DNA from: Frigidibacter albus
Lineage (GTDB): Bacteria; Pseudomonadota; Alphaproteobacteria; Rhodobacterales; Rhodobacteraceae
Assembly (NCBI RefSeq): GCF_009908165.1
Contig: NZ_JAAAUC010000001.1
Coordinates: 1-64,000 of the forward strand
Reading direction: 5' to 3'
DNA: 64,000 bases
The position numbers and the translations under genes were made by a program. A model generated the notes under the pieces. That model made no database searches and was not told where the DNA came from. It worked only from the letters and a program-made list of their open reading frames with translations. This document shows positions 1 through 64,000 of the stretch, one piece after another (the first letter of the stretch is position 1; every line of letters starts with the position of its first letter).

Positions 1-2
1 GC

Positions 3-212
3 TTGCGATCGCTGTATTGCTGCTCTGACGGCGTGCGTGGTCGTGGCGCTCCCGTGACGAACTTGTCCCATAGTGCTTCCTTCCATTCCTTCGAAAGGAT
101 CGCACCATCAAACCATGGGATCAAACAGGTCAACGACCACCTTGTGCTGGTCGACAGCCGCTCCTCCAAGGTTGTTTCGGTTCTTGGGCTGCTCGACACG
201 CTGCTGAGATAA
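3..212 (+). CDS. possible 3' end of an unidentified gene, open to the window edge
   Basis: A reading frame open from the window edge ends with TAA at 210-212. Only its last 35 or so residues look protein-like (a run such as HLVLVDSRSSKVVSVLGLL, ending LLDTLLR). The upstream part is Cys/Arg-rich and not convincing, so a frameshift or a start further downstream is possible. I do not recognise a family and assign no function. The stretch 213-388 after it holds no gene, only the inverted repeat at 251-286. Confidence 0.25.
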   Translation: MRSLYCCSDGVRGRGAPVTNLSHSASFHSFERIAPSNHGIKQVNDHLVLVDSRSSKVVSVLGLLDTLLR

Positions 213-250
213 CCCCCGGCGCCCGCAAGAGGCGACGGCAGCTGTCCATC

Positions 251-286
251 CAGGACGCGGAAGGCCTCGCCGCTTGCCGCGTCCTG
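251..286. promoter_or_regulatory. perfect 10-bp inverted repeat upstream of the truncated efflux gene
   Basis: CAGGACGCGG at 251-260 is mirrored exactly by CCGCGTCCTG at 277-286 across a 16-base loop. No T-run follows. It could be an operator for the downstream efflux gene or the hairpin of a terminator for the preceding frame. Confidence 0.4.
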
Positions 287-388
287 ACATGCGTGTGACG
301 ATGCCGGTGACCACAGACATCAGGCGCGCCCGGACCCCGGGTGATGGACCGCCACGTGGCCTCCCCCACCGGACAGGAAAGAGAAGAT

Positions 389-919
389 ATGCTGACCCCC
401 CTACGCATCGACCGCCTGGTCCCGGCGCTTGTCGCCCTTGCCCTTCTGTCTGGTCCGGCCATTGCCCAAGGCGGCCCCCCGCCCGGTGGTGCCCCTGCGG
501 GACCCACCGAGGTTGGCGTGATGGAGCTGACGCTGGAGCCTGTCGCGCGCAGCTACACGATCCCGGGCCGCGCCGTTGCGTTTGAGGAAACGCAGGTCCG
601 CCCGAGGGTTGGCGGCGTGGTCACCGAGATCCTGTATGCGCCGGGCCGCCAGGTCGAGGTTGGCACGCCGCTCTTCCGTCTGGACTCTGCCAGCTACGAG
701 GCAGCGCGCTCGTCGGCAGAGGCGATGCTTGCCAAGGCCAAGGCCGTGCTGGACGCGGCTGAAACCACCTTGACCCGGCTGGAGCGGCTGGAGGGCACCG
801 GCGCCACCACCGCCGACGTGGACAGCGCCCGCGCGACCGTCGCCGAAGCGCGCGCCGATGTGCAAAGCGCCGAGGCCGATTTGCAGATTGCAGAGTCCGA
901 GCTGTCCTGGACGGAAATC
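389..919 (+). pseudogene. RND efflux periplasmic adaptor (membrane fusion protein), truncated
   Basis: The ATG at 389 opens a protein with a Sec signal peptide (hydrophobic run ending GPAIAQG), then the AcrA/MexE-type first half: a beta-barrel start near residue 35, the lipoyl half-motif VRPRVGGVVTEILYAPGRQVEVG near residues 70-92, and an Ala/Glu-rich alpha-hairpin up to about residue 175 (ESELSWTEI). Adaptors of this family are about 360-400 residues and continue with a TAPxxG second lipoyl half. Here homology stops abruptly at about base 919. The frame then runs meaninglessly to 1588 through antisense sequence. No RND pump gene follows. The gene is therefore a deletion remnant and not expected to work. 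Confidence 0.8.
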
Positions 920-1063
920 GCCAGAAAAGCCGCCGCCGATAACCACCACGTCGCAATCGATATCCTGGGTCAGGCGGGGGAAGCTGACGTCATATTTGCG
1001 CGTCGCGGTGTAGTAGTTCAGCGCGTCCAGCTTCTGCATACGGATCGGGTTGATCAGGCTCAT
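920..1063 (-). pseudogene. FAD-dependent amine oxidoreductase (DadA/PuuB-like), N-terminal fragment
   Basis: Reading from the ATG at 1063, 48 residues match the start of gamma-glutamylputrescine oxidase / DadA-type flavoproteins: an N-terminal LDALNYYTAT segment, then the dinucleotide-binding strand and loop VVVIGGGFSG (GxGxxG type). At about 919/920 the homology ends at exactly the base where the opposing adaptor gene also ends, so over 350 residues are missing. Its start lies 3 bases after the stop of the permease gene, so it was the second gene of a permease-oxidase operon, probably for an amine or amino-acid substrate. Confidence 0.75.
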
Positions 1064-1066
1064 GGG

Positions 1067-2515
1067 TCAGACCTCCGTCACGGCGGCGCCAAGCGCATCG
1101 TAGAGCGCGGGCCGGCGGGATCTGAGATAGATGGCATAACCTGCCCCGATCAGGCCAAAGGCCAGCACCAGCCAGGGGAAGGTCCAGATCACCGGGCTGT
1201 CGCCCGCCAGCAGCGGCAGGTTCAGGATGACCAGCACCAGCCCGGTCGCGAGGCCGAGGATCGACAGGGCCGGGGCGGCCAGCCGCGTCCAGGCGCCGTG
1301 GCCGTGGGGGTTGCGGCCGAACCAGGCGATGATGGCAAAGCAGACGAGGATCTGCACAGACAGGATGCCGATCACGGCGATGGCCGAGGTCCAGGAAAAG
1401 ATCGCCGCATAGGGATCCAGCCCCGAGACCACCGCCGCGATCAGCAGCAGGCCCGCGATGACGCTTTGCGCCCGCCCAGCAACATGCGGAGAGCCGTGGC
1501 GGTCATGGACGTTGCCCAGAAAGCGGGGCAGCACGCCCTCGCGGCCAAGGGCAAAGAAATAGCGGTTGACCGTGTTGTGGAAGGCTAGCGCCGAAGCGAA
1601 CAGGCTGACGATCAGCAAGATCTCGATGGCGGTCACCGACCACGGGCCCAGAACCTCGGCAGCGGCGGTGAAGAAATAGCTCTCCAGCCCCGCCTGCGCT
1701 GCGGCCTGCGCATTGGCCGGGCCATAGAACTGGGTGATCGACCAGGTCGAGAAGGCGTAGAAGCCGGCAATCAGCGCCACGGCCGCGAAAGTGGCCCGCG
1801 GGATGGTGCGTTCGGGATGGCGGGCCTCTTCGCTGAAGACCACGGTCGCCTCGAATCCCATGAAGGATCCGACGACGAAGACCAGCGCCGCGCCGAGGCC
1901 GGGGCTGAAGACCGTTGCCGGGGCGAAGGAAGTGAGGGTGATCCCTTCGGGCCCGCCGCCGCCCATCAGGATGCCGACGCTCAGCGCGAAGAGGATCGCG
2001 ATCTCGGCCAACATGCACAGGCCCAGAAGACGGCCCGAGAACGAGATGTTGCGGGCGCCGCAGAGCCAGACCAGCGCCATGACGGCCAGCACCGGCGCCC
2101 ACCATGCGATCTCGATACCGAGGCCCGCCAGAGTGCCCGATAAGAAGATGCCAAACAGCGTGTAGACCGCCAGCTGGATCATCTTGTAGGTCAGAAGTGC
2201 GATCGAAGCCGCCGCGACCCCTGCCGGGCGGCCCAGCCCCTTGGCGATATAGGTGTAGAAACCGCCCGCCGGTCCTGCGCTGCGGCTCATGGCGGTGAAG
2301 CCCACCGCGAAGATCAGATACATCAGGCCGGCCAGCAGGTAGACGCCCGGCACCCCGGCGCCATTGCCGAAGGCGAAGGCCGCGGGCGAGGCCCCCACGA
2401 CCGAGGCAAGCGGTGCCGCCGCCGCGACGACGAAGAAGACGATATGCGTGGTGCCGACGGAATTGCGGGCAAGGCCCGCGGGAAGGCTCGCGCCCCCCGA
2501 AGCTGTCTGTGACAT
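1067..2515 (-). CDS. APC-superfamily amino acid/amine permease
   Basis: This 482-residue polytopic membrane protein has about 12 hydrophobic segments and a typical APC start: THIVFFVVAAAAPLASVVG in TM1, then the TM2-3 region with SRSAGPAGGFYTYIAKGLG (the G-x-F-Y aromatic motif). It should be a proton-coupled importer of an amino acid or polyamine. Its partner was the truncated oxidoreductase 3 bases downstream, as in putrescine or glutamylputrescine gene pairs. It is divergent from the AraC regulator at 2582, and a 20-bp palindromic operator (2558-2577) lies between them. The gene itself looks intact. The substrate is an inference. Confidence 0.85.
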   Translation of the reverse strand: MSQTASGGASLPAGLARNSVGTTHIVFFVVAAAAPLASVVGASPAAFAFGNGAGVPGVYLLAGLMYLIFAVGFTAMSRSAGPAGGFYTYIAKGLGRPAGVAAASIALLTYKMIQLAVYTLFGIFLSGTLAGLGIEIAWWAPVLAVMALVWLCGARNISFSGRLLGLCMLAEIAILFALSVGILMGGGGPEGITLTSFAPATVFSPGLGAALVFVVGSFMGFEATVVFSEEARHPERTIPRATFAAVALIAGFYAFSTWSITQFYGPANAQAAAQAGLESYFFTAAAEVLGPWSVTAIEILLIVSLFASALAFHNTVNRYFFALGREGVLPRFLGNVHDRHGSPHVAGRAQSVIAGLLLIAAVVSGLDPYAAIFSWTSAIAVIGILSVQILVCFAIIAWFGRNPHGHGAWTRLAAPALSILGLATGLVLVILNLPLLAGDSPVIWTFPWLVLAFGLIGAGYAIYLRSRRPALYDALGAAVTEV

Positions 2516-2557
2516 GGTCGTTTCCCTGTTGGTGCGGGACGATCTGGCGCCGCCCTG

Positions 2558-2577
2558 TTCATTTCAACTGCAACAAA
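2558..2577. promoter_or_regulatory. palindromic operator candidate, copy 1 (permease/AraC divergent region)
   Basis: On the minus strand the 20-mer reads TTTGTTGCA GT TGAAATGAA. It matches the half-site pattern of four other sites at 5058, 5081, 6505 and 12618 and differs from the 5081 copy at only a few positions. Binding is inferred from recurrence in control regions only. Confidence 0.5.
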
Positions 2578-2581
2578 TGCT

Positions 2582-3658
2582 ATGGGATCGGAAGGCCTCA
2601 CCAAATTGCGGATTGCGCCAATGATTCGATATTTTGCGCCAGAGCCCGAGGGGCCGCGCGGTCTCGCGCCGCTGATCCGCGCCTCGTCGCTCAGCCCGGT
2701 CCTGCGAATGCTGGATCGCAGCGCCCTTCCTGCGGCGGCTCTGCTGGCGCGGCACAAGCTGACCCGCGCACAGCTGTCGGACCCCTATTCCCAGATCCCG
2801 CTGCATCACTATGTGGCGTTCCTGGAGGAAGCGGCGGTCACGGCCGGCGATCCTGTCTTTGGCGCGCGCGCGGGCACCAGTTTCAGCGCCACCGATCTGG
2901 GGCCTGTCGGCCTGCTCTTCGCCAGTTCCGCCACGCTCAAGCGCGGGCTGGCGCGGCTGGCCGAGGTGCTGAACGCCTGGCAGGACGGCACCTCGATCCG
3001 GGTCGAGGTGCAGGATGCGCATCTCGTGTGGAGCTACCGGCTGGAGGACCCGACCCTGTGGCCGCGCCGGCAGGACTCGGAATACACGCTCTCCGCCACC
3101 ATCGCGCTGGCACGGGGGGCGTTTGGCGCGGCGGGGCGCCCGGTGGCGCTGCATCTGGAGCATGACGCGCCGCCCGAAGCTGCAGCCCTTGGCCGCGTCT
3201 TAGGCACTGCCCCCAGCTTCGGGCAGATGGCCAACCGTCTGCTGTTCGACCGCGAGGCTGCCGAGCGCGTGCAGCGGGCCGAGGATAGCGGGCTCATGGC
3301 GATCCTGTCCCGGCATCTGGCCGATCTGGCCCCGCACCCGGGCGGCTCGGATCTGGCGCAGCAGGTGCGGCGGCTGATCCGTCTCAATCTTGGCCAGCGC
3401 CCGGTGACGATCAGCTTGCTCGCTGATGTCCTGCACATGTCGCCACGCAGCCTGCAACGCCATCTGTCGGACCTCGGCCTGTCGTTTCGGGCGCTGGTTC
3501 AGGAAGCGCGGCTGGAGTTGGGCAGCGCCCGCCTGCGCGACCGCAACGCGTCGCATAGCGAGATCGCGCGGCAGCTGGGCTACGCCGACAGCACCGCCTT
3601 CTGGCGCGCGTTCAAGCGCGGGACCGGAAAGCCGCCCTCGCGGCACCGGGAGGATTGA
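2582..3658 (+). CDS. AraC-family transcriptional regulator
   Basis: The protein has an N-terminal arabinose-binding-like (PF12625-type) half, residues about 20-200, and a C-terminal AraC/XylS double helix-turn-helix. The latter spans about residues 255-355, with VTISLLADVLHMSPRSLQRHLSDLG as the first HTH and HSEIARQLGYADSTAFWRAFKRGTGKPPS as the second with the family signature. It should activate a nearby operon in response to a small effector. Start choice is uncertain: ATG 2582 gives 358 residues, while in-frame ATG 2621 gives 345 and clears the operator. Neither has a clear ribosome binding site. It is divergent from the permease. Confidence 0.88.
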   Translation: MGSEGLTKLRIAPMIRYFAPEPEGPRGLAPLIRASSLSPVLRMLDRSALPAAALLARHKLTRAQLSDPYSQIPLHHYVAFLEEAAVTAGDPVFGARAGTSFSATDLGPVGLLFASSATLKRGLARLAEVLNAWQDGTSIRVEVQDAHLVWSYRLEDPTLWPRRQDSEYTLSATIALARGAFGAAGRPVALHLEHDAPPEAAALGRVLGTAPSFGQMANRLLFDREAAERVQRAEDSGLMAILSRHLADLAPHPGGSDLAQQVRRLIRLNLGQRPVTISLLADVLHMSPRSLQRHLSDLGLSFRALVQEARLELGSARLRDRNASHSEIARQLGYADSTAFWRAFKRGTGKPPSRHRED

Positions 3659-3841
3659 CAGGTCCACCCGGCGCCGATACTGGCCCGCAGCATGAGATCG
3701 ACAAGCCGCCCCCTGCAAAGCTGCTATTTCCCGCTGCCCTGAGCAGCGGACGGCCTTGCCATGTCACCGCTGCGCCCGCCAGCGGTCGCATATCGGAGAC
3801 ATCCCCGGACCCTGGCGCCTCCTCCTTTCAAGGAAATCGCC

Positions 3842-4552
3842 ATGTCCCGTCATTTGCCCCCCTCTGTGCTCATCATCGGCTTCGGTGCCTTCGGGCGGCT
3901 GATGGCCACCCATCTGGCACCCCACCTGACGGTCGCGGTCTGCGATCCGGCGGCGCATCACGGCAGCACCGATCTGCCGGTCGTGCAGATATCCGGCGCT
4001 GGCGCCTTCGACATCGTGGTGCTGGCGGTGCCGGTTCCTGCCTTCGTCGGGTGCCTGCGCCAGATCGCGCCGCATCTGCGCCCCGGCCAGATTGTCATCG
4101 ACACCTGCTCGATCAAGCAGGAACCGGCGCAGCTGATGCAGGAGCTTTTGCCCCCGCAAGTGCAGCTGCTAGGATGCCATCCCCTCTTCGGCCCGCAAAG
4201 CGCGCGCACGGGGCTGGCGGGCCAGCGCGTGGTGCTGTGCCCGTTACGCGGCACCGGTTGGCGGCGGATCGCCGCGTTCCTGCGCCATCGTCTGCGGCTG
4301 CAGATCGTGCTGTCCTCGCCCGAGGAGCATGACCGCCACGCGGCCCTGACCCAAGGGCTGACGCATCTGCTGGCCCATGCGATGCGCGAGCTTGCCCCGC
4401 ATCCCAAGATCCGCACCCGCAGCTTTGACCTGATCATGGAGGGGCTGGGCATGGTCGGGCAGGATGCGCCCGAGGTCTTTGACGCGGTGACGCGCGGCAA
4501 CCCGCATATGCCCGCGTTGCGTCAAAGGCTGGCGCAGCTTCTTGGGGACTGA
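3842..4552 (+). CDS. prephenate/arogenate dehydrogenase-like protein (TyrA family)
   Basis: This 236-residue protein has an N-terminal Rossmann fold, VLIIGFGAFGRLMATHL (GxGxxG), a second strand ending in VCDPAAH, and the TyrA signature CHPLFGPQSA around residue 115 with its conserved His. The C-terminal helical dimerisation part is shorter than in classical TyrA (about 280-310 residues), so specificity is uncertain. The start at 3842 follows an AAGGA ribosome binding site. It lies just before the marR/hmgA divergent pair and is convergent with marR. A role in tyrosine or quinate-type metabolism near homogentisate genes is plausible but inferred. Confidence 0.75.
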   Translation: MSRHLPPSVLIIGFGAFGRLMATHLAPHLTVAVCDPAAHHGSTDLPVVQISGAGAFDIVVLAVPVPAFVGCLRQIAPHLRPGQIVIDTCSIKQEPAQLMQELLPPQVQLLGCHPLFGPQSARTGLAGQRVVLCPLRGTGWRRIAAFLRHRLRLQIVLSSPEEHDRHAALTQGLTHLLAHAMRELAPHPKIRTRSFDLIMEGLGMVGQDAPEVFDAVTRGNPHMPALRQRLAQLLGD

Positions 4553-4569
4553 AATGCCCCCTTGCCGGG

Positions 4570-5001
4570 TCAGTCGCCGGGCTGGCCCGGTCCCAACTGG
4601 CGCAGGGCGCGGGCGAGGGCGGGGCCATCCGCTCCAAGCTCGCTGAGGATCTGCGCCTGAAAGCTGTCGGCAACGCGGCTGAGCCGCTGCATCAAGGCGC
4701 GGCCGTCCTCGGTCAGCTGCAGCACGATCAGGCGGCGATCGTCCGGGTCGCCTTCCTTCTGGACCAGCCCGGCAAGCTCCAGCCGCGAGGCCGCGCGGCT
4801 GACCACGGATTTGTCCAGATGCACGAGGTTGTGGATATCGCGGACGCTGGCCGCGCCCGAATGGTCCAGATGCGCCAGCACCCGCCACTCCGGGATCGTC
4901 AGCCCGGCCTCGGCGGCATAGAGCGCGCTGAACCTTGCGCTGGTGCGGTGCGCCGCGACGGACAGCAGGTAGGGCAGGAAGGTGTCGAGGTGAAATGGCA
5001 T
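4570..5001 (-). CDS. MarR-family transcriptional regulator, probable repressor of homogentisate genes
   Basis: The 143-residue winged-helix protein begins MPFHLDTFLPYLLSVAAHRTS, carries the recognition helix in SVRDIHNLVHLDKSVVSRAASRLE and the wing with DPDDRRLIVLQLTEDG, all MarR hallmarks. ATG 5001 is preferred over an upstream in-frame ATG at 5085 because a GGAGG box lies 5-10 bases before it. It is transcribed divergently from hmgA, with two palindromes in the shared region, so autoregulation and repression of hmgA are likely. The MarR at 11387 is a paralogue sharing the N-terminal start pattern. Confidence 0.88.
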   Translation of the reverse strand: MPFHLDTFLPYLLSVAAHRTSARFSALYAAEAGLTIPEWRVLAHLDHSGAASVRDIHNLVHLDKSVVSRAASRLELAGLVQKEGDPDDRRLIVLQLTEDGRALMQRLSRVADSFQAQILSELGADGPALARALRQLGPGQPGD

Positions 5002-5052
5002 CGCGGCCTCCTGTGCGCAGGGTTGCGCAAAATCATTGCTGATGCAACGGCC

Positions 5053-5081
5053 TTGACATCGTTGTGCCAGCAACGATACGG
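5053..5081 (+). promoter_or_regulatory. hmgA promoter with embedded palindromic operator (copy 2)
   Basis: TTGACA at 5053-5058, a 17-base spacer and ATACGG at 5076-5081 form a plausible sigma-70 promoter. The perfect inverted repeat ATCGTTG / CAACGAT (5058-5064 and 5071-5077) fills the spacer, the classic place for a repressor. A further copy of the 20-mer follows directly at 5081-5100 on the minus strand. Confidence 0.65.
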
Positions 5082-5100
5082 TCATTGCAACTGCAACGAA
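5081..5100 (-). promoter_or_regulatory. palindromic operator candidate, copy 3
   Basis: The minus strand reads TTCGTTGCA GT TGCAATGAC, with a near-perfect dyad around TTGCAGTTGCAA. It sits between the promoter and the hmgA ribosome binding site and differs little from the copy at 2558. Confidence 0.55.
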
Positions 5101-5117
5101 TCTGACGGAGGACTGCC

Positions 5118-6476
5118 GTGACGACTGATGACCTGCCGCAAGGCATGACCCGCGCCGCCTCGGCCGGCCCGCATATCGGCTACATGCCCGGCTTCGGCAA
5201 CGACTTTGAGACCGAAGCGCTGCCGGGTGCCCTGCCGCAGGGCCAGAACAGCCCGCAGAAGTGCAACTACGGCCTTTATGCCGAGCAGCTGTCGGGCACG
5301 GCCTTCACCGCGCCGCGCGGCCAGAATGAGCGGACATGGTGCTATCGCATCCGCCCCTCGGTCCATCACACCGGCCGCTTCACGCCCATCGACCTGCCGC
5401 ATTGGAAGACCGCGCCGCATGTGCTGCCGGGCGTGACCAGCCTGGGGCAGTATCGCTGGGACCCGATCCCGGTGCCCGACCAGCCGCTGACCTGGCTGAC
5501 GGGCATGCGCACGATGACCACGGCGGGGGACGTGAACATCCAGGTCGGCATGGCCACCCATGTCTATCTGGTCACGCAGTCGATGCAGGACGAGTATTTC
5601 TTCTCCGCCGACAGCGAGTTGCTGGTCGTCCCGCAAGAGGGGCGCCTGCGCTTTTGCACCGAGCTGGGCGTGATCGACCTCGAGCCGAAAGAGATCGCCA
5701 TCCTTCCGCGCGGCCTCGTCTACCGTGTAAAGGTGCTGGAGGGTCCGGCCCGGGGCTTTGTCTGCGAGAATTACGGCCAGAAGTTCGACCTTCCCGGCCG
5801 CGGCCCCATCGGCGCCAACTGCCTTGCCAACCCGCGCGACTTCAAATGCCCCGTGGCCGCCTTCGAGGACCGCGAGGTGCCAAGCCGGGTGGTGATCAAA
5901 TGGTGCGGCCAGTTCCATGAAACCCATATCGGCCACAGCCCGTTGGATGTGGTCGCCTGGCACGGCAATTACTGCGCCTACAAATATGACCTGCGCACCT
6001 ACTCGCCGGTCGGTGCGATCCTGTTCGACCACCCGGACCCGTCGATCTTCACGGTGCTGACCGCGCCCTCGGGGCAGGAGGGCACCGCCAATATCGACTT
6101 CGTGCTGTTCCGCGAGCGCTGGATGGTGGCAGAGCACAGCTTCCGGCCGCCGTGGTATCACAAGAACATCATGTCCGAGCTGATGGGCAATATCTACGGC
6201 GTCTATGACGCCAAGCCCCAAGGGTTCGCGCCGGGCGGGATCAGCCTGCACAATTGCATGCTGCCCCACGGCCCTGACCGCGACGCCTTCGAAGGTGCCA
6301 GCAACGCCGAGCTGGGCCCCGAAAAGCTGGACAACACCATGTCCTTCATGTTCGAGACCCGGTTCCCCCAGCACCTGACCGAATTCGCCGCCCGCGAGGC
6401 GCCGATGCAGCAGGAATATATCGAGGTCTGGGACCAGCTGCAGAAGAAGTTCGACGGCACGCCGGGGATGAAATGA
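5118..6476 (+). CDS. hmgA: homogentisate 1,2-dioxygenase
   Basis: This cytosolic Fe(II) enzyme opens homogentisate to maleylacetoacetate. The 452-residue length fits the family (about 430-450). Diagnostic stretches are [19 protein letters not shown] near the N-terminus, [23 protein letters not shown], and the iron-ligand region [21 protein letters not shown] followed by [15 protein letters not shown]. Translation starts at GTG 5118 after a GGAGG box at 5107-5111. Expression is probably controlled by the divergent MarR through the palindromes at 5058-5100. The next pathway genes, fahA and maiA, follow in their own operon. Confidence 0.97.
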
Positions 6477-6480
6477 GGGG

Positions 6481-6496
6481 GGCGGGTTCGCCCGCC
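6481..6496 (+). terminator. GC hairpin after hmgA
   Basis: GGCGGG TTCG CCCGCC is a perfect 6-bp stem with a stable TTCG tetraloop, 4 bases after the hmgA stop. No T-run follows, so it may be a weak terminator or an mRNA 3' end stabiliser. Confidence 0.5.
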
Positions 6497-6504
6497 ACCC
6501 GATT

Positions 6505-6550
6505 ATCGTTGCAAGCGTAACAATATCTGCTATTCGTTTCACTTGAAACG
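6505..6550 (+). promoter_or_regulatory. fahA control region: operator copy 4 and a second palindrome
   Basis: The 20-mer ATCGTTGCA AG CGTAACAAT at 6505-6524 matches the hmgA operator type. The perfect repeat CGTTTC ACTT GAAACG follows at 6535-6550. fahA starts at 6592, so this is a likely regulatory region for the whole fahA-maiA-dctPQM operon. Confidence 0.6.
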
Positions 6551-6591
6551 TTCTGCTGCCCCACTTCCGCACAAGACAAGCGAGACTTCCG

Positions 6592-7803
6592 ATGACGCAT
6601 CAGATCCCGCGCAGCCAGGTGACTGCCGCGAACGACCCTTCCTGCGATTTTCCCATCCAGAACCTGCCCTATGGCGTGTTTTCGAGTGACGGTGCGGGGC
6701 CACGCTGCGGAGTCGCGATCGGGGACAAGGTGCTGGACCTTGCCGCCTGCGAGGCGCTTGGCCTGATCGACGCGGGCGGCACTTTTGCAGCACCGCAGAT
6801 GAACGACTTCATCGCCCGGGGCCGGGCCGAATGGGACCGCACCCGTGCCCGGCTGACCGAACTGCTGGCCGCGGACGGGCCGCGCGACCTTCCCCTGCTG
6901 GCGATGGCGGAGGTGACTTTGCATCTGCCGATCCGGGTCACCGAGTTCACCGATTTCTATGCCTCCAAGAACCATGCTTTCAACGTAGGTGTGCTGTTCC
7001 GCGGGCCGGAGAACGCGCTGCCCGCGCAATGGACGCATATGCCCATCGGCTATAACGGGCGGGCGTCGTCGGTTGTCGTCTCGGGCACCGACATCCGGCG
7101 CCCGATGGGGCAGGTCAAGGGCGAGGCCGGTCCCGAATGGACCGCCTGCCGCCGTCTGGATCTGGAGCTGGAGCTGGGCGCCATCGTCGGGGCGGACAGC
7201 ACCATGGGCCAGCGTATCGGGGTCGATCAGGCCGAAGACATGATCTTTGGCTATGTGCTGCTGAACGACTGGTCGGCGCGCGATATTCAAGCGTGGGAGT
7301 ATCAGCCGCTCGGGCCGTTCCAGGCCAAGGCGCTTGGCACCACGATCAGCCCCTGGATCGTGACGCAGGCGGCGCTGGAGCCGTTCCGAAGCGCAGGCGC
7401 CCCCCGCGACAACGATCTGCTGCCCTATCTGCGTGAGGATCGCCCCGGGTTCTACGACCTGACCCTGGGGTGGACGATGAACGACCAGCAGATGGCCCGC
7501 ACGAACTACACCGTCATGTATTGGTCCAGCGCCCAGCAACTGGCCCACCATGCCGTCTCTGGCTGCCCGATGCGGGTGGGCGATCTGCTGGGGACGGGCA
7601 CGATTTCCGGCCCCGCGGCAGATCAGACTGGTGCCCTCCTGGAGATGACGCAGGGCGGCAAGGTGCCGGTCACCGTGAACGGCGCCCCGCGCACCTTCAT
7701 CGAGGACGGGGATGAGGTCGGGCTGTTCGGCTTTGCCCAGGGCGAGGGGTTCCGCGTGGGCTTCGGTCCCTGCACGGGCCGCATCCTGCCTGCCCAGCCA
7801 TGA
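6592..7803 (+). CDS. fahA: fumarylacetoacetase
   Basis: The enzyme hydrolyses fumarylacetoacetate to fumarate and acetoacetate, the last step of homogentisate breakdown. The 403-residue protein has the short N-terminal SH3-like domain (LPYGVFSS) and the C-terminal FAH catalytic fold: FTDFYASKNHAFNVGVLFRG with the catalytic His, the metal-binding LELELGAIVG, and the signature LLNDWSARDIQAWEYQPLG. It starts the operon fahA-maiA-dctP-dctQ-dctM. Confidence 0.97.
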   Translation: MTHQIPRSQVTAANDPSCDFPIQNLPYGVFSSDGAGPRCGVAIGDKVLDLAACEALGLIDAGGTFAAPQMNDFIARGRAEWDRTRARLTELLAADGPRDLPLLAMAEVTLHLPIRVTEFTDFYASKNHAFNVGVLFRGPENALPAQWTHMPIGYNGRASSVVVSGTDIRRPMGQVKGEAGPEWTACRRLDLELELGAIVGADSTMGQRIGVDQAEDMIFGYVLLNDWSARDIQAWEYQPLGPFQAKALGTTISPWIVTQAALEPFRSAGAPRDNDLLPYLREDRPGFYDLTLGWTMNDQQMARTNYTVMYWSSAQQLAHHAVSGCPMRVGDLLGTGTISGPAADQTGALLEMTQGGKVPVTVNGAPRTFIEDGDEVGLFGFAQGEGFRVGFGPCTGRILPAQP

Positions 7804-7807
7804 CGGT

Positions 7808-8473
7808 ATGGCCATGACGGTGCGGCTGCATGATTACTGGCGGTCCTCCGCCTCGTGGCGGGTGCGGATCGCTTTGGCGCTGAAGGGCATCGCCTATGAC
7901 CGGGTGCCAGTCGATCTGGTGGCGGGCGATCAGCGGGGGGCGGGACATCTGGCGCTCAACCCGCAGGGGCTGGTGCCGGTGTTGGAGATCGACGGGCTGC
8001 GCCTGACCCAGTCGCTGGCGATCCTTGACTATCTCGACGACACGCGCCCGCTGCCGCCGCTGCTGCCAGAGGGCGCCGTTGCGCGGGCGCAGGCCCGTGC
8101 CGTGGCGCTGGCCATCGCCTGCGAGATCCATCCGGTGTCGAACCTGGCGGTTCTTGCCCGGGTCGAGGCGCTGGCCGGCCCCGAGGCGCGCGCCGCCTGG
8201 AACCGCGACAACATCGCCAGTGGCCTCACCACGGTCGAGGCGATGCTGGCGGCCACCCCCGGCCCCTTCTGCCACGGGGGCGCGCCCAGCATGGCCGACT
8301 GCGCGCTGATCCCGCAGCTTTACAACGCCGCGCGGTGGGGGGTAGCGACCGCTGACCTGCCGCGCATCACCGCCATCGCCGAAGCCTGTGCCAACCACCC
8401 CGCCTTCGCGGCGGCACATGCGGACAATTTCAATCCCTCGCGGGAGGCGAGGGTCATGGAGGACCAAAGATGA
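7808..8473 (+). CDS. maiA: maleylacetoacetate isomerase (zeta-class GST)
   Basis: A 221-residue zeta-class glutathione transferase that isomerises maleylacetoacetate to fumarylacetoacetate using glutathione. It carries YWRSSASWRVRIALALKG (the SSxSxRVR active-site motif, here SSAS instead of the common SSCS) and NPQGLVPVLEIDG, plus a helical C-terminal domain. ATG 7808 and ATG 7814 are both possible starts, 5 and 11 bases after fahA. Its stop overlaps the next ATG (ATGA at 8470), so translation with the TRAP genes is coupled. Confidence 0.95.
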   Translation: MAMTVRLHDYWRSSASWRVRIALALKGIAYDRVPVDLVAGDQRGAGHLALNPQGLVPVLEIDGLRLTQSLAILDYLDDTRPLPPLLPEGAVARAQARAVALAIACEIHPVSNLAVLARVEALAGPEARAAWNRDNIASGLTTVEAMLAATPGPFCHGGAPSMADCALIPQLYNAARWGVATADLPRITAIAEACANHPAFAAAHADNFNPSREARVMEDQR

Positions 8474-9471
8474 AGACCCTGACACTTTCGCTGGCCACCC
8501 TGCTGCTGGGCGCAGCGCCTGCATTGGCCGAAGAACTGATCCTGTCGTCCTGGCTGCCGCCGCGCCATCCCATAGTGGTGAACGCCATCGAGCCCTGGGC
8601 CGAAGAGGTGGCCGAGGTCACCGAAGGCCGCGTCACCGTGCGGATCATGGCGCGCCCGCTGGGAACGCCGCCCGCGCATTTCGACATGGCCCGCGACGGC
8701 GTGGCCGACATCACCTATGGCCTGCACTCCTTCACCGAGGATGACCGCTTCGAGCGCGCGAAACTGGGGCAGTTCAGCTTCCTCGGCGATGACGCCGTGA
8801 CCAACTCGCAAGCCTACTGGGACATCTATACCGGCCAGCTGGACGCCTCCGCCGAACATGCGGGCACCCGTCTGCTGGGCCTGTTCATGCACGGCCCCGG
8901 GCTCTTGCACAACAACCAGCGCAAGATCGAGACGCCTGCCGACATGGCCGGCATGAAGATCCGCGTGCCGGGCGGCTATGCCGGGGACCTGGTCGCGGCC
9001 CTTGGCGCGGCGCCCTTGTTCATGTCCTCGCCCGAGGTCTATGAGCGGCTCTCGCGCGGCGTGATCGACGGCGTGGCCTTCACCTATGAGGCGATGACCG
9101 CCTTCAACCTGACCGACCACATCAAGTATTCGATGACGGTTCCGGGCGGGATCTACAACACCACCTGGTTCCTGGTGATGAACGAGGGCAAGTGGGAGGG
9201 CCTGTCCGAGGCCGACCGTGCCGCCATCGACGCCATCTCGGGCCCGGCTTTTGCCGAGCGGGTGGGCAAGGCCTGGAACGACGCCGACATTGCCGCCAAG
9301 GAAGAGGTCGGCGACAAGGTCGAGTTCCACGAGGCCAGCCCCGAGGTCGTGACCGCCCTGCGCGAGGCCGCATCCGCGCTGGAAGCGCAATGGGCCGAGG
9401 GTCTGGGCGAGTATGACGGCCTCGCCGCACTGGCCGAGTTCCGCAAGCGCACCGGGGTCGGCATCGAATGA
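8470..9471 (+). CDS. TRAP transporter substrate-binding protein DctP (transporter 1)
   Basis: A 333-residue periplasmic protein with a cleavable signal peptide (MKTLTLSLATLLLGAAPALA) and the DctP fold. The segment MAGMKIRVPGG near residue 160 carries the Arg that usually salt-bridges the substrate carboxylate, and residues 180-215 (SPEVYERLSRGVIDGV) are typical of TRAP receptors. Being translationally coupled to maiA, it probably captures the aromatic acid that feeds homogentisate, such as a hydroxyphenylacetate or homogentisate itself. The ligand is an inference. Confidence 0.93.
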   Translation: MKTLTLSLATLLLGAAPALAEELILSSWLPPRHPIVVNAIEPWAEEVAEVTEGRVTVRIMARPLGTPPAHFDMARDGVADITYGLHSFTEDDRFERAKLGQFSFLGDDAVTNSQAYWDIYTGQLDASAEHAGTRLLGLFMHGPGLLHNNQRKIETPADMAGMKIRVPGGYAGDLVAALGAAPLFMSSPEVYERLSRGVIDGVAFTYEAMTAFNLTDHIKYSMTVPGGIYNTTWFLVMNEGKWEGLSEADRAAIDAISGPAFAERVGKAWNDADIAAKEEVGDKVEFHEASPEVVTALREAASALEAQWAEGLGEYDGLAALAEFRKRTGVGIE

Positions 9472-9971
9472 CGCACCCCGACGCCCCACCCCCGGACATG
9501 ATCCCCGGGCGCACCCCGCATGTTCAGGCCACATGGTATCGCCTTCTGGCGGCGATGGCGGCCCTGCTGATCCTGTCACTGATTGCGGTGACCTGCATCG
9601 ACGTGGTGGGCCGCTACCTGATGAACCGCCCCTTCGGGGGCGCGTTCGAGCTGACGCAGATGCTGTTGGCGGCGCTGGTCTTCGTGGCGCTGCCGCTGAC
9701 CACGGCGGATGGCGGCCATGTCGAGGTCGACCTGGCGCTGCACCTGCTGCCGCCCGCGGCGCAGGCGGCCTTGGGCTGGTTTGCCGGGCTGGTCTCGGCA
9801 GTGGTGCTGGGGGTGTTTGCCTGGCGGCTGGTGCTGATCGGCGCGGCGCAGCTGCATGAAGGCACGCGCAGCGCGTCCCTCGCGCTGCCGATGGCACCGC
9901 TGGCCTTCCTGGCGGCCGCAAGCTGTGCCGTCTCTGCCATCGCCGTGCTGATGCGGAGGGGCCGCACATGA
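9468..9971 (+). CDS. TRAP transporter small permease DctQ (transporter 1)
   Basis: A 167-residue protein with four predicted transmembrane segments and the DctQ signature DVVGRYLMNRPFGGAFELTQM followed by a GGHVEVDL loop. It pairs with the large permease to form the sodium-coupled uptake channel. It overlaps dctP and dctM by ATGA at both ends. Confidence 0.92.
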   Translation: MTHPDAPPPDMIPGRTPHVQATWYRLLAAMAALLILSLIAVTCIDVVGRYLMNRPFGGAFELTQMLLAALVFVALPLTTADGGHVEVDLALHLLPPAAQAALGWFAGLVSAVVLGVFAWRLVLIGAAQLHEGTRSASLALPMAPLAFLAAASCAVSAIAVLMRRGRT

Positions 9972-11278
9972 CCCTGTCCTTGATCGCCATCGCCGTCCTG
10001 CTGCTTTTGATGCTGGCCCGCGTGCCCATCGCCTTTGCCATGGCGCTGGTGGGGGGCGTCGGCTTCGCCATCATGCGCGGATGGGGCCCTGCCGGTTCGA
10101 TGGTCGGCAATGCGGTGTTCGAGACCGGGCTGAACTATTCGCTGTCGGTGGTGCCGCTGTTCATCTTCATGGGCAATGTGCTGGCCGGATCGGGCATCGC
10201 GCAAGGGCTGTTCGCCGCCGCCAACCGGGTGTTCGGCAAGATGCGGGGCGGGCTGGCCATGGCCAGCGTGCTGTCTTGCGGCGGGTTCTCGGCCGTCAGC
10301 GGCTCGTCCCTCGCCACCGCGGCGACCATGGCCAAGGTCGCCATGCCCTCGATGCGGGCCTTCGGCTATGCCGACAGCCTGGCGGCGGGGTCGATCGCGG
10401 CGGGCGGCACGCTTGGCATCCTGATCCCGCCTTCGGTCGTGCTGATCATCTTCGGCCTGCTGACCGAGGCCGATATCGGCAAGCTGTTCCTGGCCGGCAT
10501 CTTGCCGGGGATGCTGGGGATCGTCGGCTATCTGGTGGCGGTGCTGGTTGCCGTCCGCCTGAATCCCGGCCTTGCGCCGCAAGGCGTTGCCGCCGCGCCG
10601 CTGACCCGGAGCGATGCCGTCAGCGTGGCGGCGGTGCTGGCGCTGTTTGCCTTCATCATGATCGGCATCTATGGCGGCTTCTTCACCCCCATCGAGGCTG
10701 CCGGTATGGGCGCCGCCTTCGCCCTGCTGATCGCCGCCGCAACCGGCGGCCTCTCGCGGCTCAAACTGTGGAGGGCGTTTCTGGACAGTGCCACGGCCTC
10801 GGCAATGATCTTCGTCATCATCATCGGGGCCGAGATCTTCGGCAATTTCATCACCTTCGCCGGCCTGCCCGACACGCTGGCCTCTGTCATCGGAGACATG
10901 GGCCTGTCGCCCTGGCTGGTGCTGATCCTGATCGTGCTGGTCTACATGGTTCTGGGCTGCTTCCTCGAAAGCCTGTCGATGATCTTGCTGACGGTGCCGG
11001 TCTTCTACCCGCTGGTGATGAACCTCGACTTCGGGCTGGTCAGCCTGCAGGACCCCGAGGCGGTGCTGATCTGGTTCGCCATCATCGTGGTGGTGGTGAC
11101 CGAGATCAGCCTGATCACGCCGCCGGTGGGCATGAACGTCTTCGTGCTGCGCACGGTTCTGCCCGACGTGCCGCTGGGGACGATCTTTCGCGGCGTCGTG
11201 CCGTTCTGGATCGCCGATATCGTCCGGCTGGCGATCATCATCGCGCTGCCGGTCCTGTCCCTGTATCTGGTCGGATGA
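9968..11278 (+). CDS. TRAP transporter large permease DctM (transporter 1)
   Basis: The 436-residue membrane protein has about 12-13 hydrophobic segments. Conserved DctM regions include FSAVSGSSLATAATMAKVAMP, GSIAAGGTLGILIPPSVVLIIFG and LITPPVGMNVFVL. It forms the translocation unit with DctQ. Last gene of the fahA operon. Confidence 0.95.
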   Translation: MTLSLIAIAVLLLLMLARVPIAFAMALVGGVGFAIMRGWGPAGSMVGNAVFETGLNYSLSVVPLFIFMGNVLAGSGIAQGLFAAANRVFGKMRGGLAMASVLSCGGFSAVSGSSLATAATMAKVAMPSMRAFGYADSLAAGSIAAGGTLGILIPPSVVLIIFGLLTEADIGKLFLAGILPGMLGIVGYLVAVLVAVRLNPGLAPQGVAAAPLTRSDAVSVAAVLALFAFIMIGIYGGFFTPIEAAGMGAAFALLIAAATGGLSRLKLWRAFLDSATASAMIFVIIIGAEIFGNFITFAGLPDTLASVIGDMGLSPWLVLILIVLVYMVLGCFLESLSMILLTVPVFYPLVMNLDFGLVSLQDPEAVLIWFAIIVVVVTEISLITPPVGMNVFVLRTVLPDVPLGTIFRGVVPFWIADIVRLAIIIALPVLSLYLVG

Positions 11279-11282
11279 CCAA

Positions 11283-11312
11283 AGGGCGGGGGCCCCCTGC
11301 GGCCTCCGCCCT
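11283..11312 (+). terminator. hairpin after the first TRAP operon
   Basis: AGGGCGG at 11283-11289 pairs with CCGCCCT at 11306-11312. A short TGTTCCCC follows, not a strong T-run. It lies 4 bases after the dctM stop. Confidence 0.4.
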
Positions 11313-11386
11313 GTTCCCCTCGCGCCTTTCGCGCGATAACACCCATCAGGCCGCCCGCCCCCCGCCCGCCCGCCGAAGGTGCGAAC

Positions 11387-11839
11387 ATGCATATCGAGAC
11401 GTTTTTCCCCTATCAGCTTGCCATCACCGCCGCGGCCTTCTCGCGGCAGCTCGTCAAGGTCTATGGCCGCGATCACGGCCTCTCGCGTGAGGAGTGGCGG
11501 CTGCTGTTCCTGCTGGCGGATGCGGGCGGGCTCGACTCGCTGCAGATCGCGCAGCGCACCTCGCTGGACAAGGTGCAGGTCAGCCGCGCCGCAACCCGGC
11601 TGGAGGAGAAGGGCCTGATCACGCGCGAGGTGTCGGGAAGCGACCGGCGGCTGCGCAACTATGCTGTGACGCCCGAAGGCCGCAGCCTGTTCGCGCTGGC
11701 CTTTGCCGGGGTCGAGAAGCGGGCGGCCGAAATTCTGGGGGCGCTGTCGCCCGAGGATCACGCCGCGCTGCTGCAAGGCATAGCCGCACTTGGCCGGGCC
11801 ATCGAAGAGACGGCCAAGACCCCGGATCCGGCGTCCTGA
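11387..11839 (+). CDS. MarR-family transcriptional regulator
   Basis: The 150-residue winged-helix protein contains SLQIAQRTSLDKVQVSRAATRLEEKG (recognition helix) and the wing SGSDRRLRNYAVTPEG. Its opening, HIETFFPYQLAITAAAFSRQL, resembles the MarR at 5001, so the two look like diverged paralogues bracketing the homogentisate genes. It starts at ATG 11387 with GAAGG upstream. Its stop abuts, without a gap, the stop of the LuxR-type gene on the other strand. Which palindromes it binds cannot be told from sequence. Confidence 0.88.
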   Translation: MHIETFFPYQLAITAAAFSRQLVKVYGRDHGLSREEWRLLFLLADAGGLDSLQIAQRTSLDKVQVSRAATRLEEKGLITREVSGSDRRLRNYAVTPEGRSLFALAFAGVEKRAAEILGALSPEDHAALLQGIAALGRAIEETAKTPDPAS

Positions 11840-12571
11840 CTAGCCCATCACCGCCGCCAGCAGATCGGCCGAACGAGACACGCCCAGCTTCAGATAGGCG
11901 CGCTGGCGATAGGTCAGCACCGAGGATTGCGCGATCTGCAGATCCTCGGCAATCGTCCGCGCCGGGTGGCCGGCCATGGAGCGGGCGCAGACGGCGCGTT
12001 CGCGCGGGGTCAGCACCGGATGCGCATCAGCCAGCCGCCGCTCGATCCGCGGGACGATATCAGCATCGGACGGCGCCGCCGTGATTTGCCGCAGCCCGGT
12101 GATCGCCAGCTGCGCCAGCCCGCCCAGTTGGGCCATGTCGACATGCTCGCCCGACCGGCGGTGGTAGAAGGTGACCATCAGGCAGTCCTCCCGGAACCGC
12201 CAGCCAAAGCAGATCTTCTCGGCAAAGCGCGGCTTCTCGAAACACAGCTTGCGATAGGGCGACAGCACGATGGCATCCGCCGGGATGCGGCAGGCAAAGC
12301 CGCTGCCCGGATGCGCCGCGCGCCGGGCGTCCTGCGCCGGGTCGCTCCGGTGAAAGCGGCTGGAGTAGGCATGGGCGCGGTCCGATGCATCGTCAAGATC
12401 GCTGCCCGAGGCCAGAGTCTGCGGCACATCCCCCACGACGCGGCAGGCGAACAACTCATCCACGCCCGCGACCGATTGCGCCAGATCCAGCAGGCGCTCG
12501 GCAAACAGCCCGCCGTCGCGCGCCTCCAGCAGCGCCCCGGCACGGTCTGGGTCGATCAGGCCGGACAGCAT
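11840..12571 (-). CDS. LuxR-family (LuxR-type HTH) transcriptional regulator
   Basis: A 243-residue regulator with a C-terminal GerE-type HTH: HPVLTPRERAVCARSMAGHPARTIAEDLQIAQSSVLTYRQRAYLKLGVSRSADLL. The N-terminal 170 residues are a sensor domain I cannot name; there is no receiver Asp pocket. ATG 12571 has GGAGG upstream; GTG 12574 is an alternative. It is divergent from the metallo-beta-lactamase-fold gene, which it probably controls together with the operator at 12618-12637. Confidence 0.85.
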   Translation of the reverse strand: MLSGLIDPDRAGALLEARDGGLFAERLLDLAQSVAGVDELFACRVVGDVPQTLASGSDLDDASDRAHAYSSRFHRSDPAQDARRAAHPGSGFACRIPADAIVLSPYRKLCFEKPRFAEKICFGWRFREDCLMVTFYHRRSGEHVDMAQLGGLAQLAITGLRQITAAPSDADIVPRIERRLADAHPVLTPRERAVCARSMAGHPARTIAEDLQIAQSSVLTYRQRAYLKLGVSRSADLLAAVMG

Positions 12572-12617
12572 CACGATTCCTCCCTCTGTCCCCTGATCTG
12601 ATGACATACAGGAGCAG

Positions 12618-12637
12618 ATCGTTGCAATAGAAATGAT
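12618..12637 (+). promoter_or_regulatory. palindromic operator candidate, copy 5
   Basis: ATCGTTGCA AT AGAAATGAT lies 31 bases before the start at 12668. Its first ten bases are identical to those of the fahA operator at 6505. It links this operon to the homogentisate genes. Confidence 0.55.
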
Positions 12638-12667
12638 TTCGACCTGATGTTCACCGGGAGAGAGATC

Positions 12668-13627
12668 ATGGCGAAACCCTTCGCATCCGCAGCCGATACC
12701 GACATCAAGACCGACACCTTGGAAACCCTGGGCGAGGGCGTCTATGCGCTGACCGCCGAGGGCGATCCCAATGTCGGCGCCGTCGAGGGCGAGGATTTCG
12801 TCGTCGCCATCGAAAGCCGCGCCACCCCCGCCGCCTCGCGCGAGTGGCTGAAGATCCTGCGCGAGCAGACCGACAAGCCGGTGCGCTATCTGGTGCTGAC
12901 CCATTACCACGCCGTCCGTGTGCTGGGGGCCAGCGCCTTTGACGCCGTCGATATCCTGATGTCTGAGGCCAGCCGCGATCTGGTGGCAGAGCGGGGCGAG
13001 CAGGACTGGAAGAGCGAGTTCGGCCGGATGCCGCGCCTGGCCAAGAACGCCGAAGAGGTGCCCGGCCTGACCTGGCCGACCATCACCTTCAAGGACAGCT
13101 ACGACATTGATCTCGGCGGTGATCGCGGCCGGCTTGAGCTGCGCTTTGTGGGCCGCGGCCATACCGGCGGCGATGTCGCCGTCTGGCACGACAAGACGCG
13201 CACGCTGTTCGCCGGCGATCTGGTCGAGTCCAAGGCCGCGCTTTATACTGGCGACGCCTATCACTTCGACTGGGCGGGAAAGACGCTCGACAACGTCAAG
13301 GCCTACCGCGCCGACAATCTGGTCGGCGGGCGCGGCGCCGTCTCGCGCGGCGTGGCCGAGACGGATGCCGCTGTCGAACAGACCCGCAAGTTCCTGAACG
13401 GCATGATCGAGAATGTCGGCCGCGTCCACAAGGCGGGCGGCACTCTGCGCGCGGCCTTCGAGGCGACACGCGATGCGCTGGCCCCCGAGTTCGGCGCCTG
13501 GCCGATCTTCGAGCATTGCCTGCCCTTCGACGTGCAGCGCCTGTGGGATGAATTTGACGGCATCGAGCATCCCCGCATCTGGACGGCCGAGCGGGACCGC
13601 GAGGTCTGGGCCAAGCTGCAGGACTGA
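12668..13627 (+). CDS. metallo-beta-lactamase-fold hydrolase with a non-canonical metal motif
   Basis: This 319-residue protein has the MBL topology: YLVLTHYHAVRVLGA where the canonical HxHxDH stands, then GRGHTGGDVAVWH and LFAGDLVES as later metal-ligand regions. In the first motif the Asp and third His are replaced (HYHAVR), so a reduced or altered metal site is expected. ATG 12668 follows GGGAGAGAG. It heads the operon with the flavin monooxygenase and aldehyde dehydrogenase. The substrate is unknown; a lactone or thioester hydrolase role in the same pathway is an inference. Confidence 0.82.
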   Translation: MAKPFASAADTDIKTDTLETLGEGVYALTAEGDPNVGAVEGEDFVVAIESRATPAASREWLKILREQTDKPVRYLVLTHYHAVRVLGASAFDAVDILMSEASRDLVAERGEQDWKSEFGRMPRLAKNAEEVPGLTWPTITFKDSYDIDLGGDRGRLELRFVGRGHTGGDVAVWHDKTRTLFAGDLVESKAALYTGDAYHFDWAGKTLDNVKAYRADNLVGGRGAVSRGVAETDAAVEQTRKFLNGMIENVGRVHKAGGTLRAAFEATRDALAPEFGAWPIFEHCLPFDVQRLWDEFDGIEHPRIWTAERDREVWAKLQD

Positions 13628-13649
13628 TCGGGGAAAAGGGGAGGAGATC

Positions 13650-15230
13650 ATGGCAAATATCGCGGGCATTCCCGTCTACAAGGAGATCGGGGCCACGCCA
13701 GCGCCCGTGACGGCGCAGGACCGGGCGCCGGTGGTGGTGATCGGCGCAGGACCGGTGGGCCTTGCCATGGCGCTGGATCTGGGGCGGCGCGGACATGCTG
13801 TCACCGTGCTGAACCGGCTGGATTTCGTCGCGCATTGCTCCAAGGCGATCTGCTTTTCCAAGCGCTCGCTGGACATTCTGGACCGGCTGGGCGTGCGCGA
13901 CCCCGCGGTCGGGAAGGGCGTGACCTGGAACCTCGGCAAGGTGTTCTGGGGGGCGGAGCCGGAGCCCGTCTACCAGTTCGACATGCTGCCGGTGAAGGGC
14001 CAGAAGAATCCCGGCTTCATCAACATCCAGCAATATTACATCGAGGATTACCTGCTGGAGGGATGCCGCGCCCATCCCAATGTCGACATCCGCTGGGGCC
14101 ACCGCCTGACCTCGCTCACGCCGCTGCAGGGCGGGGTGGAGGTTGAGGTGCAGACGGATGCGGGCAGCTACACCCTGCACGCCGACTGGCTGATCGCCTG
14201 CGACGGGGCGCGGTCCACCGTGCGCGACCAGATGGGGCTGGATTTTGAGGGGCGGGTATTCGAGGACAACTTCCTCATCGCCGATATCCGCATGACGCAT
14301 GAGATGCCGTCCGAGCGCTGGTTCTGGTTCGACCCGCCCTTCAACCCCGGCCGCTCGGCGCTGATGCACAAACAACCCGACAACGTCTGGCGGCTGGATT
14401 TCCAGTTGGGCTGGAATGTCGACCGCGAGGCCGCGGTGCGCCCTGAAAACGTCGATCCCTTCATCCGCGCCATGCTGGGCGAGGATGTCCGATACGAACG
14501 CGAATGGTATTCCGTCTACACCTTCCAGTGCCGCCGCATGGCGCGGTTCGTGCATGGGCGCGTGGTCTTTGCCGGCGATGCCGCGCATCTGGTCTCGCCC
14601 TTCGGGGCGCGCGGCTGCAATGGCGGCTTCGCCGATATCGACAATCTGGGATGGAAGCTGGACCTTGTCCTGACCGGGCAGGCGGATGCCGCGCTGATCG
14701 AGACCTATAATGACGAGGCAATTGTCACGGCGGATGAGAACATCCTGAACTCGACCCGCTCCACCGATTTCCTGACGCCCAAGTCGACAGCCAGTCAGGC
14801 CCTGCGCGACGCGGTGCTGGAACTGGCGCGCGACCACGCCTTTGCCCGGCCATTCGTGAACTCGGGCCGGCTGTCCACGCCGGTCAGCTATCCCGTCAGC
14901 AGCCTCTCCACGCCGGATCAAGCTTCGTGGTCGGGCGGGGTGCCACCCGGCAGCCCGATGCTGGACGCCCCGTATCAGGCTGGTTGGCTGCTTGAAACTC
15001 TGGGCGATGACTTCGCGCTGCTGACCCATGCTTGGGACGGCGATCCCCCCGCCGGGTTGCGTGTGCTGCAGCTGGACGAGGCAGCGGCCTCGCGGCTGGC
15101 GATGCCGCCAGGATCGGCTTGTCTGGTGCGCCCCGATCAATATGTGGCCGCGCGCTGGCATCAGCCGACGACTGCTGCCGTGCAATCCGCCCTGTCACGC
15201 GCGAAGGGGGCCGCGCCATGCCTGCACTGA
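13650..15230 (+). CDS. FAD-dependent aromatic monooxygenase (group A flavoprotein)
   Basis: This 526-residue enzyme has PF01494 architecture: VVVIGAGPVGLAMALDLGRRGHAV for the ADP part of FAD, CDGARSTVR (DG motif) near residue 190, and RVVFAGDAAHLVSPFGARGCNGGFADIDNLGWKL (GD motif) near 305-340. A C-terminal thioredoxin-like domain follows, as in PheA/MhpA-type hydroxylases. It should hydroxylate an aromatic acid with NAD(P)H and O2. Because the window has hmgA-fahA-maiA but no hppD, hydroxylation of 3- or 4-hydroxyphenylacetate to homogentisate is an attractive hypothesis. The substrate is not shown by sequence. Confidence 0.85.
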   Translation: MANIAGIPVYKEIGATPAPVTAQDRAPVVVIGAGPVGLAMALDLGRRGHAVTVLNRLDFVAHCSKAICFSKRSLDILDRLGVRDPAVGKGVTWNLGKVFWGAEPEPVYQFDMLPVKGQKNPGFINIQQYYIEDYLLEGCRAHPNVDIRWGHRLTSLTPLQGGVEVEVQTDAGSYTLHADWLIACDGARSTVRDQMGLDFEGRVFEDNFLIADIRMTHEMPSERWFWFDPPFNPGRSALMHKQPDNVWRLDFQLGWNVDREAAVRPENVDPFIRAMLGEDVRYEREWYSVYTFQCRRMARFVHGRVVFAGDAAHLVSPFGARGCNGGFADIDNLGWKLDLVLTGQADAALIETYNDEAIVTADENILNSTRSTDFLTPKSTASQALRDAVLELARDHAFARPFVNSGRLSTPVSYPVSSLSTPDQASWSGGVPPGSPMLDAPYQAGWLLETLGDDFALLTHAWDGDPPAGLRVLQLDEAAASRLAMPPGSACLVRPDQYVAARWHQPTTAAVQSALSRAKGAAPCLH

Positions 15231-15409
15231 ACCTGACGCTGAACCTCAGCCAGCATGACGATCTTTATGATCAGTTGGTCCGGATGCACGAGGGACTCAG
15301 CGATGCCGAAAGCCTGCGCCTGTGGTCGCGGCTGGCGCTGATCCTGATCAATCATATCGGCGACCGGCAGGTGACCGAGGAGGCAATCGCCGCTGCACGG
15401 CCGCTCTGA
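15218..15409 (+). CDS. DUF2783-like small protein
   Basis: A 63-residue acidic protein (LNLSQHDDLYDQLVRMHEGLSDAESLRLWSRLALILINHIGD) starting at ATG 15218, inside the last codons of the monooxygenase gene. The sequence pattern and position match, from memory, the DUF2783 family found beside FAD-dependent monooxygenases. A role as partner or stabiliser of the hydroxylase is inferred from the overlap and conserved pairing only. Confidence 0.75.
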   Translation: MPALNLTLNLSQHDDLYDQLVRMHEGLSDAESLRLWSRLALILINHIGDRQVTEEAIAAARPL

Positions 15410-15431
15410 ATCAAACGTCTGGGAGGACAAG

Positions 15432-16817
15432 ATGACCATTTCGACGACCGGGAGACCCGCAGGCTTCGCCGTCCACAACCCCGCTACCGGAGCCGTAATC
15501 GGGGAAGCCCCCAACATGACCGCTGCCGATCTGGACCGCGCGGTGGCACGGGCCCGCGCAGCGCAGCCTGGCTGGGCGGCGGCCTCCGATGACCAGCGCG
15601 CCGAGGTATGCCGCGCTCTCGCGGCGCTGCTGACCGATCACTCCGAAGAATTGGCGCGCCTTCTGACGCAAGAGCAGGGCAAGCCGCTGAACGGCCTCGG
15701 CTCGCGGTGGGAAATCGGCGGGGCCGCCGCATGGGCGGGCTATACCGCCGGGCTCTCCTTGCCCCCAAAGGTCTTGCAGGATGATGCGGCCGGCCGTGTC
15801 GAGTTGCACCGCAAGCCCGTGGGCGTCGTCGGGTCGATCACGCCGTGGAATTTCCCGGTGCTGATTGCCATCTGGCACATCGTCCCCGCGCTCCGCGTCG
15901 GCAATACGGTCGTCATGAAACCCTCGCCGCTGACACCGCTGGCGGCCTTGCGATTTGTGGAGCTGGCTTCGGCGGTTCTCCCTGCGGGCGTGCTGACCAT
16001 CGTCACCGGCGATGACCGCGCCGTCAATCTGGGGGCCGAGATGTCCAGCCATCCCGGCATCGACAAGATCGTCTTCACCGGGTCCATCGCCACGGGCCGG
16101 CAGGTCATGCGTTCGGCCGCAGGAACGCTCAAGCGGCTGACGCTCGAACTGGGGGGCAATGACGCAGGCATCGTGCTGCCCGACGCCGATCCGGGCCTGA
16201 TCGCCGAGGGCCTGTTCTGGGGCGCGTTCATCAACAACGGCCAGACCTGTGCCGCGCTCAAGCGGCTCTATGTCCATGACGACATCCACGATCAGGTGTG
16301 CGAGGCGCTGGTCGAATATACCCGCAACATCCCGGTGGGTGACGGAATGGACGAGGCGTCGATCCTGGGCCCGCTCCAGAACCGGATGCAGTTCGATGTC
16401 GTGTCCGGCCTTGTGGCCAGCGCGGCGAACCGCGGGCAGGTTCTGTTGGGCGGCAAGCCAGGCGAGGGGCTGTTCTTCCCGCCGACCCTCATCGCAGGTC
16501 TTGCCAACGGCGATCCGCTTGTCGATCGCGAGCAATTTGGTCCCGCTCTGCCTATCATCCGCTACACCGACATCGCGGGTGCGGTGGCTGCTGCGAACGA
16601 CAACCCCAACGGCCTCGGGGGGTCGGTCTGGAGCTCTGACCCCGATGCGGCACGGGCGCTGGCCCTGCAGCTCGAATGCGGGTCGGTCTGGATCAACAAG
16701 CACGGCGCGGTTCAGCCCAATGCACCCTTCGGCGGGGTCAAATCATCGGGCATGGGCGTCCAATTCGCCGAGGAGGGCCTGGCCGAGAACACGGTAGCAC
16801 AGGTCGTCTTCGGTTGA
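15432..16817 (+). CDS. NAD(P)-dependent aldehyde dehydrogenase
   Basis: The 461-residue protein has the ALDH signatures: TPWNFPVLIAIWHIVPALRVGNTVVMKPS (cofactor Asn and Lys), FTGSIATGRQVM, the general-base Glu in LELGGNDA, and the catalytic Cys in NNGQTCAALKRL. The C-terminal PFGGVKSSGMG is typical. It belongs to the aldehyde-dehydrogenase group resembling succinate-semialdehyde or betaine-aldehyde enzymes; the substrate is unassigned. It is the last gene of the MBL-monooxygenase-DUF2783 operon, so an aldehyde from side-chain breakdown is likely. Confidence 0.92.
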   Translation: MTISTTGRPAGFAVHNPATGAVIGEAPNMTAADLDRAVARARAAQPGWAAASDDQRAEVCRALAALLTDHSEELARLLTQEQGKPLNGLGSRWEIGGAAAWAGYTAGLSLPPKVLQDDAAGRVELHRKPVGVVGSITPWNFPVLIAIWHIVPALRVGNTVVMKPSPLTPLAALRFVELASAVLPAGVLTIVTGDDRAVNLGAEMSSHPGIDKIVFTGSIATGRQVMRSAAGTLKRLTLELGGNDAGIVLPDADPGLIAEGLFWGAFINNGQTCAALKRLYVHDDIHDQVCEALVEYTRNIPVGDGMDEASILGPLQNRMQFDVVSGLVASAANRGQVLLGGKPGEGLFFPPTLIAGLANGDPLVDREQFGPALPIIRYTDIAGAVAAANDNPNGLGGSVWSSDPDAARALALQLECGSVWINKHGAVQPNAPFGGVKSSGMGVQFAEEGLAENTVAQVVFG

Positions 16818-16828
16818 GAGCCGCCCCT

Positions 16829-16853
16829 GCGGCGGCGTTAGGGACGCCGCCGC
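16829..16853 (+). terminator. strong GC hairpin after the aldehyde dehydrogenase gene
   Basis: GCGGCGGCGT at 16829-16838, loop TAGGG, and ACGCCGCCGC at 16844-16853 form a perfect 10-bp stem 11 bases after the stop codon. No T-run follows. Confidence 0.55.
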
Positions 16854-16959
16854 GAGGCATGGCCGGGTCGTGTTGTCCCCGCGCCGGAGGCTCACGCGCG
16901 GGACCGGAACGATCCTGCCGTCGCGCGCGCGGGATGATAGACATGTGGGGCCGGCCCGC

Positions 16960-17141
16960 TTCGCCGGATGTCCATGATGCGCGATAGGGTGGTCGGCAGC
17001 GCGTCACAGATCGGCACGGCGCGATACGCCCGCAGTGCGCTGCGATGAACGACACCGCCACTTCGCCTTAGTTCATGGTCTTTCTCGTGGTGCTTCATCC
17101 TGCTCAGGAGTTGGAGCCTCCGGTAAACCCGGCGCGGTTCA
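16960..17141 (-). mobile_element. IS3-family relic, internally deleted
   Basis: Read on the minus strand from 17141, the sequence begins TGAACCGCGCCGGGTTTACC and continues through the CTCCAACTCCTGAGCAGGAT segment that also opens the element at 63222. After an orfA start at 17098 only about ten codons remain. The sequence then jumps to the orfA/orfB junction and the first part of orfB (a VPICDALPTTLS segment corresponding to ERICDVLPIAPS at 63.6 kb). The inner boundary near 16960 is approximate. The flank 17142-17403 shows no gene I can support. Confidence 0.7.
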
Positions 17142-17403
17142 GGCCCGCGTTGTGGCGGCGTCCGTTCTTGCAGAAGTATATCGTCGCATCGGCACTTGCG
17201 CGAGTGCTGCATCAGGTGTCTGCTGCGCCTGCATTTGTCTGCTCGGCCGGGGCAGGCGCCACGCCACATGCGAATGATCTGTCTCCGAGGATTGTTTGCA
17301 GGCGCTGCGCCGCAGCGCTGACAGTCAGCTCTGCCTCCCACAGCGGCCAAGCGACTCCTTGCCGGAGCGAGTTTCTCGGGTATCGCCAAACTGGCCTAAA
17401 GAT

Positions 17404-18416
17404 TCACGCAGCAAGCGGAGGGAGCCGCTCCGCGGAGTGCAAGTTGCAGTATTTCTGTGATCGCCCTCCCGCAACCATCGAATCCGACCCAGCCCTCGCC
17501 ATCCGCGGGGGCTTTGTCGTATCCGGGCCCCCAAGCGCCAGGATCCCGGCAAGTTTTCCAGCCAGTTCAATATGATGGCCGCCAGGCGCATCCGGATCCG
17601 GGTTCATCCGGATCTCCGAAACCAGCCCGCGCAGCGTCTCTGCCGCCTCGACCGTTACCGCCGGGTCCGACAGAGCCGCCGCCAGATCCGCGATCTTCTG
17701 CTGGTAGAGACCGGTGAGGCTCGGGTGCAGCCGCAGGGCAGGGGGCTCGGGGCTTGCGGCCAGGCTGGCCGTCAGTTGGGCCTTCGTTGCCTCCAGTTCC
17801 GCCATCTTCGCCTTCATCGACGCGTGATAGAAACCGTCCTCGATTGCGGCCAGGATGGCCGCGATCTTCTTCTCCAACTGCGCCAGCTCGCGCTCCTGCT
17901 TCTCGCGGCCGGCGCTGATCCCGGCCTGGGCCGCGTTCCAGGCCTTGCGGTATTCCTCGATGAGTTCCAGGAGCAGAAGCTTCTGCTTCAGCCCGCCGAG
18001 GACCCGGTCTTCTACCTCTTCGCGCTGGATGCTGGCGCGATTGCCGCACACTGCTTCACCTTTGTTCCGGACCGACGCGCAGCCGTAGCGCGTCTTGTTG
18101 ACCAACGTGTAGCTCCCGCCACAGCAGCCGCAGACCAGCAACCGAATAATGAGACATCGCCACTCAAAGGCCTGCTGTGTGGCGCAGAACCGTCGGGCCG
18201 ACGTGCCGGCCAGATAGTCGGCACCCAGTGCGATCTCTTGCGTCGGGGTGTCGGCTCGGCAAGACCCGCTGCCGTGAACTGCGGGGCGTCCTCCGCCGTC
18301 GATACCAGTAAGTGCAAGGCCGTGCCGGGTGTCATGCCGGTCAGCATACATCCGGCAGACCATGGCTGCCGCCACGGCGACCGGCATCTCCCCGGGACAG
18401 AGATGTTCGAATTCAC
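17404..18416 (-). pseudogene. large serine recombinase relic (C-terminal part)
   Basis: From about 18170 down to 17404 the frame encodes the zinc beta-ribbon LLVCGCCGGSYTLVNKTRYGC (CxxC pair plus later Cys in ARNKG-like CASVRNKGEAVCGN) and the long coiled-coil tail (KQERELAQLEKKIAAILAAIEDGFYHASMKAKMAELE) of large serine recombinases. Upstream, fragments such as a RMYAD segment survive in shifting frames, but the catalytic resolvase domain is missing. It is a dead remnant of an integrative element. 18417-18573 between it and the LysR gene shows nothing further. Confidence 0.78.
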
Positions 18417-18573
18417 GGAGAACGAGAAGATCGAGCTGCCGCACCTTCAACGGACCATGAGCCTAATCTCCCCGCAGCGACGAGGTCAGCCTCCGAGGGG
18501 CCGCGCCACGGCTGCTGCGCACGGCAGCTTCGGCAACTCGGCCGGCAGCCGGACCTCCCGCGGCCGAGGAAGG

Positions 18574-19497
18574 TCACAGAAGTCGCGCTTCCCAGTCGCC
18601 GCTGGCGACCGCCTGCGCGATCAGGCCCAGGATCAGTGCGCGGGTGGTTTCCAGTGCGATGGTCGGCGGCCGGTCCGCGATCTCGCACAGGAACAGCGTC
18701 CGGGTCAGCACCGGGTCGATGATCGGGCGCCAGTGCAGCGCGCCTGACTCGATCTGTTCGCGCATGAACAGCTTGGTGCCGATGGCGCAGCCGAGGCCCG
18801 CTACCAGCGACCCGGCAATGGCCTGGACCGAGTTCATCTGCAACCGGGCCCGTGCCTCCAGCTTGCGCAGCAGCTGCACATCCTCCAGCAGCGCCCGCGC
18901 CGACACGCCTTGCCGCAGCAGGATGATCGGCAGCGTCAGCAGTTCATCCACGGTGATCGGCGCATCGGTGTCGCCGATCATGTCGCGCCGCCCGACCAGC
19001 ACCATCGTCTCTTCCAGCAGCGGCGTGGCGCGCAGCGTGGCTGTGGGCGGCGGGTTGTAGACCAGCGCCAGATCCACATCCGCGGATTTGAGGTGCAGCA
19101 GCGTGGTCCCCGACAGGCTTTCCGACAGGATCAGCGTCAGGTCCGGATATTCGGCCAGAACCCGTCGCGCCAGATCGACTCCGATTGCCTTCACCGCGGA
19201 ATAGGCCAGGCCTACCGTTACTTCGCCCGACACGGTGTCGCGGATCGAGGACAGGTCGCGCGCCGCCGCGTCCATCGCCCGCAAGATCGCCCGCGCGTGG
19301 GTGTTGAGCCGCTCGCCCGCCGCGGTGGGATGCAGGCCGCGCGGCTTGCGCTCGAACAGGGCCGAGCCCAGTTCCGCCTCGAGGTTCGCAAGGTGATAGC
19401 TCAGCGCCGAAACGGCCACCCGCTCGCTTTCCGCCGCGCCGGTCAGGCTGCGCCGGTCGTAGATCGCCGCGAAGTAGCGCAGCTGGCGCGAGTCCAT
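18574..19497 (-). CDS. LysR-family transcriptional regulator
   Basis: A 307-residue regulator. The N-terminal HTH reads MDSRQLRYFAAIYDRRSLTGAAESERVAVSALSYHLANLEAELGSALFERKPRGLHPTAAG, and the effector domain (about residues 90-300) includes GEVTVGLAYSAVKAIG and a closing NTP-like fold. It is divergent from the CaiB-type transferase gene with a short 88-base gap that contains a LysR-type box, so it most likely senses an intermediate of that operon. Confidence 0.92.
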   Translation of the reverse strand: MDSRQLRYFAAIYDRRSLTGAAESERVAVSALSYHLANLEAELGSALFERKPRGLHPTAAGERLNTHARAILRAMDAAARDLSSIRDTVSGEVTVGLAYSAVKAIGVDLARRVLAEYPDLTLILSESLSGTTLLHLKSADVDLALVYNPPPTATLRATPLLEETMVLVGRRDMIGDTDAPITVDELLTLPIILLRQGVSARALLEDVQLLRKLEARARLQMNSVQAIAGSLVAGLGCAIGTKLFMREQIESGALHWRPIIDPVLTRTLFLCEIADRPPTIALETTRALILGLIAQAVASGDWEARLL

Positions 19498-19500
19498 GCG

Positions 19501-19515
19501 TTCTAATTCCTAGAA
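19501..19515. promoter_or_regulatory. LysR-box candidate
   Basis: TTCTA ATTCC TAGAA is a perfect 5-bp dyad with the T-N11-A form of LysR sites, directly before the LysR start and in the shared promoter region with the CoA-transferase operon. Confidence 0.5.
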
Positions 19516-19585
19516 AGAAACCTTCCAAACAATATGATTTTCCAGAAGCCCCGGCAAGCCTAGGGTGGCGCAAATGGAGGATGGA

Positions 19586-20761
19586 ATGGATGATGCGTTT
19601 GCCCCCCTCGCGGGGGTTCGGGTCGTCGAGATGAGCCACATGATCATGGGACCGTCCTGCGGGATGTTCCTTGGCTTTCTCGGCGCCGAGGTCATCAAGG
19701 TAGAGCCACCGGAGGGCGACAAGACCCGCGCGCTGACCGGGATGGGGCGGCCGTTCTTTCCGCTGTTCAACCGCGGCAAGAAATCGGTGCAGCTGGACCT
19801 GAAGTCGGATGCCGGGCGCGCCGCGCTGGACCGGCTGCTGGCCACGGCCGACATCTTCGTCGAGAATTTCCGCGATGCCGCGCTTGGCCGGATGGGCGCC
19901 GATCCGCAGGATCTGCGCGCACGCTTTCCGCGGCTGATCCTGGCCAGCCACAAGGGCTTCCTGTCCGGCCCCTATGAAAACCGCACCGCGCTGGACGAGG
20001 TGGTGCAGATGATGACCGGCCTTGCCTACATGACCGGCCCCACCGGGCGGCCGCTGCGGGTGGGCTCGTCGGCCAATGACATCATGGGCGGGCTGTTCGG
20101 CGCGCTGTCGGTGGTGGCGGCCCTGCGCGAGCGGGATGCGACCGGGCAAGGCCGGTCGATCCGCATCGGGCTGTTCGAGAATTGCCTGCTGCTGGTCGCG
20201 CAGCACATGGTGCAGTTCGAGCTGGAGGGGCGCAGCCCGCCGCCGATGCCGGAACGCGATTTCAGCTGGCCGGTCTACGACATCTTCGACACGGCCGATG
20301 GCGAGCAGGTCTTTGTCGGTGCGGTGTCGGAAAGCCAGTGGGTCACACTCTGCACCTATCTGGGACTGACCGGCCTGCTGGCCGACCCTGGCCTGCAGAT
20401 CCGCATGGACCAGATCAACGCCCGCGCCCGCACCATCCCGGTCTTTGCAGCCGCTATCCGCCTGCGGGGCCGCGAGGCGCTGGTGGCGGATCTGGAGCGG
20501 ATCGGCCTGCCGTTCTCGCCGATTTCGAAACCCGCGGACATGTATGACGATCCGCATGTGATGCGCCCCGGTGGGCTTGCCACATCGACCCTGTGGACGG
20601 GCGAGACCTTTCGTGCCCCCGCCTTGCCGTTCGAGGTGGACGGCACCATGCTGACCGGCGGCGGCGATGTCGATGACGTCGGCGCCCATTCTGCGGAGGT
20701 TCTCGCCGAGTTGGGCATGACCGGGGATGAGATTGCCGTCGCGATGGGGAAGGCCGCATGA
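19586..20761 (+). CDS. family III (CaiB/BaiF) CoA-transferase
   Basis: The 391-residue transferase has GVRVVEMSHMIMGPSCGMFLGFLGAEVIKVEPPEGD at the N-terminus and the catalytic-Asp region NRGKKSVQLDLKSDAGR typical of formyl-CoA-transferase-type enzymes, then DIFVENFRDAALGRMGAD. ATG 19586 is favoured because GGAGG at 19576-19580 sits 5 bases upstream; ATG 19574 and GTG 19565 are in frame. It should move CoA from a donor such as succinyl-CoA to an organic acid, whose CoA ester the downstream lyase would cleave. Overlaps the lyase gene by ATGA. Confidence 0.9.
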   Translation: MDDAFAPLAGVRVVEMSHMIMGPSCGMFLGFLGAEVIKVEPPEGDKTRALTGMGRPFFPLFNRGKKSVQLDLKSDAGRAALDRLLATADIFVENFRDAALGRMGADPQDLRARFPRLILASHKGFLSGPYENRTALDEVVQMMTGLAYMTGPTGRPLRVGSSANDIMGGLFGALSVVAALRERDATGQGRSIRIGLFENCLLLVAQHMVQFELEGRSPPPMPERDFSWPVYDIFDTADGEQVFVGAVSESQWVTLCTYLGLTGLLADPGLQIRMDQINARARTIPVFAAAIRLRGREALVADLERIGLPFSPISKPADMYDDPHVMRPGGLATSTLWTGETFRAPALPFEVDGTMLTGGGDVDDVGAHSAEVLAELGMTGDEIAVAMGKAA

Positions 20762-21693
20762 CCCAACCCTATCCCAATGACCGGGTGACGCTGCGCGAGG
20801 TCGGGTTGCGCGACGGGCTGCAACTGGTCAAGGCCTTCCCCTCGACCGCGGCCAAGCGCGACTGGCTGGCCCGCGAACATGCCGCCGGGGTCCGGCATTT
20901 CGAGCTTGGGTCATTCCTTCCCGCCGCCCGCTTCCCGCAATTTTCCGACCTGCCCGAGCTGATCGGCGCTGCCCGCGAGTTGCCGAGCCTGCACGCTGCC
21001 GCCCTCACGCTCAACGAAAAGGGGATGGAGGCGGCCTTTGCCAGCGCGATAGACGAGGTGGTCTGCGTGGTCTCGGCCACCGAAGAGCACAGCCTCGCCA
21101 ATATCCGCCGCAGCCGCGCCGAGTCCGTCGCGCTGGTCGCCCGAGCCGCGGGGCTCCGCGATGCGCAGGCGCCGGGCACGCTGGTGAATGCGGGGATTGC
21201 GATGGCCCTGGGCTGCTCGATCACTGGCGCCGTGGACCCGGCAGAGGTGCTGCGGCTGGCCGAGGCTTGCCTGGCCGCCGGCGCCGATATCGTCGGCATC
21301 GCCGACACCGTAGGCTATGCCGGCCCGCGCGAGGTGGCGGCGCTGTGCGACGGTATGGTGCGGCTGTGCGGCGACCGGCCGTTCATCGTGCACCTGCATG
21401 ACACCCGCGGCACGGGCATTGCCAACGCTGCCGCGGCGCTGGACCACGGCGCACGGGTGCTGGACGGCGCGCTGGCCGGGCTGGGGGGATGCCCCTTCGC
21501 GCCGGGCGCCACCGGCAACGTGGTGTTCGAGGATCTGGCCTATCTGTGTGAGCGCATGGGATTTGCCACCGGGATCGACCCTGCGGCCCTGACCGGGATC
21601 CGCGAGATCCTGACGACCGAAATGCCGGACGAGGCGCTGTATGGCGCCCTGGCCCGGACCGGCCCCCCTGCCAATCTGGCATGGCGGGCATAA
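20758..21693 (+). CDS. hydroxymethylglutaryl-CoA lyase-like enzyme
   Basis: A 311-residue TIM-barrel lyase with REVGLRDGLQ (metal and substrate site), HLHDTRGTG (metal-ligand His pair) and the loop GLGGCPFAPGATGN carrying the catalytic Cys, all HMG-CoA-lyase hallmarks. It cleaves a 3-hydroxy-3-methyl acyl-CoA to acetyl-CoA and a keto compound. Paired with a CaiB transferase and TRAP importer, the pathway substrate could be 3-hydroxy-3-methylglutarate, citramalate or a related branched hydroxy acid; the choice cannot be made from sequence. Confidence 0.9.
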   Translation: MTQPYPNDRVTLREVGLRDGLQLVKAFPSTAAKRDWLAREHAAGVRHFELGSFLPAARFPQFSDLPELIGAARELPSLHAAALTLNEKGMEAAFASAIDEVVCVVSATEEHSLANIRRSRAESVALVARAAGLRDAQAPGTLVNAGIAMALGCSITGAVDPAEVLRLAEACLAAGADIVGIADTVGYAGPREVAALCDGMVRLCGDRPFIVHLHDTRGTGIANAAAALDHGARVLDGALAGLGGCPFAPGATGNVVFEDLAYLCERMGFATGIDPAALTGIREILTTEMPDEALYGALARTGPPANLAWRA

Positions 21694-21718
21694 CTGCTAT
21701 CTCTGGGAGGAGAGACCA

Positions 21719-22705
21719 ATGAAACCGAGCATCATCGCCGCAATTCTTGTCACCGCCGCCAGCGCCGGCGCTGCGCAGGCGCAGACCGTCATGCGCTGCA
21801 GCCACCAGCTGCCGCCGGCGCACCATATCGCGCTGGTGGTCGACAAATGGGCGGCCGAGGTCGAGGCGCAGTCGGAGGGTAGCATCGACGTGCAGGTGTT
21901 CGGCGCCGACAGCCTGGTCAAGGCCAATGACAACATCCTCGCCGTTGCCAAGGGCGAGATCGAATGCGCCTTCTCGCTGAACTTCCAGTGGGGCAAGACG
22001 CTGCCGATCATGAACGTGACCGTCGGCCCCTACACCATGTCCTCGATCGACGCCTGGAAGAAATGGCCGACCTCCGAGGCGGCTGGCTATCTGGAGGCCA
22101 AGCTGCTCGAAAAGGGCGTCAAGAACGTCGCCTGGATGTTCCAGACCAACGTGTCGGTCTTCACCTCGAACGGCAAGTTCATGCAGACCCCCGATGACTT
22201 CAAGGGCGTGAAGATGCGCGGCCTTGGCCCGGCCTTCGACCGCGGGCTGGAAGCGATGGGCGCGACGACCGTGTCGCTGCCGGGCTCCGAGGTCTATCAG
22301 GCGCTGGCCACCGGCGTGATCGACGCTGCCGTGACCGATGTCGCCGCCGCATGGTCGCGCAAGTATTACGAGGTGCAGGACCATTTCGTCGTGGTGCCGG
22401 TGCTTGCAGCCTATCTGCACGGCTATGTCACGCCCGGTTTCTATGACGGCCTGACCGATGCCGAAAAGCAGGCGCTGCAGGTCGCGGGGGAAATGGCGGC
22501 AGGCTGGGCAATCGACGCCTCGGTCGAAGCCTCGGCCTCGGCGCCCGATCAGCTGCGCTCCACCGGCGCGCAGGTGCATGTGGCCACGGATGCCGAGAAC
22601 GAGGCGTTCAAGGCGGTCATGCAGCCGGCCTTCGCCGCCGGGTTCGAGGCTGAAAGCGGTGCCGACGGCAAGGAACTGCTGGACCTGATCGCCAAGATCC
22701 AGTGA
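21719..22705 (+). CDS. TRAP transporter substrate-binding protein DctP (transporter 2)
   Basis: A 328-residue periplasmic receptor with signal peptide (MKPSIIAAILVTAASAGAAQA) and the DctP Arg region FKGVKMRGLGPAFDRGLEAMG. It starts at ATG 21719 after GGGAGGAG. It presumably binds the acid handled by the CaiB/lyase pair upstream. Confidence 0.93.
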   Translation: MKPSIIAAILVTAASAGAAQAQTVMRCSHQLPPAHHIALVVDKWAAEVEAQSEGSIDVQVFGADSLVKANDNILAVAKGEIECAFSLNFQWGKTLPIMNVTVGPYTMSSIDAWKKWPTSEAAGYLEAKLLEKGVKNVAWMFQTNVSVFTSNGKFMQTPDDFKGVKMRGLGPAFDRGLEAMGATTVSLPGSEVYQALATGVIDAAVTDVAAAWSRKYYEVQDHFVVVPVLAAYLHGYVTPGFYDGLTDAEKQALQVAGEMAAGWAIDASVEASASAPDQLRSTGAQVHVATDAENEAFKAVMQPAFAAGFEAESGADGKELLDLIAKIQ

Positions 22706-22708
22706 CCG

Positions 22709-23245
22709 ATGGCACATGACGCAAACGAGACGGCGGCACCGAAAGGTGTCGTCGGCAGACTGGCAAAGGTCATCGGCGTCCTGTCGGGCGCCGTGGCCGC
22801 GCTTGCCATTCTGGCGGTGCTGGTGCTGACGGCGGTCAATGTCGCCGGGCGATACCTGTTCAGCGCGCCGCTCCGCGGCACCGAGGAAGCCACCGGCTTC
22901 CTCGTGGTGGTGATGGTGATGTTCGGCGCGGCCGAGGCCTACCGCCGCGGCGATCACATCCGCATCGACATCCTGACCGAACGGCTGGGACCGCGCGGCG
23001 CCCGCTGGATCGACCTGCTGTCGCATGTCGCGGTCGGCATCTTTGCCGCAAACCTGCTGCGCACCGGGCTGCACACGGTCGAGTTCTCGCGGATGTTCGG
23101 GGCCTATTCCCCCGGTTATCTGCAAATCCCGATGTGGCTTCCGCAATCGGCGCTGGTGGTGGGCGGCGCGCTGCTGCTGGCGATGGCGGCGCTGCGGCTG
23201 ATCGACTGCATCTTGTCCTTTACCCGGAAGGAGCGGCACTTATGA
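22709..23245 (+). CDS. TRAP transporter small permease DctQ (transporter 2)
   Basis: A 178-residue protein with four membrane segments and the DctQ pattern VNVAGRYLFSAPLRGTEEATGFLVV followed by RRGDHIRIDILTERL. It overlaps dctM by four bases. Confidence 0.92.
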   Translation: MAHDANETAAPKGVVGRLAKVIGVLSGAVAALAILAVLVLTAVNVAGRYLFSAPLRGTEEATGFLVVVMVMFGAAEAYRRGDHIRIDILTERLGPRGARWIDLLSHVAVGIFAANLLRTGLHTVEFSRMFGAYSPGYLQIPMWLPQSALVVGGALLLAMAALRLIDCILSFTRKERHL

Positions 23246-24531
23246 CCGCCTTGCTGATCTTTGGCGCGCTGATCGCGCTGCTGCTGACCGGGATGCCGAT
23301 CTTCGCCGCGCTCGGGCTCGCCTCCCTCGGCGTGCTGTGGGTGATGGAGGGCAGGATCGACGCGATGGCGGATACGGTGTTTGCCAGCCTCAACACCCCC
23401 TTGCTGGCGGCGATCCCGATGTTCGCCTTCATGGCGCATGTGATGATCCGCACCCGTGTGGTTGATGACTTGTTCGACATGGCCAACAAGCTGGTCGGCC
23501 ACGTCAAGGGCGGGCTCGGCTTTGCCACCATCCTGTCCTGCACCGTCTTTGCCTCGATCTCGGGCTCGTCGGTCGCCACCGCACTGACCATCGGGTCCAC
23601 CGCCATCCCGCAGATGCAGAAATACGGCTACCGGCCGCGCGATACCTACGGGATCATCGCGGCGGGTGGCACGCTTGGCATCCTGATCCCGCCCTCGGGG
23701 CCGATGATCCTTTACGCCATCGTGTCGGATGCCTCGATCGGGGCGCTGTTCCTCGCCGGGCTGATCCCCGGGCTGATTGTCGCCGCCATCTTCGCGGTGT
23801 TCAGCTGGGTGCAGGCCAATGCACATGGCGAGACGCAAAAGCAGGACTGGGTCGGCGCGCCAGAGGTGCTGCGGGCGCTGCGCCGCTCGATCTGGGCGGT
23901 GCTGATGCCGCCGGTGATCATGGGCGGCATCTACCTTGGCGTCTTCACCGCGACCGAGGCGGCGGGCATCGGCGCGCTCTATGCCCTGCTGGTCGCCGTC
24001 TTCGTCTACCGCAACCTGTCGCTGCGCGATCTGTGGGAGTGCCTGTGGGAAACCATGCGCACCACGGCGATGTTGTTCATGATCATCGCCGCCGCCGCGA
24101 TCTTTGGCCATGCCATTACCCTGATCCGGCTGCCCGCGCAGATCGTCGAGGCGGTGACGGCGCTGGGGCTGGGGCAGACCGCGTTCCTGCTGCTGGTGAT
24201 GGCGGCGATCTTCGTGATGGGGATGTTCCTTGAAACCATCGCCATCATCTTGATCACCACCCCGATCATCCTGCCCTCGCTGCTGGTGCTGGACATCAAC
24301 CCGGTCTGGTATGGCATCATGCTGATGATCAACCTGGAACTGGCGCTGATCACGCCGCCGGTCGGGATGAACCTGTTCGTCATCAAGGGTATCACCGGCG
24401 CGCCGCTGGCCGATGTCATCCGCGGTTCGATGCCCTATGTCGTGCTGCTGATGCTCAGCCTCGCGCTGATCTGGCTGTTCCCGGCGCTGTCGCTGTGGTT
24501 GCCCACGGTGGCGGGGTTCGGGCGGTTCTGA
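23242..24531 (+). CDS. TRAP transporter large permease DctM (transporter 2)
   Basis: A 429-residue multi-spanning protein with FASISGSSVATALTIGSTAIPQM, GIIAAGGTLGILIPPSGPMILYA and LITPPVGMNLFVIKG motifs of the DctM family. Last gene of the CaiB-lyase-TRAP operon. Confidence 0.95.
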   Translation: MTALLIFGALIALLLTGMPIFAALGLASLGVLWVMEGRIDAMADTVFASLNTPLLAAIPMFAFMAHVMIRTRVVDDLFDMANKLVGHVKGGLGFATILSCTVFASISGSSVATALTIGSTAIPQMQKYGYRPRDTYGIIAAGGTLGILIPPSGPMILYAIVSDASIGALFLAGLIPGLIVAAIFAVFSWVQANAHGETQKQDWVGAPEVLRALRRSIWAVLMPPVIMGGIYLGVFTATEAAGIGALYALLVAVFVYRNLSLRDLWECLWETMRTTAMLFMIIAAAAIFGHAITLIRLPAQIVEAVTALGLGQTAFLLLVMAAIFVMGMFLETIAIILITTPIILPSLLVLDINPVWYGIMLMINLELALITPPVGMNLFVIKGITGAPLADVIRGSMPYVVLLMLSLALIWLFPALSLWLPTVAGFGRF

Positions 24532-25057
24532 CCGAATCCCGCCCGCACAAGGCCCTCGCAAGCTGCCGCACTGGTGGGGGCTTGCGGGCTGGGGGCTCCT
24601 GCGCACCATACATCCCCTCACGGTCCAGGCACCTCCCCCTCCCGGACCCATTGGATAGCGTTCAGGAGCCTCTTCACCTCGGCGCCCGTCAGCAGAGTTT
24701 CGCCGTTGGGGCCGGCAGTCAGCCCGCGATCCGAGAGCAGACTCTGGTGCCCGAACATGTGGATGATGCGCAGAGCCGCGGCGAGGTTGAGGCGATCAAG
24801 TCGCCGGAGCTCGTAGACCAAGCTCATCGACAAGAAGCAAGAGAGGGGTTCAGCAAACTGCTGGCCGCAGCCTTCGCGCAACGGCTCCGCCGTGGAGTGA
24901 AGACGAGGAGGGGTTCCGGGGGTTTCCCCTAGACGAGCAGTGAGGTTGCAGTTGGGGCCTGACCCGATTGCAACATCACATGGGATCAAACACCTAAGAA
25001 GAGCCTGTCCGAGGTCTCGCGCGGCTGGCAGCCGGTCAGGATGTCGCCTCGATCCTT
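24532..25057. other. gene-poor gap with a possible decayed gene
   Basis: No clear gene fills these 526 bases. A hairpin-like CGCAAGC / GCTTGCG pair follows dctM near 24555-24590. On the minus strand, 24827-24618 encodes 69 residues (MSLVYELRRLDRLNLAAALRIIHMFG then LLTGAEVKRLLNAIQW) that look protein-like but match no family I know and lack a ribosome binding site. It may be the tail of a decayed mobile gene, since the DNA composition here is more mixed than in neighbours. Confidence 0.35.
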
Positions 25058-25819
25058 TCAGCGCAAAACGGCCCGCGTTTCGGCGGCGACGGCGCGCAGC
25101 GCCGGCAGCAGGCCCTCGGCAGTTGTTTCCAGCGGCGTAGGCCCCGCCGCAAGCCCCACGTTCAGCGCCGCTACCGCCCGCCCATGCATGTTCAGCAATG
25201 GCACTGCGACCGACTGCAGCCCCAGCTCCACCTCCTGATCGATGAGGGCGAAGCCCTGCGCCCGCACCTGCGCCAGTTCGGCCAGGATCGCCTCGGGCTC
25301 GGTCCGGGTGAACGAGGTGCGGGCGACCGGCGGGTGGGCGGCCAGCATCTCGCGCACCTCGGCCTCGGGGAGCGCGGCCAGCAGCACCCGGCCCATCGAG
25401 GTGCAGAAGGCGGGCAGGCGTGAGCCCGGCATCAGCGCGATGGACATCACCTTGCGCTGCGCCGCGCGCGCCACATAGACGATCTCGGCCCCGTCGAGGA
25501 TCGAGACGGAGGAGCTTTGCCCGATCCGGTCCGACAGGTCATCGAGCAGCGGCTGCACGATCTGCGGCAGCGGCATGGTGGCAAGGCAGGCGGTGCCAAG
25601 CCGCAGCACCCGCGGCGTCAGCGTGAAGAACTTGCCGTCCCAATCGGCATAGCCGTGATGGGCCAGCGTCAGCAGGCAGCGCCGGGCGGTGGCCCGGTCG
25701 AGGCCAGAGGCTGCCGAAACCTCGGCAATCGACTGGCGCGGGCGGTCAGCCGTGAAGGTCTCGATCACCAGCAGCCCCTTGGCCAGCCCGCCCATCGTGT
25801 CGCGCTCGCTGATCGTCAT
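25058..25819 (-). CDS. IclR-family regulator (PcaR/PcaU type)
   Basis: A 253-residue regulator with an N-terminal winged helix (SIAEVSAASGLDRATARRCLLTLAHHGYADWDG) and the IclR effector domain (residues about 85-250, with QSSSVSILDGAEIVYVARAA and FALIDQEVELGLQSVAVPL). The DNA-binding helix LDRATARRCLLTL and the Phe-rich linker resemble PcaR/PcaU regulators. ATG 25819 has a weak GGAGCG site. It is divergent from pcaIJF with a perfect palindrome between them, so 3-oxoadipate-responsive activation is likely. Confidence 0.92.
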   Translation of the reverse strand: MTISERDTMGGLAKGLLVIETFTADRPRQSIAEVSAASGLDRATARRCLLTLAHHGYADWDGKFFTLTPRVLRLGTACLATMPLPQIVQPLLDDLSDRIGQSSSVSILDGAEIVYVARAAQRKVMSIALMPGSRLPAFCTSMGRVLLAALPEAEVREMLAAHPPVARTSFTRTEPEAILAELAQVRAQGFALIDQEVELGLQSVAVPLLNMHGRAVAALNVGLAAGPTPLETTAEGLLPALRAVAAETRAVLR

Positions 25820-25829
25820 GCTCGCTCCG

Positions 25830-25860
25830 TGCGATATGTCAACAAATGCAGCATATCGCA
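25830..25860. promoter_or_regulatory. IclR operator candidate
   Basis: TGCGATATG at 25830-25838 and CATATCGCA at 25852-25860 form a perfect 9-bp inverted repeat with a 13-base spacer. It sits in the iclR/pcaI divergent region and is well placed to control both. Confidence 0.65.
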
Positions 25861-25928
25861 CAAACCCGCTGGACGGAAGTGCAGGGCTGCCCCTATCCCT
25901 TCCTCAGCCCCCTGAGGAGAGTGCAGAC

Positions 25929-26663
25929 ATGGACAAGGCGCTTCCCGATCTCGCCACCGCCGTGGCCGGGATCGACGACGGAATGACCGTGATGATCGGC
26001 GGCTTTGGCGGCTCTGGCGCACCCATCGAGCTGATCCACGCGCTGATCGACCGCTTTCTGGCTACCGGCCATCCCAAGGATCTGACGGTGGTCAACAATA
26101 ACGCCGGCAACGGCCATGTCGGCCTTGCCGCGCTGATCGAGGCGGGGATGGTGCGCAAGCTGATCTGCTCCTTCCCGCGCTCGGCCGATCCGGTGGTGTT
26201 CACCGAGGCCTACCGCGCCGGGGCCATCGAGCTGGAGCTGGTGCCGCAAGGCACGCTGGCCGAGCGCATCCGGGCGGGCGGGGCGGGCATCCCTGCCTTC
26301 TACACCCCCACCAGCTTTGGCACCGATCTGGCGCAGGGCAAGCCGGTGGCGGAGTTCGAGGGGCGGCCCTATGTGCAGGAACGCTGGCTCAAGGCCGATG
26401 TCGCGCTGGTGAAGGCGCATCTGGGCGACCGGCTGGGGAACCTCAGCTACCGGATGGCTGGGCGCAACTTCAACCCGTTGATGTGCATGGCGGCGGCGCG
26501 GACCATCGTGCAGGTCAGCCAGATCGTGGAGCCGGGCGGGATCGACCCCGAGGCGGTCGTGACCCCCGGCATCTTCGTGCAGGGCGTGGTCGAAGTCCCG
26601 AACCCCGCGCAGGAAGAAGACCTGAACCTCGCCGGCGCGGTCTATCCGGAGGCCGCAGCATGA
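25929..26663 (+). CDS. pcaI: 3-oxoadipate CoA-transferase subunit A
   Basis: The 244-residue alpha subunit of 3-oxoadipate:succinyl-CoA transferase. It has GGFGGSGAPIELIHAL near the N-terminus and TPTSFGTDLAQGKPVAEFEGRPYVQE. The ATG at 25929 is 12 bases after GGAGAG. With PcaJ it makes 3-oxoadipyl-CoA in the final steps of the beta-ketoadipate pathway. Overlaps pcaJ by four bases. Confidence 0.93.
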   Translation: MDKALPDLATAVAGIDDGMTVMIGGFGGSGAPIELIHALIDRFLATGHPKDLTVVNNNAGNGHVGLAALIEAGMVRKLICSFPRSADPVVFTEAYRAGAIELELVPQGTLAERIRAGGAGIPAFYTPTSFGTDLAQGKPVAEFEGRPYVQERWLKADVALVKAHLGDRLGNLSYRMAGRNFNPLMCMAAARTIVQVSQIVEPGGIDPEAVVTPGIFVQGVVEVPNPAQEEDLNLAGAVYPEAAA

Positions 26664-27340
26664 AACTGACCCCCATCAAACTGAACCCCAGCCAGATGGC
26701 CTGGCGCGCGGCGCAGGACATTGCCGACGGCGCCTATGTGAACCTCGGCATCGGCTTTCCCGAGATGGTGGCCAAGTTCCAGCCGCCGGGGCGCGAGGCG
26801 ATCTTCCACACCGAGAACGGCATCCTCGGCTTTGGCGCGGCGCCCGCGCCGGGAGAAGAAGACTGGGACCTGATCAATGCCGGCAAGAAGGCGGTGACGC
26901 TGAAGCCCGGCACGGCCTTCTTCCATCATGCCGACAGCTTCGCCATGGTGCGCGGCGGGCATCTGGATGTGGCGATCCTCGGCGCCTATGAGGTGGCCGA
27001 AACAGGCGATCTGGCGAACTGGTCGACGGGGCCCAAGGGCGTGCCGGCCGTGGGCGGCGCGATGGACCTGGTGCACGGCGCCAAGCAGGTCGCCGTGTTG
27101 ACCGACCATGTGACCAAGGACGGCAAGCCCAAGCTGGTGCAGCGCTGCACCCTGCCGCTGACCGGGGTTGCCTGCGTGACGCGGATCTATTCCAGCCTTG
27201 CCGTGATCGACGTGTCCGGCGGCCGCTTCGTGCTGCGTGAAAAGCTGGCAGGGCTGAGCCTTGACGATCTTCAGGCGCTGACCGGCGCCACCCTGCATCT
27301 TGATGGCCCTGTGGCCGATCTCATCGTACCGGAGCTTTGA
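26660..27340 (+). CDS. pcaJ: 3-oxoadipate CoA-transferase subunit B
   Basis: The 226-residue beta subunit with the catalytic Glu in FHTENGILGFG and GGHLDVAILGAYEV. Starts at ATG 26660 overlapping pcaI. Its stop is 2 bases before the pcaF start. Confidence 0.93.
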   Translation: MKLTPIKLNPSQMAWRAAQDIADGAYVNLGIGFPEMVAKFQPPGREAIFHTENGILGFGAAPAPGEEDWDLINAGKKAVTLKPGTAFFHHADSFAMVRGGHLDVAILGAYEVAETGDLANWSTGPKGVPAVGGAMDLVHGAKQVAVLTDHVTKDGKPKLVQRCTLPLTGVACVTRIYSSLAVIDVSGGRFVLREKLAGLSLDDLQALTGATLHLDGPVADLIVPEL

Positions 27341-27342
27341 CC

Positions 27343-28542
27343 ATGACCGACGCCTTCATCTGCGACTATATCCGCACCCCCATCGGCCGCTATGCCGGGG
27401 CGCTGTCCTCGGTCCGGCCTGATGATCTGGGCGCCGTCCCGCTGCGCGCGCTGATGGCGCGCAACACCGGCGTCGATTGGGAGGCGGTGGACGACGTGGT
27501 CTTCGGCTGCGCCAACCAGGCGGGCGAGGACAACCGCAACGTGGCGCGGATGTCGCTGCTGCTGGCGGGGCTGCCGGTGGGCGTGACCGGCACCACGATC
27601 AACCGGCTCTGCGGGTCGGGCATGGATGCGGTGCTGACCGCCGCCCGCGCGATTGCGGCGGGCGAGGCGGGCCTGATGATCGCGGGCGGGGTCGAGAGCA
27701 TGAGCCGCGCGCCCTTCGTGATGCCGAAGTCCGGCAGCGCCTTCAGCCGCGACGTGGCGATCCATGACACCACCATCGGCTGGCGCTTCATCAACCCGGC
27801 GATGCACAAGGCCTATGGCACCGACTCGATGCCGCAGACCGGCCAGAACGTCGCCGATGACTATGGCGTGGACCGGGCGGCGCAGGATGCCATGGCGCTG
27901 GCCTCGCAGGCCAAGGCCGCCGCGGCGCAGGAAAATGGCCGTCTGGCGCGCGAGATCACCCCGGTGACGATCCCGCAGCGCAAGGGTGATGCGCTGGTGG
28001 TGGACCGCGATGAGCACCCCCGCGCCACCACGCCCGATGCGCTGGCCAAGCTCAAGGCGCTGTTCCCGAACGGGTCGGTCACTGCCGGCAATGCCAGCGG
28101 CGTGAATGATGGCGCGGCGGCGCTGATCCTGGCCGATGCGGCCACGGCTGCGAAATACGGGCTGACCCCGATCGCCCGCATCCTCGGCGGGGCCACGGCC
28201 GGCGTGCCGCCGCGGATCATGGGTATCGGCCCGGCCCCGGCCAGCCAGAAGCTTCTGGACCGGCTGGGCCTGACCCCTGCCGATTTCGACGTGATCGAGC
28301 TGAACGAGGCCTTCGCCGCCCAAGGCATCGCCACGCTGCGCCAGCTTGGCGTGGCGGAGGACGACGCCCGCGTGAACCCCAATGGCGGTGCCATCGCCCT
28401 TGGCCATCCGCTTGGCATGTCGGGCGCACGCATCACCGGCACTGCGGCGCTGGAACTGCAACTCAATGGCGGGCGGCGCTCGCTCTCGACCATGTGCATC
28501 GGCGTGGGGCAGGGCATCGCCATCGCGCTGGAGCGGGTCTGA
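27343..28542 (+). CDS. pcaF: 3-oxoadipyl-CoA thiolase
   Basis: The 399-residue thiolase has the acyl-Cys in NRLCGSGMDAV near residue 90, the His in NGGAIALGHPLGMSGAR and the second Cys in STMCIGVGQG. The length and the DAFICDYIRTPIGRYAGALSSVRPDDLGA start fit PcaF/PaaJ. It cleaves 3-oxoadipyl-CoA to succinyl-CoA and acetyl-CoA. No ring-cleavage pca or cat gene is present here, so the substrate must come from elsewhere or from the operon on the opposite strand. Confidence 0.94.
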   Translation: MTDAFICDYIRTPIGRYAGALSSVRPDDLGAVPLRALMARNTGVDWEAVDDVVFGCANQAGEDNRNVARMSLLLAGLPVGVTGTTINRLCGSGMDAVLTAARAIAAGEAGLMIAGGVESMSRAPFVMPKSGSAFSRDVAIHDTTIGWRFINPAMHKAYGTDSMPQTGQNVADDYGVDRAAQDAMALASQAKAAAAQENGRLAREITPVTIPQRKGDALVVDRDEHPRATTPDALAKLKALFPNGSVTAGNASGVNDGAAALILADAATAAKYGLTPIARILGGATAGVPPRIMGIGPAPASQKLLDRLGLTPADFDVIELNEAFAAQGIATLRQLGVAEDDARVNPNGGAIALGHPLGMSGARITGTAALELQLNGGRRSLSTMCIGVGQGIAIALERV

Positions 28543-28556
28543 GCGCATCTTTTCAG

Positions 28557-28582
28557 CCGCCATCTGCAAGCGTGGATGGCGG
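28557..28582. terminator. convergent hairpin between pcaF and the minus-strand operon
   Basis: CCGCCATC at 28557-28564 and GATGGCGG at 28575-28582 form a perfect 8-bp stem with a 10-base loop, lying between two convergent stop codons. No T-tract is evident on the plus strand. Confidence 0.5.
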
Positions 28583-28587
28583 TCCCG

Positions 28588-29778
28588 CTACAGCGCCGCG
28601 CCGGTGAGCCGCAGCGCCTCGATCTCGGCAGCGTCGAAGCCAGCCTCACGCAAAACCTCCGCCGTGTGCTGGCCGATGCGCGGGGCCGGACGGTCCAGCG
28701 CCGGATCGCCGCCCGACAGCAGGAAGGGCGCCACCGGCACGTCGAACCCCTCCGGCCTCCCCGGCACCGGACCGGCGGCTTGCAGGACACCCCGCGCGGC
28801 AAGCTGGGGATCGGCCAGGGCCTCTGGCAAGGTCCGCACCCGCGCCGCCGGCACGCGGTGGGCGCGCAGGAAAACCTCCCACTCCGCGGCGGTGCGGGTC
28901 AGCAGGATCCGGCGCAGCATCTCCGCCTCATTGGTGAAATCGTCGCGGCTTTCGTCATGGCTTGGCTTGGCCATGTCCGGATGGCCAAGCGCCGCCCAAA
29001 GCCGCCGTTGCTGACGCTGGTTGCCGGCGCCCAGCATCAGCAGCCCATCCGCCGTCGGATAGGCCCCCAGCCCGGCAGAGGGGAAGCGGTTGCCCTGCGG
29101 ACCCGGCGCCACCCCGCCCGCGGTCAGCCCGGCAATGGGGGCCGACATCAGCATCAGGGCCGCATCGAACATCGCCAGATCCACATGCGCGCCTTCTCCG
29201 CTGCGCTCGCGCCGGAACAGGGCGGAGGCGATGGCGAAGGCGGCCATGTAGCCGGTGGCATAGTCGACCACGGGCGCACCGGCCCGCAGCGGCCCGGTCC
29301 CCGCGGTTCCGGTCATCGCCATCAGGCCCGACATGGCCTGAAAGACATTGTCATATCCCGTCTCCTCCGCCCGTGGGCCATGCTGCCCGAACGCGGAAAT
29401 CGAGCAATAGACCAGCTGGGGGTTGATCCGCGCCACGTCCTCATAGCCAAGCCCAAGGGCGGAGAGCGCTCCGGGGCGGAAGTTCTGCACGAACACATCG
29501 GCGCCGGCCAGCAGCCGCAGCAGCGTATCGCGCCCCTGCGGCTGTTTCAGGTCCAGCGCCACCGAGCGCTTGTTGGCCCCCTGCGCCAGATAGGCGCTGC
29601 CCATCTGCGCCGCGTTCAGCGCCCGGTCCGGCCCCTGGCTGCGCGACTGGTCGGGGTCATCGGGCCGGTCGATGCGGATCACATCTGCGCCCAGAACCCC
29701 CAGCTGGTAGGCCGCGAACGGCCCCGCCAGCACATGGGTGGCGTCGATCACCCGCAGCCCCACGAACGGTCTCGCCAT
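28588..29778 (-). CDS. family III (CaiB/BaiF) CoA-transferase
   Basis: A 396-residue transferase with LRVIDATHVLAGPFAAYQLGVLGADVIRIDRPDDPD at the start and GANKRSVALDLKQPQG with the NxxS pattern before the catalytic region. It is the last gene of the TRAP-GST-CMD-amidohydrolase-SDR operon. It could activate the pathway's final acid as its CoA ester, which would suit the convergent pcaIJF genes. The substrate is not known. Starts at ATG 29778 behind GGAGG. Confidence 0.88.
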   Translation of the reverse strand: MARPFVGLRVIDATHVLAGPFAAYQLGVLGADVIRIDRPDDPDQSRSQGPDRALNAAQMGSAYLAQGANKRSVALDLKQPQGRDTLLRLLAGADVFVQNFRPGALSALGLGYEDVARINPQLVYCSISAFGQHGPRAEETGYDNVFQAMSGLMAMTGTAGTGPLRAGAPVVDYATGYMAAFAIASALFRRERSGEGAHVDLAMFDAALMLMSAPIAGLTAGGVAPGPQGNRFPSAGLGAYPTADGLLMLGAGNQRQQRRLWAALGHPDMAKPSHDESRDDFTNEAEMLRRILLTRTAAEWEVFLRAHRVPAARVRTLPEALADPQLAARGVLQAAGPVPGRPEGFDVPVAPFLLSGGDPALDRPAPRIGQHTAEVLREAGFDAAEIEALRLTGAAL

Positions 29779-29793
29779 GCCTGGCCCTCCGCG

Positions 29794-30594
29794 TCAGTCG
29801 CAGCGCGCGCTCATACCGCCATCGACGACGATCTCGGTGCCGGTCACGAAGCGCGCCTCGTCCGAGGCCAGGAACAGCGCGGCATTGGCGGTGTCACGCC
29901 CATCGCCCATCCAGCCTAGCGGAATGCGGCGCAGGCGCGCGGCCAGCAGCGCCTCGACATCGCCGCCCGCCCGCTGCCCGGCCAGCCGGGTCTCGACCAT
30001 CGGGGTATGCAGCTGGCCCGGCACCACTGTGTTGACGCGCACACCCTTGGGCGCGAACTCGACCGCCGTCACCTTCGAGAACTGGATGATCGCGGATTTT
30101 GCCGCGGCATAGGCCACCTGCGCCGCGCCGGTCCAGCGCAGGCCCGAGGTCGAGGAGGTGTTGACGATCGCCCCGCCGCCCTGCGCCACCATATGCGGCA
30201 GCACGGATTTGCAGGTTAGGAACACCGACTTGAGGTTGAAGTCCAGCTGGCGGTCCCAGTCGGCCTCGGACAGGTCCACGGCGCCGCCCTTGGCAGAGCC
30301 GCCGACATTGTTCACCAGCACGTCGACCCGGCCAAAGCGCGCGATGCAGGCCGCCACCATCGCCTCGACCGCGGCGGCATCGGTCACGTCGCACAAATAG
30401 GGTTCGATCTCGCCGCCCGCCTCGCGGACAAGGCGCAGCGTCTCCTCCATCGTCTCGGCGCGCAGGTCGACGGCGAAGACGCGCGCGCCCTCCTGCGCAA
30501 AGCGCACGCAGGCGGCGCGGCCATTGCCCCAGCCGGTGCCGACGCAGCCCGCGCCGGTGATGATCGCAATCTTCCCGTCCAAACGTCCAGTCAT
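29794..30594 (-). CDS. SDR-family oxidoreductase with extended glycine motif
   Basis: A 266-residue short-chain dehydrogenase with IAIITGAGCVGTGWGNGRAACVRFAQEGA (the cofactor loop is longer than the usual TGxxxGIG, carrying a GNGRA insert), NNVGG, the catalytic Ser region NTSSTSG and YAAAKSAI. Its start overlaps the upstream amidohydrolase stop (ATGA). A close relative with the same extended loop is at 49291. Probable NAD(P)-dependent hydroxy-acid or alcohol oxidation. Confidence 0.88.
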   Translation of the reverse strand: MTGRLDGKIAIITGAGCVGTGWGNGRAACVRFAQEGARVFAVDLRAETMEETLRLVREAGGEIEPYLCDVTDAAAVEAMVAACIARFGRVDVLVNNVGGSAKGGAVDLSEADWDRQLDFNLKSVFLTCKSVLPHMVAQGGGAIVNTSSTSGLRWTGAAQVAYAAAKSAIIQFSKVTAVEFAPKGVRVNTVVPGQLHTPMVETRLAGQRAGGDVEALLAARLRRIPLGWMGDGRDTANAALFLASDEARFVTGTEIVVDGGMSARCD

Positions 30595-31472
30595 TGTTCC
30601 ACCTCCATGAATTGATAAAGCCGGGCCGGGTTGTCGACCATCAGCGCGTGCAGCAGCGCCGGTGTCGGCGCGATCTGCGCCAGAAGGTCGAACAGATCGC
30701 CGTCATCGGGCGGCGCGGCGCGGTAGTTCGGGTGCGGCCAGTCGGTGCCCCACAGCACGCGGTCGGGGTAGGTCTGCACGATCTCGAGCGCGAAGGGCAT
30801 CGCATCGGCATAGGGCGGCTCCTGACGCGAGGCGCGCTCGGTGCCTGACACCTTGCACCACACGTGATCGTTCTCCAGCAGTCGCAGCAGCGCCTCGAAC
30901 TCCGGCTGGTTGCGCCCGCGCGAGGCGTCGATCCGCCCGAAATGGTCGATGACCACCGGAACCGGCAGCTCTGACAGGCATGCCGACATCGGTGCGATCA
31001 GGCTGTCTTCCATATGGACCTGCAGGTGCCAGCCCAGATCGGCCAGCCGCGGCGCCAGCGCGCGCAGCGCAGCCTCATCCGCGCCGGGGGCAAGGTGGCT
31101 CATGTAGTTGAAGCGCAAGCCGCGGAAGCCCTGCGCGTCCAGCGCCTTCAGATGGGCGGTGGGCGTGTCATGCGGGGCCAGCGCGACTCCCCGATAGCGG
31201 CCCGGCCGCGCGGCGATGGCATCGGCCACCACCCGGTTGTCATATCCGTGGCAGCCCGACTGCACGATCACGCAACGTTCGATCCCCATCAGGTCATGCA
31301 GCGCGAACAGCGCCTCTTTCGGCGCGTCGGCAGGCTTGAAGCCGCTGGTGGGCGCGTAGGGATAAATGGCTTGCGGCCCGAAGACATGGCAATGGGCATC
31401 TGTGGACCCCGCGGGCAGCGCGACGGCGCTGCGATGCGGGTGCTGGTGCCAAGTAAGCGGCCCGTCAGACAT
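30591..31472 (-). CDS. amidohydrolase 2 family, 2-pyrone-4,6-dicarboxylate lactonase-like (LigI-type)
   Basis: This 293-residue TIM-barrel hydrolase has STDAHCHVFGP near the N-terminus, RGLRFNYMSHLAP, VVIDHFGRID and LWGTDWPHPN near the C-terminus, the pattern of LigI-type lactonases in the amidohydrolase superfamily, and it keeps the terminal catalytic Asp (WGTDWPHP). It should hydrolyse a cyclic ester. Neighbours (CMD-like protein, GST, SDR, CaiB) suggest a ring-fission lactone, but it need not be 2-pyrone-4,6-dicarboxylate. It overlaps the CMD gene by 8 bases. Confidence 0.85.
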   Translation of the reverse strand: MSDGPLTWHQHPHRSAVALPAGSTDAHCHVFGPQAIYPYAPTSGFKPADAPKEALFALHDLMGIERCVIVQSGCHGYDNRVVADAIAARPGRYRGVALAPHDTPTAHLKALDAQGFRGLRFNYMSHLAPGADEAALRALAPRLADLGWHLQVHMEDSLIAPMSACLSELPVPVVIDHFGRIDASRGRNQPEFEALLRLLENDHVWCKVSGTERASRQEPPYADAMPFALEIVQTYPDRVLWGTDWPHPNYRAAPPDDGDLFDLLAQIAPTPALLHALMVDNPARLYQFMEVEQ

Positions 31473-32031
31473 CGGACAGCTCCGCCGCGCCGCCGTCCAA
31501 GGGGGGCACCCGGAAGATGTTGATGGTTAGCGAAATCAGCGTGTAATAGCCAAGCAGCCCCACCAGATCGACCAGGCGCTGTTCCCCCAGCACCTCTCGC
31601 GCACGGGCATAGAGCGCATCGTCCAGATCGCGGGTGCGGTGCGCGGCGAAGGCCACGTCATGCACCACCTCGGTCTCGACATCGGCGAAATCGGGGCGGC
31701 GGTTGCAGCGGATCGCCTCGATGATCGCGGGCTCCAGCCCCGCTTTCAGCGCATGGCCCTTGTGGATCTGCCATTCATATTCCGACCCGAACACCCGGCC
31801 GGTGACGAGGATCGCCAGTTCCGAGAGCCGCTGGTCGAGGCTGCTGTCATAGCGGCAATAGCGGCCCAGATCCTGCGCGCGGGCGGCAAGCTCGGGGCGG
31901 TGCAGCCAGACGGCCAGCGGGCCGCGCACGCCGCCGCGCGGGCCGCTGGCGATCTGGTCATGGATCGCCTGCTGGCGCGGCGAATAGGTGGCAGGGTCGG
32001 GCGCGGTCAGGCGCTGCAGGGGCCAGGTCAT
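31465..32031 (-). CDS. carboxymuconolactone decarboxylase-family protein
   Basis: A 188-residue AhpD/CMD-fold protein: LSELAILVTGRVFGSEYEWQIHKGHALKAGL is the typical helix with Glu and His, without an AhpD CxxC pair. Its use is therefore as a decarboxylase or isomerase-like protein of a muconolactone-type intermediate. Overlaps the GST stop by ATGA (32028-32031). Confidence 0.8.
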   Translation of the reverse strand: MTWPLQRLTAPDPATYSPRQQAIHDQIASGPRGGVRGPLAVWLHRPELAARAQDLGRYCRYDSSLDQRLSELAILVTGRVFGSEYEWQIHKGHALKAGLEPAIIEAIRCNRRPDFADVETEVVHDVAFAAHRTRDLDDALYARAREVLGEQRLVDLVGLLGYYTLISLTINIFRVPPLDGGAAELSDV

Positions 32032-32678
32032 GTCAGGTCTCTTTCGGTGGTTTGAAAGGCGGGCACGGCCGCCGCGAATTGGCCGAGCCAGTCTGCCAGC
32101 CCGGGATGGCCGGCGCGCCAGTCCACGGGGGCGCGCCAGTCCAGATAGCCAAGCGCGCAGGCAAGCCCGATGCTGACGAGATCGGCCCTCCCTGCGTCGG
32201 GCGGGGCCTGTTCAAAGGCGGACAGTCCGCGCAGAACCTTGCCGCGCAGATGGTCCAGCCAGATGTCCGAGGCTTGCTGCGGCGTGCGGTAGCGCCCTTC
32301 ATAGACCATCAGCAGTGCCGCCTCGGTGATACCGTCGGCCAGCCGGGCGCGGGTCAGCGCCCGCAGCCGGGGCAGGGCTCTTGAAGCGGGCGGCAGAAGC
32401 CTCCCGCCCCCGGCCAGCAGGTCCAGCAGCTCCAGGATCACGCCGCTGTCGAAGAACGGCTCGCCGTTTATCAGCAGGCAGGGCATCTTCCCCAGCGGGT
32501 TCTGCCCGTGCAGCGGGTCGGCAGGGTCGCGCGGGTCGGCGGGGCTGATGACGATCCGGTCATCGACCCCCAGCACCCGGGCCGCGATCCGCGCCTTGCG
32601 CCCGAAGGGCGAGGTGTAGGTGCTGCGCAGGACCAGCGTTGTCGCCGGATCCTGCCAGAGGTGGTGAAGCCCTTGCAT
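32028..32678 (-). CDS. glutathione S-transferase family protein
   Basis: A 216-residue GST: thioredoxin-like N-domain with TYTSPFGRKARIAARVLG and the cis-Pro region PLGKMPCLLINGEPFFDS, then an all-helical C-domain. It probably isomerises or cleaves an ether or enone intermediate in the operon's pathway. It starts 3 bases after the dctM stop with AGGA upstream. Confidence 0.85.
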   Translation of the reverse strand: MQGLHHLWQDPATTLVLRSTYTSPFGRKARIAARVLGVDDRIVISPADPRDPADPLHGQNPLGKMPCLLINGEPFFDSGVILELLDLLAGGGRLLPPASRALPRLRALTRARLADGITEAALLMVYEGRYRTPQQASDIWLDHLRGKVLRGLSAFEQAPPDAGRADLVSIGLACALGYLDWRAPVDWRAGHPGLADWLGQFAAAVPAFQTTERDLT

Positions 32679-32681
32679 CCG

Positions 32682-33989
32682 CTACATCCTGGAGGGCAGG
32701 AAAAGCGCGATCTGCGGGAAGATGTAGAGCAGCACCAGCATCACGAAACCGGCCAGCACGAAGGGGACCAGCCCCTTGAACACCTCTTCCAGCTTGACGC
32801 GCCCGCCTGAGGCCGCCTGCACCACGAAGCAGTTGATGCCCACCGGCGGCGTCACCGCGCCGATCTCGACCAGCAGCACCACGAAGACACCGAACCAGAC
32901 CGGATCGAAGCCCAGATCCATCATGACCGGATGGGTGATCGGCAAGGTGATGGCCAGCAGCGCCGGCGCGTCCATCATCATCCCCAGCAGCAGGTAGATG
33001 ATCGACACCAGCACCACGATCACCCAGGGATCGACGTCAAGCCCGGTGAGGTAGCCGCCCACCGCGTTGGCCAGCCCCGACAGCGCCAGGAACTTGGAGA
33101 ACAGCAGCGCCGAGATCAGGATGCCGAAGATCATTGCCGAGGTGCGGATCGTCTCCAGCAGCGTGGCATTGATCTGCACGCCCTTGATGCCGCGATGCCG
33201 GATCACCGCCAGCAGCAGAGTCAGGGCAGCGCCCACCGCGCCTGCCTCGGTCGGGGTGAAGATCCCGACGTAAAGGCCTGACACGATGCAGAAAATAATC
33301 AGCACCAGCGGCCCGGCCAGCCGCAGCGAGGCCAGCTTTTCACGAAGCGTGTATTTCGTGGAATCGATCGGCGCCAATTCCGGCCGGCGCAGCACGGTCA
33401 GCCAGATGGCAAGGCACAGCAGCACCGCAAAGATGATGCCCGGGATGAACCCCGCTATCAGCAGCGCGCCGATCGAGCTGTCGGTGAGGATGCCATAGAC
33501 CACCATCAGCGCCGAGGGCGGGATCATCACCGCCAGGGTGCCGGCAATGGCGATCGAGGCCGAGGCGAGGCTCTTGTCATAGCCGCGGTCCAGCATCTGC
33601 GGCAGCGCCAGCTTGGTGAAGACCGTGGCGGTGCCGACCGACGAGCCTGAGGCCGCGCCGAAGGCCGCAGCGCCGATGGTGGTGGAGATCGCCAGTCCGC
33701 CGCGCAGGTTGCCCATCCAGCGGCTGGTCGCCTCGAACAGATCCTCGCCGAGGCCTGCGCGCATGGCAAAGAAGCCCATCAGCAGGAACAGCGGGATGAC
33801 CGAGAAGTGGAAGGAGTGGGTGGTCTCGAAGAACACCGTCGACAGCAGGGCGGTTGCCCCCTGAAAGCCGACCAGCGCCGCCAGGCCGAAGGCGCCGACG
33901 AGGCCGAGAACGACCATGACGTTGACCCCCAGAAGGATGCCGCCGAACAGGCAGCCCGTGCCGATCAGGCCGATGACAAGATTGCTCAT
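32682..33989 (-). CDS. TRAP transporter large permease DctM (transporter 3)
   Basis: A 435-residue membrane protein with AASGSSVGTATVFTKLALPQM, IAGTLAVMIPPSALMVVYG and AVTPPVGINCFVVQ, the DctM motifs. ATG 33989 follows GGAGGAAGTGG and is preferred to in-frame codons upstream. Its stop precedes the GST gene by 3 bases. Confidence 0.93.
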   Translation of the reverse strand: MSNLVIGLIGTGCLFGGILLGVNVMVVLGLVGAFGLAALVGFQGATALLSTVFFETTHSFHFSVIPLFLLMGFFAMRAGLGEDLFEATSRWMGNLRGGLAISTTIGAAAFGAASGSSVGTATVFTKLALPQMLDRGYDKSLASASIAIAGTLAVMIPPSALMVVYGILTDSSIGALLIAGFIPGIIFAVLLCLAIWLTVLRRPELAPIDSTKYTLREKLASLRLAGPLVLIIFCIVSGLYVGIFTPTEAGAVGAALTLLLAVIRHRGIKGVQINATLLETIRTSAMIFGILISALLFSKFLALSGLANAVGGYLTGLDVDPWVIVVLVSIIYLLLGMMMDAPALLAITLPITHPVMMDLGFDPVWFGVFVVLLVEIGAVTPPVGINCFVVQAASGGRVKLEEVFKGLVPFVLAGFVMLVLLYIFPQIALFLPSRM

Positions 33990-34510
33990 TCCACTTCCTC
34001 CGGGTCGGCGTCTTGCAGCGGCATGCCCACCGCGACGCACAGCGCATCAATCAGGAATTGCACGGTCAGCAGGGCCATGCCGAAGCTGACGGCGAACTTG
34101 ATCGGCCAGACCGGATAGCGGATCGAGCCGCGCTTCATCTCGCCGATGGCCAGGGATTTCTCGGCCGACAGCCAGCCCGCCCAGGCGGCCCAGCCGAACA
34201 GCACCGCCCCGGCCAGCAGCGCCAGCACCAGCAGCGCCTGCGACAGCGTCCGCGGCAGCCGGTCGGTCAGCATCGACACGCGGATATGGCCGCCGTGAAA
34301 CTGGGTCAGCGCCAGCGACAGGAAGATGATAAGCGGCAGCGCGCCTTCCGTCAGCTCCATCGCACCCGGGACAGAGCTGTTGAAGGCATATCTGGCCACG
34401 ACGTTCGCCACCACGATGGTCATCATCGCAAAGGTCGCGGCGCCGGCAAACCAGCCGCAATAGGTCAGCAGCTGCCCGTAGGCGAGCCGCACCGTGAGGA
34501 GACTGTTCAT
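33986..34510 (-). CDS. TRAP transporter small permease DctQ (transporter 3)
   Basis: A 174-residue protein with four membrane segments and the pattern VANVVARYAFNSSVPGAMELTEGALPLIIFL then FHGGHIRVSMLTDRLP. ATG 34510 is the natural start; longer frames upstream read into non-coding sequence. Overlaps dctM. Confidence 0.9.
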   Translation of the reverse strand: MNSLLTVRLAYGQLLTYCGWFAGAATFAMMTIVVANVVARYAFNSSVPGAMELTEGALPLIIFLSLALTQFHGGHIRVSMLTDRLPRTLSQALLVLALLAGAVLFGWAAWAGWLSAEKSLAIGEMKRGSIRYPVWPIKFAVSFGMALLTVQFLIDALCVAVGMPLQDADPEEVE

Positions 34511-34571
34511 GACATTTTCCCAGCTTGAAGGGGTGCAGGCGCCGGGCCGGGGCCGCGGCACCTGCAAGGGG

Positions 34572-35579
34572 TCAGAAGCGCAGCTTTGCGACGATGTCGT
34601 CGAACGAGACACCGGCATCCGTCGCCTTGGATTCCCATTCTGCACGCACTGCCTGAACGCCTGTGTCATCGATCAGCGCGGTCAGCTCTTCGCCCGGGAA
34701 CGGCAGCACCGTCACACCCAGTTCGCCCTGCCACAGCTCGCGCACCTTGACCTCTTCGGCTTCCAGCATCGCGGCGTATTCGACCATGTAGTCGATGCCC
34801 AGTTGGTCCAGCACGGCGCGGGTCTCGTCATCCATGCCCTGATAGCTGTCGAGGTTCATGGCCAGGATATGGCCGAACGAGGCACCGAAGGGCATCTCGA
34901 TGTAATATTTCGCCACTTCGTCATACTTGAAGCCGCGGGCCAGCGCCGGGCCGATCGGCGCGCAATCGACGATGGAGCGCTCCAGCGCCTCATAGGTGTC
35001 GGAGGTGGTCAGCGATACCGGAATTGCCTTCATCGCCTCGATCAGCGCCGGATAGGCAAAGCCATAGGACCGGATGCGCTTGCCCGCCAGATCGGTCATC
35101 GAGGCGATAGGCTGCTTGCACAGCAGCCCATAGCCTTCAAGCGAGCGGAACGAGATGGCGTGCAGGTTCTGGCTGGTCAGTTCGTCGGCGAATTGCGGGT
35201 AATCCCTGTGCCATTCCACCATCGCCTCGGCGACCGCGTCACTGCTTAGCGGCTGCGGAATGAAGAAGCCTATGGCGTTGTTCAGCGGGAACTGGTCGGG
35301 GAAGTAGGGGGTGACGATGTCGCCCATGTCGCCCACGCCATAAGCCAGCGCCTCGGGGGTCTCGCCCACCGCGGCGACAGAGCCGCCCCAGAACACCTCG
35401 ATGTCATGCTTGCCGCCGGTGCGCTTGGCGAATTCCTCCACGAACCACTGAAGGCTGCGCGAATGGGCGTCATTCGCGCCCTGCGGCTTGTAGGTGATAT
35501 ATGTGTAGGTCTTGGCCTCGGCTGCGCCGAAGGTAAGGCTCGTGGCGAGGGCCACGGCCGTCAGGGTCGTCCAGGTCAT
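34572..35579 (-). CDS. TRAP transporter substrate-binding protein DctP (transporter 3)
   Basis: A 335-residue periplasmic receptor; signal peptide ends near AAEAKTYTY. Conserved Arg region DLAGKRIRSYGFAYPALIEAM. ATG 35579 follows GGAGGAGAC. It is 61 bases before dctQ and 109 bases after the LysR gene in the same direction. It is expected to bind the carboxylate degraded by the downstream enzymes. Confidence 0.92.
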   Translation of the reverse strand: MTWTTLTAVALATSLTFGAAEAKTYTYITYKPQGANDAHSRSLQWFVEEFAKRTGGKHDIEVFWGGSVAAVGETPEALAYGVGDMGDIVTPYFPDQFPLNNAIGFFIPQPLSSDAVAEAMVEWHRDYPQFADELTSQNLHAISFRSLEGYGLLCKQPIASMTDLAGKRIRSYGFAYPALIEAMKAIPVSLTTSDTYEALERSIVDCAPIGPALARGFKYDEVAKYYIEMPFGASFGHILAMNLDSYQGMDDETRAVLDQLGIDYMVEYAAMLEAEEVKVRELWQGELGVTVLPFPGEELTALIDDTGVQAVRAEWESKATDAGVSFDDIVAKLRF

Positions 35580-35668
35580 TGAAAGTCTCCTCCACTGGTC
35601 CGCTCCCACGGACAGAGCGCAAGGTGCCGCGCCACGAGGCATATGGCAAATATCAACTTTCTATCACC

Positions 35669-35687
35669 CCATGCCGCTGCGGCATGG
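35669..35687. promoter_or_regulatory. palindrome between LysR gene and TRAP operon
   Basis: CCATGCCG CTG CGGCATGG is a perfect 8-bp dyad right after the LysR stop and 90 bases before dctP. It could be an operator or the hairpin that ends the LysR message. Confidence 0.4.
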
Positions 35688-35688
35688 A

Positions 35689-36627
35689 TCATTGCCAGAC
35701 CCCGCGATGGACAAGATCGGCGACGATGTCGAAGATCGCGTCCTCTACCACCGACACAGCGACCTTGGGCCGCTGTTCGGCCCGTGTGGCGATGGACAAC
35801 TGCCAACCGATCTGCGGCGCGACAATGGGACGGCATTCCAGCGTGCCCGCGTTGATTTCCGTCAGCACGCCGCCATAGGTCAGCGCCGTGAAGCCGTGGC
35901 CCGAGCGGACAAGCGCCTTCAGGTGCCACATGCCATCCACCCGCTGCACCACGTTCGGCTCGTATCCATGCGCGTCGCAGGCGCGGTCGAACATGATGCG
36001 CAGGAAGTTCGGCCGCGACGGCATGACCAGCGGCAGCTGCGCTGCCTCGGCCAGGGTGAAGCTCGGCTTGCTCAGGCTGCCGGGCGGGCCGACGATGTTC
36101 AGATGCTCCACCAGCAACTCGCGGCGCAGGATGTCGCTGCGCTCGGGCGGCTCGTGCATCACCGCCAGCGCGATGTCGCCGCGCAGCAGCGCCTTTTCCA
36201 GCTCGCGGCTGAACCCTTCGACAAGGCGCAGCTCGATGTCGGGATACTGCGCCTTGATGCGCGACAGCAGCGGCGGCAGGATGAACTCGCCCGGTGTGGG
36301 CGGCAGGCCGAGGACCACGACCCCCTTTGGCGCCGAGGAATGCGCCGTGACATCGCGGTATCCCTGGGCAAGGATCGAGAAGGTCGCGTAGCAGCGTTCC
36401 AGCAGGATCTCTCCGGCCTCGGTCAGCTCTACGCCCCTGGGCAGCCGCAGGAACAGCGTGGTGGCCAGATCCTGCTCCAGCGCCGCGATCTGCCGGCTGA
36501 TCGCCGGTTGCGCGATCCGCAGCCGCGCGGCGGCCTTGGTCACGCTCTTCTCTTCCGCCACCGCCACGAAATAGCGCAGGGCGCGGGTTTCAGGGTGCCA
36601 CTCGTGGTCGCCGAACTTCTGCGACAT
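35689..36627 (-). CDS. LysR-family transcriptional regulator
   Basis: A 312-residue regulator: N-terminal HTH AKAAARLRIAQPAISRQIAALEQDLATTLFLRLPRGVELTEAG and an effector domain with VVLGLPPTPGEFILPPLLSRIKAQYPDIELRL. It is co-directional with the TRAP3 operon and divergent from the acyl-CoA dehydrogenase operon at 36889, so it could control either or both. Nested palindromes lie in the 261-base divergent region. GGGGGAG precedes ATG 36627. Confidence 0.92.
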   Translation of the reverse strand: MSQKFGDHEWHPETRALRYFVAVAEEKSVTKAAARLRIAQPAISRQIAALEQDLATTLFLRLPRGVELTEAGEILLERCYATFSILAQGYRDVTAHSSAPKGVVVLGLPPTPGEFILPPLLSRIKAQYPDIELRLVEGFSRELEKALLRGDIALAVMHEPPERSDILRRELLVEHLNIVGPPGSLSKPSFTLAEAAQLPLVMPSRPNFLRIMFDRACDAHGYEPNVVQRVDGMWHLKALVRSGHGFTALTYGGVLTEINAGTLECRPIVAPQIGWQLSIATRAEQRPKVAVSVVEDAIFDIVADLVHRGVWQ

Positions 36628-36756
36628 ATCTCCCCCTCGGGCCGATGCTTCCCGTCCGGCCCCCTGCCGAGCCGAGGCTTTCGAGTGGTAGTGTGCGAGG
36701 CCACCGCGGGCAAGGGCCTGTGCACTGCGCTTGACGCAATCGGGGCGCTAAGCTAA

Positions 36757-36811
36757 TGGACTGTTTGATTGCCGCCGGTTATGTGCCATTGCATAACCAA
36801 AGGTCAGTCCA
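36757..36811. promoter_or_regulatory. nested inverted repeats upstream of the acyl-CoA dehydrogenase operon
   Basis: Outer arms TGGACTG (36757-36763) and CAGTCCA (36805-36811) enclose inner arms GGTTATG (36777-36783) and CATAACC (36792-36798). The inner right arm continues as CATAACCAAAGGT, repeated in inverted orientation before tctB at 42657-42669. Likely operator of a shared LysR regulator. Confidence 0.55.
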
Positions 36812-36888
36812 GACCAACCTCCAGCGACGTTTCCTGACTGCCCGCTTGTGGCAGAAGAAACCCGGGAGTTGGATAAGGATCACCTGAC

Positions 36889-38040
36889 ATGTTTGCTGAC
36901 CTGACCGAGGATCAACGGAGCCTCGTGGACTCCGTGGCGCGTTTTGCCGAAGCCGAGCTGGCACCCGGCGCGCTGGAACGGGCCCACTCGCGCGAATACC
37001 CGTGGGAGGTGGCGGAGAAGCTGGCCGATATGGGCCTTTTGGGCATCACGATGCCCGAGGCGGATGGCGGTCTGGGCGGCACGCTGATGGATGCCGTTCT
37101 GGCGATCCAGACGGTGGCAAAATACTGCCCCAAAAGCGCAGACGTGGTGCAGGCGGGCAATTTCGGGCCGATCCGCACTTTCGTGGAATATGCCACGCCC
37201 GATCAGAAAGAGCGTTGGCTGGGCCGGCTGCTGGCCGGCAAGATGCTGATCTCGCTGGGGATGAGCGAGCCGGATGCGGGCTCGGCGGTAACCGAGCTGA
37301 AGACGAGTGCCCGCGAAGACGGCGATCACTTCATCCTCAGCGGCTCCAAGGTGTTCTCGACCCACAGCCCCGAGGCGGAACTGTTCCTGATCTATTGCCG
37401 CTTCGGGCCGGGCCTGAACGGCATCGGATCGGTGCTGGTGGAACGCGGCACCCCCGGCTTCACGATCGGCCAGCGGGCCGGGTTCATGAGCGGCGAGGAA
37501 TGGTGCCCGCTCTATTTCGAGGACTGCCGCATCCCGAAGGCCAATGTCCTTCTGGGGCCGGGCGGGTTCAAGAAGCAGATCTCGGGCTTCAACGTCGAAC
37601 GTCTGGGCAATTCTGCGCGGGCGCTGGCGCTTGGCCGATATGCCTATACGGTGGCGCGGCAGCACGCGCTGGACCGCAAGCAGTTCGGCCGCCCGCTCTG
37701 CGAGTTTCAGGGCCTCCAGTGGAAATTCGCCGAGATGCTGATGAAGCTCGAGGCCGCCGAGATGTTCCTGGCCCGCGCCGCAAATGTGCCCAACGGCACC
37801 CTGCCCTCGGCCAATGACACGGCGATGGCAAAGCTGGCCTGCAACATGGCCGGCTGGGAAGTGTCTAACGAGGCGTTGCAGGTGATGGGTGGCTATGGCT
37901 ACTCGACCGAGAGCCTGGTGGAGTATTGCGTCAAGCGTACCCGCGGCTGGATGATCGCCGGCGGCTCGATCGAGATGCTGAAGAACCGCATCGCCGAGCA
38001 TGTGTTCGACCGCCGCTTCGACCAGCGGGCGGGGGCATGA
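36889..38040 (+). CDS. acyl-CoA dehydrogenase
   Basis: A 383-residue flavoenzyme of the acyl-CoA dehydrogenase family: N-terminal helical bundle, the FAD/substrate loop ISLGMSEPDAGSAVTELKT, DRKQFGRPLCEFQGLQWKFAEM and the end VMGGYGYSTESLVEYCVKRTRGWMIAGGSIEMLKNRIAE, which keeps a Glu in the usual catalytic region. It makes a 2-enoyl-CoA. Start ATG 36889 follows AAGGA. Next genes are the CoA ligase (ATGA overlap) and the hydratase/dehydrogenase fusion. Confidence 0.92.
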   Translation: MFADLTEDQRSLVDSVARFAEAELAPGALERAHSREYPWEVAEKLADMGLLGITMPEADGGLGGTLMDAVLAIQTVAKYCPKSADVVQAGNFGPIRTFVEYATPDQKERWLGRLLAGKMLISLGMSEPDAGSAVTELKTSAREDGDHFILSGSKVFSTHSPEAELFLIYCRFGPGLNGIGSVLVERGTPGFTIGQRAGFMSGEEWCPLYFEDCRIPKANVLLGPGGFKKQISGFNVERLGNSARALALGRYAYTVARQHALDRKQFGRPLCEFQGLQWKFAEMLMKLEAAEMFLARAANVPNGTLPSANDTAMAKLACNMAGWEVSNEALQVMGGYGYSTESLVEYCVKRTRGWMIAGGSIEMLKNRIAEHVFDRRFDQRAGA

Positions 38041-40121
38041 CCATGGCTGCCGATTGGACAAGATCGCTGCTGAACCCACAGCGCGTGGCCCTTGTGGGCG
38101 TGTCGGACGATCCGTCGAAGACCGCGGGGCGGCCGCTGCAATTCCTGCGCCAGGCCGGTTTTGCGGGCGACATCCAGATCGTGAACCCGCGCCGCGAGAC
38201 GGTGCAGGGCGAGCGCGCCTTCCCCAGCCTGACCAATCTTCCGGAGCGCCCGGACCATGTCTTCATCCTGACCGACGCCGAAAAGGCGCTGGACGCGCTG
38301 GAGGAATGCCAGCGCCTTGGCGTGCCGGTGGCGACCATGCTGTCGGCAGGCTTTTCCGAGGCCGGTGAGCGCGGCCGTGCCAATCAGGCGCGGCTCGACG
38401 CGATCCTGGCGCGCGGCGGCACGCGGCTGATCGGCCCCTCCAGCATCGGCATCGTCAACCTGCACACCGGGCTGATGCTGACCGCCAATGCCGCCTTTGC
38501 CGAGCCGGACCTGCCGCGCGGCGGCATCTTCGTCGGCTCGCATTCCGGCAGCCTGATCGGCGCGCTGGTGTCGCGCGGCAAGCGCAAGGGCATCGGCTTT
38601 GCCGGGCTGGTCTCGGTCGGGGCGGAGTGCGACCTGTCGATCGGGCAGATCTGCCACGCCACGTTCGATGACCCAAAGGTTACCAGCTACATGCTGTTCC
38701 TGGAGACCCTGCGCGATGCCGAGGCGCTGCGCGCCTTTGCCATCGCCGCCGCCGAACGGGGCAAGCCGGTCGCGGCCTACAAGCTGGGCCGGTCGGATGA
38801 GGCGGCGGAACTCGCCGTGTCGCATACCGGCTCGCTGGCCGGGGCGGATGAGGTGGCCGACATCTTCCTGTCCGAATGCGGGATCGCGCGGGTGGAGAGC
38901 TTCGAGGGGCTGATCGAGGTGCTGCCGCTGCTGGAGCGGGTGCCCGCGAGCCCCACACGCCGCAAGGGCCGGGTGGGCGTGGTCACCACCACCGGCGGCG
39001 GCGCGGCGATGGCGGTCGAGACCATGGCGCTGCGCGGCGTCGACGTGGTGCCCGCATCAGAGGCGACGCGCGAGAAGCTGCGCGCGGCGGGCATCGACGC
39101 CGGCCACGGCCGGATCCTCGACCTGACGCTGGCCGGCACCCGCTATGACGTGATGAAATCCGCACTCGACATCCTGCGCGCCGCGCCGGAATTCGATCTG
39201 GTGCTGGCCTCGGTCGGCTCGTCCGCGCGGTTCAACCCGGAACTGGCGGTGCAACCCGCCATCGACGCGGCGCAGGGCCCCGGCACGCCGCTGGCGGTGT
39301 TTCTGGTGCCCGACGCGCCCGATGCGACGCGGCTGCTGGCGGCCTCGGGCGTGCCGGCCTTCCAGTTCCCCGAGACCTGCGGCGATGCGATTGCCGCGGC
39401 GCTGCACCGCCGCCTGCCGCGGCGGCTGCGCCCGCTGGACATTGGCGCAGCGGAGCAACCCTCGTTGGTGCTGGACGAGGCTGCATCCTACGCCCTCTTC
39501 GCCGCCTCCGGCCTTGCCTCGGCGCCGCACGTGGTGCTGGACCCGGGCCAGCCGGTGCCGGATCTGCCCTTTCCGTTTCCGGTGGTGGCCAAGGTTCTCG
39601 ACGCGGAGATCCCGCACAAGACCGACGCCGGCGGCGTGGTGCTGAACATCCGCAGCGCCGAGGAGCTTGCCGCGGCCATCGCCAGGATCACGGCCCGAGT
39701 GGCAGAGCGGATGGCGGGTCACCGCGTCACCCGCATCCTTGTGCAGCAGATGACCAAGGGTCTGGGCGAGGTGCTTCTGGGCTTCCGCCGCGATCCGCAG
39801 GTGGGCCCCATCGTCGTGCTGGCCGCGGGCGGAATCTATACCGAGATCTACCGCGACAGCACCATGCGGCTGGCCCCGGTCAGCCGCGAGGGCGCCATCG
39901 AAATGATTGCGGACCTGAAGTCGTCGCGTATCCTTGACGGGTTCCGCGGCGGTCCGAAGGGAGATCTGGCGGCGCTGGCAGATGCCATCGTCGCAGTGTC
40001 GAAACTGGCTGACGCGCAGGATGTGCGCGTCGAGGAAGCAGAAATCAATCCGTTGCTGGTGCTTGCCGAAGGGCAAGGCGTTCTGGCAATCGATGGTCTG
40101 GCAAGGGTGAGCAAGACATGA
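38037..40121 (+). CDS. ADP-forming acyl-CoA synthetase (fused alpha/beta, ACD type)
   Basis: A 694-residue fusion: CoA-binding Rossmann half (NPQRVALVGVSDDPSKTAGRPLQF), the phosphohistidine loop AVSHTGSLAGADEV near residue 255-265, and a C-terminal ATP-grasp domain with VVAKVLDAEIPHKTDAGGVVLNI. Such enzymes convert an organic acid with ATP and CoA to acyl-CoA, ADP and phosphate. The start ATG at 38037 overlaps the dehydrogenase stop; ATG 38043 is in frame. It feeds the same acyl-CoA to the enzymes on either side. Paralogue at 54577. Confidence 0.9.
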   Translation: MTMAADWTRSLLNPQRVALVGVSDDPSKTAGRPLQFLRQAGFAGDIQIVNPRRETVQGERAFPSLTNLPERPDHVFILTDAEKALDALEECQRLGVPVATMLSAGFSEAGERGRANQARLDAILARGGTRLIGPSSIGIVNLHTGLMLTANAAFAEPDLPRGGIFVGSHSGSLIGALVSRGKRKGIGFAGLVSVGAECDLSIGQICHATFDDPKVTSYMLFLETLRDAEALRAFAIAAAERGKPVAAYKLGRSDEAAELAVSHTGSLAGADEVADIFLSECGIARVESFEGLIEVLPLLERVPASPTRRKGRVGVVTTTGGGAAMAVETMALRGVDVVPASEATREKLRAAGIDAGHGRILDLTLAGTRYDVMKSALDILRAAPEFDLVLASVGSSARFNPELAVQPAIDAAQGPGTPLAVFLVPDAPDATRLLAASGVPAFQFPETCGDAIAAALHRRLPRRLRPLDIGAAEQPSLVLDEAASYALFAASGLASAPHVVLDPGQPVPDLPFPFPVVAKVLDAEIPHKTDAGGVVLNIRSAEELAAAIARITARVAERMAGHRVTRILVQQMTKGLGEVLLGFRRDPQVGPIVVLAAGGIYTEIYRDSTMRLAPVSREGAIEMIADLKSSRILDGFRGGPKGDLAALADAIVAVSKLADAQDVRVEEAEINPLLVLAEGQGVLAIDGLARVSKT

Positions 40122-42163
40122 GCGGAACGGTCCATCTGCAACGCGAGGGTGCGGTCGGCGTCCTCGTCATCGACAACCCGCCGGTCAACGCCGGCTCGTC
40201 GGACATTCGCAAGGCGCTGCTGACCTGCATTGCCGAGGTCGAGGCCGATGCCGGGCTGACCGCGGGCGTGCTGATCGGCGCGGGAAAGACCTTCATCGCC
40301 GGATCTGACCTGCGCGAGTTCGACCTGCCGCTGGCCCCGCCGCAACTGCCCGCGGTGATCGCGGCGATCGAGGGCTCGGCCAAGCCCTGGGTCGCGGCGC
40401 TGCAGGGCGCCGCTCTTGGCGGCGGCTATGAGTTGGCGCTTGGCTGCGACGCGCGCATCGCCGCGCCGGGAACGGTCGTCGGCCTGCCGGAATGCGGGCT
40501 TGGCATCATTCCGGGCGCGGGCGGCACGCAGAAGCTGCCGCGTCTGGTCGGCAAGGCGGCAGCCATCGCGCTCATCACCAGCGGTCGCCGGGTTGGCGCC
40601 GAAGACGCGTTGAAGCTGGGCATGGTCGATGCGCTGGCAAGCGGCGACCTGCGGGCCGAAGCGGCGGCGCTGGCGCTGTCTCTGGTCGGCCGGAAGGCGG
40701 GGGTGATCGAGCGCGATCCGCCCGCGGAGGACGAGGCCACCATCGAGGCCGCGGCGCGCAAGGCTGCCGCCTCGGGCCGCAGCCGCCCGCATATCCTCTC
40801 GGCGATCCGCCATATCCGCGCCGTCGGCAGCGTTCCCGCCGGCGAGGGTCTCGCCGCCGAACGGGAGGACTTCCAGGATCTGCGCATCTCGGCCGAGGCC
40901 AAGGCCCTGCGCCACATCTTCTTTGCCGAACGCGAGGCCGCCCGCGGGGCTGCGCCGGCGGGCGTGACTGCGGGCCCCTTCGCCAGCTTCGGCATCCTTG
41001 GAGCGGGCACCATGGGCGCGGGCATCGCGCTCGCCTGCCTTCAGCGCGGCTTTGCCACCACCGTTGTCGATACCGACCCCGCCGCCATCGAGCGGGCCCG
41101 CACAAGGATCGAGGATGAGATCAGCAAGTCCACCGCCGCGGGTCGCCTGACCGCGGCCGAGGCGGATGCCGCCCGCGCCAACCTGACCCTTGGCAGCGAC
41201 ATGGCGCTGCTGGCGGGCAGCGACGTGATCGTCGAGGCGGTGATCGAGGATCTGGCCGTCAAGCAACAGGTCTTTGCCGCCATCGACAAGGTGGCGCGCC
41301 CGGATGCGCTGCTGGCCACCAACACCTCCTATCTCGACGTGGATGCCATCGCCTCGGCCGTGGCCGATCCCGGCCGCTTCATCGGGCTGCATTTCTTCAG
41401 CCCTGCCAACATCATGAAACTGCTGGAGGTCGTCGGCGGCGCCCGCAGCACGCCCGAGGCGATTGCCACCGGCCTTGCCGTGGCGCGGGCGCTTGGCAAG
41501 CAGCCGGTGCAGGCGGGCAACGCGTTCGGCTTCATCGGCAACCGCATCTATGCCGCCTATCGCGCCGCCTGCGAGTTCATGCTGGAAGACGGGGCCCTGC
41601 CGCAAGAGGTGGATTCTGCGCTGACCGGCTTCGGCTTTGCGATGGGCCCCTTTGCGGTGGCCGACCTCTCGGGGCTGGATATCGCCTGGCGGATGCGCCA
41701 GCAGCAGGCCGCCAGCCGCGATCCCGCGGCCCGCTATGTGCATATCCCAGACCGGCTCTGCGAAGCGGGCCGCCTCGGCCGCAAGACCGGCGCGGGCTAT
41801 TACAGCTATGACGCCGCGGGCAAGCCGCAGCCGGACCCGGCGGTGGAGGCGATCATCCTTGCCGCCTCTGCCGAGAAGGGCACCCCGCGCCGCAGCCTGG
41901 CCGCCGAGGAGATTCAGCGCCGCGCCCTCGCCGCCATCGTCAACGAGGCGGCGCTGGTCGTGCAGCAGGGCGTTGCGCTGCGGCCGGGCGACGTGGATGT
42001 GGTGATGGTCAACGGCTATGGGTTCCCGCGCTGGACCGGCGGGCCGCTGCACTGGGCCGGGACGCAGGACCAGGCGCACCTGGCCGCCGATTGCGCCGCC
42101 TTCGTGGCGGCGGCAGGTGCGGGTCGGGAACTGGCCGATCTGGCAGCTATCCTGACGTCGTGA
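40118..42163 (+). CDS. fused enoyl-CoA hydratase / 3-hydroxyacyl-CoA dehydrogenase (FadJ/FadB-like)
   Basis: A 681-residue bifunctional protein. The N-terminal crotonase domain (about 1-190) has the oxyanion loop ALQGAALGGGYELALGCDARIA and LPECGLGIIPGAGGTQKLPRLVG with the catalytic Glu. The C-terminal 3-hydroxyacyl-CoA dehydrogenase domain (about 290-680) has FGILGAGTMGAGIALACLQRG and the catalytic His in GLHFFSPANIMKLLEVVGG. It turns enoyl-CoA into 3-oxoacyl-CoA. No thiolase follows, so the final thiolysis is done by another enzyme. Overlaps the ligase gene. Confidence 0.93.
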   Translation: MSGTVHLQREGAVGVLVIDNPPVNAGSSDIRKALLTCIAEVEADAGLTAGVLIGAGKTFIAGSDLREFDLPLAPPQLPAVIAAIEGSAKPWVAALQGAALGGGYELALGCDARIAAPGTVVGLPECGLGIIPGAGGTQKLPRLVGKAAAIALITSGRRVGAEDALKLGMVDALASGDLRAEAAALALSLVGRKAGVIERDPPAEDEATIEAAARKAAASGRSRPHILSAIRHIRAVGSVPAGEGLAAEREDFQDLRISAEAKALRHIFFAEREAARGAAPAGVTAGPFASFGILGAGTMGAGIALACLQRGFATTVVDTDPAAIERARTRIEDEISKSTAAGRLTAAEADAARANLTLGSDMALLAGSDVIVEAVIEDLAVKQQVFAAIDKVARPDALLATNTSYLDVDAIASAVADPGRFIGLHFFSPANIMKLLEVVGGARSTPEAIATGLAVARALGKQPVQAGNAFGFIGNRIYAAYRAACEFMLEDGALPQEVDSALTGFGFAMGPFAVADLSGLDIAWRMRQQQAASRDPAARYVHIPDRLCEAGRLGRKTGAGYYSYDAAGKPQPDPAVEAIILAASAEKGTPRRSLAAEEIQRRALAAIVNEAALVVQQGVALRPGDVDVVMVNGYGFPRWTGGPLHWAGTQDQAHLAADCAAFVAAAGAGRELADLAAILTS

Positions 42164-42175
42164 CCGGGGGCGGCC

Positions 42176-42595
42176 TCACTCGCGTGAGGCCGCCAGCCGC
42201 CAGACCCCCTGCGCCTGCACGATGGGCTCGTCGCCCGCAAACACGGTGCCCTCGACAAAGGCCATCCGCGTCGTCAGCTTCACGATCTTCGGTTCCACCG
42301 ATGCAAAGCTGCCGATCTGCAATGGCGCCACGAACTGGTGCGACAGGCTGATGGTTGCGCCGCGCGGCGCGCCTGCGACCAGCCGCGCCGTCATTCCGAA
42401 GGCCCGGTCGACAAAGGTCATCAACATTCCGCCATGCACCACGCCGTTGCGATTGGCGTGCATCGGCTCGGGCCACAGCCCGAGCTGGTGCCTGCCGCCC
42501 ACCTCGCGGCGCCAGAGGCCGCCCAGATGGGCGATCAGCCCCTCGGAAGGGTCATGGGTCCAGCCGTCGGCGATCAGGTCATCTATGGTCATCAT
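42176..42595 (-). CDS. PaaI-type hotdog thioesterase
   Basis: A 139-residue hotdog-fold protein with NGVVHGGMLMTFVDRAFGMTARLVAG (the HGG-x-x-x-x-x-D core) near the middle, the PaaI/YbgC-type thioesterase signature. It likely frees CoA from stalled aryl- or acyl-CoA esters. It is on the opposite strand, 12 bases from the fusion gene's end, with two consecutive Met codons at the start (42595/42592) and no clear ribosome binding site. Confidence 0.82.
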   Translation of the reverse strand: MMTIDDLIADGWTHDPSEGLIAHLGGLWRREVGGRHQLGLWPEPMHANRNGVVHGGMLMTFVDRAFGMTARLVAGAPRGATISLSHQFVAPLQIGSFASVEPKIVKLTTRMAFVEGTVFAGDEPIVQAQGVWRLAASRE

Positions 42596-42656
42596 GGTCG
42601 CAGTATCCCCGGCCGCAGAGGGGCAGGCAATGGCTTCGTCCTGCGGGGACTGCCTA

Positions 42657-42669
42657 ACCTTTGGTTATG
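42657..42669 (-). promoter_or_regulatory. 13-bp motif upstream of tctB shared with the acyl-CoA dehydrogenase promoter
   Basis: On the minus strand CATAACCAAAGGT here is identical to the right inner arm region at 36792-36804, and a CAGTCC block follows in both copies with a 4-base offset. The tctB start is 98 bases away. A shorter CCAAAGGT copy occurs at 48147-48154 before the LysR gene at 48248. Suggests a common LysR operator. Confidence 0.45.
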
Positions 42670-42766
42670 GGCGGGTGCATTTTTGGGCCTGTTGATACGC
42701 AAGCCAATATCAATGAGTCTGTCACTCGCCTGTGGAGGGGCAGTTCGCGCAATCGGGAGGAATATC

Positions 42767-43216
42767 ATGTCCACATTGGACACAAGGGAACTGGCCGGTG
42801 GCCTGTTCCTGATCGCCACCGGGGGCCTGTTCTCAGGTTATGCCCTGGCCAAGTATTCAATCGGAACCGTGACCAAGATGGGGCCAGGAATGGTGCCTGT
42901 CGCGCTTGGTGCGTTGCTGGTGGTCTTCGGCATTGTCGTGGCGGTAGGCGCCCTGACCAAGGGCCGCAACACCTCCGAGATCCGGGTCGCGGTGCCGCTC
43001 ATCATCCTTGGCAGCGTGCTGGTCTTTGGCCTGCTGATCGCGCCCTTCGGGCTGTTCCCGGCGATCATCGGCTGCGTGCTCGTGGCCACGCTCGCCGAAG
43101 GCAAGGTCCGGCCCCGCTTCAGCCTGGTGCTGGCCGGCGTGCTGTGCGTGCTGGCCTGGCTGGTCTTCGTGGTTGCGCTGCAACTTGCCGTTCCTCTGAT
43201 CGATTGGCCGTTCTGA
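42767..43216 (+). CDS. tripartite tricarboxylate transporter small subunit TctB
   Basis: A 149-residue protein with four hydrophobic segments and the TctB pattern AGGLFLIATGGLFSGYALAKYSIGTVTKMGPGMVPVALGALL. It is the minor membrane component of a TTT importer. ATG 42767 follows GGGAGGAAT. Its stop overlaps the next ATG. Confidence 0.9.
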   Translation: MSTLDTRELAGGLFLIATGGLFSGYALAKYSIGTVTKMGPGMVPVALGALLVVFGIVVAVGALTKGRNTSEIRVAVPLIILGSVLVFGLLIAPFGLFPAIIGCVLVATLAEGKVRPRFSLVLAGVLCVLAWLVFVVALQLAVPLIDWPF

Positions 43217-44748
43217 TGGATCTCGTCGCAAACCTGTATCTTGGCCTCGAAACGGCGCTGTCGCCGATCAACCTGGCCTACTGCCTGCTGGGGGTCTTTG
43301 TCGGCACGCTGATCGGCGTGCTGCCCGGCATCGGCGCGCTGGCCGCGATCTCGATGCTGTTCCCCTTCACCTATCACCTGGAGCCGACCACGGCGCTCAT
43401 CATGCTGGCCGGGATCTATTACGGCACCGCCTATGGCGGCAGCACGGCCTCGATCCTGCTGAACATTCCGGGCACCACCTCCAGCGCCGTTACCTGCCTT
43501 GACGGCTATCCCATGGCCCAGCAGGGCCGGGCCGGGGTGGCGCTGGCGATGACCGCCATAGCCTCGTTCTTCGGCGGCGTCTTCGGCATCTTGGTGCTGA
43601 GCGTGTTTACCCCCGTGGTCGCCAGCTGGGCGCTGTCCTTCGGATCGGCGGACTATTTCGCGCTGATGGTGCTGGGGCTCGTCGCCGCCTCGACCGTATC
43701 GGACGGATCGCCCATCAAGGGCCTTGCGATGGTCGTGCTGGGGATGCTGGTCGCCACCATCGGCATGGACCCGCAAAGCGGCACCGCCCGCTTCACCTTC
43801 GGCTCGCTCAGCCTGCTCGACGGCATCAGCATCGGGGCGCTGGCCATGGGCCTGTTCGGCGTGGCCGAGATCATCACCTCGGTGCGCAGTTCCAGCAACG
43901 ACAGCATCAAGGCGCGCGATGTCAGCCTGCGCTCCTTGATGCCGACGCGCGATGACTGGCGCCGGTTCTGGATGCCGGCGCTGCGCGCCTCGACCATCGG
44001 GTCCTTCTTCGGCGCGCTGCCGGGCACCGGGCCGACCGTCGCCGCCTTCGTGTCCTACGGCGTGGAAAAGCGCGTGGCCACCGACCCCAGCCGCTTTGGC
44101 AAGGGCGCGGTCGAGGGCGTCGTCGCCCCCGAGGCCGCCAACAATGCCGCCGACCAGACCGCCTTCATCCCCACCCTGTCGCTGGGTGTGCCCGGCAGCG
44201 CCACCATGGCACTGATGATCGGGGCGATGATGGTGCATGGCATCCATCCTGGCCCCAACCTTGTGACCGACCACCCAGACCTGTTCTGGGGTCTGGTGAT
44301 GAGCTTCTGGGTCGGCAACCTGATGCTGGTGGTGCTGAACCTGCCGCTGATCGGGCTTTGGGTGCGGCTGCTGACGGTGCCCTACAAGATGCTGTACCCC
44401 GCCATTCTGGTGATGGTCTGCATCGGCGCCTACAGCGTGCATTTCAAGGCCTTCGACGTGATGGTTGTGCTTGGCTTCGGCATCCTTGGCTACGCCATGC
44501 GCATCTTCTCGATGCCGGCTGCGCCCTTGCTGCTTGGCTTCGTGCTCGGCCCGATGATCGAGCAGCATTTCCGCCGCGCCATGGTTCTGGCCCGGGGCGA
44601 TTTCACCGCGATCATCGGCCGCCCGATCAGTGGGACGGTGCTGGTCATCACCCTGCTGATTCTGGTGCTGAGCATCTACGCCTCGATGCGCCGCCGCCCG
44701 GCCGACCCGGCCGCACCCCCTGCCCCGCATATCGAGGACGAGGATTGA
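43216..44748 (+). CDS. tripartite tricarboxylate transporter large subunit TctA
   Basis: A 510-residue polytopic protein with about 11-12 membrane segments; the TctA signatures are LIGVLPGIGALAAISMLFPFT, YGTAYGGSTASILLNIPGTTSSAVTCLDGYPMA and the repeated half GALPGTGPTVAAFVSYGVEK with PEAANNAADQ. It forms the translocation channel for a carboxylate. Confidence 0.95.
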   Translation: MDLVANLYLGLETALSPINLAYCLLGVFVGTLIGVLPGIGALAAISMLFPFTYHLEPTTALIMLAGIYYGTAYGGSTASILLNIPGTTSSAVTCLDGYPMAQQGRAGVALAMTAIASFFGGVFGILVLSVFTPVVASWALSFGSADYFALMVLGLVAASTVSDGSPIKGLAMVVLGMLVATIGMDPQSGTARFTFGSLSLLDGISIGALAMGLFGVAEIITSVRSSSNDSIKARDVSLRSLMPTRDDWRRFWMPALRASTIGSFFGALPGTGPTVAAFVSYGVEKRVATDPSRFGKGAVEGVVAPEAANNAADQTAFIPTLSLGVPGSATMALMIGAMMVHGIHPGPNLVTDHPDLFWGLVMSFWVGNLMLVVLNLPLIGLWVRLLTVPYKMLYPAILVMVCIGAYSVHFKAFDVMVVLGFGILGYAMRIFSMPAAPLLLGFVLGPMIEQHFRRAMVLARGDFTAIIGRPISGTVLVITLLILVLSIYASMRRRPADPAAPPAPHIEDED

Positions 44749-44755
44749 CCCTTTC

Positions 44756-44781
44756 CGGCAGGCCCGCCTTTGGGCCTGCCG
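44756..44781 (+). terminator. intercistronic hairpin between tctA and tctC
   Basis: CGGCAGGCCC at 44756-44765 and GGGCCTGCCG at 44772-44781 form a perfect 10-bp stem with a six-base loop, 8 bases after the tctA stop. It may attenuate or stabilise the downstream receptor message, since tctC is transcribed in the same direction. Confidence 0.5.
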
Positions 44782-44849
44782 CCCACCCATCGGCGCGGGG
44801 CGGACCCCGCGTGCGACGTAGCGATCAACAACTCTCGGGAGGAGACCAC

Positions 44850-45809
44850 ATGAAACTGCTGAAACTCGCGGCCACCGCCGCCCTGATGATGTCCGGCGCT
44901 GCCGCTGTGCAGGCCCAGGACTTTCCGGATGGCACTGTCACCCTCATCATCCCCTATGGTGGCGGCGGCTCGACCGACCTGATCGCGCGCGCCCTGGCCA
45001 ACGAGCTTGGCCGGATGTGGGACGAGGCGGTCATCGTCGAGAACCGCCCCGGCGCGGGCTCGATGATCGGCACCGCCTCGCTGGCTCAGGCCGAGCCCGA
45101 TGGCTACACGCTGCTGGTCAACACCCCCGCCCATGCCACCGCGCCCGCCGTGCAGAAGGACCTGCCCTTCGATCCGAAGACCGACATCACCCCGATCGGG
45201 ATGGTCGCCACCAGCCCCTACATGGCCGTGGCCGGTGCCGCGGTGCAGTCCGACGACCTGACTGCCTTTGCCGCCGAGTCCCAGGACCGCCCGATGTTCT
45301 TCGCCACCGCCGGGGTCGGCACCTCCAGCCATTTCGCGGCTGAACTGCTGATCCAGCAGGCCGGGATCGAAGGCGATGTCGTCCACTTTGCGGGCGGCGG
45401 CGAGGCGCAGACCAACCTGATGGGCGGACATGCCGATGTCTACATCTCGAACACCGCCAGCGTGATGCCCTATGTCAACAACGGCCAGGTCAAGCCGCTG
45501 GTGATCCTCGGGCCCACCCGCTATGACGCGCTGCCCGACGTGCAGTCGAGCGGCGAGGCCGGTGCCGATGGCATCGAGATCAACAGCTGGGTCGGCCTCT
45601 TCGGCCCCGGCGGCATGGATCCGGCGCTGGTCGAGAAGCTGAATGCCGACATGCGCGCAGCTGTCGGCACCGAGACCTTCAAGCAGGTGCTGGCCGACAA
45701 CTTCGTGCAGCCGGGCGTGGGCAGTGCCGCCGACTTCAAGGCGCAGGTCGAGACCGAGATGCAGCTGTGGTCGGATCTTGCGGCGGAGCGCGGCATCGTC
45801 GCCCAGTAA
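44850..45809 (+). CDS. tripartite tricarboxylate transporter receptor TctC
   Basis: A 319-residue periplasmic receptor with signal peptide (KLLKLAATAALMMSGAAAVQA) and TctC/Bug-family landmarks: PYGGGGSTDLIARALANELG, the loop NRPGAGSMIGTASLAQAEPDGYTLL and FAGGGEAQTNLMGGHADVYI. ATG 44850 follows GGGAGGAGA. Ligand probably a di- or tricarboxylate or related hydroxy acid from the neighbouring genes; unconfirmed. Confidence 0.94.
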   Translation: MKLLKLAATAALMMSGAAAVQAQDFPDGTVTLIIPYGGGGSTDLIARALANELGRMWDEAVIVENRPGAGSMIGTASLAQAEPDGYTLLVNTPAHATAPAVQKDLPFDPKTDITPIGMVATSPYMAVAGAAVQSDDLTAFAAESQDRPMFFATAGVGTSSHFAAELLIQQAGIEGDVVHFAGGGEAQTNLMGGHADVYISNTASVMPYVNNGQVKPLVILGPTRYDALPDVQSSGEAGADGIEINSWVGLFGPGGMDPALVEKLNADMRAAVGTETFKQVLADNFVQPGVGSAADFKAQVETEMQLWSDLAAERGIVAQ

Positions 45810-45852
45810 GATGCCGGTCTGTTGCGGCCCGGCCGTAGCGTTCCCAAGAAAG

Positions 45853-45886
45853 AGGCCACCCCGGATCAGCTCCGGGGTGGCCTTTC
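45853..45886. terminator. rho-independent type terminator after tctC
   Basis: AGGCCACCCCGGA and TCCGGGGTGGCCT form a perfect 13-bp stem around loop TCAGC, followed by TTCTCGTT. It separates tctC from the convergent dehydrogenase gene. Confidence 0.75.
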
Positions 45887-45908
45887 TCGTTGCGGCGGGA
45901 GCCCTCGC

Positions 45909-46913
45909 TCAGCGCTGATCGTGCTCTGCCAACCGGATCGGCGCGCCGTCCAGCCAGCTTTCCAGGTTTTCCACGGTTTCGCGGTAGAAGGTCTCGAAGG
46001 TCTCGGCCACCGAATAGCCAAGGTGCGGGGTCAGCAGCGCATTGGGCAACTGCCGCAGCGGATGGGCTGCGGGCAGCGGCTCTGTATCATAGACGTCGAT
46101 CCCGGCGCCACGTAGCCGCCCGGTCCGCAGCGCTTCAACCAGCGCGGGCTCGTCCACCAGTGGCCCCCGCGCGGTGTTGATGAGCAACGCATCAGGCCGC
46201 ATCAGGGACAGGGCGTGCCGGTCGATGACCCCGCGGGTGGTGGGCCCCAGCACCAGATGAAGGCTGACCACATCCGATTGGCGCAGCAGCGTTTCCTTGT
46301 CCGCCAGCACGGCCCCACCCGCCGCCGCGCGCTCGGGCGTCAGGTTTGGGCTCCAGGCCAGCACCTCCATGCCGAAGGCGCGGCCGACGCCCGCCATCCG
46401 GCTGCCAAGCTTGCCAAGGCCCGCCAGTCCCAGCGTCCGGCCATAAAGCGCATTGCCCAGTCGGGTCTGCCACTGCCCCTGCGCCATCGCCGCGCTTTCC
46501 AGCGGGATGTGCCGCATCAGCGACAGGATCAGCCCCCAGGCCAGCTCCACCGTCGCAAACACCCCGCGGCCGCTGCCCGAGGTCGTCATCACCGCAATAC
46601 CCAGATCTGCGGCGGCAGCGTAGTCCAGCGTGCGGTTGACGCGCCCGGTGGCGATAATGGCGCGCAGGCCCGGCAGCGCGCGCAGCAGCTCGGCCGGGAT
46701 CGCCGTGCGCTCGCGCAGCAGGCAGATCACGTCGAACCCGGACAGCCGCTGCGCCAGATCCTCCGCCGGAATTGCGTCCGTCAGAAACGTCACCTCTGCA
46801 CGGACAGCCAACCTTTGCCAGTCGGCAAGCTTCGGCGCGACGGCCATGTAGTCATCCAGGACCGCAATCCGGGCGGGGCGGCCCTTGGGCAAAGGGCGAT
46901 AGGCTTGGGTCAT
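45909..46913 (-). CDS. D-2-hydroxyacid dehydrogenase
   Basis: A 334-residue NAD-dependent dehydrogenase of the D-isomer family: Rossmann GLAGLGKLGSRMAG, then NTARGPLVDEPALVEAL (catalytic Arg), DVYDTEPLPAAHPLRQLPNALLTPHLGY (Glu and catalytic His). It converts a 2-keto acid to or from a D-2-hydroxy acid. Start ATG 46913, just 4 bases overlapping the AbrB-type gene's end. Possible substrates lie in the acids imported by TctABC. Confidence 0.9.
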   Translation of the reverse strand: MTQAYRPLPKGRPARIAVLDDYMAVAPKLADWQRLAVRAEVTFLTDAIPAEDLAQRLSGFDVICLLRERTAIPAELLRALPGLRAIIATGRVNRTLDYAAAADLGIAVMTTSGSGRGVFATVELAWGLILSLMRHIPLESAAMAQGQWQTRLGNALYGRTLGLAGLGKLGSRMAGVGRAFGMEVLAWSPNLTPERAAAGGAVLADKETLLRQSDVVSLHLVLGPTTRGVIDRHALSLMRPDALLINTARGPLVDEPALVEALRTGRLRGAGIDVYDTEPLPAAHPLRQLPNALLTPHLGYSVAETFETFYRETVENLESWLDGAPIRLAEHDQR

Positions 46914-48019
46914 CGGGTATCTCTCCTTGCGGCCTGGCGCCGCTCGTATCGGACCAGCAGCGCCACGATCCACGGGATGTTCGGCATGAACAGGAAGATC
47001 CGCGTCAGGTGGAACGCCGTCACCAGCGCCGCATCCTGATCGAGATATTTCGCAGTCAGCACCATTTCCGACACGCCGCCCGGCGCTGCACCCAGCACCA
47101 GAAGTCGCCAGTCAAGCCCGAACCCCCAGGCAATCCCTGCCGCCGCCAGCGAACAGAGCAGCAGCAGCGACAGGATCGAGGCCAGCGAGACCACGGCAAG
47201 GCGCCCGGCAGAGCCCAGAAGCTCGCGCCGGAAGGTCGAGCCGAGCCACGACCCCAGCACGATCTGGGCGAGCGCCAGCACCAGCAGCGGAAAGGGTGGC
47301 AGGCCATGGCCCGTCACCGACAGCGCGGCGGTGGCCGTGAGCGGGCCGAGGAAATTGGGGTTGGGGATCCGCAACAGGCGGAACAGGCACATCGCGGCAA
47401 AGCCGCAGGCCAGAAGCAGCAGAATGTTCACCGGATCGAAGGGCGTGCCGGCACCCGGTTGCGACCGTATCGCTGGCCAGCCGTCGATGGTGTAGATCGC
47501 CAGCGGCAGCACCAGCACCACCGCCGACAGCCGCAACGTCTGCGAGATGATCACCGGCACCGGGTCGACGCCCTTCTCGATGGCCATCGCGGCGGCCTCG
47601 ATCGGGCTTGTGGGAACGGCCGCAAGAAAGGACTGCGTCAACGTCATCCCGCCGGCACGCGCCACCACCACAGACACCACGAGGATGCAGCCCATCGTTA
47701 AAAGCGCTGTCGCCACGATCACCGGGGCCAGCGCAATCAGCCGGTCCAGCGTCTGCGGTGTGAAGGTCAGCCCAACTTGGCAGGCCACGACGATCTGACC
47801 GAAGGGTCGCAGCCGGTCTGGCACCTTCATCGGTAGCAGACCGGTCAGGCACAGCGCCGCGGTGACCACCAGCGGCCCGATCATCCAGGGCAGGGGCGTG
47901 CCGATTGCTTGCGCGGCCCATCCCCCCAAGGCGCCCGCGGCCAGAAACAGACCGAGCCGCGCCCATGCCATCAGCCGAAGGCGCAAACCGGCCCTGCCAG
48001 TTGGGGGCCCGTCAGTCAT
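46910..48019 (-). CDS. AbrB/AidB-type membrane transporter-like protein
   Basis: A polytopic protein of about 370 residues with a duplicated architecture of 5-6 membrane helices each (pattern GGWAAQAIGTPLPWMIGPLVV near the start), resembling the PF05145 AbrB-duplication family. These proteins are thought to move a carboxylate or act with TRAP/TTT systems, but the function is poorly known. ATG 48019 is chosen; ATG 48031 is in frame and no strong ribosome binding site decides between them. It overlaps the dehydrogenase gene, so the two are co-transcribed. Confidence 0.75.
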   Translation of the reverse strand: MTDGPPTGRAGLRLRLMAWARLGLFLAAGALGGWAAQAIGTPLPWMIGPLVVTAALCLTGLLPMKVPDRLRPFGQIVVACQVGLTFTPQTLDRLIALAPVIVATALLTMGCILVVSVVVARAGGMTLTQSFLAAVPTSPIEAAAMAIEKGVDPVPVIISQTLRLSAVVLVLPLAIYTIDGWPAIRSQPGAGTPFDPVNILLLLACGFAAMCLFRLLRIPNPNFLGPLTATAALSVTGHGLPPFPLLVLALAQIVLGSWLGSTFRRELLGSAGRLAVVSLASILSLLLLCSLAAAGIAWGFGLDWRLLVLGAAPGGVSEMVLTAKYLDQDAALVTAFHLTRIFLFMPNIPWIVALLVRYERRQAARRDTR

Positions 48020-48247
48020 GAGGCCCCGCATCCCTGCGCGCCCTTGCCGGATCGCGCGATGCCCGCAACCCGCCGGGTGAGACCTGCCATGAATACCTCA
48101 TCTGCCCTCATGGAAAGATCAGCGCATCAAGCCCCTGACCCGATGGCCAAAGGTTTGCATTGCCGGACCTTCTCCTCCAAGTCACACTCTAGCCTAACTC
48201 TGGCGCAGCCAGACCGCCGAAATGTTGCCCTAGGGAGACTGGAGATT

Positions 48248-49210
48248 ATGGAAACCCGCCGCCTGAACCTGCCGCTGAACCCGCTGCGCGCCTTTGCGGT
48301 GGCCTCGCGTCACAAGACGTTCACGGCCGCCGCGCGTGAGTTGGGGGTCAGCCAGGTTGCGATCAGCCGTCAGATTGCCATCCTCGAAAACTTTCTCAAT
48401 GTGAATCTGTTCGAGCGCGGAACGCGGTCCGCAAAGCTGACCGAGATTGGCCGCGCCTTTGGCGGAGAGATCGTGGGCCTGTTCGACGATATCGAGGAGG
48501 CGACGCAGCGGATCATCAACCAGGAGACGCAGAGTACGGTGAACCTGCGGGTCTATCCGACCTTCGCGCATTACTGGCTGATGCCGCGGCTGGCAGACTT
48601 CACCGCCCGCTATCCCGACATTCGCGTGCGCTTCGACACGCGGGTCGAGCCGCTGGACTTCCGCGGCACACATCTGGACGTGGCGATCCAGCTGGGCAAT
48701 GGCACCTGGCGCGAGGCCAAGTCGCGCAAGCTGTTCGACGAGGAAGTGGATGTCGTCTGCAGCACCGCCTATCTGGAGCGGGCAGGGCCCGTCTCGAGGC
48801 CCGAGGAAGTGACAGGGTGCGAATTGCTGCATGCCCGCTACCGCCGCCGGGCCTGGGACAACTGGGCCGAGGCAAGGGGGGTGGACATCTCGCATCACAA
48901 CCGGACAGAGTTCGACACTTCGCTCCTGACCTTCTCGGCGGCCGAACAGGGCTTCGGCATGGCGATCGGCCAGCTTGGCCTGTTGGAGGATACGATCCGC
49001 GCCGGCCGCCTCGTGCGCCCGCTGAACCATGCAGTCCCGACCGGATCCTCCTTCTACGTTGCCTGGCCCACCGCCATTTCTGTCAACGTAAAGACCAAGC
49101 GGTTTATCGACTGGCTACTGGAACAGGTCGGCGAAGCGCCGGAATTCTTCAAAGCGGGCGACGCCGCGATGCCGGGCCTGCGCACGCCGCGCGCAAAGCG
49201 CACGGCATAG
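48248..49210 (+). CDS. LysR-family (GcvA-like) transcriptional regulator
   Basis: A 320-residue regulator; HTH PLRAFAVASRHKTFTAAARELGVSQVAISRQIAILENFLNVNLFERG and an effector domain (VNLRVYPTFAHYWLMPRLADFTARYPDIRV). GcvA-like layout. It is divergent from the AbrB/dehydrogenase pair and upstream of the SDR-PrpD-ECH operon, so it probably governs these. The palindrome TGGCTAGCCA and dyad GACTGAC / GTCAGTC lie between it and the SDR. Confidence 0.9.
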   Translation: METRRLNLPLNPLRAFAVASRHKTFTAAARELGVSQVAISRQIAILENFLNVNLFERGTRSAKLTEIGRAFGGEIVGLFDDIEEATQRIINQETQSTVNLRVYPTFAHYWLMPRLADFTARYPDIRVRFDTRVEPLDFRGTHLDVAIQLGNGTWREAKSRKLFDEEVDVVCSTAYLERAGPVSRPEEVTGCELLHARYRRRAWDNWAEARGVDISHHNRTEFDTSLLTFSAAEQGFGMAIGQLGLLEDTIRAGRLVRPLNHAVPTGSSFYVAWPTAISVNVKTKRFIDWLLEQVGEAPEFFKAGDAAMPGLRTPRAKRTA

Positions 49211-49212
49211 GG

Positions 49213-49231
49213 GACTGACTTTTTGTCAGTC
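49213..49231. promoter_or_regulatory. dyad symmetry upstream of the SDR operon
   Basis: GACTGAC, five T, GTCAGTC is a perfect 7-bp dyad three bases after the LysR stop; the 10-bp palindrome TGGCTAGCCA at 49264-49273 follows. Operator or terminator cannot be told. Confidence 0.4.
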
Positions 49232-49290
49232 TGTCTGCCGCGGCCCGCCTGATAGTCTCTCCTTGGCTAGCCAGCGACGGGAGGGATGCT

Positions 49291-50082
49291 GTGACCGGAA
49301 GACTTGACGGCAAGATCGCGATCATCGTCGGTGCAGGTCAGCAGCACGGTCAGTCCATGGGCAATGGCAGGGCAACCGCGATCCGCTTTGCGGAGGAGGG
49401 CGCGAGCTGCCTGCTGGTCGACCGAAACCCCGCCTGGGCCGAAGAAACCCGCGCGTTGATGTCCGGCGCGGAGCATGAGGTCTTTGCTGTCGATGTCACG
49501 GACGAAGACGCCTGCCGCGCGGTGATCGCGGCCGCCGTTGCCCGCTACGGTCGCATCGACATCCTGCACAACAATATCGGCACCTCGACCGGCGACCGGC
49601 CCACCTTCGACCTGCCGGTCGAGGACTGGGACCGGATCATGGACCTGAACCTCAAAAGCATGTTCATGCTGTGCAAGCATGCCCTGCCGGTGATGCGCGC
49701 CCAGGGGTCGGGCGTGATCCTCAACATCTCGTCCACCTCCTCGCTGTCGAAGCGCCCGACGCTGGCCTACAAGACGTCCAAGGGTGCGATCAACACAATG
49801 ACCCAGCACATCGCCGCCGAGAATGCGGCCTTTGGCGTGCGCGCCAATGTCATCGTGCCGGGGCTGATCGACACGCCGATGGCGATCGAGCGGCGGGTTC
49901 GCGAGACGGGGCGCAGCCATGACGAGATCAAGGCCGAGCGTGACGCGCTGGTTCCGATGGGCCGGATGGGCAGCGCCTGGGACGTGGCCCATGCCGCGGT
50001 CTACCTCGCTTCGGACGAGGCGGCCTATGTCACGGGCGTGCTGCTGCCGGTCGATGGCGGCCTGCTGCTGAAACGCGGTTGA
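49291..50082 (+). CDS. SDR-family oxidoreductase with extended glycine motif (paralogue)
   Basis: A 263-residue short-chain dehydrogenase with IAIIVGAGQQHGQSMGNGRATAIRFAEEGA (the same extended loop with GNGRA as at 29794), NNIGTST, ISSTSS and YKTSKGAI (YxxxK). It starts at GTG 49291 behind GGGAGGG. First gene of an operon with a MmgE/PrpD protein and an enoyl-CoA hydratase. Confidence 0.88.
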   Translation: MTGRLDGKIAIIVGAGQQHGQSMGNGRATAIRFAEEGASCLLVDRNPAWAEETRALMSGAEHEVFAVDVTDEDACRAVIAAAVARYGRIDILHNNIGTSTGDRPTFDLPVEDWDRIMDLNLKSMFMLCKHALPVMRAQGSGVILNISSTSSLSKRPTLAYKTSKGAINTMTQHIAAENAAFGVRANVIVPGLIDTPMAIERRVRETGRSHDEIKAERDALVPMGRMGSAWDVAHAAVYLASDEAAYVTGVLLPVDGGLLLKRG

Positions 50083-50092
50083 GGAGATGCAG

Positions 50093-51460
50093 ATGACCCG
50101 GAACCCGCTGACCACGCTGGCCGAGGCCGCCGCCGACTGGATCTCGCGCCCGCTGACTCCAGAGGTGGAGCACCATGCCCGCCGCGCCGTGCTGGACTGG
50201 TTCGCCGCCCTGCTGCCCGGCTGCGTCGACGGCCCCGCCCTGCTGCTGGCCCCGGCGCTTGCCAGCGAACGCGGCAGCGGCCGGGCCGTGAGCTATGTGG
50301 ATGGCGGGCTTGGCGCGCCGCGTCATGCGTCAATGCTGAACGGCACAGCCAGCCACACTGCCGAATTCGACGACATCTTCCGCGACGGTGGCTACCACCC
50401 CGGCAGCCCGACGATCTCGGCAGCACTGGCCGTGGCGCAGGATGTCGGCGCCACGCAGGAGCAGTTCCTGCGCGCCGTGATCGGCGGGTTCGAGGTGGGC
50501 TGCCGCATCGCCATGGCGCTGCAGCCCAGCCATTACCGCAACTGGCACATCACTGCGACAGTGGGCACCTTCGGCGCGGCCGTCTCGACCGCCATGCTGC
50601 GTGGGGGCAAGGCCGAGACCATCGCCCATGCCATCGCCATCGCCAGCAGCTTTGCCGGTGGGCATCAGGAAAACCTGCAGGGCGAAGGCGTGACCAAGCC
50701 GATGCATGCGGGCCATGCCGCCGATGCGGGCGTGCTGGCCGGGCTGGCGGCGGCGGCGGGCGTCACCGGGTCGCCGAACAGCCTGCACGCGCCGCATGGC
50801 TATGCCGCGGCGACCAGTGATACTACCGGCGACTGGGAGAAGGGGCTGGAAGGTCTGGGGGAGTGGACCCCGATCACCAAGATGACCTTCAAGAACCACG
50901 GCTGCTGCGGGCATATCTTCCCGACGCTGGACGGGCTGCGCGTGCTGCAGGCCGAGCACGGCTTCACCCGCGACGACATCGCCTCCATTCATGTGCGTGG
51001 CTATGGCCCCACCAAGTCGATCTGTGACCGGATGCAGGTGAACAGCCCGCGGGATGCGCGCTTCAGCCTGCAATATTGTGCCGCCGCCCTGCTGACCCTT
51101 GGCGGCGTGCGTCTGGCAGCCTTCACCCCCGAAGCTCTGGCCGATCCGGGCATCCGCGCGTTCATGCCCCGTGTCACCATCGCCGAAGACCCCGAGATCG
51201 CGGCGCTCTACCCCTCGCGGCGCCAAGCCCGCCTGCGGGTGGAACTGACCGACGGCCGGGTATTCGACCACTACCAGCAGACCCGCAAGGGCGACCCCGA
51301 CGATCCGCTGACCGATGCCGAACTGATCGAGAAATTCGACGAACTCGCCTCGACAGTGCTGGATGCCGACGCCCGCGCCGCGCTCAAGGCGCTGGTGCTG
51401 GACGGGGGCGCACTGCCCGGTGTGCTGCCGTTCGACAGAAGCTTGCCAGCGCCCCGCTGA
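50093..51460 (+). CDS. MmgE/PrpD-family protein
   Basis: A 455-residue MmgE/PrpD fold protein (all-helical with a beta domain; conserved HTAEFDDIFRDGGYHPGS and KNHGCCGHIFPTLDGL). The family includes 2-methylcitrate dehydratase, cis-aconitate decarboxylase and iminodisuccinate epimerase, so a lyase or isomerase acting on a di- or tricarboxylic acid is likely. ATG 50093 is preferred over 50087 because GGAG lies at the correct distance. Substrate unknown. Confidence 0.87.
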   Translation: MTRNPLTTLAEAAADWISRPLTPEVEHHARRAVLDWFAALLPGCVDGPALLLAPALASERGSGRAVSYVDGGLGAPRHASMLNGTASHTAEFDDIFRDGGYHPGSPTISAALAVAQDVGATQEQFLRAVIGGFEVGCRIAMALQPSHYRNWHITATVGTFGAAVSTAMLRGGKAETIAHAIAIASSFAGGHQENLQGEGVTKPMHAGHAADAGVLAGLAAAAGVTGSPNSLHAPHGYAAATSDTTGDWEKGLEGLGEWTPITKMTFKNHGCCGHIFPTLDGLRVLQAEHGFTRDDIASIHVRGYGPTKSICDRMQVNSPRDARFSLQYCAAALLTLGGVRLAAFTPEALADPGIRAFMPRVTIAEDPEIAALYPSRRQARLRVELTDGRVFDHYQQTRKGDPDDPLTDAELIEKFDELASTVLDADARAALKALVLDGGALPGVLPFDRSLPAPR

Positions 51461-51490
51461 CGCTGCCCAGACCCTCAAGGAAAGAGACCC

Positions 51491-52306
51491 ATGGACCAAG
51501 TCACCCCGCCCGCCGCCCTTGCCGAGGCACAGTATATCCGCGTCAGCGTGCAGAACGGCGTCGCCACGATCATGCTGGCCCGTCCCGACGTGCGCAACGC
51601 CATCAATGATGACATGCGCGCCGAACTGATCGACGCCTTCGACTGGGCCGATGGCAGCCGCGACGTGCGGGCGGTCATCCTGACGGGCGAGGGCAAGGGC
51701 TTTTGCTCGGGCGGCGATGTCGGCGGCATGCGCGCCCGGCTGGACGCGCCCGCCGGCTCGGTCGCCTTCAACGGCTGGAAGCGGCAGAAGCAGACCCACC
51801 GCGGCGTCGGCGTGATCTATGACATGACCAAGCCCGTCATCGCCGCCGTCAACGGCGCCGCCTTCGGCCTTGGCCTCGACATGGCGCTGGCCTGCGACTT
51901 CATCATTGCCGCCGAGGGCGCCAAGATGTCGATGAGCTTCATCAAGCGCGGGCTCGTGTCGGATGGCGGCGGCATGTATTTCCTGCCCCGCCGCGTCGGA
52001 CTGGCGCGGGCAAAGGAGCTGATCCTGACCGGCCGCATCGTGGAGCCGGCCGAGGCGCTGGCGATGGGGATGATCGACCGCGTGTCGACGCCGGACACGC
52101 TGCGCGAAGATGCCCAGGCCTGGGCCGAAGAGCTGAGCCAGGGCTCGCCCGCCGCCGTCGCCCTGACGCTGTCGATCCTGAACCAGACCTTCGAAAGCAG
52201 TGCTGCCGACATCTTCAAGCTGGGCCGCGAGGCACAGGCGATCTGCTACACCTCGGCAGAGCACCGGGCCTCGGTCGAGGCCTTCCTGAACAAGTCCAGC
52301 AGCTGA
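51491..52306 (+). CDS. enoyl-CoA hydratase/isomerase family protein
   Basis: A 271-residue crotonase with GEGKGFCSGGDVGGM (oxyanion region), AAVNGAAFGLGLDMALACDFIIAA and FIKRGLVSDGGGMYFLPRRVG. The Ser-Asp in GLVSDGG stands where catalytic acidic residues vary, so hydratase, isomerase or hydrolase activity cannot be told. It follows the MmgE/PrpD gene and ends the operon. Confidence 0.88.
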   Translation: MDQVTPPAALAEAQYIRVSVQNGVATIMLARPDVRNAINDDMRAELIDAFDWADGSRDVRAVILTGEGKGFCSGGDVGGMRARLDAPAGSVAFNGWKRQKQTHRGVGVIYDMTKPVIAAVNGAAFGLGLDMALACDFIIAAEGAKMSMSFIKRGLVSDGGGMYFLPRRVGLARAKELILTGRIVEPAEALAMGMIDRVSTPDTLREDAQAWAEELSQGSPAAVALTLSILNQTFESSAADIFKLGREAQAICYTSAEHRASVEAFLNKSSS

Positions 52307-52348
52307 GACCCCGGGCGCTCTCTTGCCCGGCAACACCACAACATGAAG

Positions 52349-52376
52349 AGCCGCGCTTGTGGGGCGCGGCTTTTTT
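52349..52376 (+). terminator. rho-independent terminator after the enoyl-CoA hydratase gene
   Basis: AGCCGCGC at 52349-52356 pairs with GCGCGGCT at 52364-52371 and is followed directly by TTTTT. Classic strong terminator. Confidence 0.9.
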
Positions 52377-52438
52377 CTGTGCGCCGCCACTTTGTGCGGG
52401 CCACCGCCTGACTATGCGCCCGTGGCGGCCAGGCAAGA

Positions 52439-52462
52439 AGGGCCGGAGTTTCCCCCGGCCCT
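52439..52462 (-). terminator. hairpin after the ADP-forming synthetase gene
   Basis: AGGGCCGG at 52439-52446 pairs with CCGGCCCT at 52455-52462; on the minus strand it follows the gene that ends at 52490 and is itself followed by TCTTG. A T-run on the plus side (TTTT) suggests bidirectional use. Confidence 0.6.
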
Positions 52463-52489
52463 TTTGCCCAGTCCAATATTCAGCCTGAC

Positions 52490-54577
52490 TCAGTCGATCA
52501 CGGCAAGCCCATCCGCCGCCGCAACTCCCTCGCCGGCCGGCATCACGAACAGCGGATTGATCTCGGCCTCGGACAGCCGCTCGCCCAGCGACTCGCCCAT
52601 GCGGGCCATCGCGAGGATCGCGGCCACCAGCGCCTCCACGTCATAGGCCGCGCCGCCGCGATAGCCGGTCAGAAGCCGTGACAGGCGCAGCTCACCAACC
52701 ATCTCGCGCGCATCCTCTTCCGTGACCGGCAGCAGCCGGATCGCGCTGTCGTCCATGATCTCGGCCATCACGCCGCCAGCCCCCAGCAGGATCAGCGGAC
52801 CCAGCTGCGGATCGCGGCGCAGGCCCAGGATGAACTCCAGCCCACCCGTCAACATCTTCTGAACTAGAAAGCCCTCGGGCCGGGGCAGGTCCTGCGCGGC
52901 TAGATGCTCTGCCATGTCGTCCAGCGCCTTGCCCACGGTATCCGCGACCAAACCGACCTTGACGCCGCCGACATCCGATTTGTGCGGAATAGCCTGCGAC
53001 ACGACCTTCAGCACGACCTTGCCGCCAAAGGTGCGCGCGACCTCCTCGGCCTCGGCAGCGGTCTGCACAAGGCGCTGATCGGCGCCCTTCAGCCCGTAAT
53101 GGGCAAACAGCTCGCGCGCTTCGACCTCGTTCAACGTGCCCTTGCGCAGGCCGGCCGGGGCCACATGCGGCGCAACAGGCGCATCGGCAACAGCTGCCTT
53201 CACCGGCATCGCCGCACTGAATGCCACCATGCAGGTCTCAGGCGCGGCATAGGCCGGAATACCCTGCAGGTTCAGTTCGCGCACGATATGCGGTGCATGC
53301 GGGCTGACATAGGCGATGATCGGCTTGCCGCTTTGCGCAGCACCGGACTTGATCGCCTGCACGGCGATTTCCGGTTGCGCCAGCGCCGAGGAACCGACGA
53401 TCACCACGACCCCGTCGACCTCGTCCGAGGCCAGAAGGGCTTCGGTCGAGGCGGTCATGATCTCGGGCTTGACCCCGGCCAGTGTCACGTCGACCGGGTT
53501 GCCCGTCATCGGCTCATCGGCCTTCAGAAGATCTGTCAGCCGGGCTGCAGTGGCATCGTCGAGCAGGGGCACCTCGAGGCCGCCCATGCCACAGGAATCG
53601 GCCACCAGACTGCCGGCCCCGCCGGTCGAGGTCAGGATCGCCACCCGTTTGCCCGCCATCTGGCGCCCGGTGACCAGCATCGCCGGAATGTCCAGCAGAT
53701 CGCCGAAGGTCTCGGCCCGGATCACGCCGCACTGCCGGAAGAGCGCGTCATACACCCGGTCCTCGCCCGCCATGGCGCCGGTATGGGACACGGCCGCGCG
53801 GGCACCGAACTCGGACCGGCCCACCTTGAACACCACCACCGGCTTGCCCGCCGCGCGGGCTATCTGGGTCGCGGCCCGGAACTTCTCGACGGACCGGATG
53901 CCCTCGACATAGACGGTGATCACCCGCGTCGCCGCATCCTGGGCGTAGAACTCGATCAGATCGGCCAGGTCGATATCGGTTTCGTTCCCGGTCGAGGCGA
54001 GCTTGGCAAAGCCGATGCCCCGCGCCGCCGCCCGCGACAGCAGCGCGCCCAGGATGCCGCCGCTCTGCGACGCGAGCGAAATGCCACCCGCAGGCAAATC
54101 CTCGCCCTCCAGCGCGCCGCTGGCCGACAGCACGATCCGGCTGTGAAGATCCATTGCGCCAATGGTGTTGGGCCCCAGGATGCGCATGTCGCCCGCCGCC
54201 TCACGCAGCAGCCGCTGGCGCTCCAGCCCGGCCTCGCCCGCCTCGCCAAAGCCGCTTGCCAGCACGATCGCCAGCTTGGTGCCCCGCTCGGCCAACTCGC
54301 GCACCGCGATATGGGCCCGGTCGGCGCCCAAAAGCACGATGGCCGCATCGGGCGCCTCGGGCAGCGCCGATACGGACGGATAGCAGGGCAACCCGCCGAT
54401 CTCGGACGCTTTGGGGTTGATCGGCCAGATCGCCCCGCCGAACCCATGTTTTTGCAGATAGGCGACCGGGCGGCCCCCGGTCTTGGTGGCATCGGCCGAG
54501 GCGCCAACCACAGCGACCGTCCTTGGCGCGAAGAGGGCGCCCAGTGCCACTGCGGTCTCGACTTTCGTTCCAGTCAT
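52490..54577 (-). CDS. ADP-forming acyl-CoA synthetase (second paralogue)
   Basis: A 695-residue fusion with TVAVVGASADATKTGGRPVAYLQ (CoA-binding Rossmann), SHTGAMAGEDRV carrying the phosphohistidine loop, and ATP-grasp VVLKVVSQAIPHKSDVGGVKVGLV. Same domain order as the gene at 38037 but diverged, so the two probably act on different acids. ATG 54577 follows GGAGGAGAA. It lies alone between two terminators, near the SDR-PrpD-ECH operon. Confidence 0.9.
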   Translation of the reverse strand: MTGTKVETAVALGALFAPRTVAVVGASADATKTGGRPVAYLQKHGFGGAIWPINPKASEIGGLPCYPSVSALPEAPDAAIVLLGADRAHIAVRELAERGTKLAIVLASGFGEAGEAGLERQRLLREAAGDMRILGPNTIGAMDLHSRIVLSASGALEGEDLPAGGISLASQSGGILGALLSRAAARGIGFAKLASTGNETDIDLADLIEFYAQDAATRVITVYVEGIRSVEKFRAATQIARAAGKPVVVFKVGRSEFGARAAVSHTGAMAGEDRVYDALFRQCGVIRAETFGDLLDIPAMLVTGRQMAGKRVAILTSTGGAGSLVADSCGMGGLEVPLLDDATAARLTDLLKADEPMTGNPVDVTLAGVKPEIMTASTEALLASDEVDGVVVIVGSSALAQPEIAVQAIKSGAAQSGKPIIAYVSPHAPHIVRELNLQGIPAYAAPETCMVAFSAAMPVKAAVADAPVAPHVAPAGLRKGTLNEVEARELFAHYGLKGADQRLVQTAAEAEEVARTFGGKVVLKVVSQAIPHKSDVGGVKVGLVADTVGKALDDMAEHLAAQDLPRPEGFLVQKMLTGGLEFILGLRRDPQLGPLILLGAGGVMAEIMDDSAIRLLPVTEEDAREMVGELRLSRLLTGYRGGAAYDVEALVAAILAMARMGESLGERLSEAEINPLFVMPAGEGVAAADGLAVID

Positions 54578-54777
54578 GGAATTCTCCTCCCCTCCGGCAG
54601 GCCGCCGGGTCATGCAAGAACCCGCAGGGCGGGCCTAAGCCCTTTTCGGGTTGGGGGGGGGCTGCTGCAACTGACCATTCAACATGCCGAGCCTGACAAT
54701 GCCTTTGCCAAGAGACCGTCCGACGATGTGCTGCGGCAAGCTGATGCGCGAACGCGCCACCCGGTTCTTCTGACAGG

Positions 54778-54848
54778 TGGCTTCCGTGGATGGATTCCCG
54801 CGAGGTGGATTCCGCAAAGTGGCTTCCGTGGATTCCGCGAAGGAATCC
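54778..54848. repeat. short tandem repeats (about 14-15 bp units) with terminal hairpin
   Basis: Units related to TGGCTTCCGTGGAT (54778-54791 and 54820-54833, 42 bases apart) alternate with TGGATTCCCGCGAGG- and TGGATTCCGCAAAG-like units. The last copy forms GGATTCC gcgaa GGAATCC, a perfect 7-bp hairpin (54830-54848). No gene covers this stretch; it is a minisatellite-like patch. The A/T-rich palindrome CAAATATTTG follows at 54871. Confidence 0.6.
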
Positions 54849-55014
54849 AGCGGCCAAGATCGTGTTTCCACAAATATTTGATAACAAGTCGATTTTTTGC
54901 CTGTCGCGGCTTGGTGTCCCAAGTGGAGTCCCCGGTGAAAGTGCCTGTCGCTAGCGAAATGCTTCGCTGCGCCCCGCATACGTTCGGGGCTGGGGAGGAG
55001 CCAGAGGAGGGGGC

Positions 55015-55239
55015 ATGTCAGGTTTCGGACCAGAAGCGTTGTCCAACCTCCAAGCGGAAATCGAACACCGGCAGTTCATGCCCCTCGCCGCACCTGTCTG
55101 GCAGGCATCGTCAGCTGCCGTGTTTCAGCCGCTTGGCGACGCAAGTGATCTAAGCCGAAGGCTGGCGACGCTCGCCTCCGCTTCGGCATTCGCGGACCAT
55201 TTACGCGTCCTTTACGCGCCCGAGGCCGATCCGACATAG
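55015..55239 (+). CDS. hypothetical 74-residue ORF upstream of kdp (doubtful)
   Basis: ATG 55015 has a very good ribosome binding site (GAGGAGGGGG), but the predicted protein (MSGFGPEALSNLQAEI...) matches nothing I know. Its last codons run through the phased repeats that look like KdpE sites. It may be a decayed gene or only fortuitously open. Confidence 0.3.
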   Translation: MSGFGPEALSNLQAEIEHRQFMPLAAPVWQASSAAVFQPLGDASDLSRRLATLASASAFADHLRVLYAPEADPT

Positions 55240-55254
55240 CGCCTTTACGCGTCC
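55200..55254 (+). promoter_or_regulatory. three phased 11-bp repeats, candidate KdpE binding sites
   Basis: TTTACGCGTCC at 55200-55210, TTTACGCGCCC at 55211-55221 and TTTACGCGTCC at 55244-55254 start 11 and then 33 bases apart, all on the same helical face. Direct repeats of this length suit OmpR/PhoB-class response regulators. They lie 40-90 bases before the first kdp ORF. Confidence 0.6.
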
Positions 55255-55293
55255 CGGCTCCAGTGTCGCGCCATCTGACATGAGGAGACTGCG

Positions 55294-55377
55294 ATGCTTG
55301 ATGTCCTTTACTTCGGCCTCGGCGCCGGGGGCTTTGCCCTCTTCGCCCTGGCGGTGCACCGCCTGGAGCGGATGTGA
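55294..55377 (+). CDS. small membrane protein at the head of the kdp operon
   Basis: A 27-residue ORF (MLDVLYFGLGAGGFALFALA then VHRLERM) forming one transmembrane helix with a basic C-terminus. GAGGA at 55282-55286 precedes the ATG at a good distance. It ends one base before kdpF. Similar tiny membrane ORFs ahead of kdpF are known to me from other bacterial kdp operons; the role is unproven. Confidence 0.65.
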   Translation: MLDVLYFGLGAGGFALFALAVHRLERM

Positions 55378-55378
55378 C

Positions 55379-55471
55379 ATGCCCCTGTTTGACCTGATCG
55401 TCGGGGCGGCGGTGGCCCTGGGCCTGTTCCTCTATCTCGGCGTGGCACTGCTGCGGCCGGGCCGGTTCTGA
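55379..55471 (+). CDS. kdpF: potassium-transporting ATPase subunit KdpF
   Basis: A 30-residue single-helix peptide ([20 protein letters not shown], then [10 protein letters not shown]) with the typical KdpF ending YLxxALLRPxRF. It stabilises the KdpABC complex in the inner membrane. Confidence 0.88.
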
Positions 55472-55482
55472 AGGGGCACAAG

Positions 55483-57150
55483 ATGACCATGCTTGCTTAT
55501 GCACTCTACTTTGCCGCACTCGTCGGCGCGGCCCTGGTGCTTGCCGCCTGGATGGCCCGTGTCTATTCCGGGATACCGGCGCTTGCGGGGATCGAGCGGC
55601 GCGTGCTGCGCGGCGCCGGCATCAATCCCGGCCGCGACATGGCGTGGGGAGCCTATGCCTTGGCAGTGCTGGCCTTCAACCTTGCTGGCTTTGCGCTGCT
55701 CTACGCGCTGTTGCGGGCGCAGGGGGCGCTGCCGCTGAACCCCGATGGCATCGGCGGCATGGCACCCGATCTGGCCTTCAACACCGCCGTCAGCTTCGTG
55801 ACCAACACCAACTGGCAGGCCTATTCGGGCGAGGCGCAGCTGTCCCACCTGGCGCAGATGGCCGGGCTGACGGTGCAGAACTTTGTCAGCGCGGGCACCG
55901 GGATGGCGGTGGCGGTCGCGGTGATCCGCGGGTTCACCGCGCCCAAGGGCACGACGCTTGGCAACTTCTGGGTGGACCTGACGCGCTCGGTCCTGTGGAT
56001 CTTGCTGCCACTGTCGGTGCTGCTCGCGCTGTTCCTCGCATGGCAGGGCGTGCCGCAGACCCTGCAGGGGGCGGTTACCGTCACGGGGATGGAAGGGGCG
56101 GAGCAGATCATCGCCCGCGGCCCCGCAGCGGCACAGATCGCCATCAAGCAGCTTGGCACCAATGGCGGCGGCTTCTTCGGCGTGAACTCGGCCCACCCGT
56201 TCGAGAACCCGACCATTGCCTCGAACCTGGCGCAGAGCCTGTCGCTCCTGCTGATCCCGGTCGCCTTCTGCTTCCTGTTCGGCCGCATGGCGGGTGACCG
56301 TCGGCAGGGCCTCGCGATATTCGCAGCAATGGCGGTGATGTTCGTCGTGGGTCTGGGCACCATTCACGCCTATGAAGTCGCGGGCAACCCGGCCCTGGGC
56401 CTGGGCGCCAACATGGAGGGCAAGGAGCAGCGCTTCGGCGCCATGCTGTCCGCACTCTGGGCGGCCTCGACCACCGCCGCCTCGAACGGATCGGTCAACG
56501 CCATGCATGACAGTTTCATGCCGCTGTCGGGGCTGGTGATGCTGCTTAACATGCAGATCGGCGAGGTGATCTTTGGCGGCGTGGGTGCCGGCTTCTACGG
56601 GATGCTGCTTTACGTCGTGCTGGCGGTGTTCCTGGCGGGGCTGATGGTCGGGCGCACGCCCGAATACCTTGGCCGCAAGGTCGAGGCGCGCGAGGTGACG
56701 TTGGCGGTTCTGGCCTTCCTGTCGATGCCGCTTGGCATTCTGGTGGGCGGCGCGGTGGCGGCGACCGTCCCTCAGGCGCTGGCGGCGGTGCAGGACGCAG
56801 GCCCGCATGGGCTGAGCGAGATCCTCTACGCCTACTCCTCCGCCACGGGCAACAACGGCTCGGCCTTCGGTGGATTTGGTGCGGCGCTGCCCTGGCACAC
56901 CACCGCGCTTGGGCTGGTCATGCTGCTGGGGCGCTATGCGATCATCGTGCCCATGCTGGCCATTGCCGGCTCGATGATCCGCAAGACCCGCGCCCCCGTG
57001 ACCGCGGGCACCTTCCCGACCCACGGCCCGCTGTTCGTGACCCTGCTGGTGCTGACCGTGCTGATCCTTGGCGCGCTCACCTTCTTTCCCGTCCTCGCCC
57101 TTGGCCCCATCGCGGAAGAAACCGCGCGGGTGGCCGGGCAGACCTTCTGA
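55483..57150 (+). CDS. kdpA: potassium-transporting ATPase subunit KdpA
   Basis: The 555-residue channel-like subunit that selects and takes up K+. All four selectivity-filter regions are present: [46 protein letters not shown] and [13 protein letters not shown]. Ten transmembrane helices are predicted. Length is normal. Confidence 0.97.
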
Positions 57151-57158
57151 GGCATCTC

Positions 57159-59195
57159 ATGGCAAATCCTGCGAAAATCGCCGACATGTCGGGGCTCTAT
57201 CCGGCCGCGATCCGGCAAAGCGTTGTCAAGCTTGATCCCCGGCAGCTGTGGCATAGCCCGGTGATGTTCGTCACGGCCGTCGTGGCGGTGATGACAACGC
57301 TTCTTGGCCTACGCGACTTGGTGTCGGGCACGGCGGGGGCAGGGATCGCGCTGCACATCGCCGTCTGGCTGTGGCTGTGCGTGCTGTTCGCCAACTTCGC
57401 CGAGGCGCTGGCCGAGGGCCGCGGCCGCGCCCGCGCTGACACGCTGCGCGCCACGAAATCGGAAACCCGGGTGCGGGTGCTGGCCGAACCTAACGACGCA
57501 CCGGCGACGGCGACCGATGTCGCCTCCACCGCCCTGCGCGCGGGCCAGTTCGTCTATCTGGCGGCGGGCGACATCATCCCGACGGATGGCGAAGCGGTGC
57601 GCGGCATCGCCTCGGTCAACGAAAGCGCCATTACGGGGGAAAGCGCCCCGGTGATCCGCGAGGCCGGGGGCGACCGATCTTCGGTCACTGGCGGCACCAC
57701 CATCGCATCGGACTGGATCGTGATGAAGGTCACGGCAGAGCCGGGCAAGAGCTTCCTCGACCGGATGATCGCACTGGTCGAAGGCGCCGAGCGGCAGAAG
57801 ACCCCGAATGAGATTGCTCTGAACATCCTGCTGGTCGGGCTGACGCTGATCTTCCTGTTCGTGGTCGTCACGCTCCCCGCCTTTGCCAGCTATTCGGGCA
57901 CCACCATTCCGGTCGTGGTCCTCGGGGCACTGTTCGTGACGCTGATCCCCACCACCATCGGCGGCCTGCTCAGCGCGATCGGCATCGCGGGGATGGACCG
58001 GCTTGTGAAGGCCAATGTCATCGCCAAGTCGGGCCGGGCGGTCGAGGCGGCGGGCGATGTCGATACGCTGCTGCTGGACAAGACCGGCACCATAACCTTC
58101 GGCAACCGCATGGCCGATGCGCTGGTCCCGGCGCCGGGTGTGGAGGCGCGGCGCCTCGCCGAGGCGGCGGCGCTGGCCTCTCTCGCCGACGAGACGCCTG
58201 AAGGGAAATCCATCGTCGAAAAGGCGCGCGAGATGCTGGGCAGCGTTCCTGCGATGCCCCAGGGCGCGACGCCGGTCGCCTTCACCGCGCAAACCCGGCT
58301 TTCGGGGCTGGATCTGAACGACGGGCGCAGCTTCCGCAAGGGTGCCATTGACGCGGTGATCCGGCTGACGGGCCAGACCCCGCCCGGCGCGCTGGCGGGG
58401 CAGGTCGACGCCATCGCCCGGTCCGGTGGCACGCCGCTGCTGGTGGCCGAGGGCACGCAGATCCTGGGCGTAGTGCATCTGAAGGACATCGTGAAACCCG
58501 GGGTGCGCGAGCGCTTTGCCGAGCTGCGCGCCATGGGCATCCGCACGGTGATGATCACCGGCGACAACCCCCTGACCGCCGCCGCCATTGCCGCCGAGGC
58601 GGGGGTGGACGACTTCCTCGCCGAAGCCACGCCCGAGATGAAGCTGGACCTTATCCGCCGCGAACAGGCGGGCGGGCGGCTGGTCGCCATGTGCGGCGAC
58701 GGGTCCAACGACGCACCCGCGCTGGCGCAGGCCGATGTGGGGGTGGCGATGAACGCCGGCACCCCGGCGGCGAAAGAGGCCGCGAACCTGATCGACCTCG
58801 ACAGCGACCCGACCAAGCTGATCGAGGTGGTGATGGTGGGCAAGCAATTGCTGATCAGCCGCGGCGCGCTGACCACCTTCAGCATCGCCAATGACGTGGC
58901 GAAATACTTCGCCGTGCTGCCCGCGATCTTTGTCGCGGCCTATCCGGGGCTGGCGGTGCTGAACATCATGGGTCTCGCCTCGCCCACCTCTGCCATCCTG
59001 TCGGCGGTGATCTTCAACGCGCTGGTGCTGATCGCGCTGGTGCCGCTGGCCCTGCGCGGGGTGGCCTATCGCCCCGCCAGCGCCGCCCAACTGCTGCGCC
59101 GCAACCTGCTTGTCTACGGGTTGGGCGGGCTGATCGTGCCCTTTGTCGGGATCAAGGCCATCGACCTGTGCCTTGTCGCCCTGAACCTGGCCTGA
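57159..59195 (+). CDS. kdpB: potassium-transporting ATPase ATP-binding subunit KdpB
   Basis: The 678-residue P-type ATPase subunit: [13 protein letters not shown] (actuator TGES), [11 protein letters not shown] (phosphorylated Asp), [29 protein letters not shown] and [23 protein letters not shown]. It energises K+ uptake. Eight bases after kdpA. Confidence 0.97.
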
Positions 59196-59206
59196 AAGGA
59201 CATCCC

Positions 59207-59800
59207 ATGCTGACCCATCTTCGCCCCGCCATCACCCTGATGCTTGGCTTCACGCTGCTGACCGGGCTGGCCTACCCGCTGGCCATGACCGGCCTTGCCC
59301 AGACCCTGTTTCCCGCCGCAGCCGACGGCAGCCTGATCACGCAAGGCGACAGGGTGATCGGCTCCGGCCTTGTGGCGCAGCCTTTCGCCGAAGCGGCCTA
59401 TCTTCACCCGCGCCCCTCTGCCAGCGACTGGAACGCAGCCGGCACCGGGGCATCGAACCTCGGGCCAACCTCGGCGCTTCTGGTCGCCACCGTCGCCGAA
59501 CGCCGCGCCGCGTGGGAGGCGGAGAATGGTGCGGCCGCCGCCATCGACGCCGTCACGGCCTCGGGCTCCGGGCTTGATCCGCATGTCAGCCCGCAAACCG
59601 CGCTGGCGCAGGCGGACCGCATCGCCGCGGCGCGGGGGGCCGACCCCGCCGCCGTGCGCGCGCTGATCGCGGGCCGGGTCGAGGGGCGCGCCCTCTGGCT
59701 TTATGGTGAGCCGCGGGTGAATGTGCTGCAGGCGAACCTCGCCCTTGATGAAGGCTTTCCGATGCCGATGCCCCGCACAGATGACACCGCAGCCGAATGA
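59207..59800 (+). CDS. kdpC: potassium-transporting ATPase subunit KdpC
   Basis: A 197-residue subunit with one N-terminal membrane helix and the KdpC features VIGSGLVAQPFAEAAYLHPRPSA and SGSGLDPHVSPQTALAQADRIA. ATG 59207 after AAAGGA. It overlaps kdpD by ATGA. Confidence 0.95.
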   Translation: MLTHLRPAITLMLGFTLLTGLAYPLAMTGLAQTLFPAAADGSLITQGDRVIGSGLVAQPFAEAAYLHPRPSASDWNAAGTGASNLGPTSALLVATVAERRAAWEAENGAAAAIDAVTASGSGLDPHVSPQTALAQADRIAAARGADPAAVRALIAGRVEGRALWLYGEPRVNVLQANLALDEGFPMPMPRTDDTAAE

Positions 59801-62478
59801 CACCTGATGCCGCCCTTCGCCCCTCGCCGGACGCGCTGCTGGCCCATGCCGCGCGCGAGGGGCGGGGGCGGCTGAAGATCTTCATCGGGGCGGCGCCCGG
59901 GGTCGGCAAGACCTGGGCGATGCTGGACGATGCGCACCGCAGGCGCGCCGAGGGCGTGGATGTGCTTGCCGCCCTGATCGAAACCCACGGCAGGGCCGAG
60001 ACGCAGGCGAAGCTGGCGGGTCTGCCGCAGCTGCCGCGCAAGCCGGTGATCTACAAGGGCCGCGCGCTGACCGAGATGGATCTGGACGGCCTTCTGGCCC
60101 GCCGCCCGGCGCTGGCGCTGATCGACGAGCTGGCCCACACCAATGCCGACACCGGGCGACACGAAAAACGCTGGCAGGATGTCGAGGAGGTGCTGGCGGC
60201 GGGCATCGACGTGTTCACCACGCTGAACGTCCAGCATATCGAGACCCTGAACGAGACCGTCGCCCGCATCACCGGCGTCAGGGTGCGCGAGACCGTGCCC
60301 GACCGCGTGCTGGAAATGGCCGACGAGATCGAGCTGATCGACCTGCCGCCCGATGACCTGATGGCGCGCCTGAAGCAGGGAAAGATCTACCCGCAGGATC
60401 AGGCAGCCCGGGCGCTGACATCGTTCTTCGCCAAGGGAAACCTGACCGCCTTGCGCGAACTGGCGCTGCGCGCCGCCGCCGACCGGGTGGACGCGCAACT
60501 GCGCGAGCATATGGCGGCAAATGCAATCGCGGGGCCGTGGCCCGCGCAGGAACGCATCCTCGTGTGCATCAACGAAAGCCCCGCGGCGCGCGAGGCGATC
60601 CGCGTCGCCAAGCGTTCTGCCGAGCGGGCGCGGGCGGAATGGATCGCGCTGAACGTCACCCAGGCGCGGATGGAAACGCTGCCCGAGGCAGAGAAGGACC
60701 GGCTGGCAGGCACCCTGCGGCTGGCCGAACGGCTGGGCGCGGAACTCGCCACCCTGGAGGCAGAACGCGACGTGGCGCAGGCGATCCTGTCCTATGCCGC
60801 GGATCGGAACGTGCGGCGCATCGTCATCGGCCGTCCGCGCCCACGGCCGTTCTGGGCCCGTCTGACCACCGAGGATGTGGCCGCCCACCTGCTGCGCCTG
60901 TCGGGCCGTTTCGAAATCACAGTGGCGGCGCAACCCGATGAACCCGCCGCGAGGCCCGGCTGGCATCTGCCGCAGCTTGGAACGGAGCCCCGTGCCTGGG
61001 GCGAGGCGGCACTGGCCGTAGCCCTGGCGTCGGCCTGCGCCTTTGCAGCAGAGCGGTTGTTCCCGGTGGCCAGCCTGTCGGTGATCTACATGACGGCGGT
61101 CGTGGTGGTGGCCAGCCGCCGCGGGATTGCGCCAGCCATCGGGGCGGCGGTGATCGGCTTTCTGGCCTACAACTTCCTGTTCACGCATCCCCGCTACACC
61201 TTTCACGTCTCGCGTCAGGGCGAATTGCTGACGCTTGGCCTGTTTCTGGCGGCATCGCTGATCACGGGCAATCTTGCCGCGCGGTTGCGCGCGCGGGTTG
61301 ACGCACAGGCCACCATCGCCGACCGTACCAACAAGCTTTACGACTTCAGCCGGCGCGTTGCCGCTGCGGCCACGGCGGATGATGTGATCTGGGCCTCGGT
61401 CAGCCACGTCGCCACGACCTTGCGGTGCGAAGCCGTTCTCCTGAAGCCCTCGCCTGCGGGTGAGTTGCAGGTTGTGGGGGGCTTTCCGCCCGAGGACCGG
61501 CTGGATGTCCGCGACCAGTCCGCCGCCCAGTTCTCGTGGGACAAGGGCGAAGTTGCAGGGCGCGGTTCCGACACTCTGCCGACGGCGCGCTGGTTCTTCC
61601 TGCCGCTGACCGCGGGCGAGCGGCGGCTCGGCGTGCTTGGCATCGCCTACACGGATGACCGCCATTTTGCCCGCACCGACCGGCGGCTGCTGGACGCGCT
61701 GGTGGATCAGATCGCCCTTGCGCTGGAACGCCTGCGCCTCACCGAAGAGCTGTCCGAAACCCGGCTGGCCTCGGAAACCGACCGGCTGCGCACGGCCCTG
61801 CTGTCGTCGGTCAGCCATGACCTGCGCACACCGCTGGTGACGATCATCGGCGCGGCGGGAAGCCTGGCCCATGCCCCCGACCTGCCGGCCGGGGCGCGGC
61901 AGGATCTGGCCGAGAATATCCGCGAGGAGGGGGAGCGCCTGGACCGCTATGTGCAGAACCTGCTGGACATGACGCGGCTGGGGCATGGCGCGCTCAAGCC
62001 GCGAGTGGGACCGGTGGACGTGGCCGAACTGGTCGGCACCGCGCGTCACCGCCTGCGCGCGCCGTTGCGGGGGCATGTTCTGGAAACCGATGTGCCGGAT
62101 CTGCTGCCGCTGGTGCTGGCCGACGGGATGCTGCTGGAACAGGTGCTGGTCAACGTGCTGGACAACGCCGCGAAATATGCGCCCATCGGGTCGGCGATCT
62201 CCATTGCCGCGCGCAGGGTGGCTGCGCAGGTGGAGCTGTCGGTCGCCGATACCGGCCCCGGCATCCCGCCCGATGAACGGGCCCGCGTGTTCGACATGTT
62301 CTACCGCGTGAGCGAAGGCGACCGGCAGCGCGCCGGGACCGGCCTGGGGCTGGCGATCTGCAAGGGGCTGATCGAGGCGATGGGCGGCACCATCCGCGCC
62401 GAGTCGGCATCGCCGGACGGCAGCGGGACGCGTATGGTGATCGGCATACCGATCTTCAGTCCTGAGGCCCCCGCATGA
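59797..62478 (+). CDS. kdpD: potassium sensor histidine kinase KdpD
   Basis: An 893-residue sensor: N-terminal KdpD domain with Walker-type FIGAAPGVGKTWAML (about 25-40), a USP-like domain (residues 245-370), four membrane helices with DUF4118 (about 395-500), a GAF-like region and a HisKA/HATPase pair: SSVSHDLRTPL with the phospho-His, NVLDNAAKYAP, DTGPGIP and GTGLGLAI. It senses low K+ or osmotic state and phosphorylates KdpE. Confidence 0.96.
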   Translation: MTPDAALRPSPDALLAHAAREGRGRLKIFIGAAPGVGKTWAMLDDAHRRRAEGVDVLAALIETHGRAETQAKLAGLPQLPRKPVIYKGRALTEMDLDGLLARRPALALIDELAHTNADTGRHEKRWQDVEEVLAAGIDVFTTLNVQHIETLNETVARITGVRVRETVPDRVLEMADEIELIDLPPDDLMARLKQGKIYPQDQAARALTSFFAKGNLTALRELALRAAADRVDAQLREHMAANAIAGPWPAQERILVCINESPAAREAIRVAKRSAERARAEWIALNVTQARMETLPEAEKDRLAGTLRLAERLGAELATLEAERDVAQAILSYAADRNVRRIVIGRPRPRPFWARLTTEDVAAHLLRLSGRFEITVAAQPDEPAARPGWHLPQLGTEPRAWGEAALAVALASACAFAAERLFPVASLSVIYMTAVVVVASRRGIAPAIGAAVIGFLAYNFLFTHPRYTFHVSRQGELLTLGLFLAASLITGNLAARLRARVDAQATIADRTNKLYDFSRRVAAAATADDVIWASVSHVATTLRCEAVLLKPSPAGELQVVGGFPPEDRLDVRDQSAAQFSWDKGEVAGRGSDTLPTARWFFLPLTAGERRLGVLGIAYTDDRHFARTDRRLLDALVDQIALALERLRLTEELSETRLASETDRLRTALLSSVSHDLRTPLVTIIGAAGSLAHAPDLPAGARQDLAENIREEGERLDRYVQNLLDMTRLGHGALKPRVGPVDVAELVGTARHRLRAPLRGHVLETDVPDLLPLVLADGMLLEQVLVNVLDNAAKYAPIGSAISIAARRVAAQVELSVADTGPGIPPDERARVFDMFYRVSEGDRQRAGTGLGLAICKGLIEAMGGTIRAESASPDGSGTRMVIGIPIFSPEAPA

Positions 62479-63158
62479 CCGACCCGACGCGCATCCTGGT
62501 GATCGACGACGAGGCCCCGATCCGCCGCTTTCTGCGTGTGCCGCTGGAGGCCGAGGGCCATGCCGTGATCGAGGCCGCGACCGCGCGCGAGGGCATCCTT
62601 GCCGCCGCGCGAGAAACGCCCGGGCTGATCATCCTCGACCTTGGCCTGCCCGATGCCGACGGCCTGACCGTCCTGCGCGAGGTTCGGACCTGGAGCAAAG
62701 TTCCCGTCTTGGTGTTGTCGGTGCGCGCGGATGAGGCGGGCAAGGTGGCTGCCCTGGATGCCGGGGCGCAGGATTATGTCGTCAAGCCGTTCGGGATCAA
62801 GGAGCTTCTGGCCCGCATCCGCGGCGTGCTGCGCGACAGGGGCGGACCCGCGTCGCCGACGGTGCTGGAGATCGCCGATCTGCGGATCGACCCTGCCAAC
62901 CATACCGTCACCAAGGCCGGCGGCGCCCTTCACCTGACCCGCCGCGAGTTCGATCTGTTGTGGCTGCTTGCCAGCAACGCGGGCCGCCTGGTCACCCAGG
63001 CCATGATCCTCAAGACGCTCTGGGGCCCGGCGCATGCCGAGGACAGCCAGTATCTGCGCGTCTATGTGCGCCAGTTGCGCCAGAAGCTGGGCGATGACGC
63101 CGCCAACCCCCGCTTCATCATGACCGAGCCAGGGATCGGCTATCGGTTCGTGGGGTAG
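62475..63158 (+). CDS. kdpE: response regulator KdpE
   Basis: A 227-residue OmpR-class regulator: receiver domain with ILVIDDEAPIRRFL, the phospho-acceptor Asp in LIILDLGLPDADG, and KPFGIKELLARI, then a winged helix (LTRREFDLLWLLASNAGRLVTQAMIL to the C-terminus). It should activate the kdp operon, probably through the repeats at 55200-55254. Overlaps kdpD. Confidence 0.96.
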   Translation: MTDPTRILVIDDEAPIRRFLRVPLEAEGHAVIEAATAREGILAAARETPGLIILDLGLPDADGLTVLREVRTWSKVPVLVLSVRADEAGKVAALDAGAQDYVVKPFGIKELLARIRGVLRDRGGPASPTVLEIADLRIDPANHTVTKAGGALHLTRREFDLLWLLASNAGRLVTQAMILKTLWGPAHAEDSQYLRVYVRQLRQKLGDDAANPRFIMTEPGIGYRFVG

Positions 63159-63274
63159 GTATCGCTCGTTGTTTGCTGCACCGAGTAAGAAGCGCAGATA
63201 GGAAGCCACACACTTACACTGTGAACCGCTCCGGGTTTGCCGGAGGCTCCAACTCCTGAGTAGGATGGAGCATC

Positions 63275-63598
63275 ATGAGCAAGACCACGGACAAGTTTTC
63301 CCCCGAAGTGCGCGAACGCGCTGTGCGGTTGGTGTTGGACACCGAAGGCCAGCACGGGTCGCGTTGGCAGTCCATCGTGTCGATCGCCGCAAAGATCGGC
63401 TGCTCGGCGCATACGCTGAATGACTGGGTCAAGAAGGCCAAGGTCGACAGCGGCGCGCGCGCGGGCGTTCCGACCGAACTGGCCGAGCGGATGAAGGCGC
63501 TGGAGCGAGAGAACCGCGAGTTGCGCCAGGCGAACGAGATCCTCCGCAAGGCCAGCGCGTATTTTGCGATGGCGGAGCTCGACCGCCGGTCGAAGTGA
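63275..63598 (+). CDS. IS3-family transposase OrfA
   Basis: A 107-residue helix-turn-helix protein: [49 protein letters not shown] (HTH) and the leucine-zipper [34 protein letters not shown], both standard for IS3-group OrfA. It starts at ATG 63275 and its stop overlaps the orfB start (TGATG). Confidence 0.92.
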
Positions 63599-63873
63599 TG
63601 GTGTCATTCATTGACGCGCATCGGGATGCACACGGGGTCGAGCGGATCTGCGACGTTCTGCCGATCGCCCCGTCGACTTACTATGATCATCTGGCCAGGC
63701 GGGCTGATCCTGTCCGGCTGTCGGACCGTGCGCGGAGGGACAAGGCGCTACGCCCCGAGATCCGGCGTGTGTTTGAGCAGAACTGGCGGGTCTACGGCGT
63801 CCGGAAGGTCTGGCGGCAGCTTCGCCGCGAGGGCTTGATGTCGCCCGTTGCACGGTGGCACGGCTGATGAAGA
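63598..63873 (+). pseudogene. IS3-family transposase OrfB, frameshifted and truncated
   Basis: [38 protein letters not shown]... is the start of OrfB, the integrase-fold subunit. Around 63836 one base is missing (GGCTTGATGTC instead of GGCTTCGATGTC), so the frame dies at a TGA at 63865. The restored frame continues ARCTVARLMKSM and then loses homology at about 63873, before the DDE core. It cannot make active transposase. Confidence 0.85.
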
Positions 63874-64000
63874 GCATGACGGGCCCCGGCGATGTTCCGG
63901 CTTATCTGAGGTCGCATGCTGGGGTGGCTGCCCGGCAGGATGGCCAGGCGCACGCCCGCCTCGACAGCAGCGATGGCAGTGTCGGCACAGGCCGCGGCGG
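63874..64000 (-). pseudogene. unidentified coding-like fragment at the window edge
   Basis: On the minus strand this stretch reads AAACADTAIAAVEAGVRLAILPGSHPSMRPQI, which looks protein-like and has no stop, but it is too short to name. It abuts the broken IS and may be a gene disrupted by the rearrangement. Confidence 0.25.

Follow-up and report, generated by a model that had tools for sequence, protein, structure and literature searches.

A conserved third repeat next to the promoter accompanies the putative KdpE box upstream of kdpFABC

The window analysed here, a stretch of 64,000 nucleotides, carries a kdp operon on its forward strand, in which a 27-aa small ORF is followed by kdpF, kdpA, kdpB, kdpC, kdpD and kdpE, all reading in one direction. 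kdpF (55379–55471) was assigned from TIGR02115 (30.7 bits) and PF09604 (31.7 bits), kdpA (55483–57150) from TIGR00680, kdpB (57159–59195) from TIGR01497 and kdpC (59168–59800) from TIGR00681. The sensor kinase gene kdpD (59797–62478) encodes PF02702, HisKA and HATPase_c, and the response regulator gene kdpE (62475–63158) combines PF00072 with PF00486; the latter was named by best match and context, its product scoring 252.8 bits, under the NCBIfam KdpE cut-off of 325 bits. The small hydrophobic ORF (MLDVLYFGLGAGGFALFALAVHRLERM, 55294–55377), preceded by AGGAG as its likely ribosome-binding site (55283–55287), is the probable first gene of the operon, with similar ORFs in other kdp loci. It gave no match to an NCBIfam or Pfam family, and its product is possibly an undescribed Kdp-associated membrane peptide. 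Many loci of the window's class have hydrophobic ORFs of 26–28 aa before kdpA (seen by pattern and eye, uncounted), as do a few other named loci (L069, L071 and L073); these ORFs often end in -CERL, -ERM or -DRL. Among 120 genomes of the window's family, KdpA was detected in nine, the window included, and its closest named relatives among the matches listed were from Methylobrevis (85–86% identity). This patchy occurrence and the likeness to Methylobrevis may reflect patchy loss or horizontal transfer.

Just before kdp lie three direct repeats, with the spacing that a sequence-only reading of this DNA had reported: R1 (TTTACGCGTCC, 55200–55210), R2 (TTTACGCGCCC, 55211–55221) and R3, again TTTACGCGTCC, at 55244–55254, the starts being 11 bp (R1 to R2) and 33 bp (R2 to R3) apart. 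Each begins with TTTACGC (55200–55206, 55211–55217 and 55244–55250, all on the forward strand). The placing of all three on one face of the DNA, also proposed there, holds at about 11 bp per turn; at 10.5 bp, R3 comes to lie about 1.5 bp out of phase with R2. The pattern TTTACGCG occurs three times in the window, both strands counted, against an expectation of 0.57, and all three copies are R1, R2 and R3; at least three copies anywhere arose in 2 of 100 shuffles of the whole window. Over the 4.19-Mb genome TTTACGCGNCC has five copies, three of them in the kdp array. Since its reversed control pattern has nine, the word itself is not rare genome-wide, whereas its clustering is. When the paired box TTTAYGNNNNCYTTAYGC was searched with at most one mismatch, the kdp site was its single genome match (the reversed control gave one forward and one reverse match). 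No second KdpE-type box was found elsewhere in the genome with this one pattern at up to one mismatch, so kdp may be the sole KdpE target there.

The pair formed by R1 and R2 is conserved upstream of kdpA in other genomes. A weight matrix was fitted to the 11-bp-spaced pair in a training set of 90 kdpA upstream regions, comprising the best 80 named genome loci of our scan, nine genomes of the window's family (the window itself among them) and E. coli K-12. Pair scores of at least 9.5 bits were obtained for 82 of the 90, a figure that is not independent evidence since the matrix was fitted on those loci. The matrix was applied unchanged to 148 held-out kdpA upstream regions from class and phylum searches, which do give an independent figure, a sample without the weakest or fragmentary matches and many lower-ranked ones; 135 scored at least 9.5 bits and 131 at least 12.3 bits, with 13 falling under 9.5. 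The lower threshold is the 95th percentile of 270 control windows drawn from further downstream in the training loci (maximum 16.9), and the higher one is that for the reverse strand of the kdpA upstream regions (maximum 21.3). Alignment of kdp upstream regions, the check named in the sequence-only reading, bears out the conservation of the repeats. In nine chosen relatives with a clear box (L006, L093, L094 and L095 stand outside this comparison), the repeat columns are 86–95% identical to the window, while identity drops to 12–40% in the 60 nt upstream of the repeats, and is 25–54% in the gap between R2 and R3 and 26–57% in the stretch after R3.

The consensus of the pair is approximately TTTAYGC-N4-TTTAYGC, a TTTAYG pair at an 11-bp period. 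In E. coli, the KdpE-binding half-sites of kdpFABC-BS are S1 (TTTATA) and S2 (TTTACA), with 5 bp between them (PMC3264566). The window resembles this site in its 11-bp direct repeat, its TTTAY core, its place upstream of kdpF and a KdpE that carries R193 and R200. The earlier proposal that the site departs from that of E. coli finds no support in this comparison, period and core being the same (TTTATA-N5-TTTACA; PMC3264566). Nor does the proposal of an alphaproteobacterial KdpE code: the box also occurs in named Pseudomonas, E. coli and planctomycete loci of the training set, and 46 of the 48 held-out loci outside the window's class, a label taken from the kinship column of the search listing, score at least 9.5 bits. 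A class-specific code was rejected on these grounds; since the consensus matches the E. coli half-sites and the box occurs outside the class, the code is a shared one. The regulator was named rightly in kind, with a conserved box and a linked KdpE, and it is the claimed novelty of a different code that falls.

Of the 80 named loci (the best 80 of the scan), 69 gave a KdpE match, some of them weak or partial (L014, L056). In seven of the 11 loci without a match, the sequence stops within 6 kb past the start of the kdpA match, before the usual place of kdpE is reached; two of the other four have no box (L038 and L069) and two have one (L031 and L068). Five loci with a KdpE match show no box at 9.5 bits (L015, L024, L050, L071 and L073). 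Box and KdpE are not always found together, and this counts against our best explanation. R193 and R200 are invariant in all 69 aligned KdpE sequences, those of the window and E. coli included, and the window protein carries all four recognition residues, Y191, R193, R200 and T215. In E. coli KdpE, R193, R200 and T215 matter for DNA binding (PMC3264566). Because the repeats are conserved and KdpE with its recognition residues is linked to them, a KdpE site is very likely at this locus. Judged from the sequences, R1–R2 is very probably the KdpE box, R1 being its putative upstream half-site (from the matrix pair in training and held-out kdpA upstream regions) and R2 its putative downstream half-site, 11 bp after R1 (from the S1/S2 spacing in E. 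coli; PMC3264566).

As of 2017, KdpE sites were known from four species (PMC5401905). The site in Mycobacterium smegmatis is a 22-bp A-rich motif at a SigF-type promoter, described as dissimilar in sequence to other KdpE sites; it shares with the window a place upstream of kdpF (PMC5401905). For Sinorhizobium fredii, binding of KdpE to the kdp promoter was shown by EMSA, and the available passages name no site (PMC9239096), and in Caulobacter the low-K+ promoter is described as still to be identified (PMC8552747). In the accessible parts of an E. coli ChIP-exo study no KdpE motif is given (PMC7657598), and the main text of PMC8041468, as far as available, is without KdpE, a motif in its tables or supplements being possible. 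A model for E. coli lets two KdpE~P bind the promoter site (PMC3938482). We found no described second or third KdpE site in titles, abstracts and open-licence full-text passages.

The sequence-only reading had treated the repeats as a single array. The three copies are real, but they are not uniform: R1–R2 is a known kind of box, and R3 stands apart as a conserved element of its own. The best further half-site was sought between R2+8 and R2+76 in the 114 non-redundant held-out promoters with a pair of at least 12.3 bits. It lay at R2+32 to +34 in 78 of them, and exactly at +33 in 61; with the downstream part shuffled 200 times, the number at +32 to +34 averaged 4.7 and never exceeded 11. Removal of loci sharing 75% or more identity with any training locus left 70 of 105 at this position, which split into 53 of 70 in the window's class and 17 of 35 outside it; that only 17 of 35 outside the class have it counts against our best explanation. 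On this held-out position test, we regard the window's R3, 33 bp after R2, as a candidate promoter-proximal KdpE half-site.

A clear R3 is present in 111 of 163 non-redundant promoters, and these form the basis of the context counts. In 84 of the 111, a T at R3−7 is combined with a G at R3−5 (TNG), a combination that reaches at most 15 at other offsets from −20 to −1. Hexamers resembling a −10 (at least three of six matches to TATAAT) peak at R3+16 (20 loci) and R3+17 (37 loci). R3 thereby lies between the −35 and −10 positions, with 10–11 nt from its end to the −10. In the window, the conserved T and G mark a −35-like hexamer, TAGCGC (55237–55242), and a −10-like hexamer, CAGTGT (55261–55266), is placed by its position 17 bp after the start of R3, both on the forward strand. 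CAGTGT is a predicted −10 with two of six matches (A2 and T6), below the threshold of three used in the count, and the weakness of the window's own −10 counts against our best explanation. That R3 is itself the −35 was rejected, because the spacer to the conserved −10 would be just 10–11 bp.

At 55233 the window reads GACATAGCGCC, without TTTAY, and so has no proximal half-site paired with R3 at 11 bp. Pairs of TTT-starting hexamers spaced by 11 bp at R2+21/+32 were found in 13 loci, namely E. coli, a group of 11 loci that belong to one family and have E. coli-like promoters (a likeness judged by sequence) and L182, a locus of the window's class with TTTACA-N5-TTTATA. Where the window has a clear third phased copy at R2+33, E. 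coli has TTTGCG-N5-TTTGCA, which the available passages of PMC3264566 do not call a KdpE site. In the E. coli K-12 locus (L096, reverse strand, 7889–7873), TTTGCG-AAATC-TTTGCA stands at the place that R3 takes elsewhere, about where a −35 is expected.

The position of R3 has parallels among relatives of KdpE. In the E. coli phoA sequence the second TGTCAC begins 16 nt ahead of TATAGT; we take the TGTCAC repeats to be the Pho box (PhoB, class II promoter) and TATAGT to be the −10. R3 would resemble the downstream half-site of that box in that −10-like hexamers peak 16–17 nt after its start across the 111 loci, whereas the kdp promoters add a full upstream box and are mostly without a recognizable second proximal half-site. 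In Salmonella, the PhoP boxes of architecture I are found 11–12 nt ahead of the −10, and promoters of architecture II have a further box, in most cases upstream (PMC3335776). The kdp promoters would be like the latter in having two sites for one OmpR-family regulator, one of them about 12 nt before the −10, and unlike it in that the PhoP boxes are complete pairs while the proximal kdp site is mostly a single half-site with TNG. Because the phoA and PhoP spacings to the −10 match, R3 stands at the place of the downstream half-site of activators of this family. Within this regulator family, ArcA sites with three direct repeats exist, and they share with kdp an odd number of half-sites, direct orientation and helical spacing (PMC3798270). 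The extra ArcA repeats are mostly about 11 or 22 bp away, with no conserved promoter position (PMC3798270), in contrast to the window's extra repeat, which is 33 bp away and locked to the promoter.

Whether KdpE reads R3 was approached through covariation, in loci scoring at least 12.3 bits alone (210 of 238 for the permutation and close-pair tests, 79 of the 90 training loci for the Mantel test). The R3 register (32–34) was chosen to place an A in column four; the 158 of 163 loci having R3 'with A' therefore carry no evidential weight. In the 158 non-redundant loci, agreement between R3 and R1/R2 over columns 1–3 was 0.768, compared with 0.661 for global and 0.684 for GC-matched permutation (0/2000 in each case). 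Corrected for KdpA distance and GC, the letters of R3 were correlated with those of R1/R2 over the 79 loci (partial Mantel 0.247, 0/2000), as were those of R1 with R2 (0.276), against −0.041 for the block after R3; without L039 these values are 0.25, 0.279 and −0.038. Some phylogenetic signal remains in this test, since the unconserved gap block is also weakly correlated with R1/R2 (0.097, 3/2000 permutations). Comparison of 39 close pairs gave four parallel and seven antiparallel changes in the same column of R3 and R1/R2, as against five and one for R1 and R2 and three and six for mismatched columns; with four versus seven, linked recent change in R3 and R1/R2 was not seen in these pairs. 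Two further observations count against reading of R3 by KdpE, namely TTGA or CTGA at R3 in 18 of 105 loci of TTTA/CTTA type, and the E. coli R3, TTTGCA, in which a G replaces the otherwise nearly invariant A. The 11-bp-spaced TTT pairs at R2+21/+32 in 13 loci speak for it. Weighing these comparisons, we consider contact of KdpE with R3 somewhat probable.

Overall, we propose that the three repeats would be the operator part of a KdpE-activated kdp promoter. Phosphorylated KdpE would occupy R1–R2 (TTTACGC-N4-TTTACGC, 11-bp period) as a head-to-tail dimer, and a further KdpE subunit would read R3, which lies on the same face three turns of the helix further downstream. Bound there, next to a weak −35 (TNG) and with 11 nt to the −10, it would recruit σ70 RNA polymerase as the downstream half-sites of PhoB and PhoP boxes do. 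We assign a probability of about 0.6 to this reading, a KdpE dimer on R1–R2 with an R3 half-site that recruits RNA polymerase. We observe directly the repeats, with their constant spacing and conservation, and their fixed −35/−10 context. Binding of KdpE to sites of the R1–R2 type is known from prior work in E. coli, and we infer that R3 is contacted by KdpE and required for activation.

R1–R2 might be the KdpE box and R3 a core-promoter element read by RNA polymerase (an extended or degenerate −35 or a spacer contact), its likeness to R1/R2 going no further than a shared TTTA-like sequence. Its rigid placement relative to the −10 and TNG would suit such an element, as would the lack of linked change in the close-pair test and the CTGACC or TTGACC found at R3 in Rhizobium, Shinella and Ensifer loci, which are like σ70 −35 words. 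However, 10–11 bp to the −10 is too short for a −35, whose place is already filled by TNG; the letters of R3 track those of R1/R2, and the proximal element is an 11-bp pair in some loci. We hold the core-promoter explanation to be rather unlikely. A point against recruitment is that a KdpE subunit inside the −35/−10 spacer could also hinder polymerase. R3 might be a negative KdpE half-site that fills the spacer at high KdpE~P and limits over-expression. Its position within the polymerase-covered spacer would allow this, and PhoP is able both to activate and to repress from different sites of one promoter (PMC3335776), but a directly oriented PhoP box at such a position is the required activating one (PMC3335776), and the conserved position of R3 fits that activating geometry. 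A negative role appears improbable. That the repeats arose by chance or composition, with no regulatory role, is hardly credible: the motif is short, three TTTACGCG copies appear in those 2 of 100 window shuffles and the word is not enriched genome-wide over its reversed control (5 versus 9), yet the three copies lie in phase within 55 bp upstream of an operon with kdpDE, and their spacing and sequence are conserved across held-out genomes, by which this explanation was already disfavoured.

The new part is R3, a widely conserved third repeat by the RNA polymerase site that may be undescribed, and it is the part that deserves specialist attention. KdpDE is a textbook two-component system; the KdpE footprint in E. 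coli is cited as −72 to −50 only (PMC3264566), a point against our best explanation, and the available passages of PMC3264566 do not state how KdpE bound there activates polymerase. A conserved proximal element would be a simple, testable answer to that question. We put at even odds the broader proposition that kdp promoters throughout Pseudomonadota contain an overlooked third, promoter-proximal KdpE element at the −35 (R3, or a pair where the promoter is of E. coli type), that KdpE would activate in class II fashion from two sites in phase and that the one-site E. coli model would be incomplete. With such an element, the odd-numbered, three-repeat architecture of ArcA would extend to a second regulator, and the promoter signature R1-11-R2-33-R3-17-(−10) could be used to find KdpE targets in unstudied bacteria.

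Two arrangements around kdp promoters were observed alongside. In the Roseomonas loci L078 and L075, the KdpD and KdpE matches are on the reverse strand upstream of kdpA and point away from it, and the KdpE box before kdpA might serve both directions. In the window, imperfect GTGGATTCC / GTGGCTTCCGTGGAT repeats were seen by eye at 54775–54850, between a divergent CoA-ligase-like gene and the kdp promoter.
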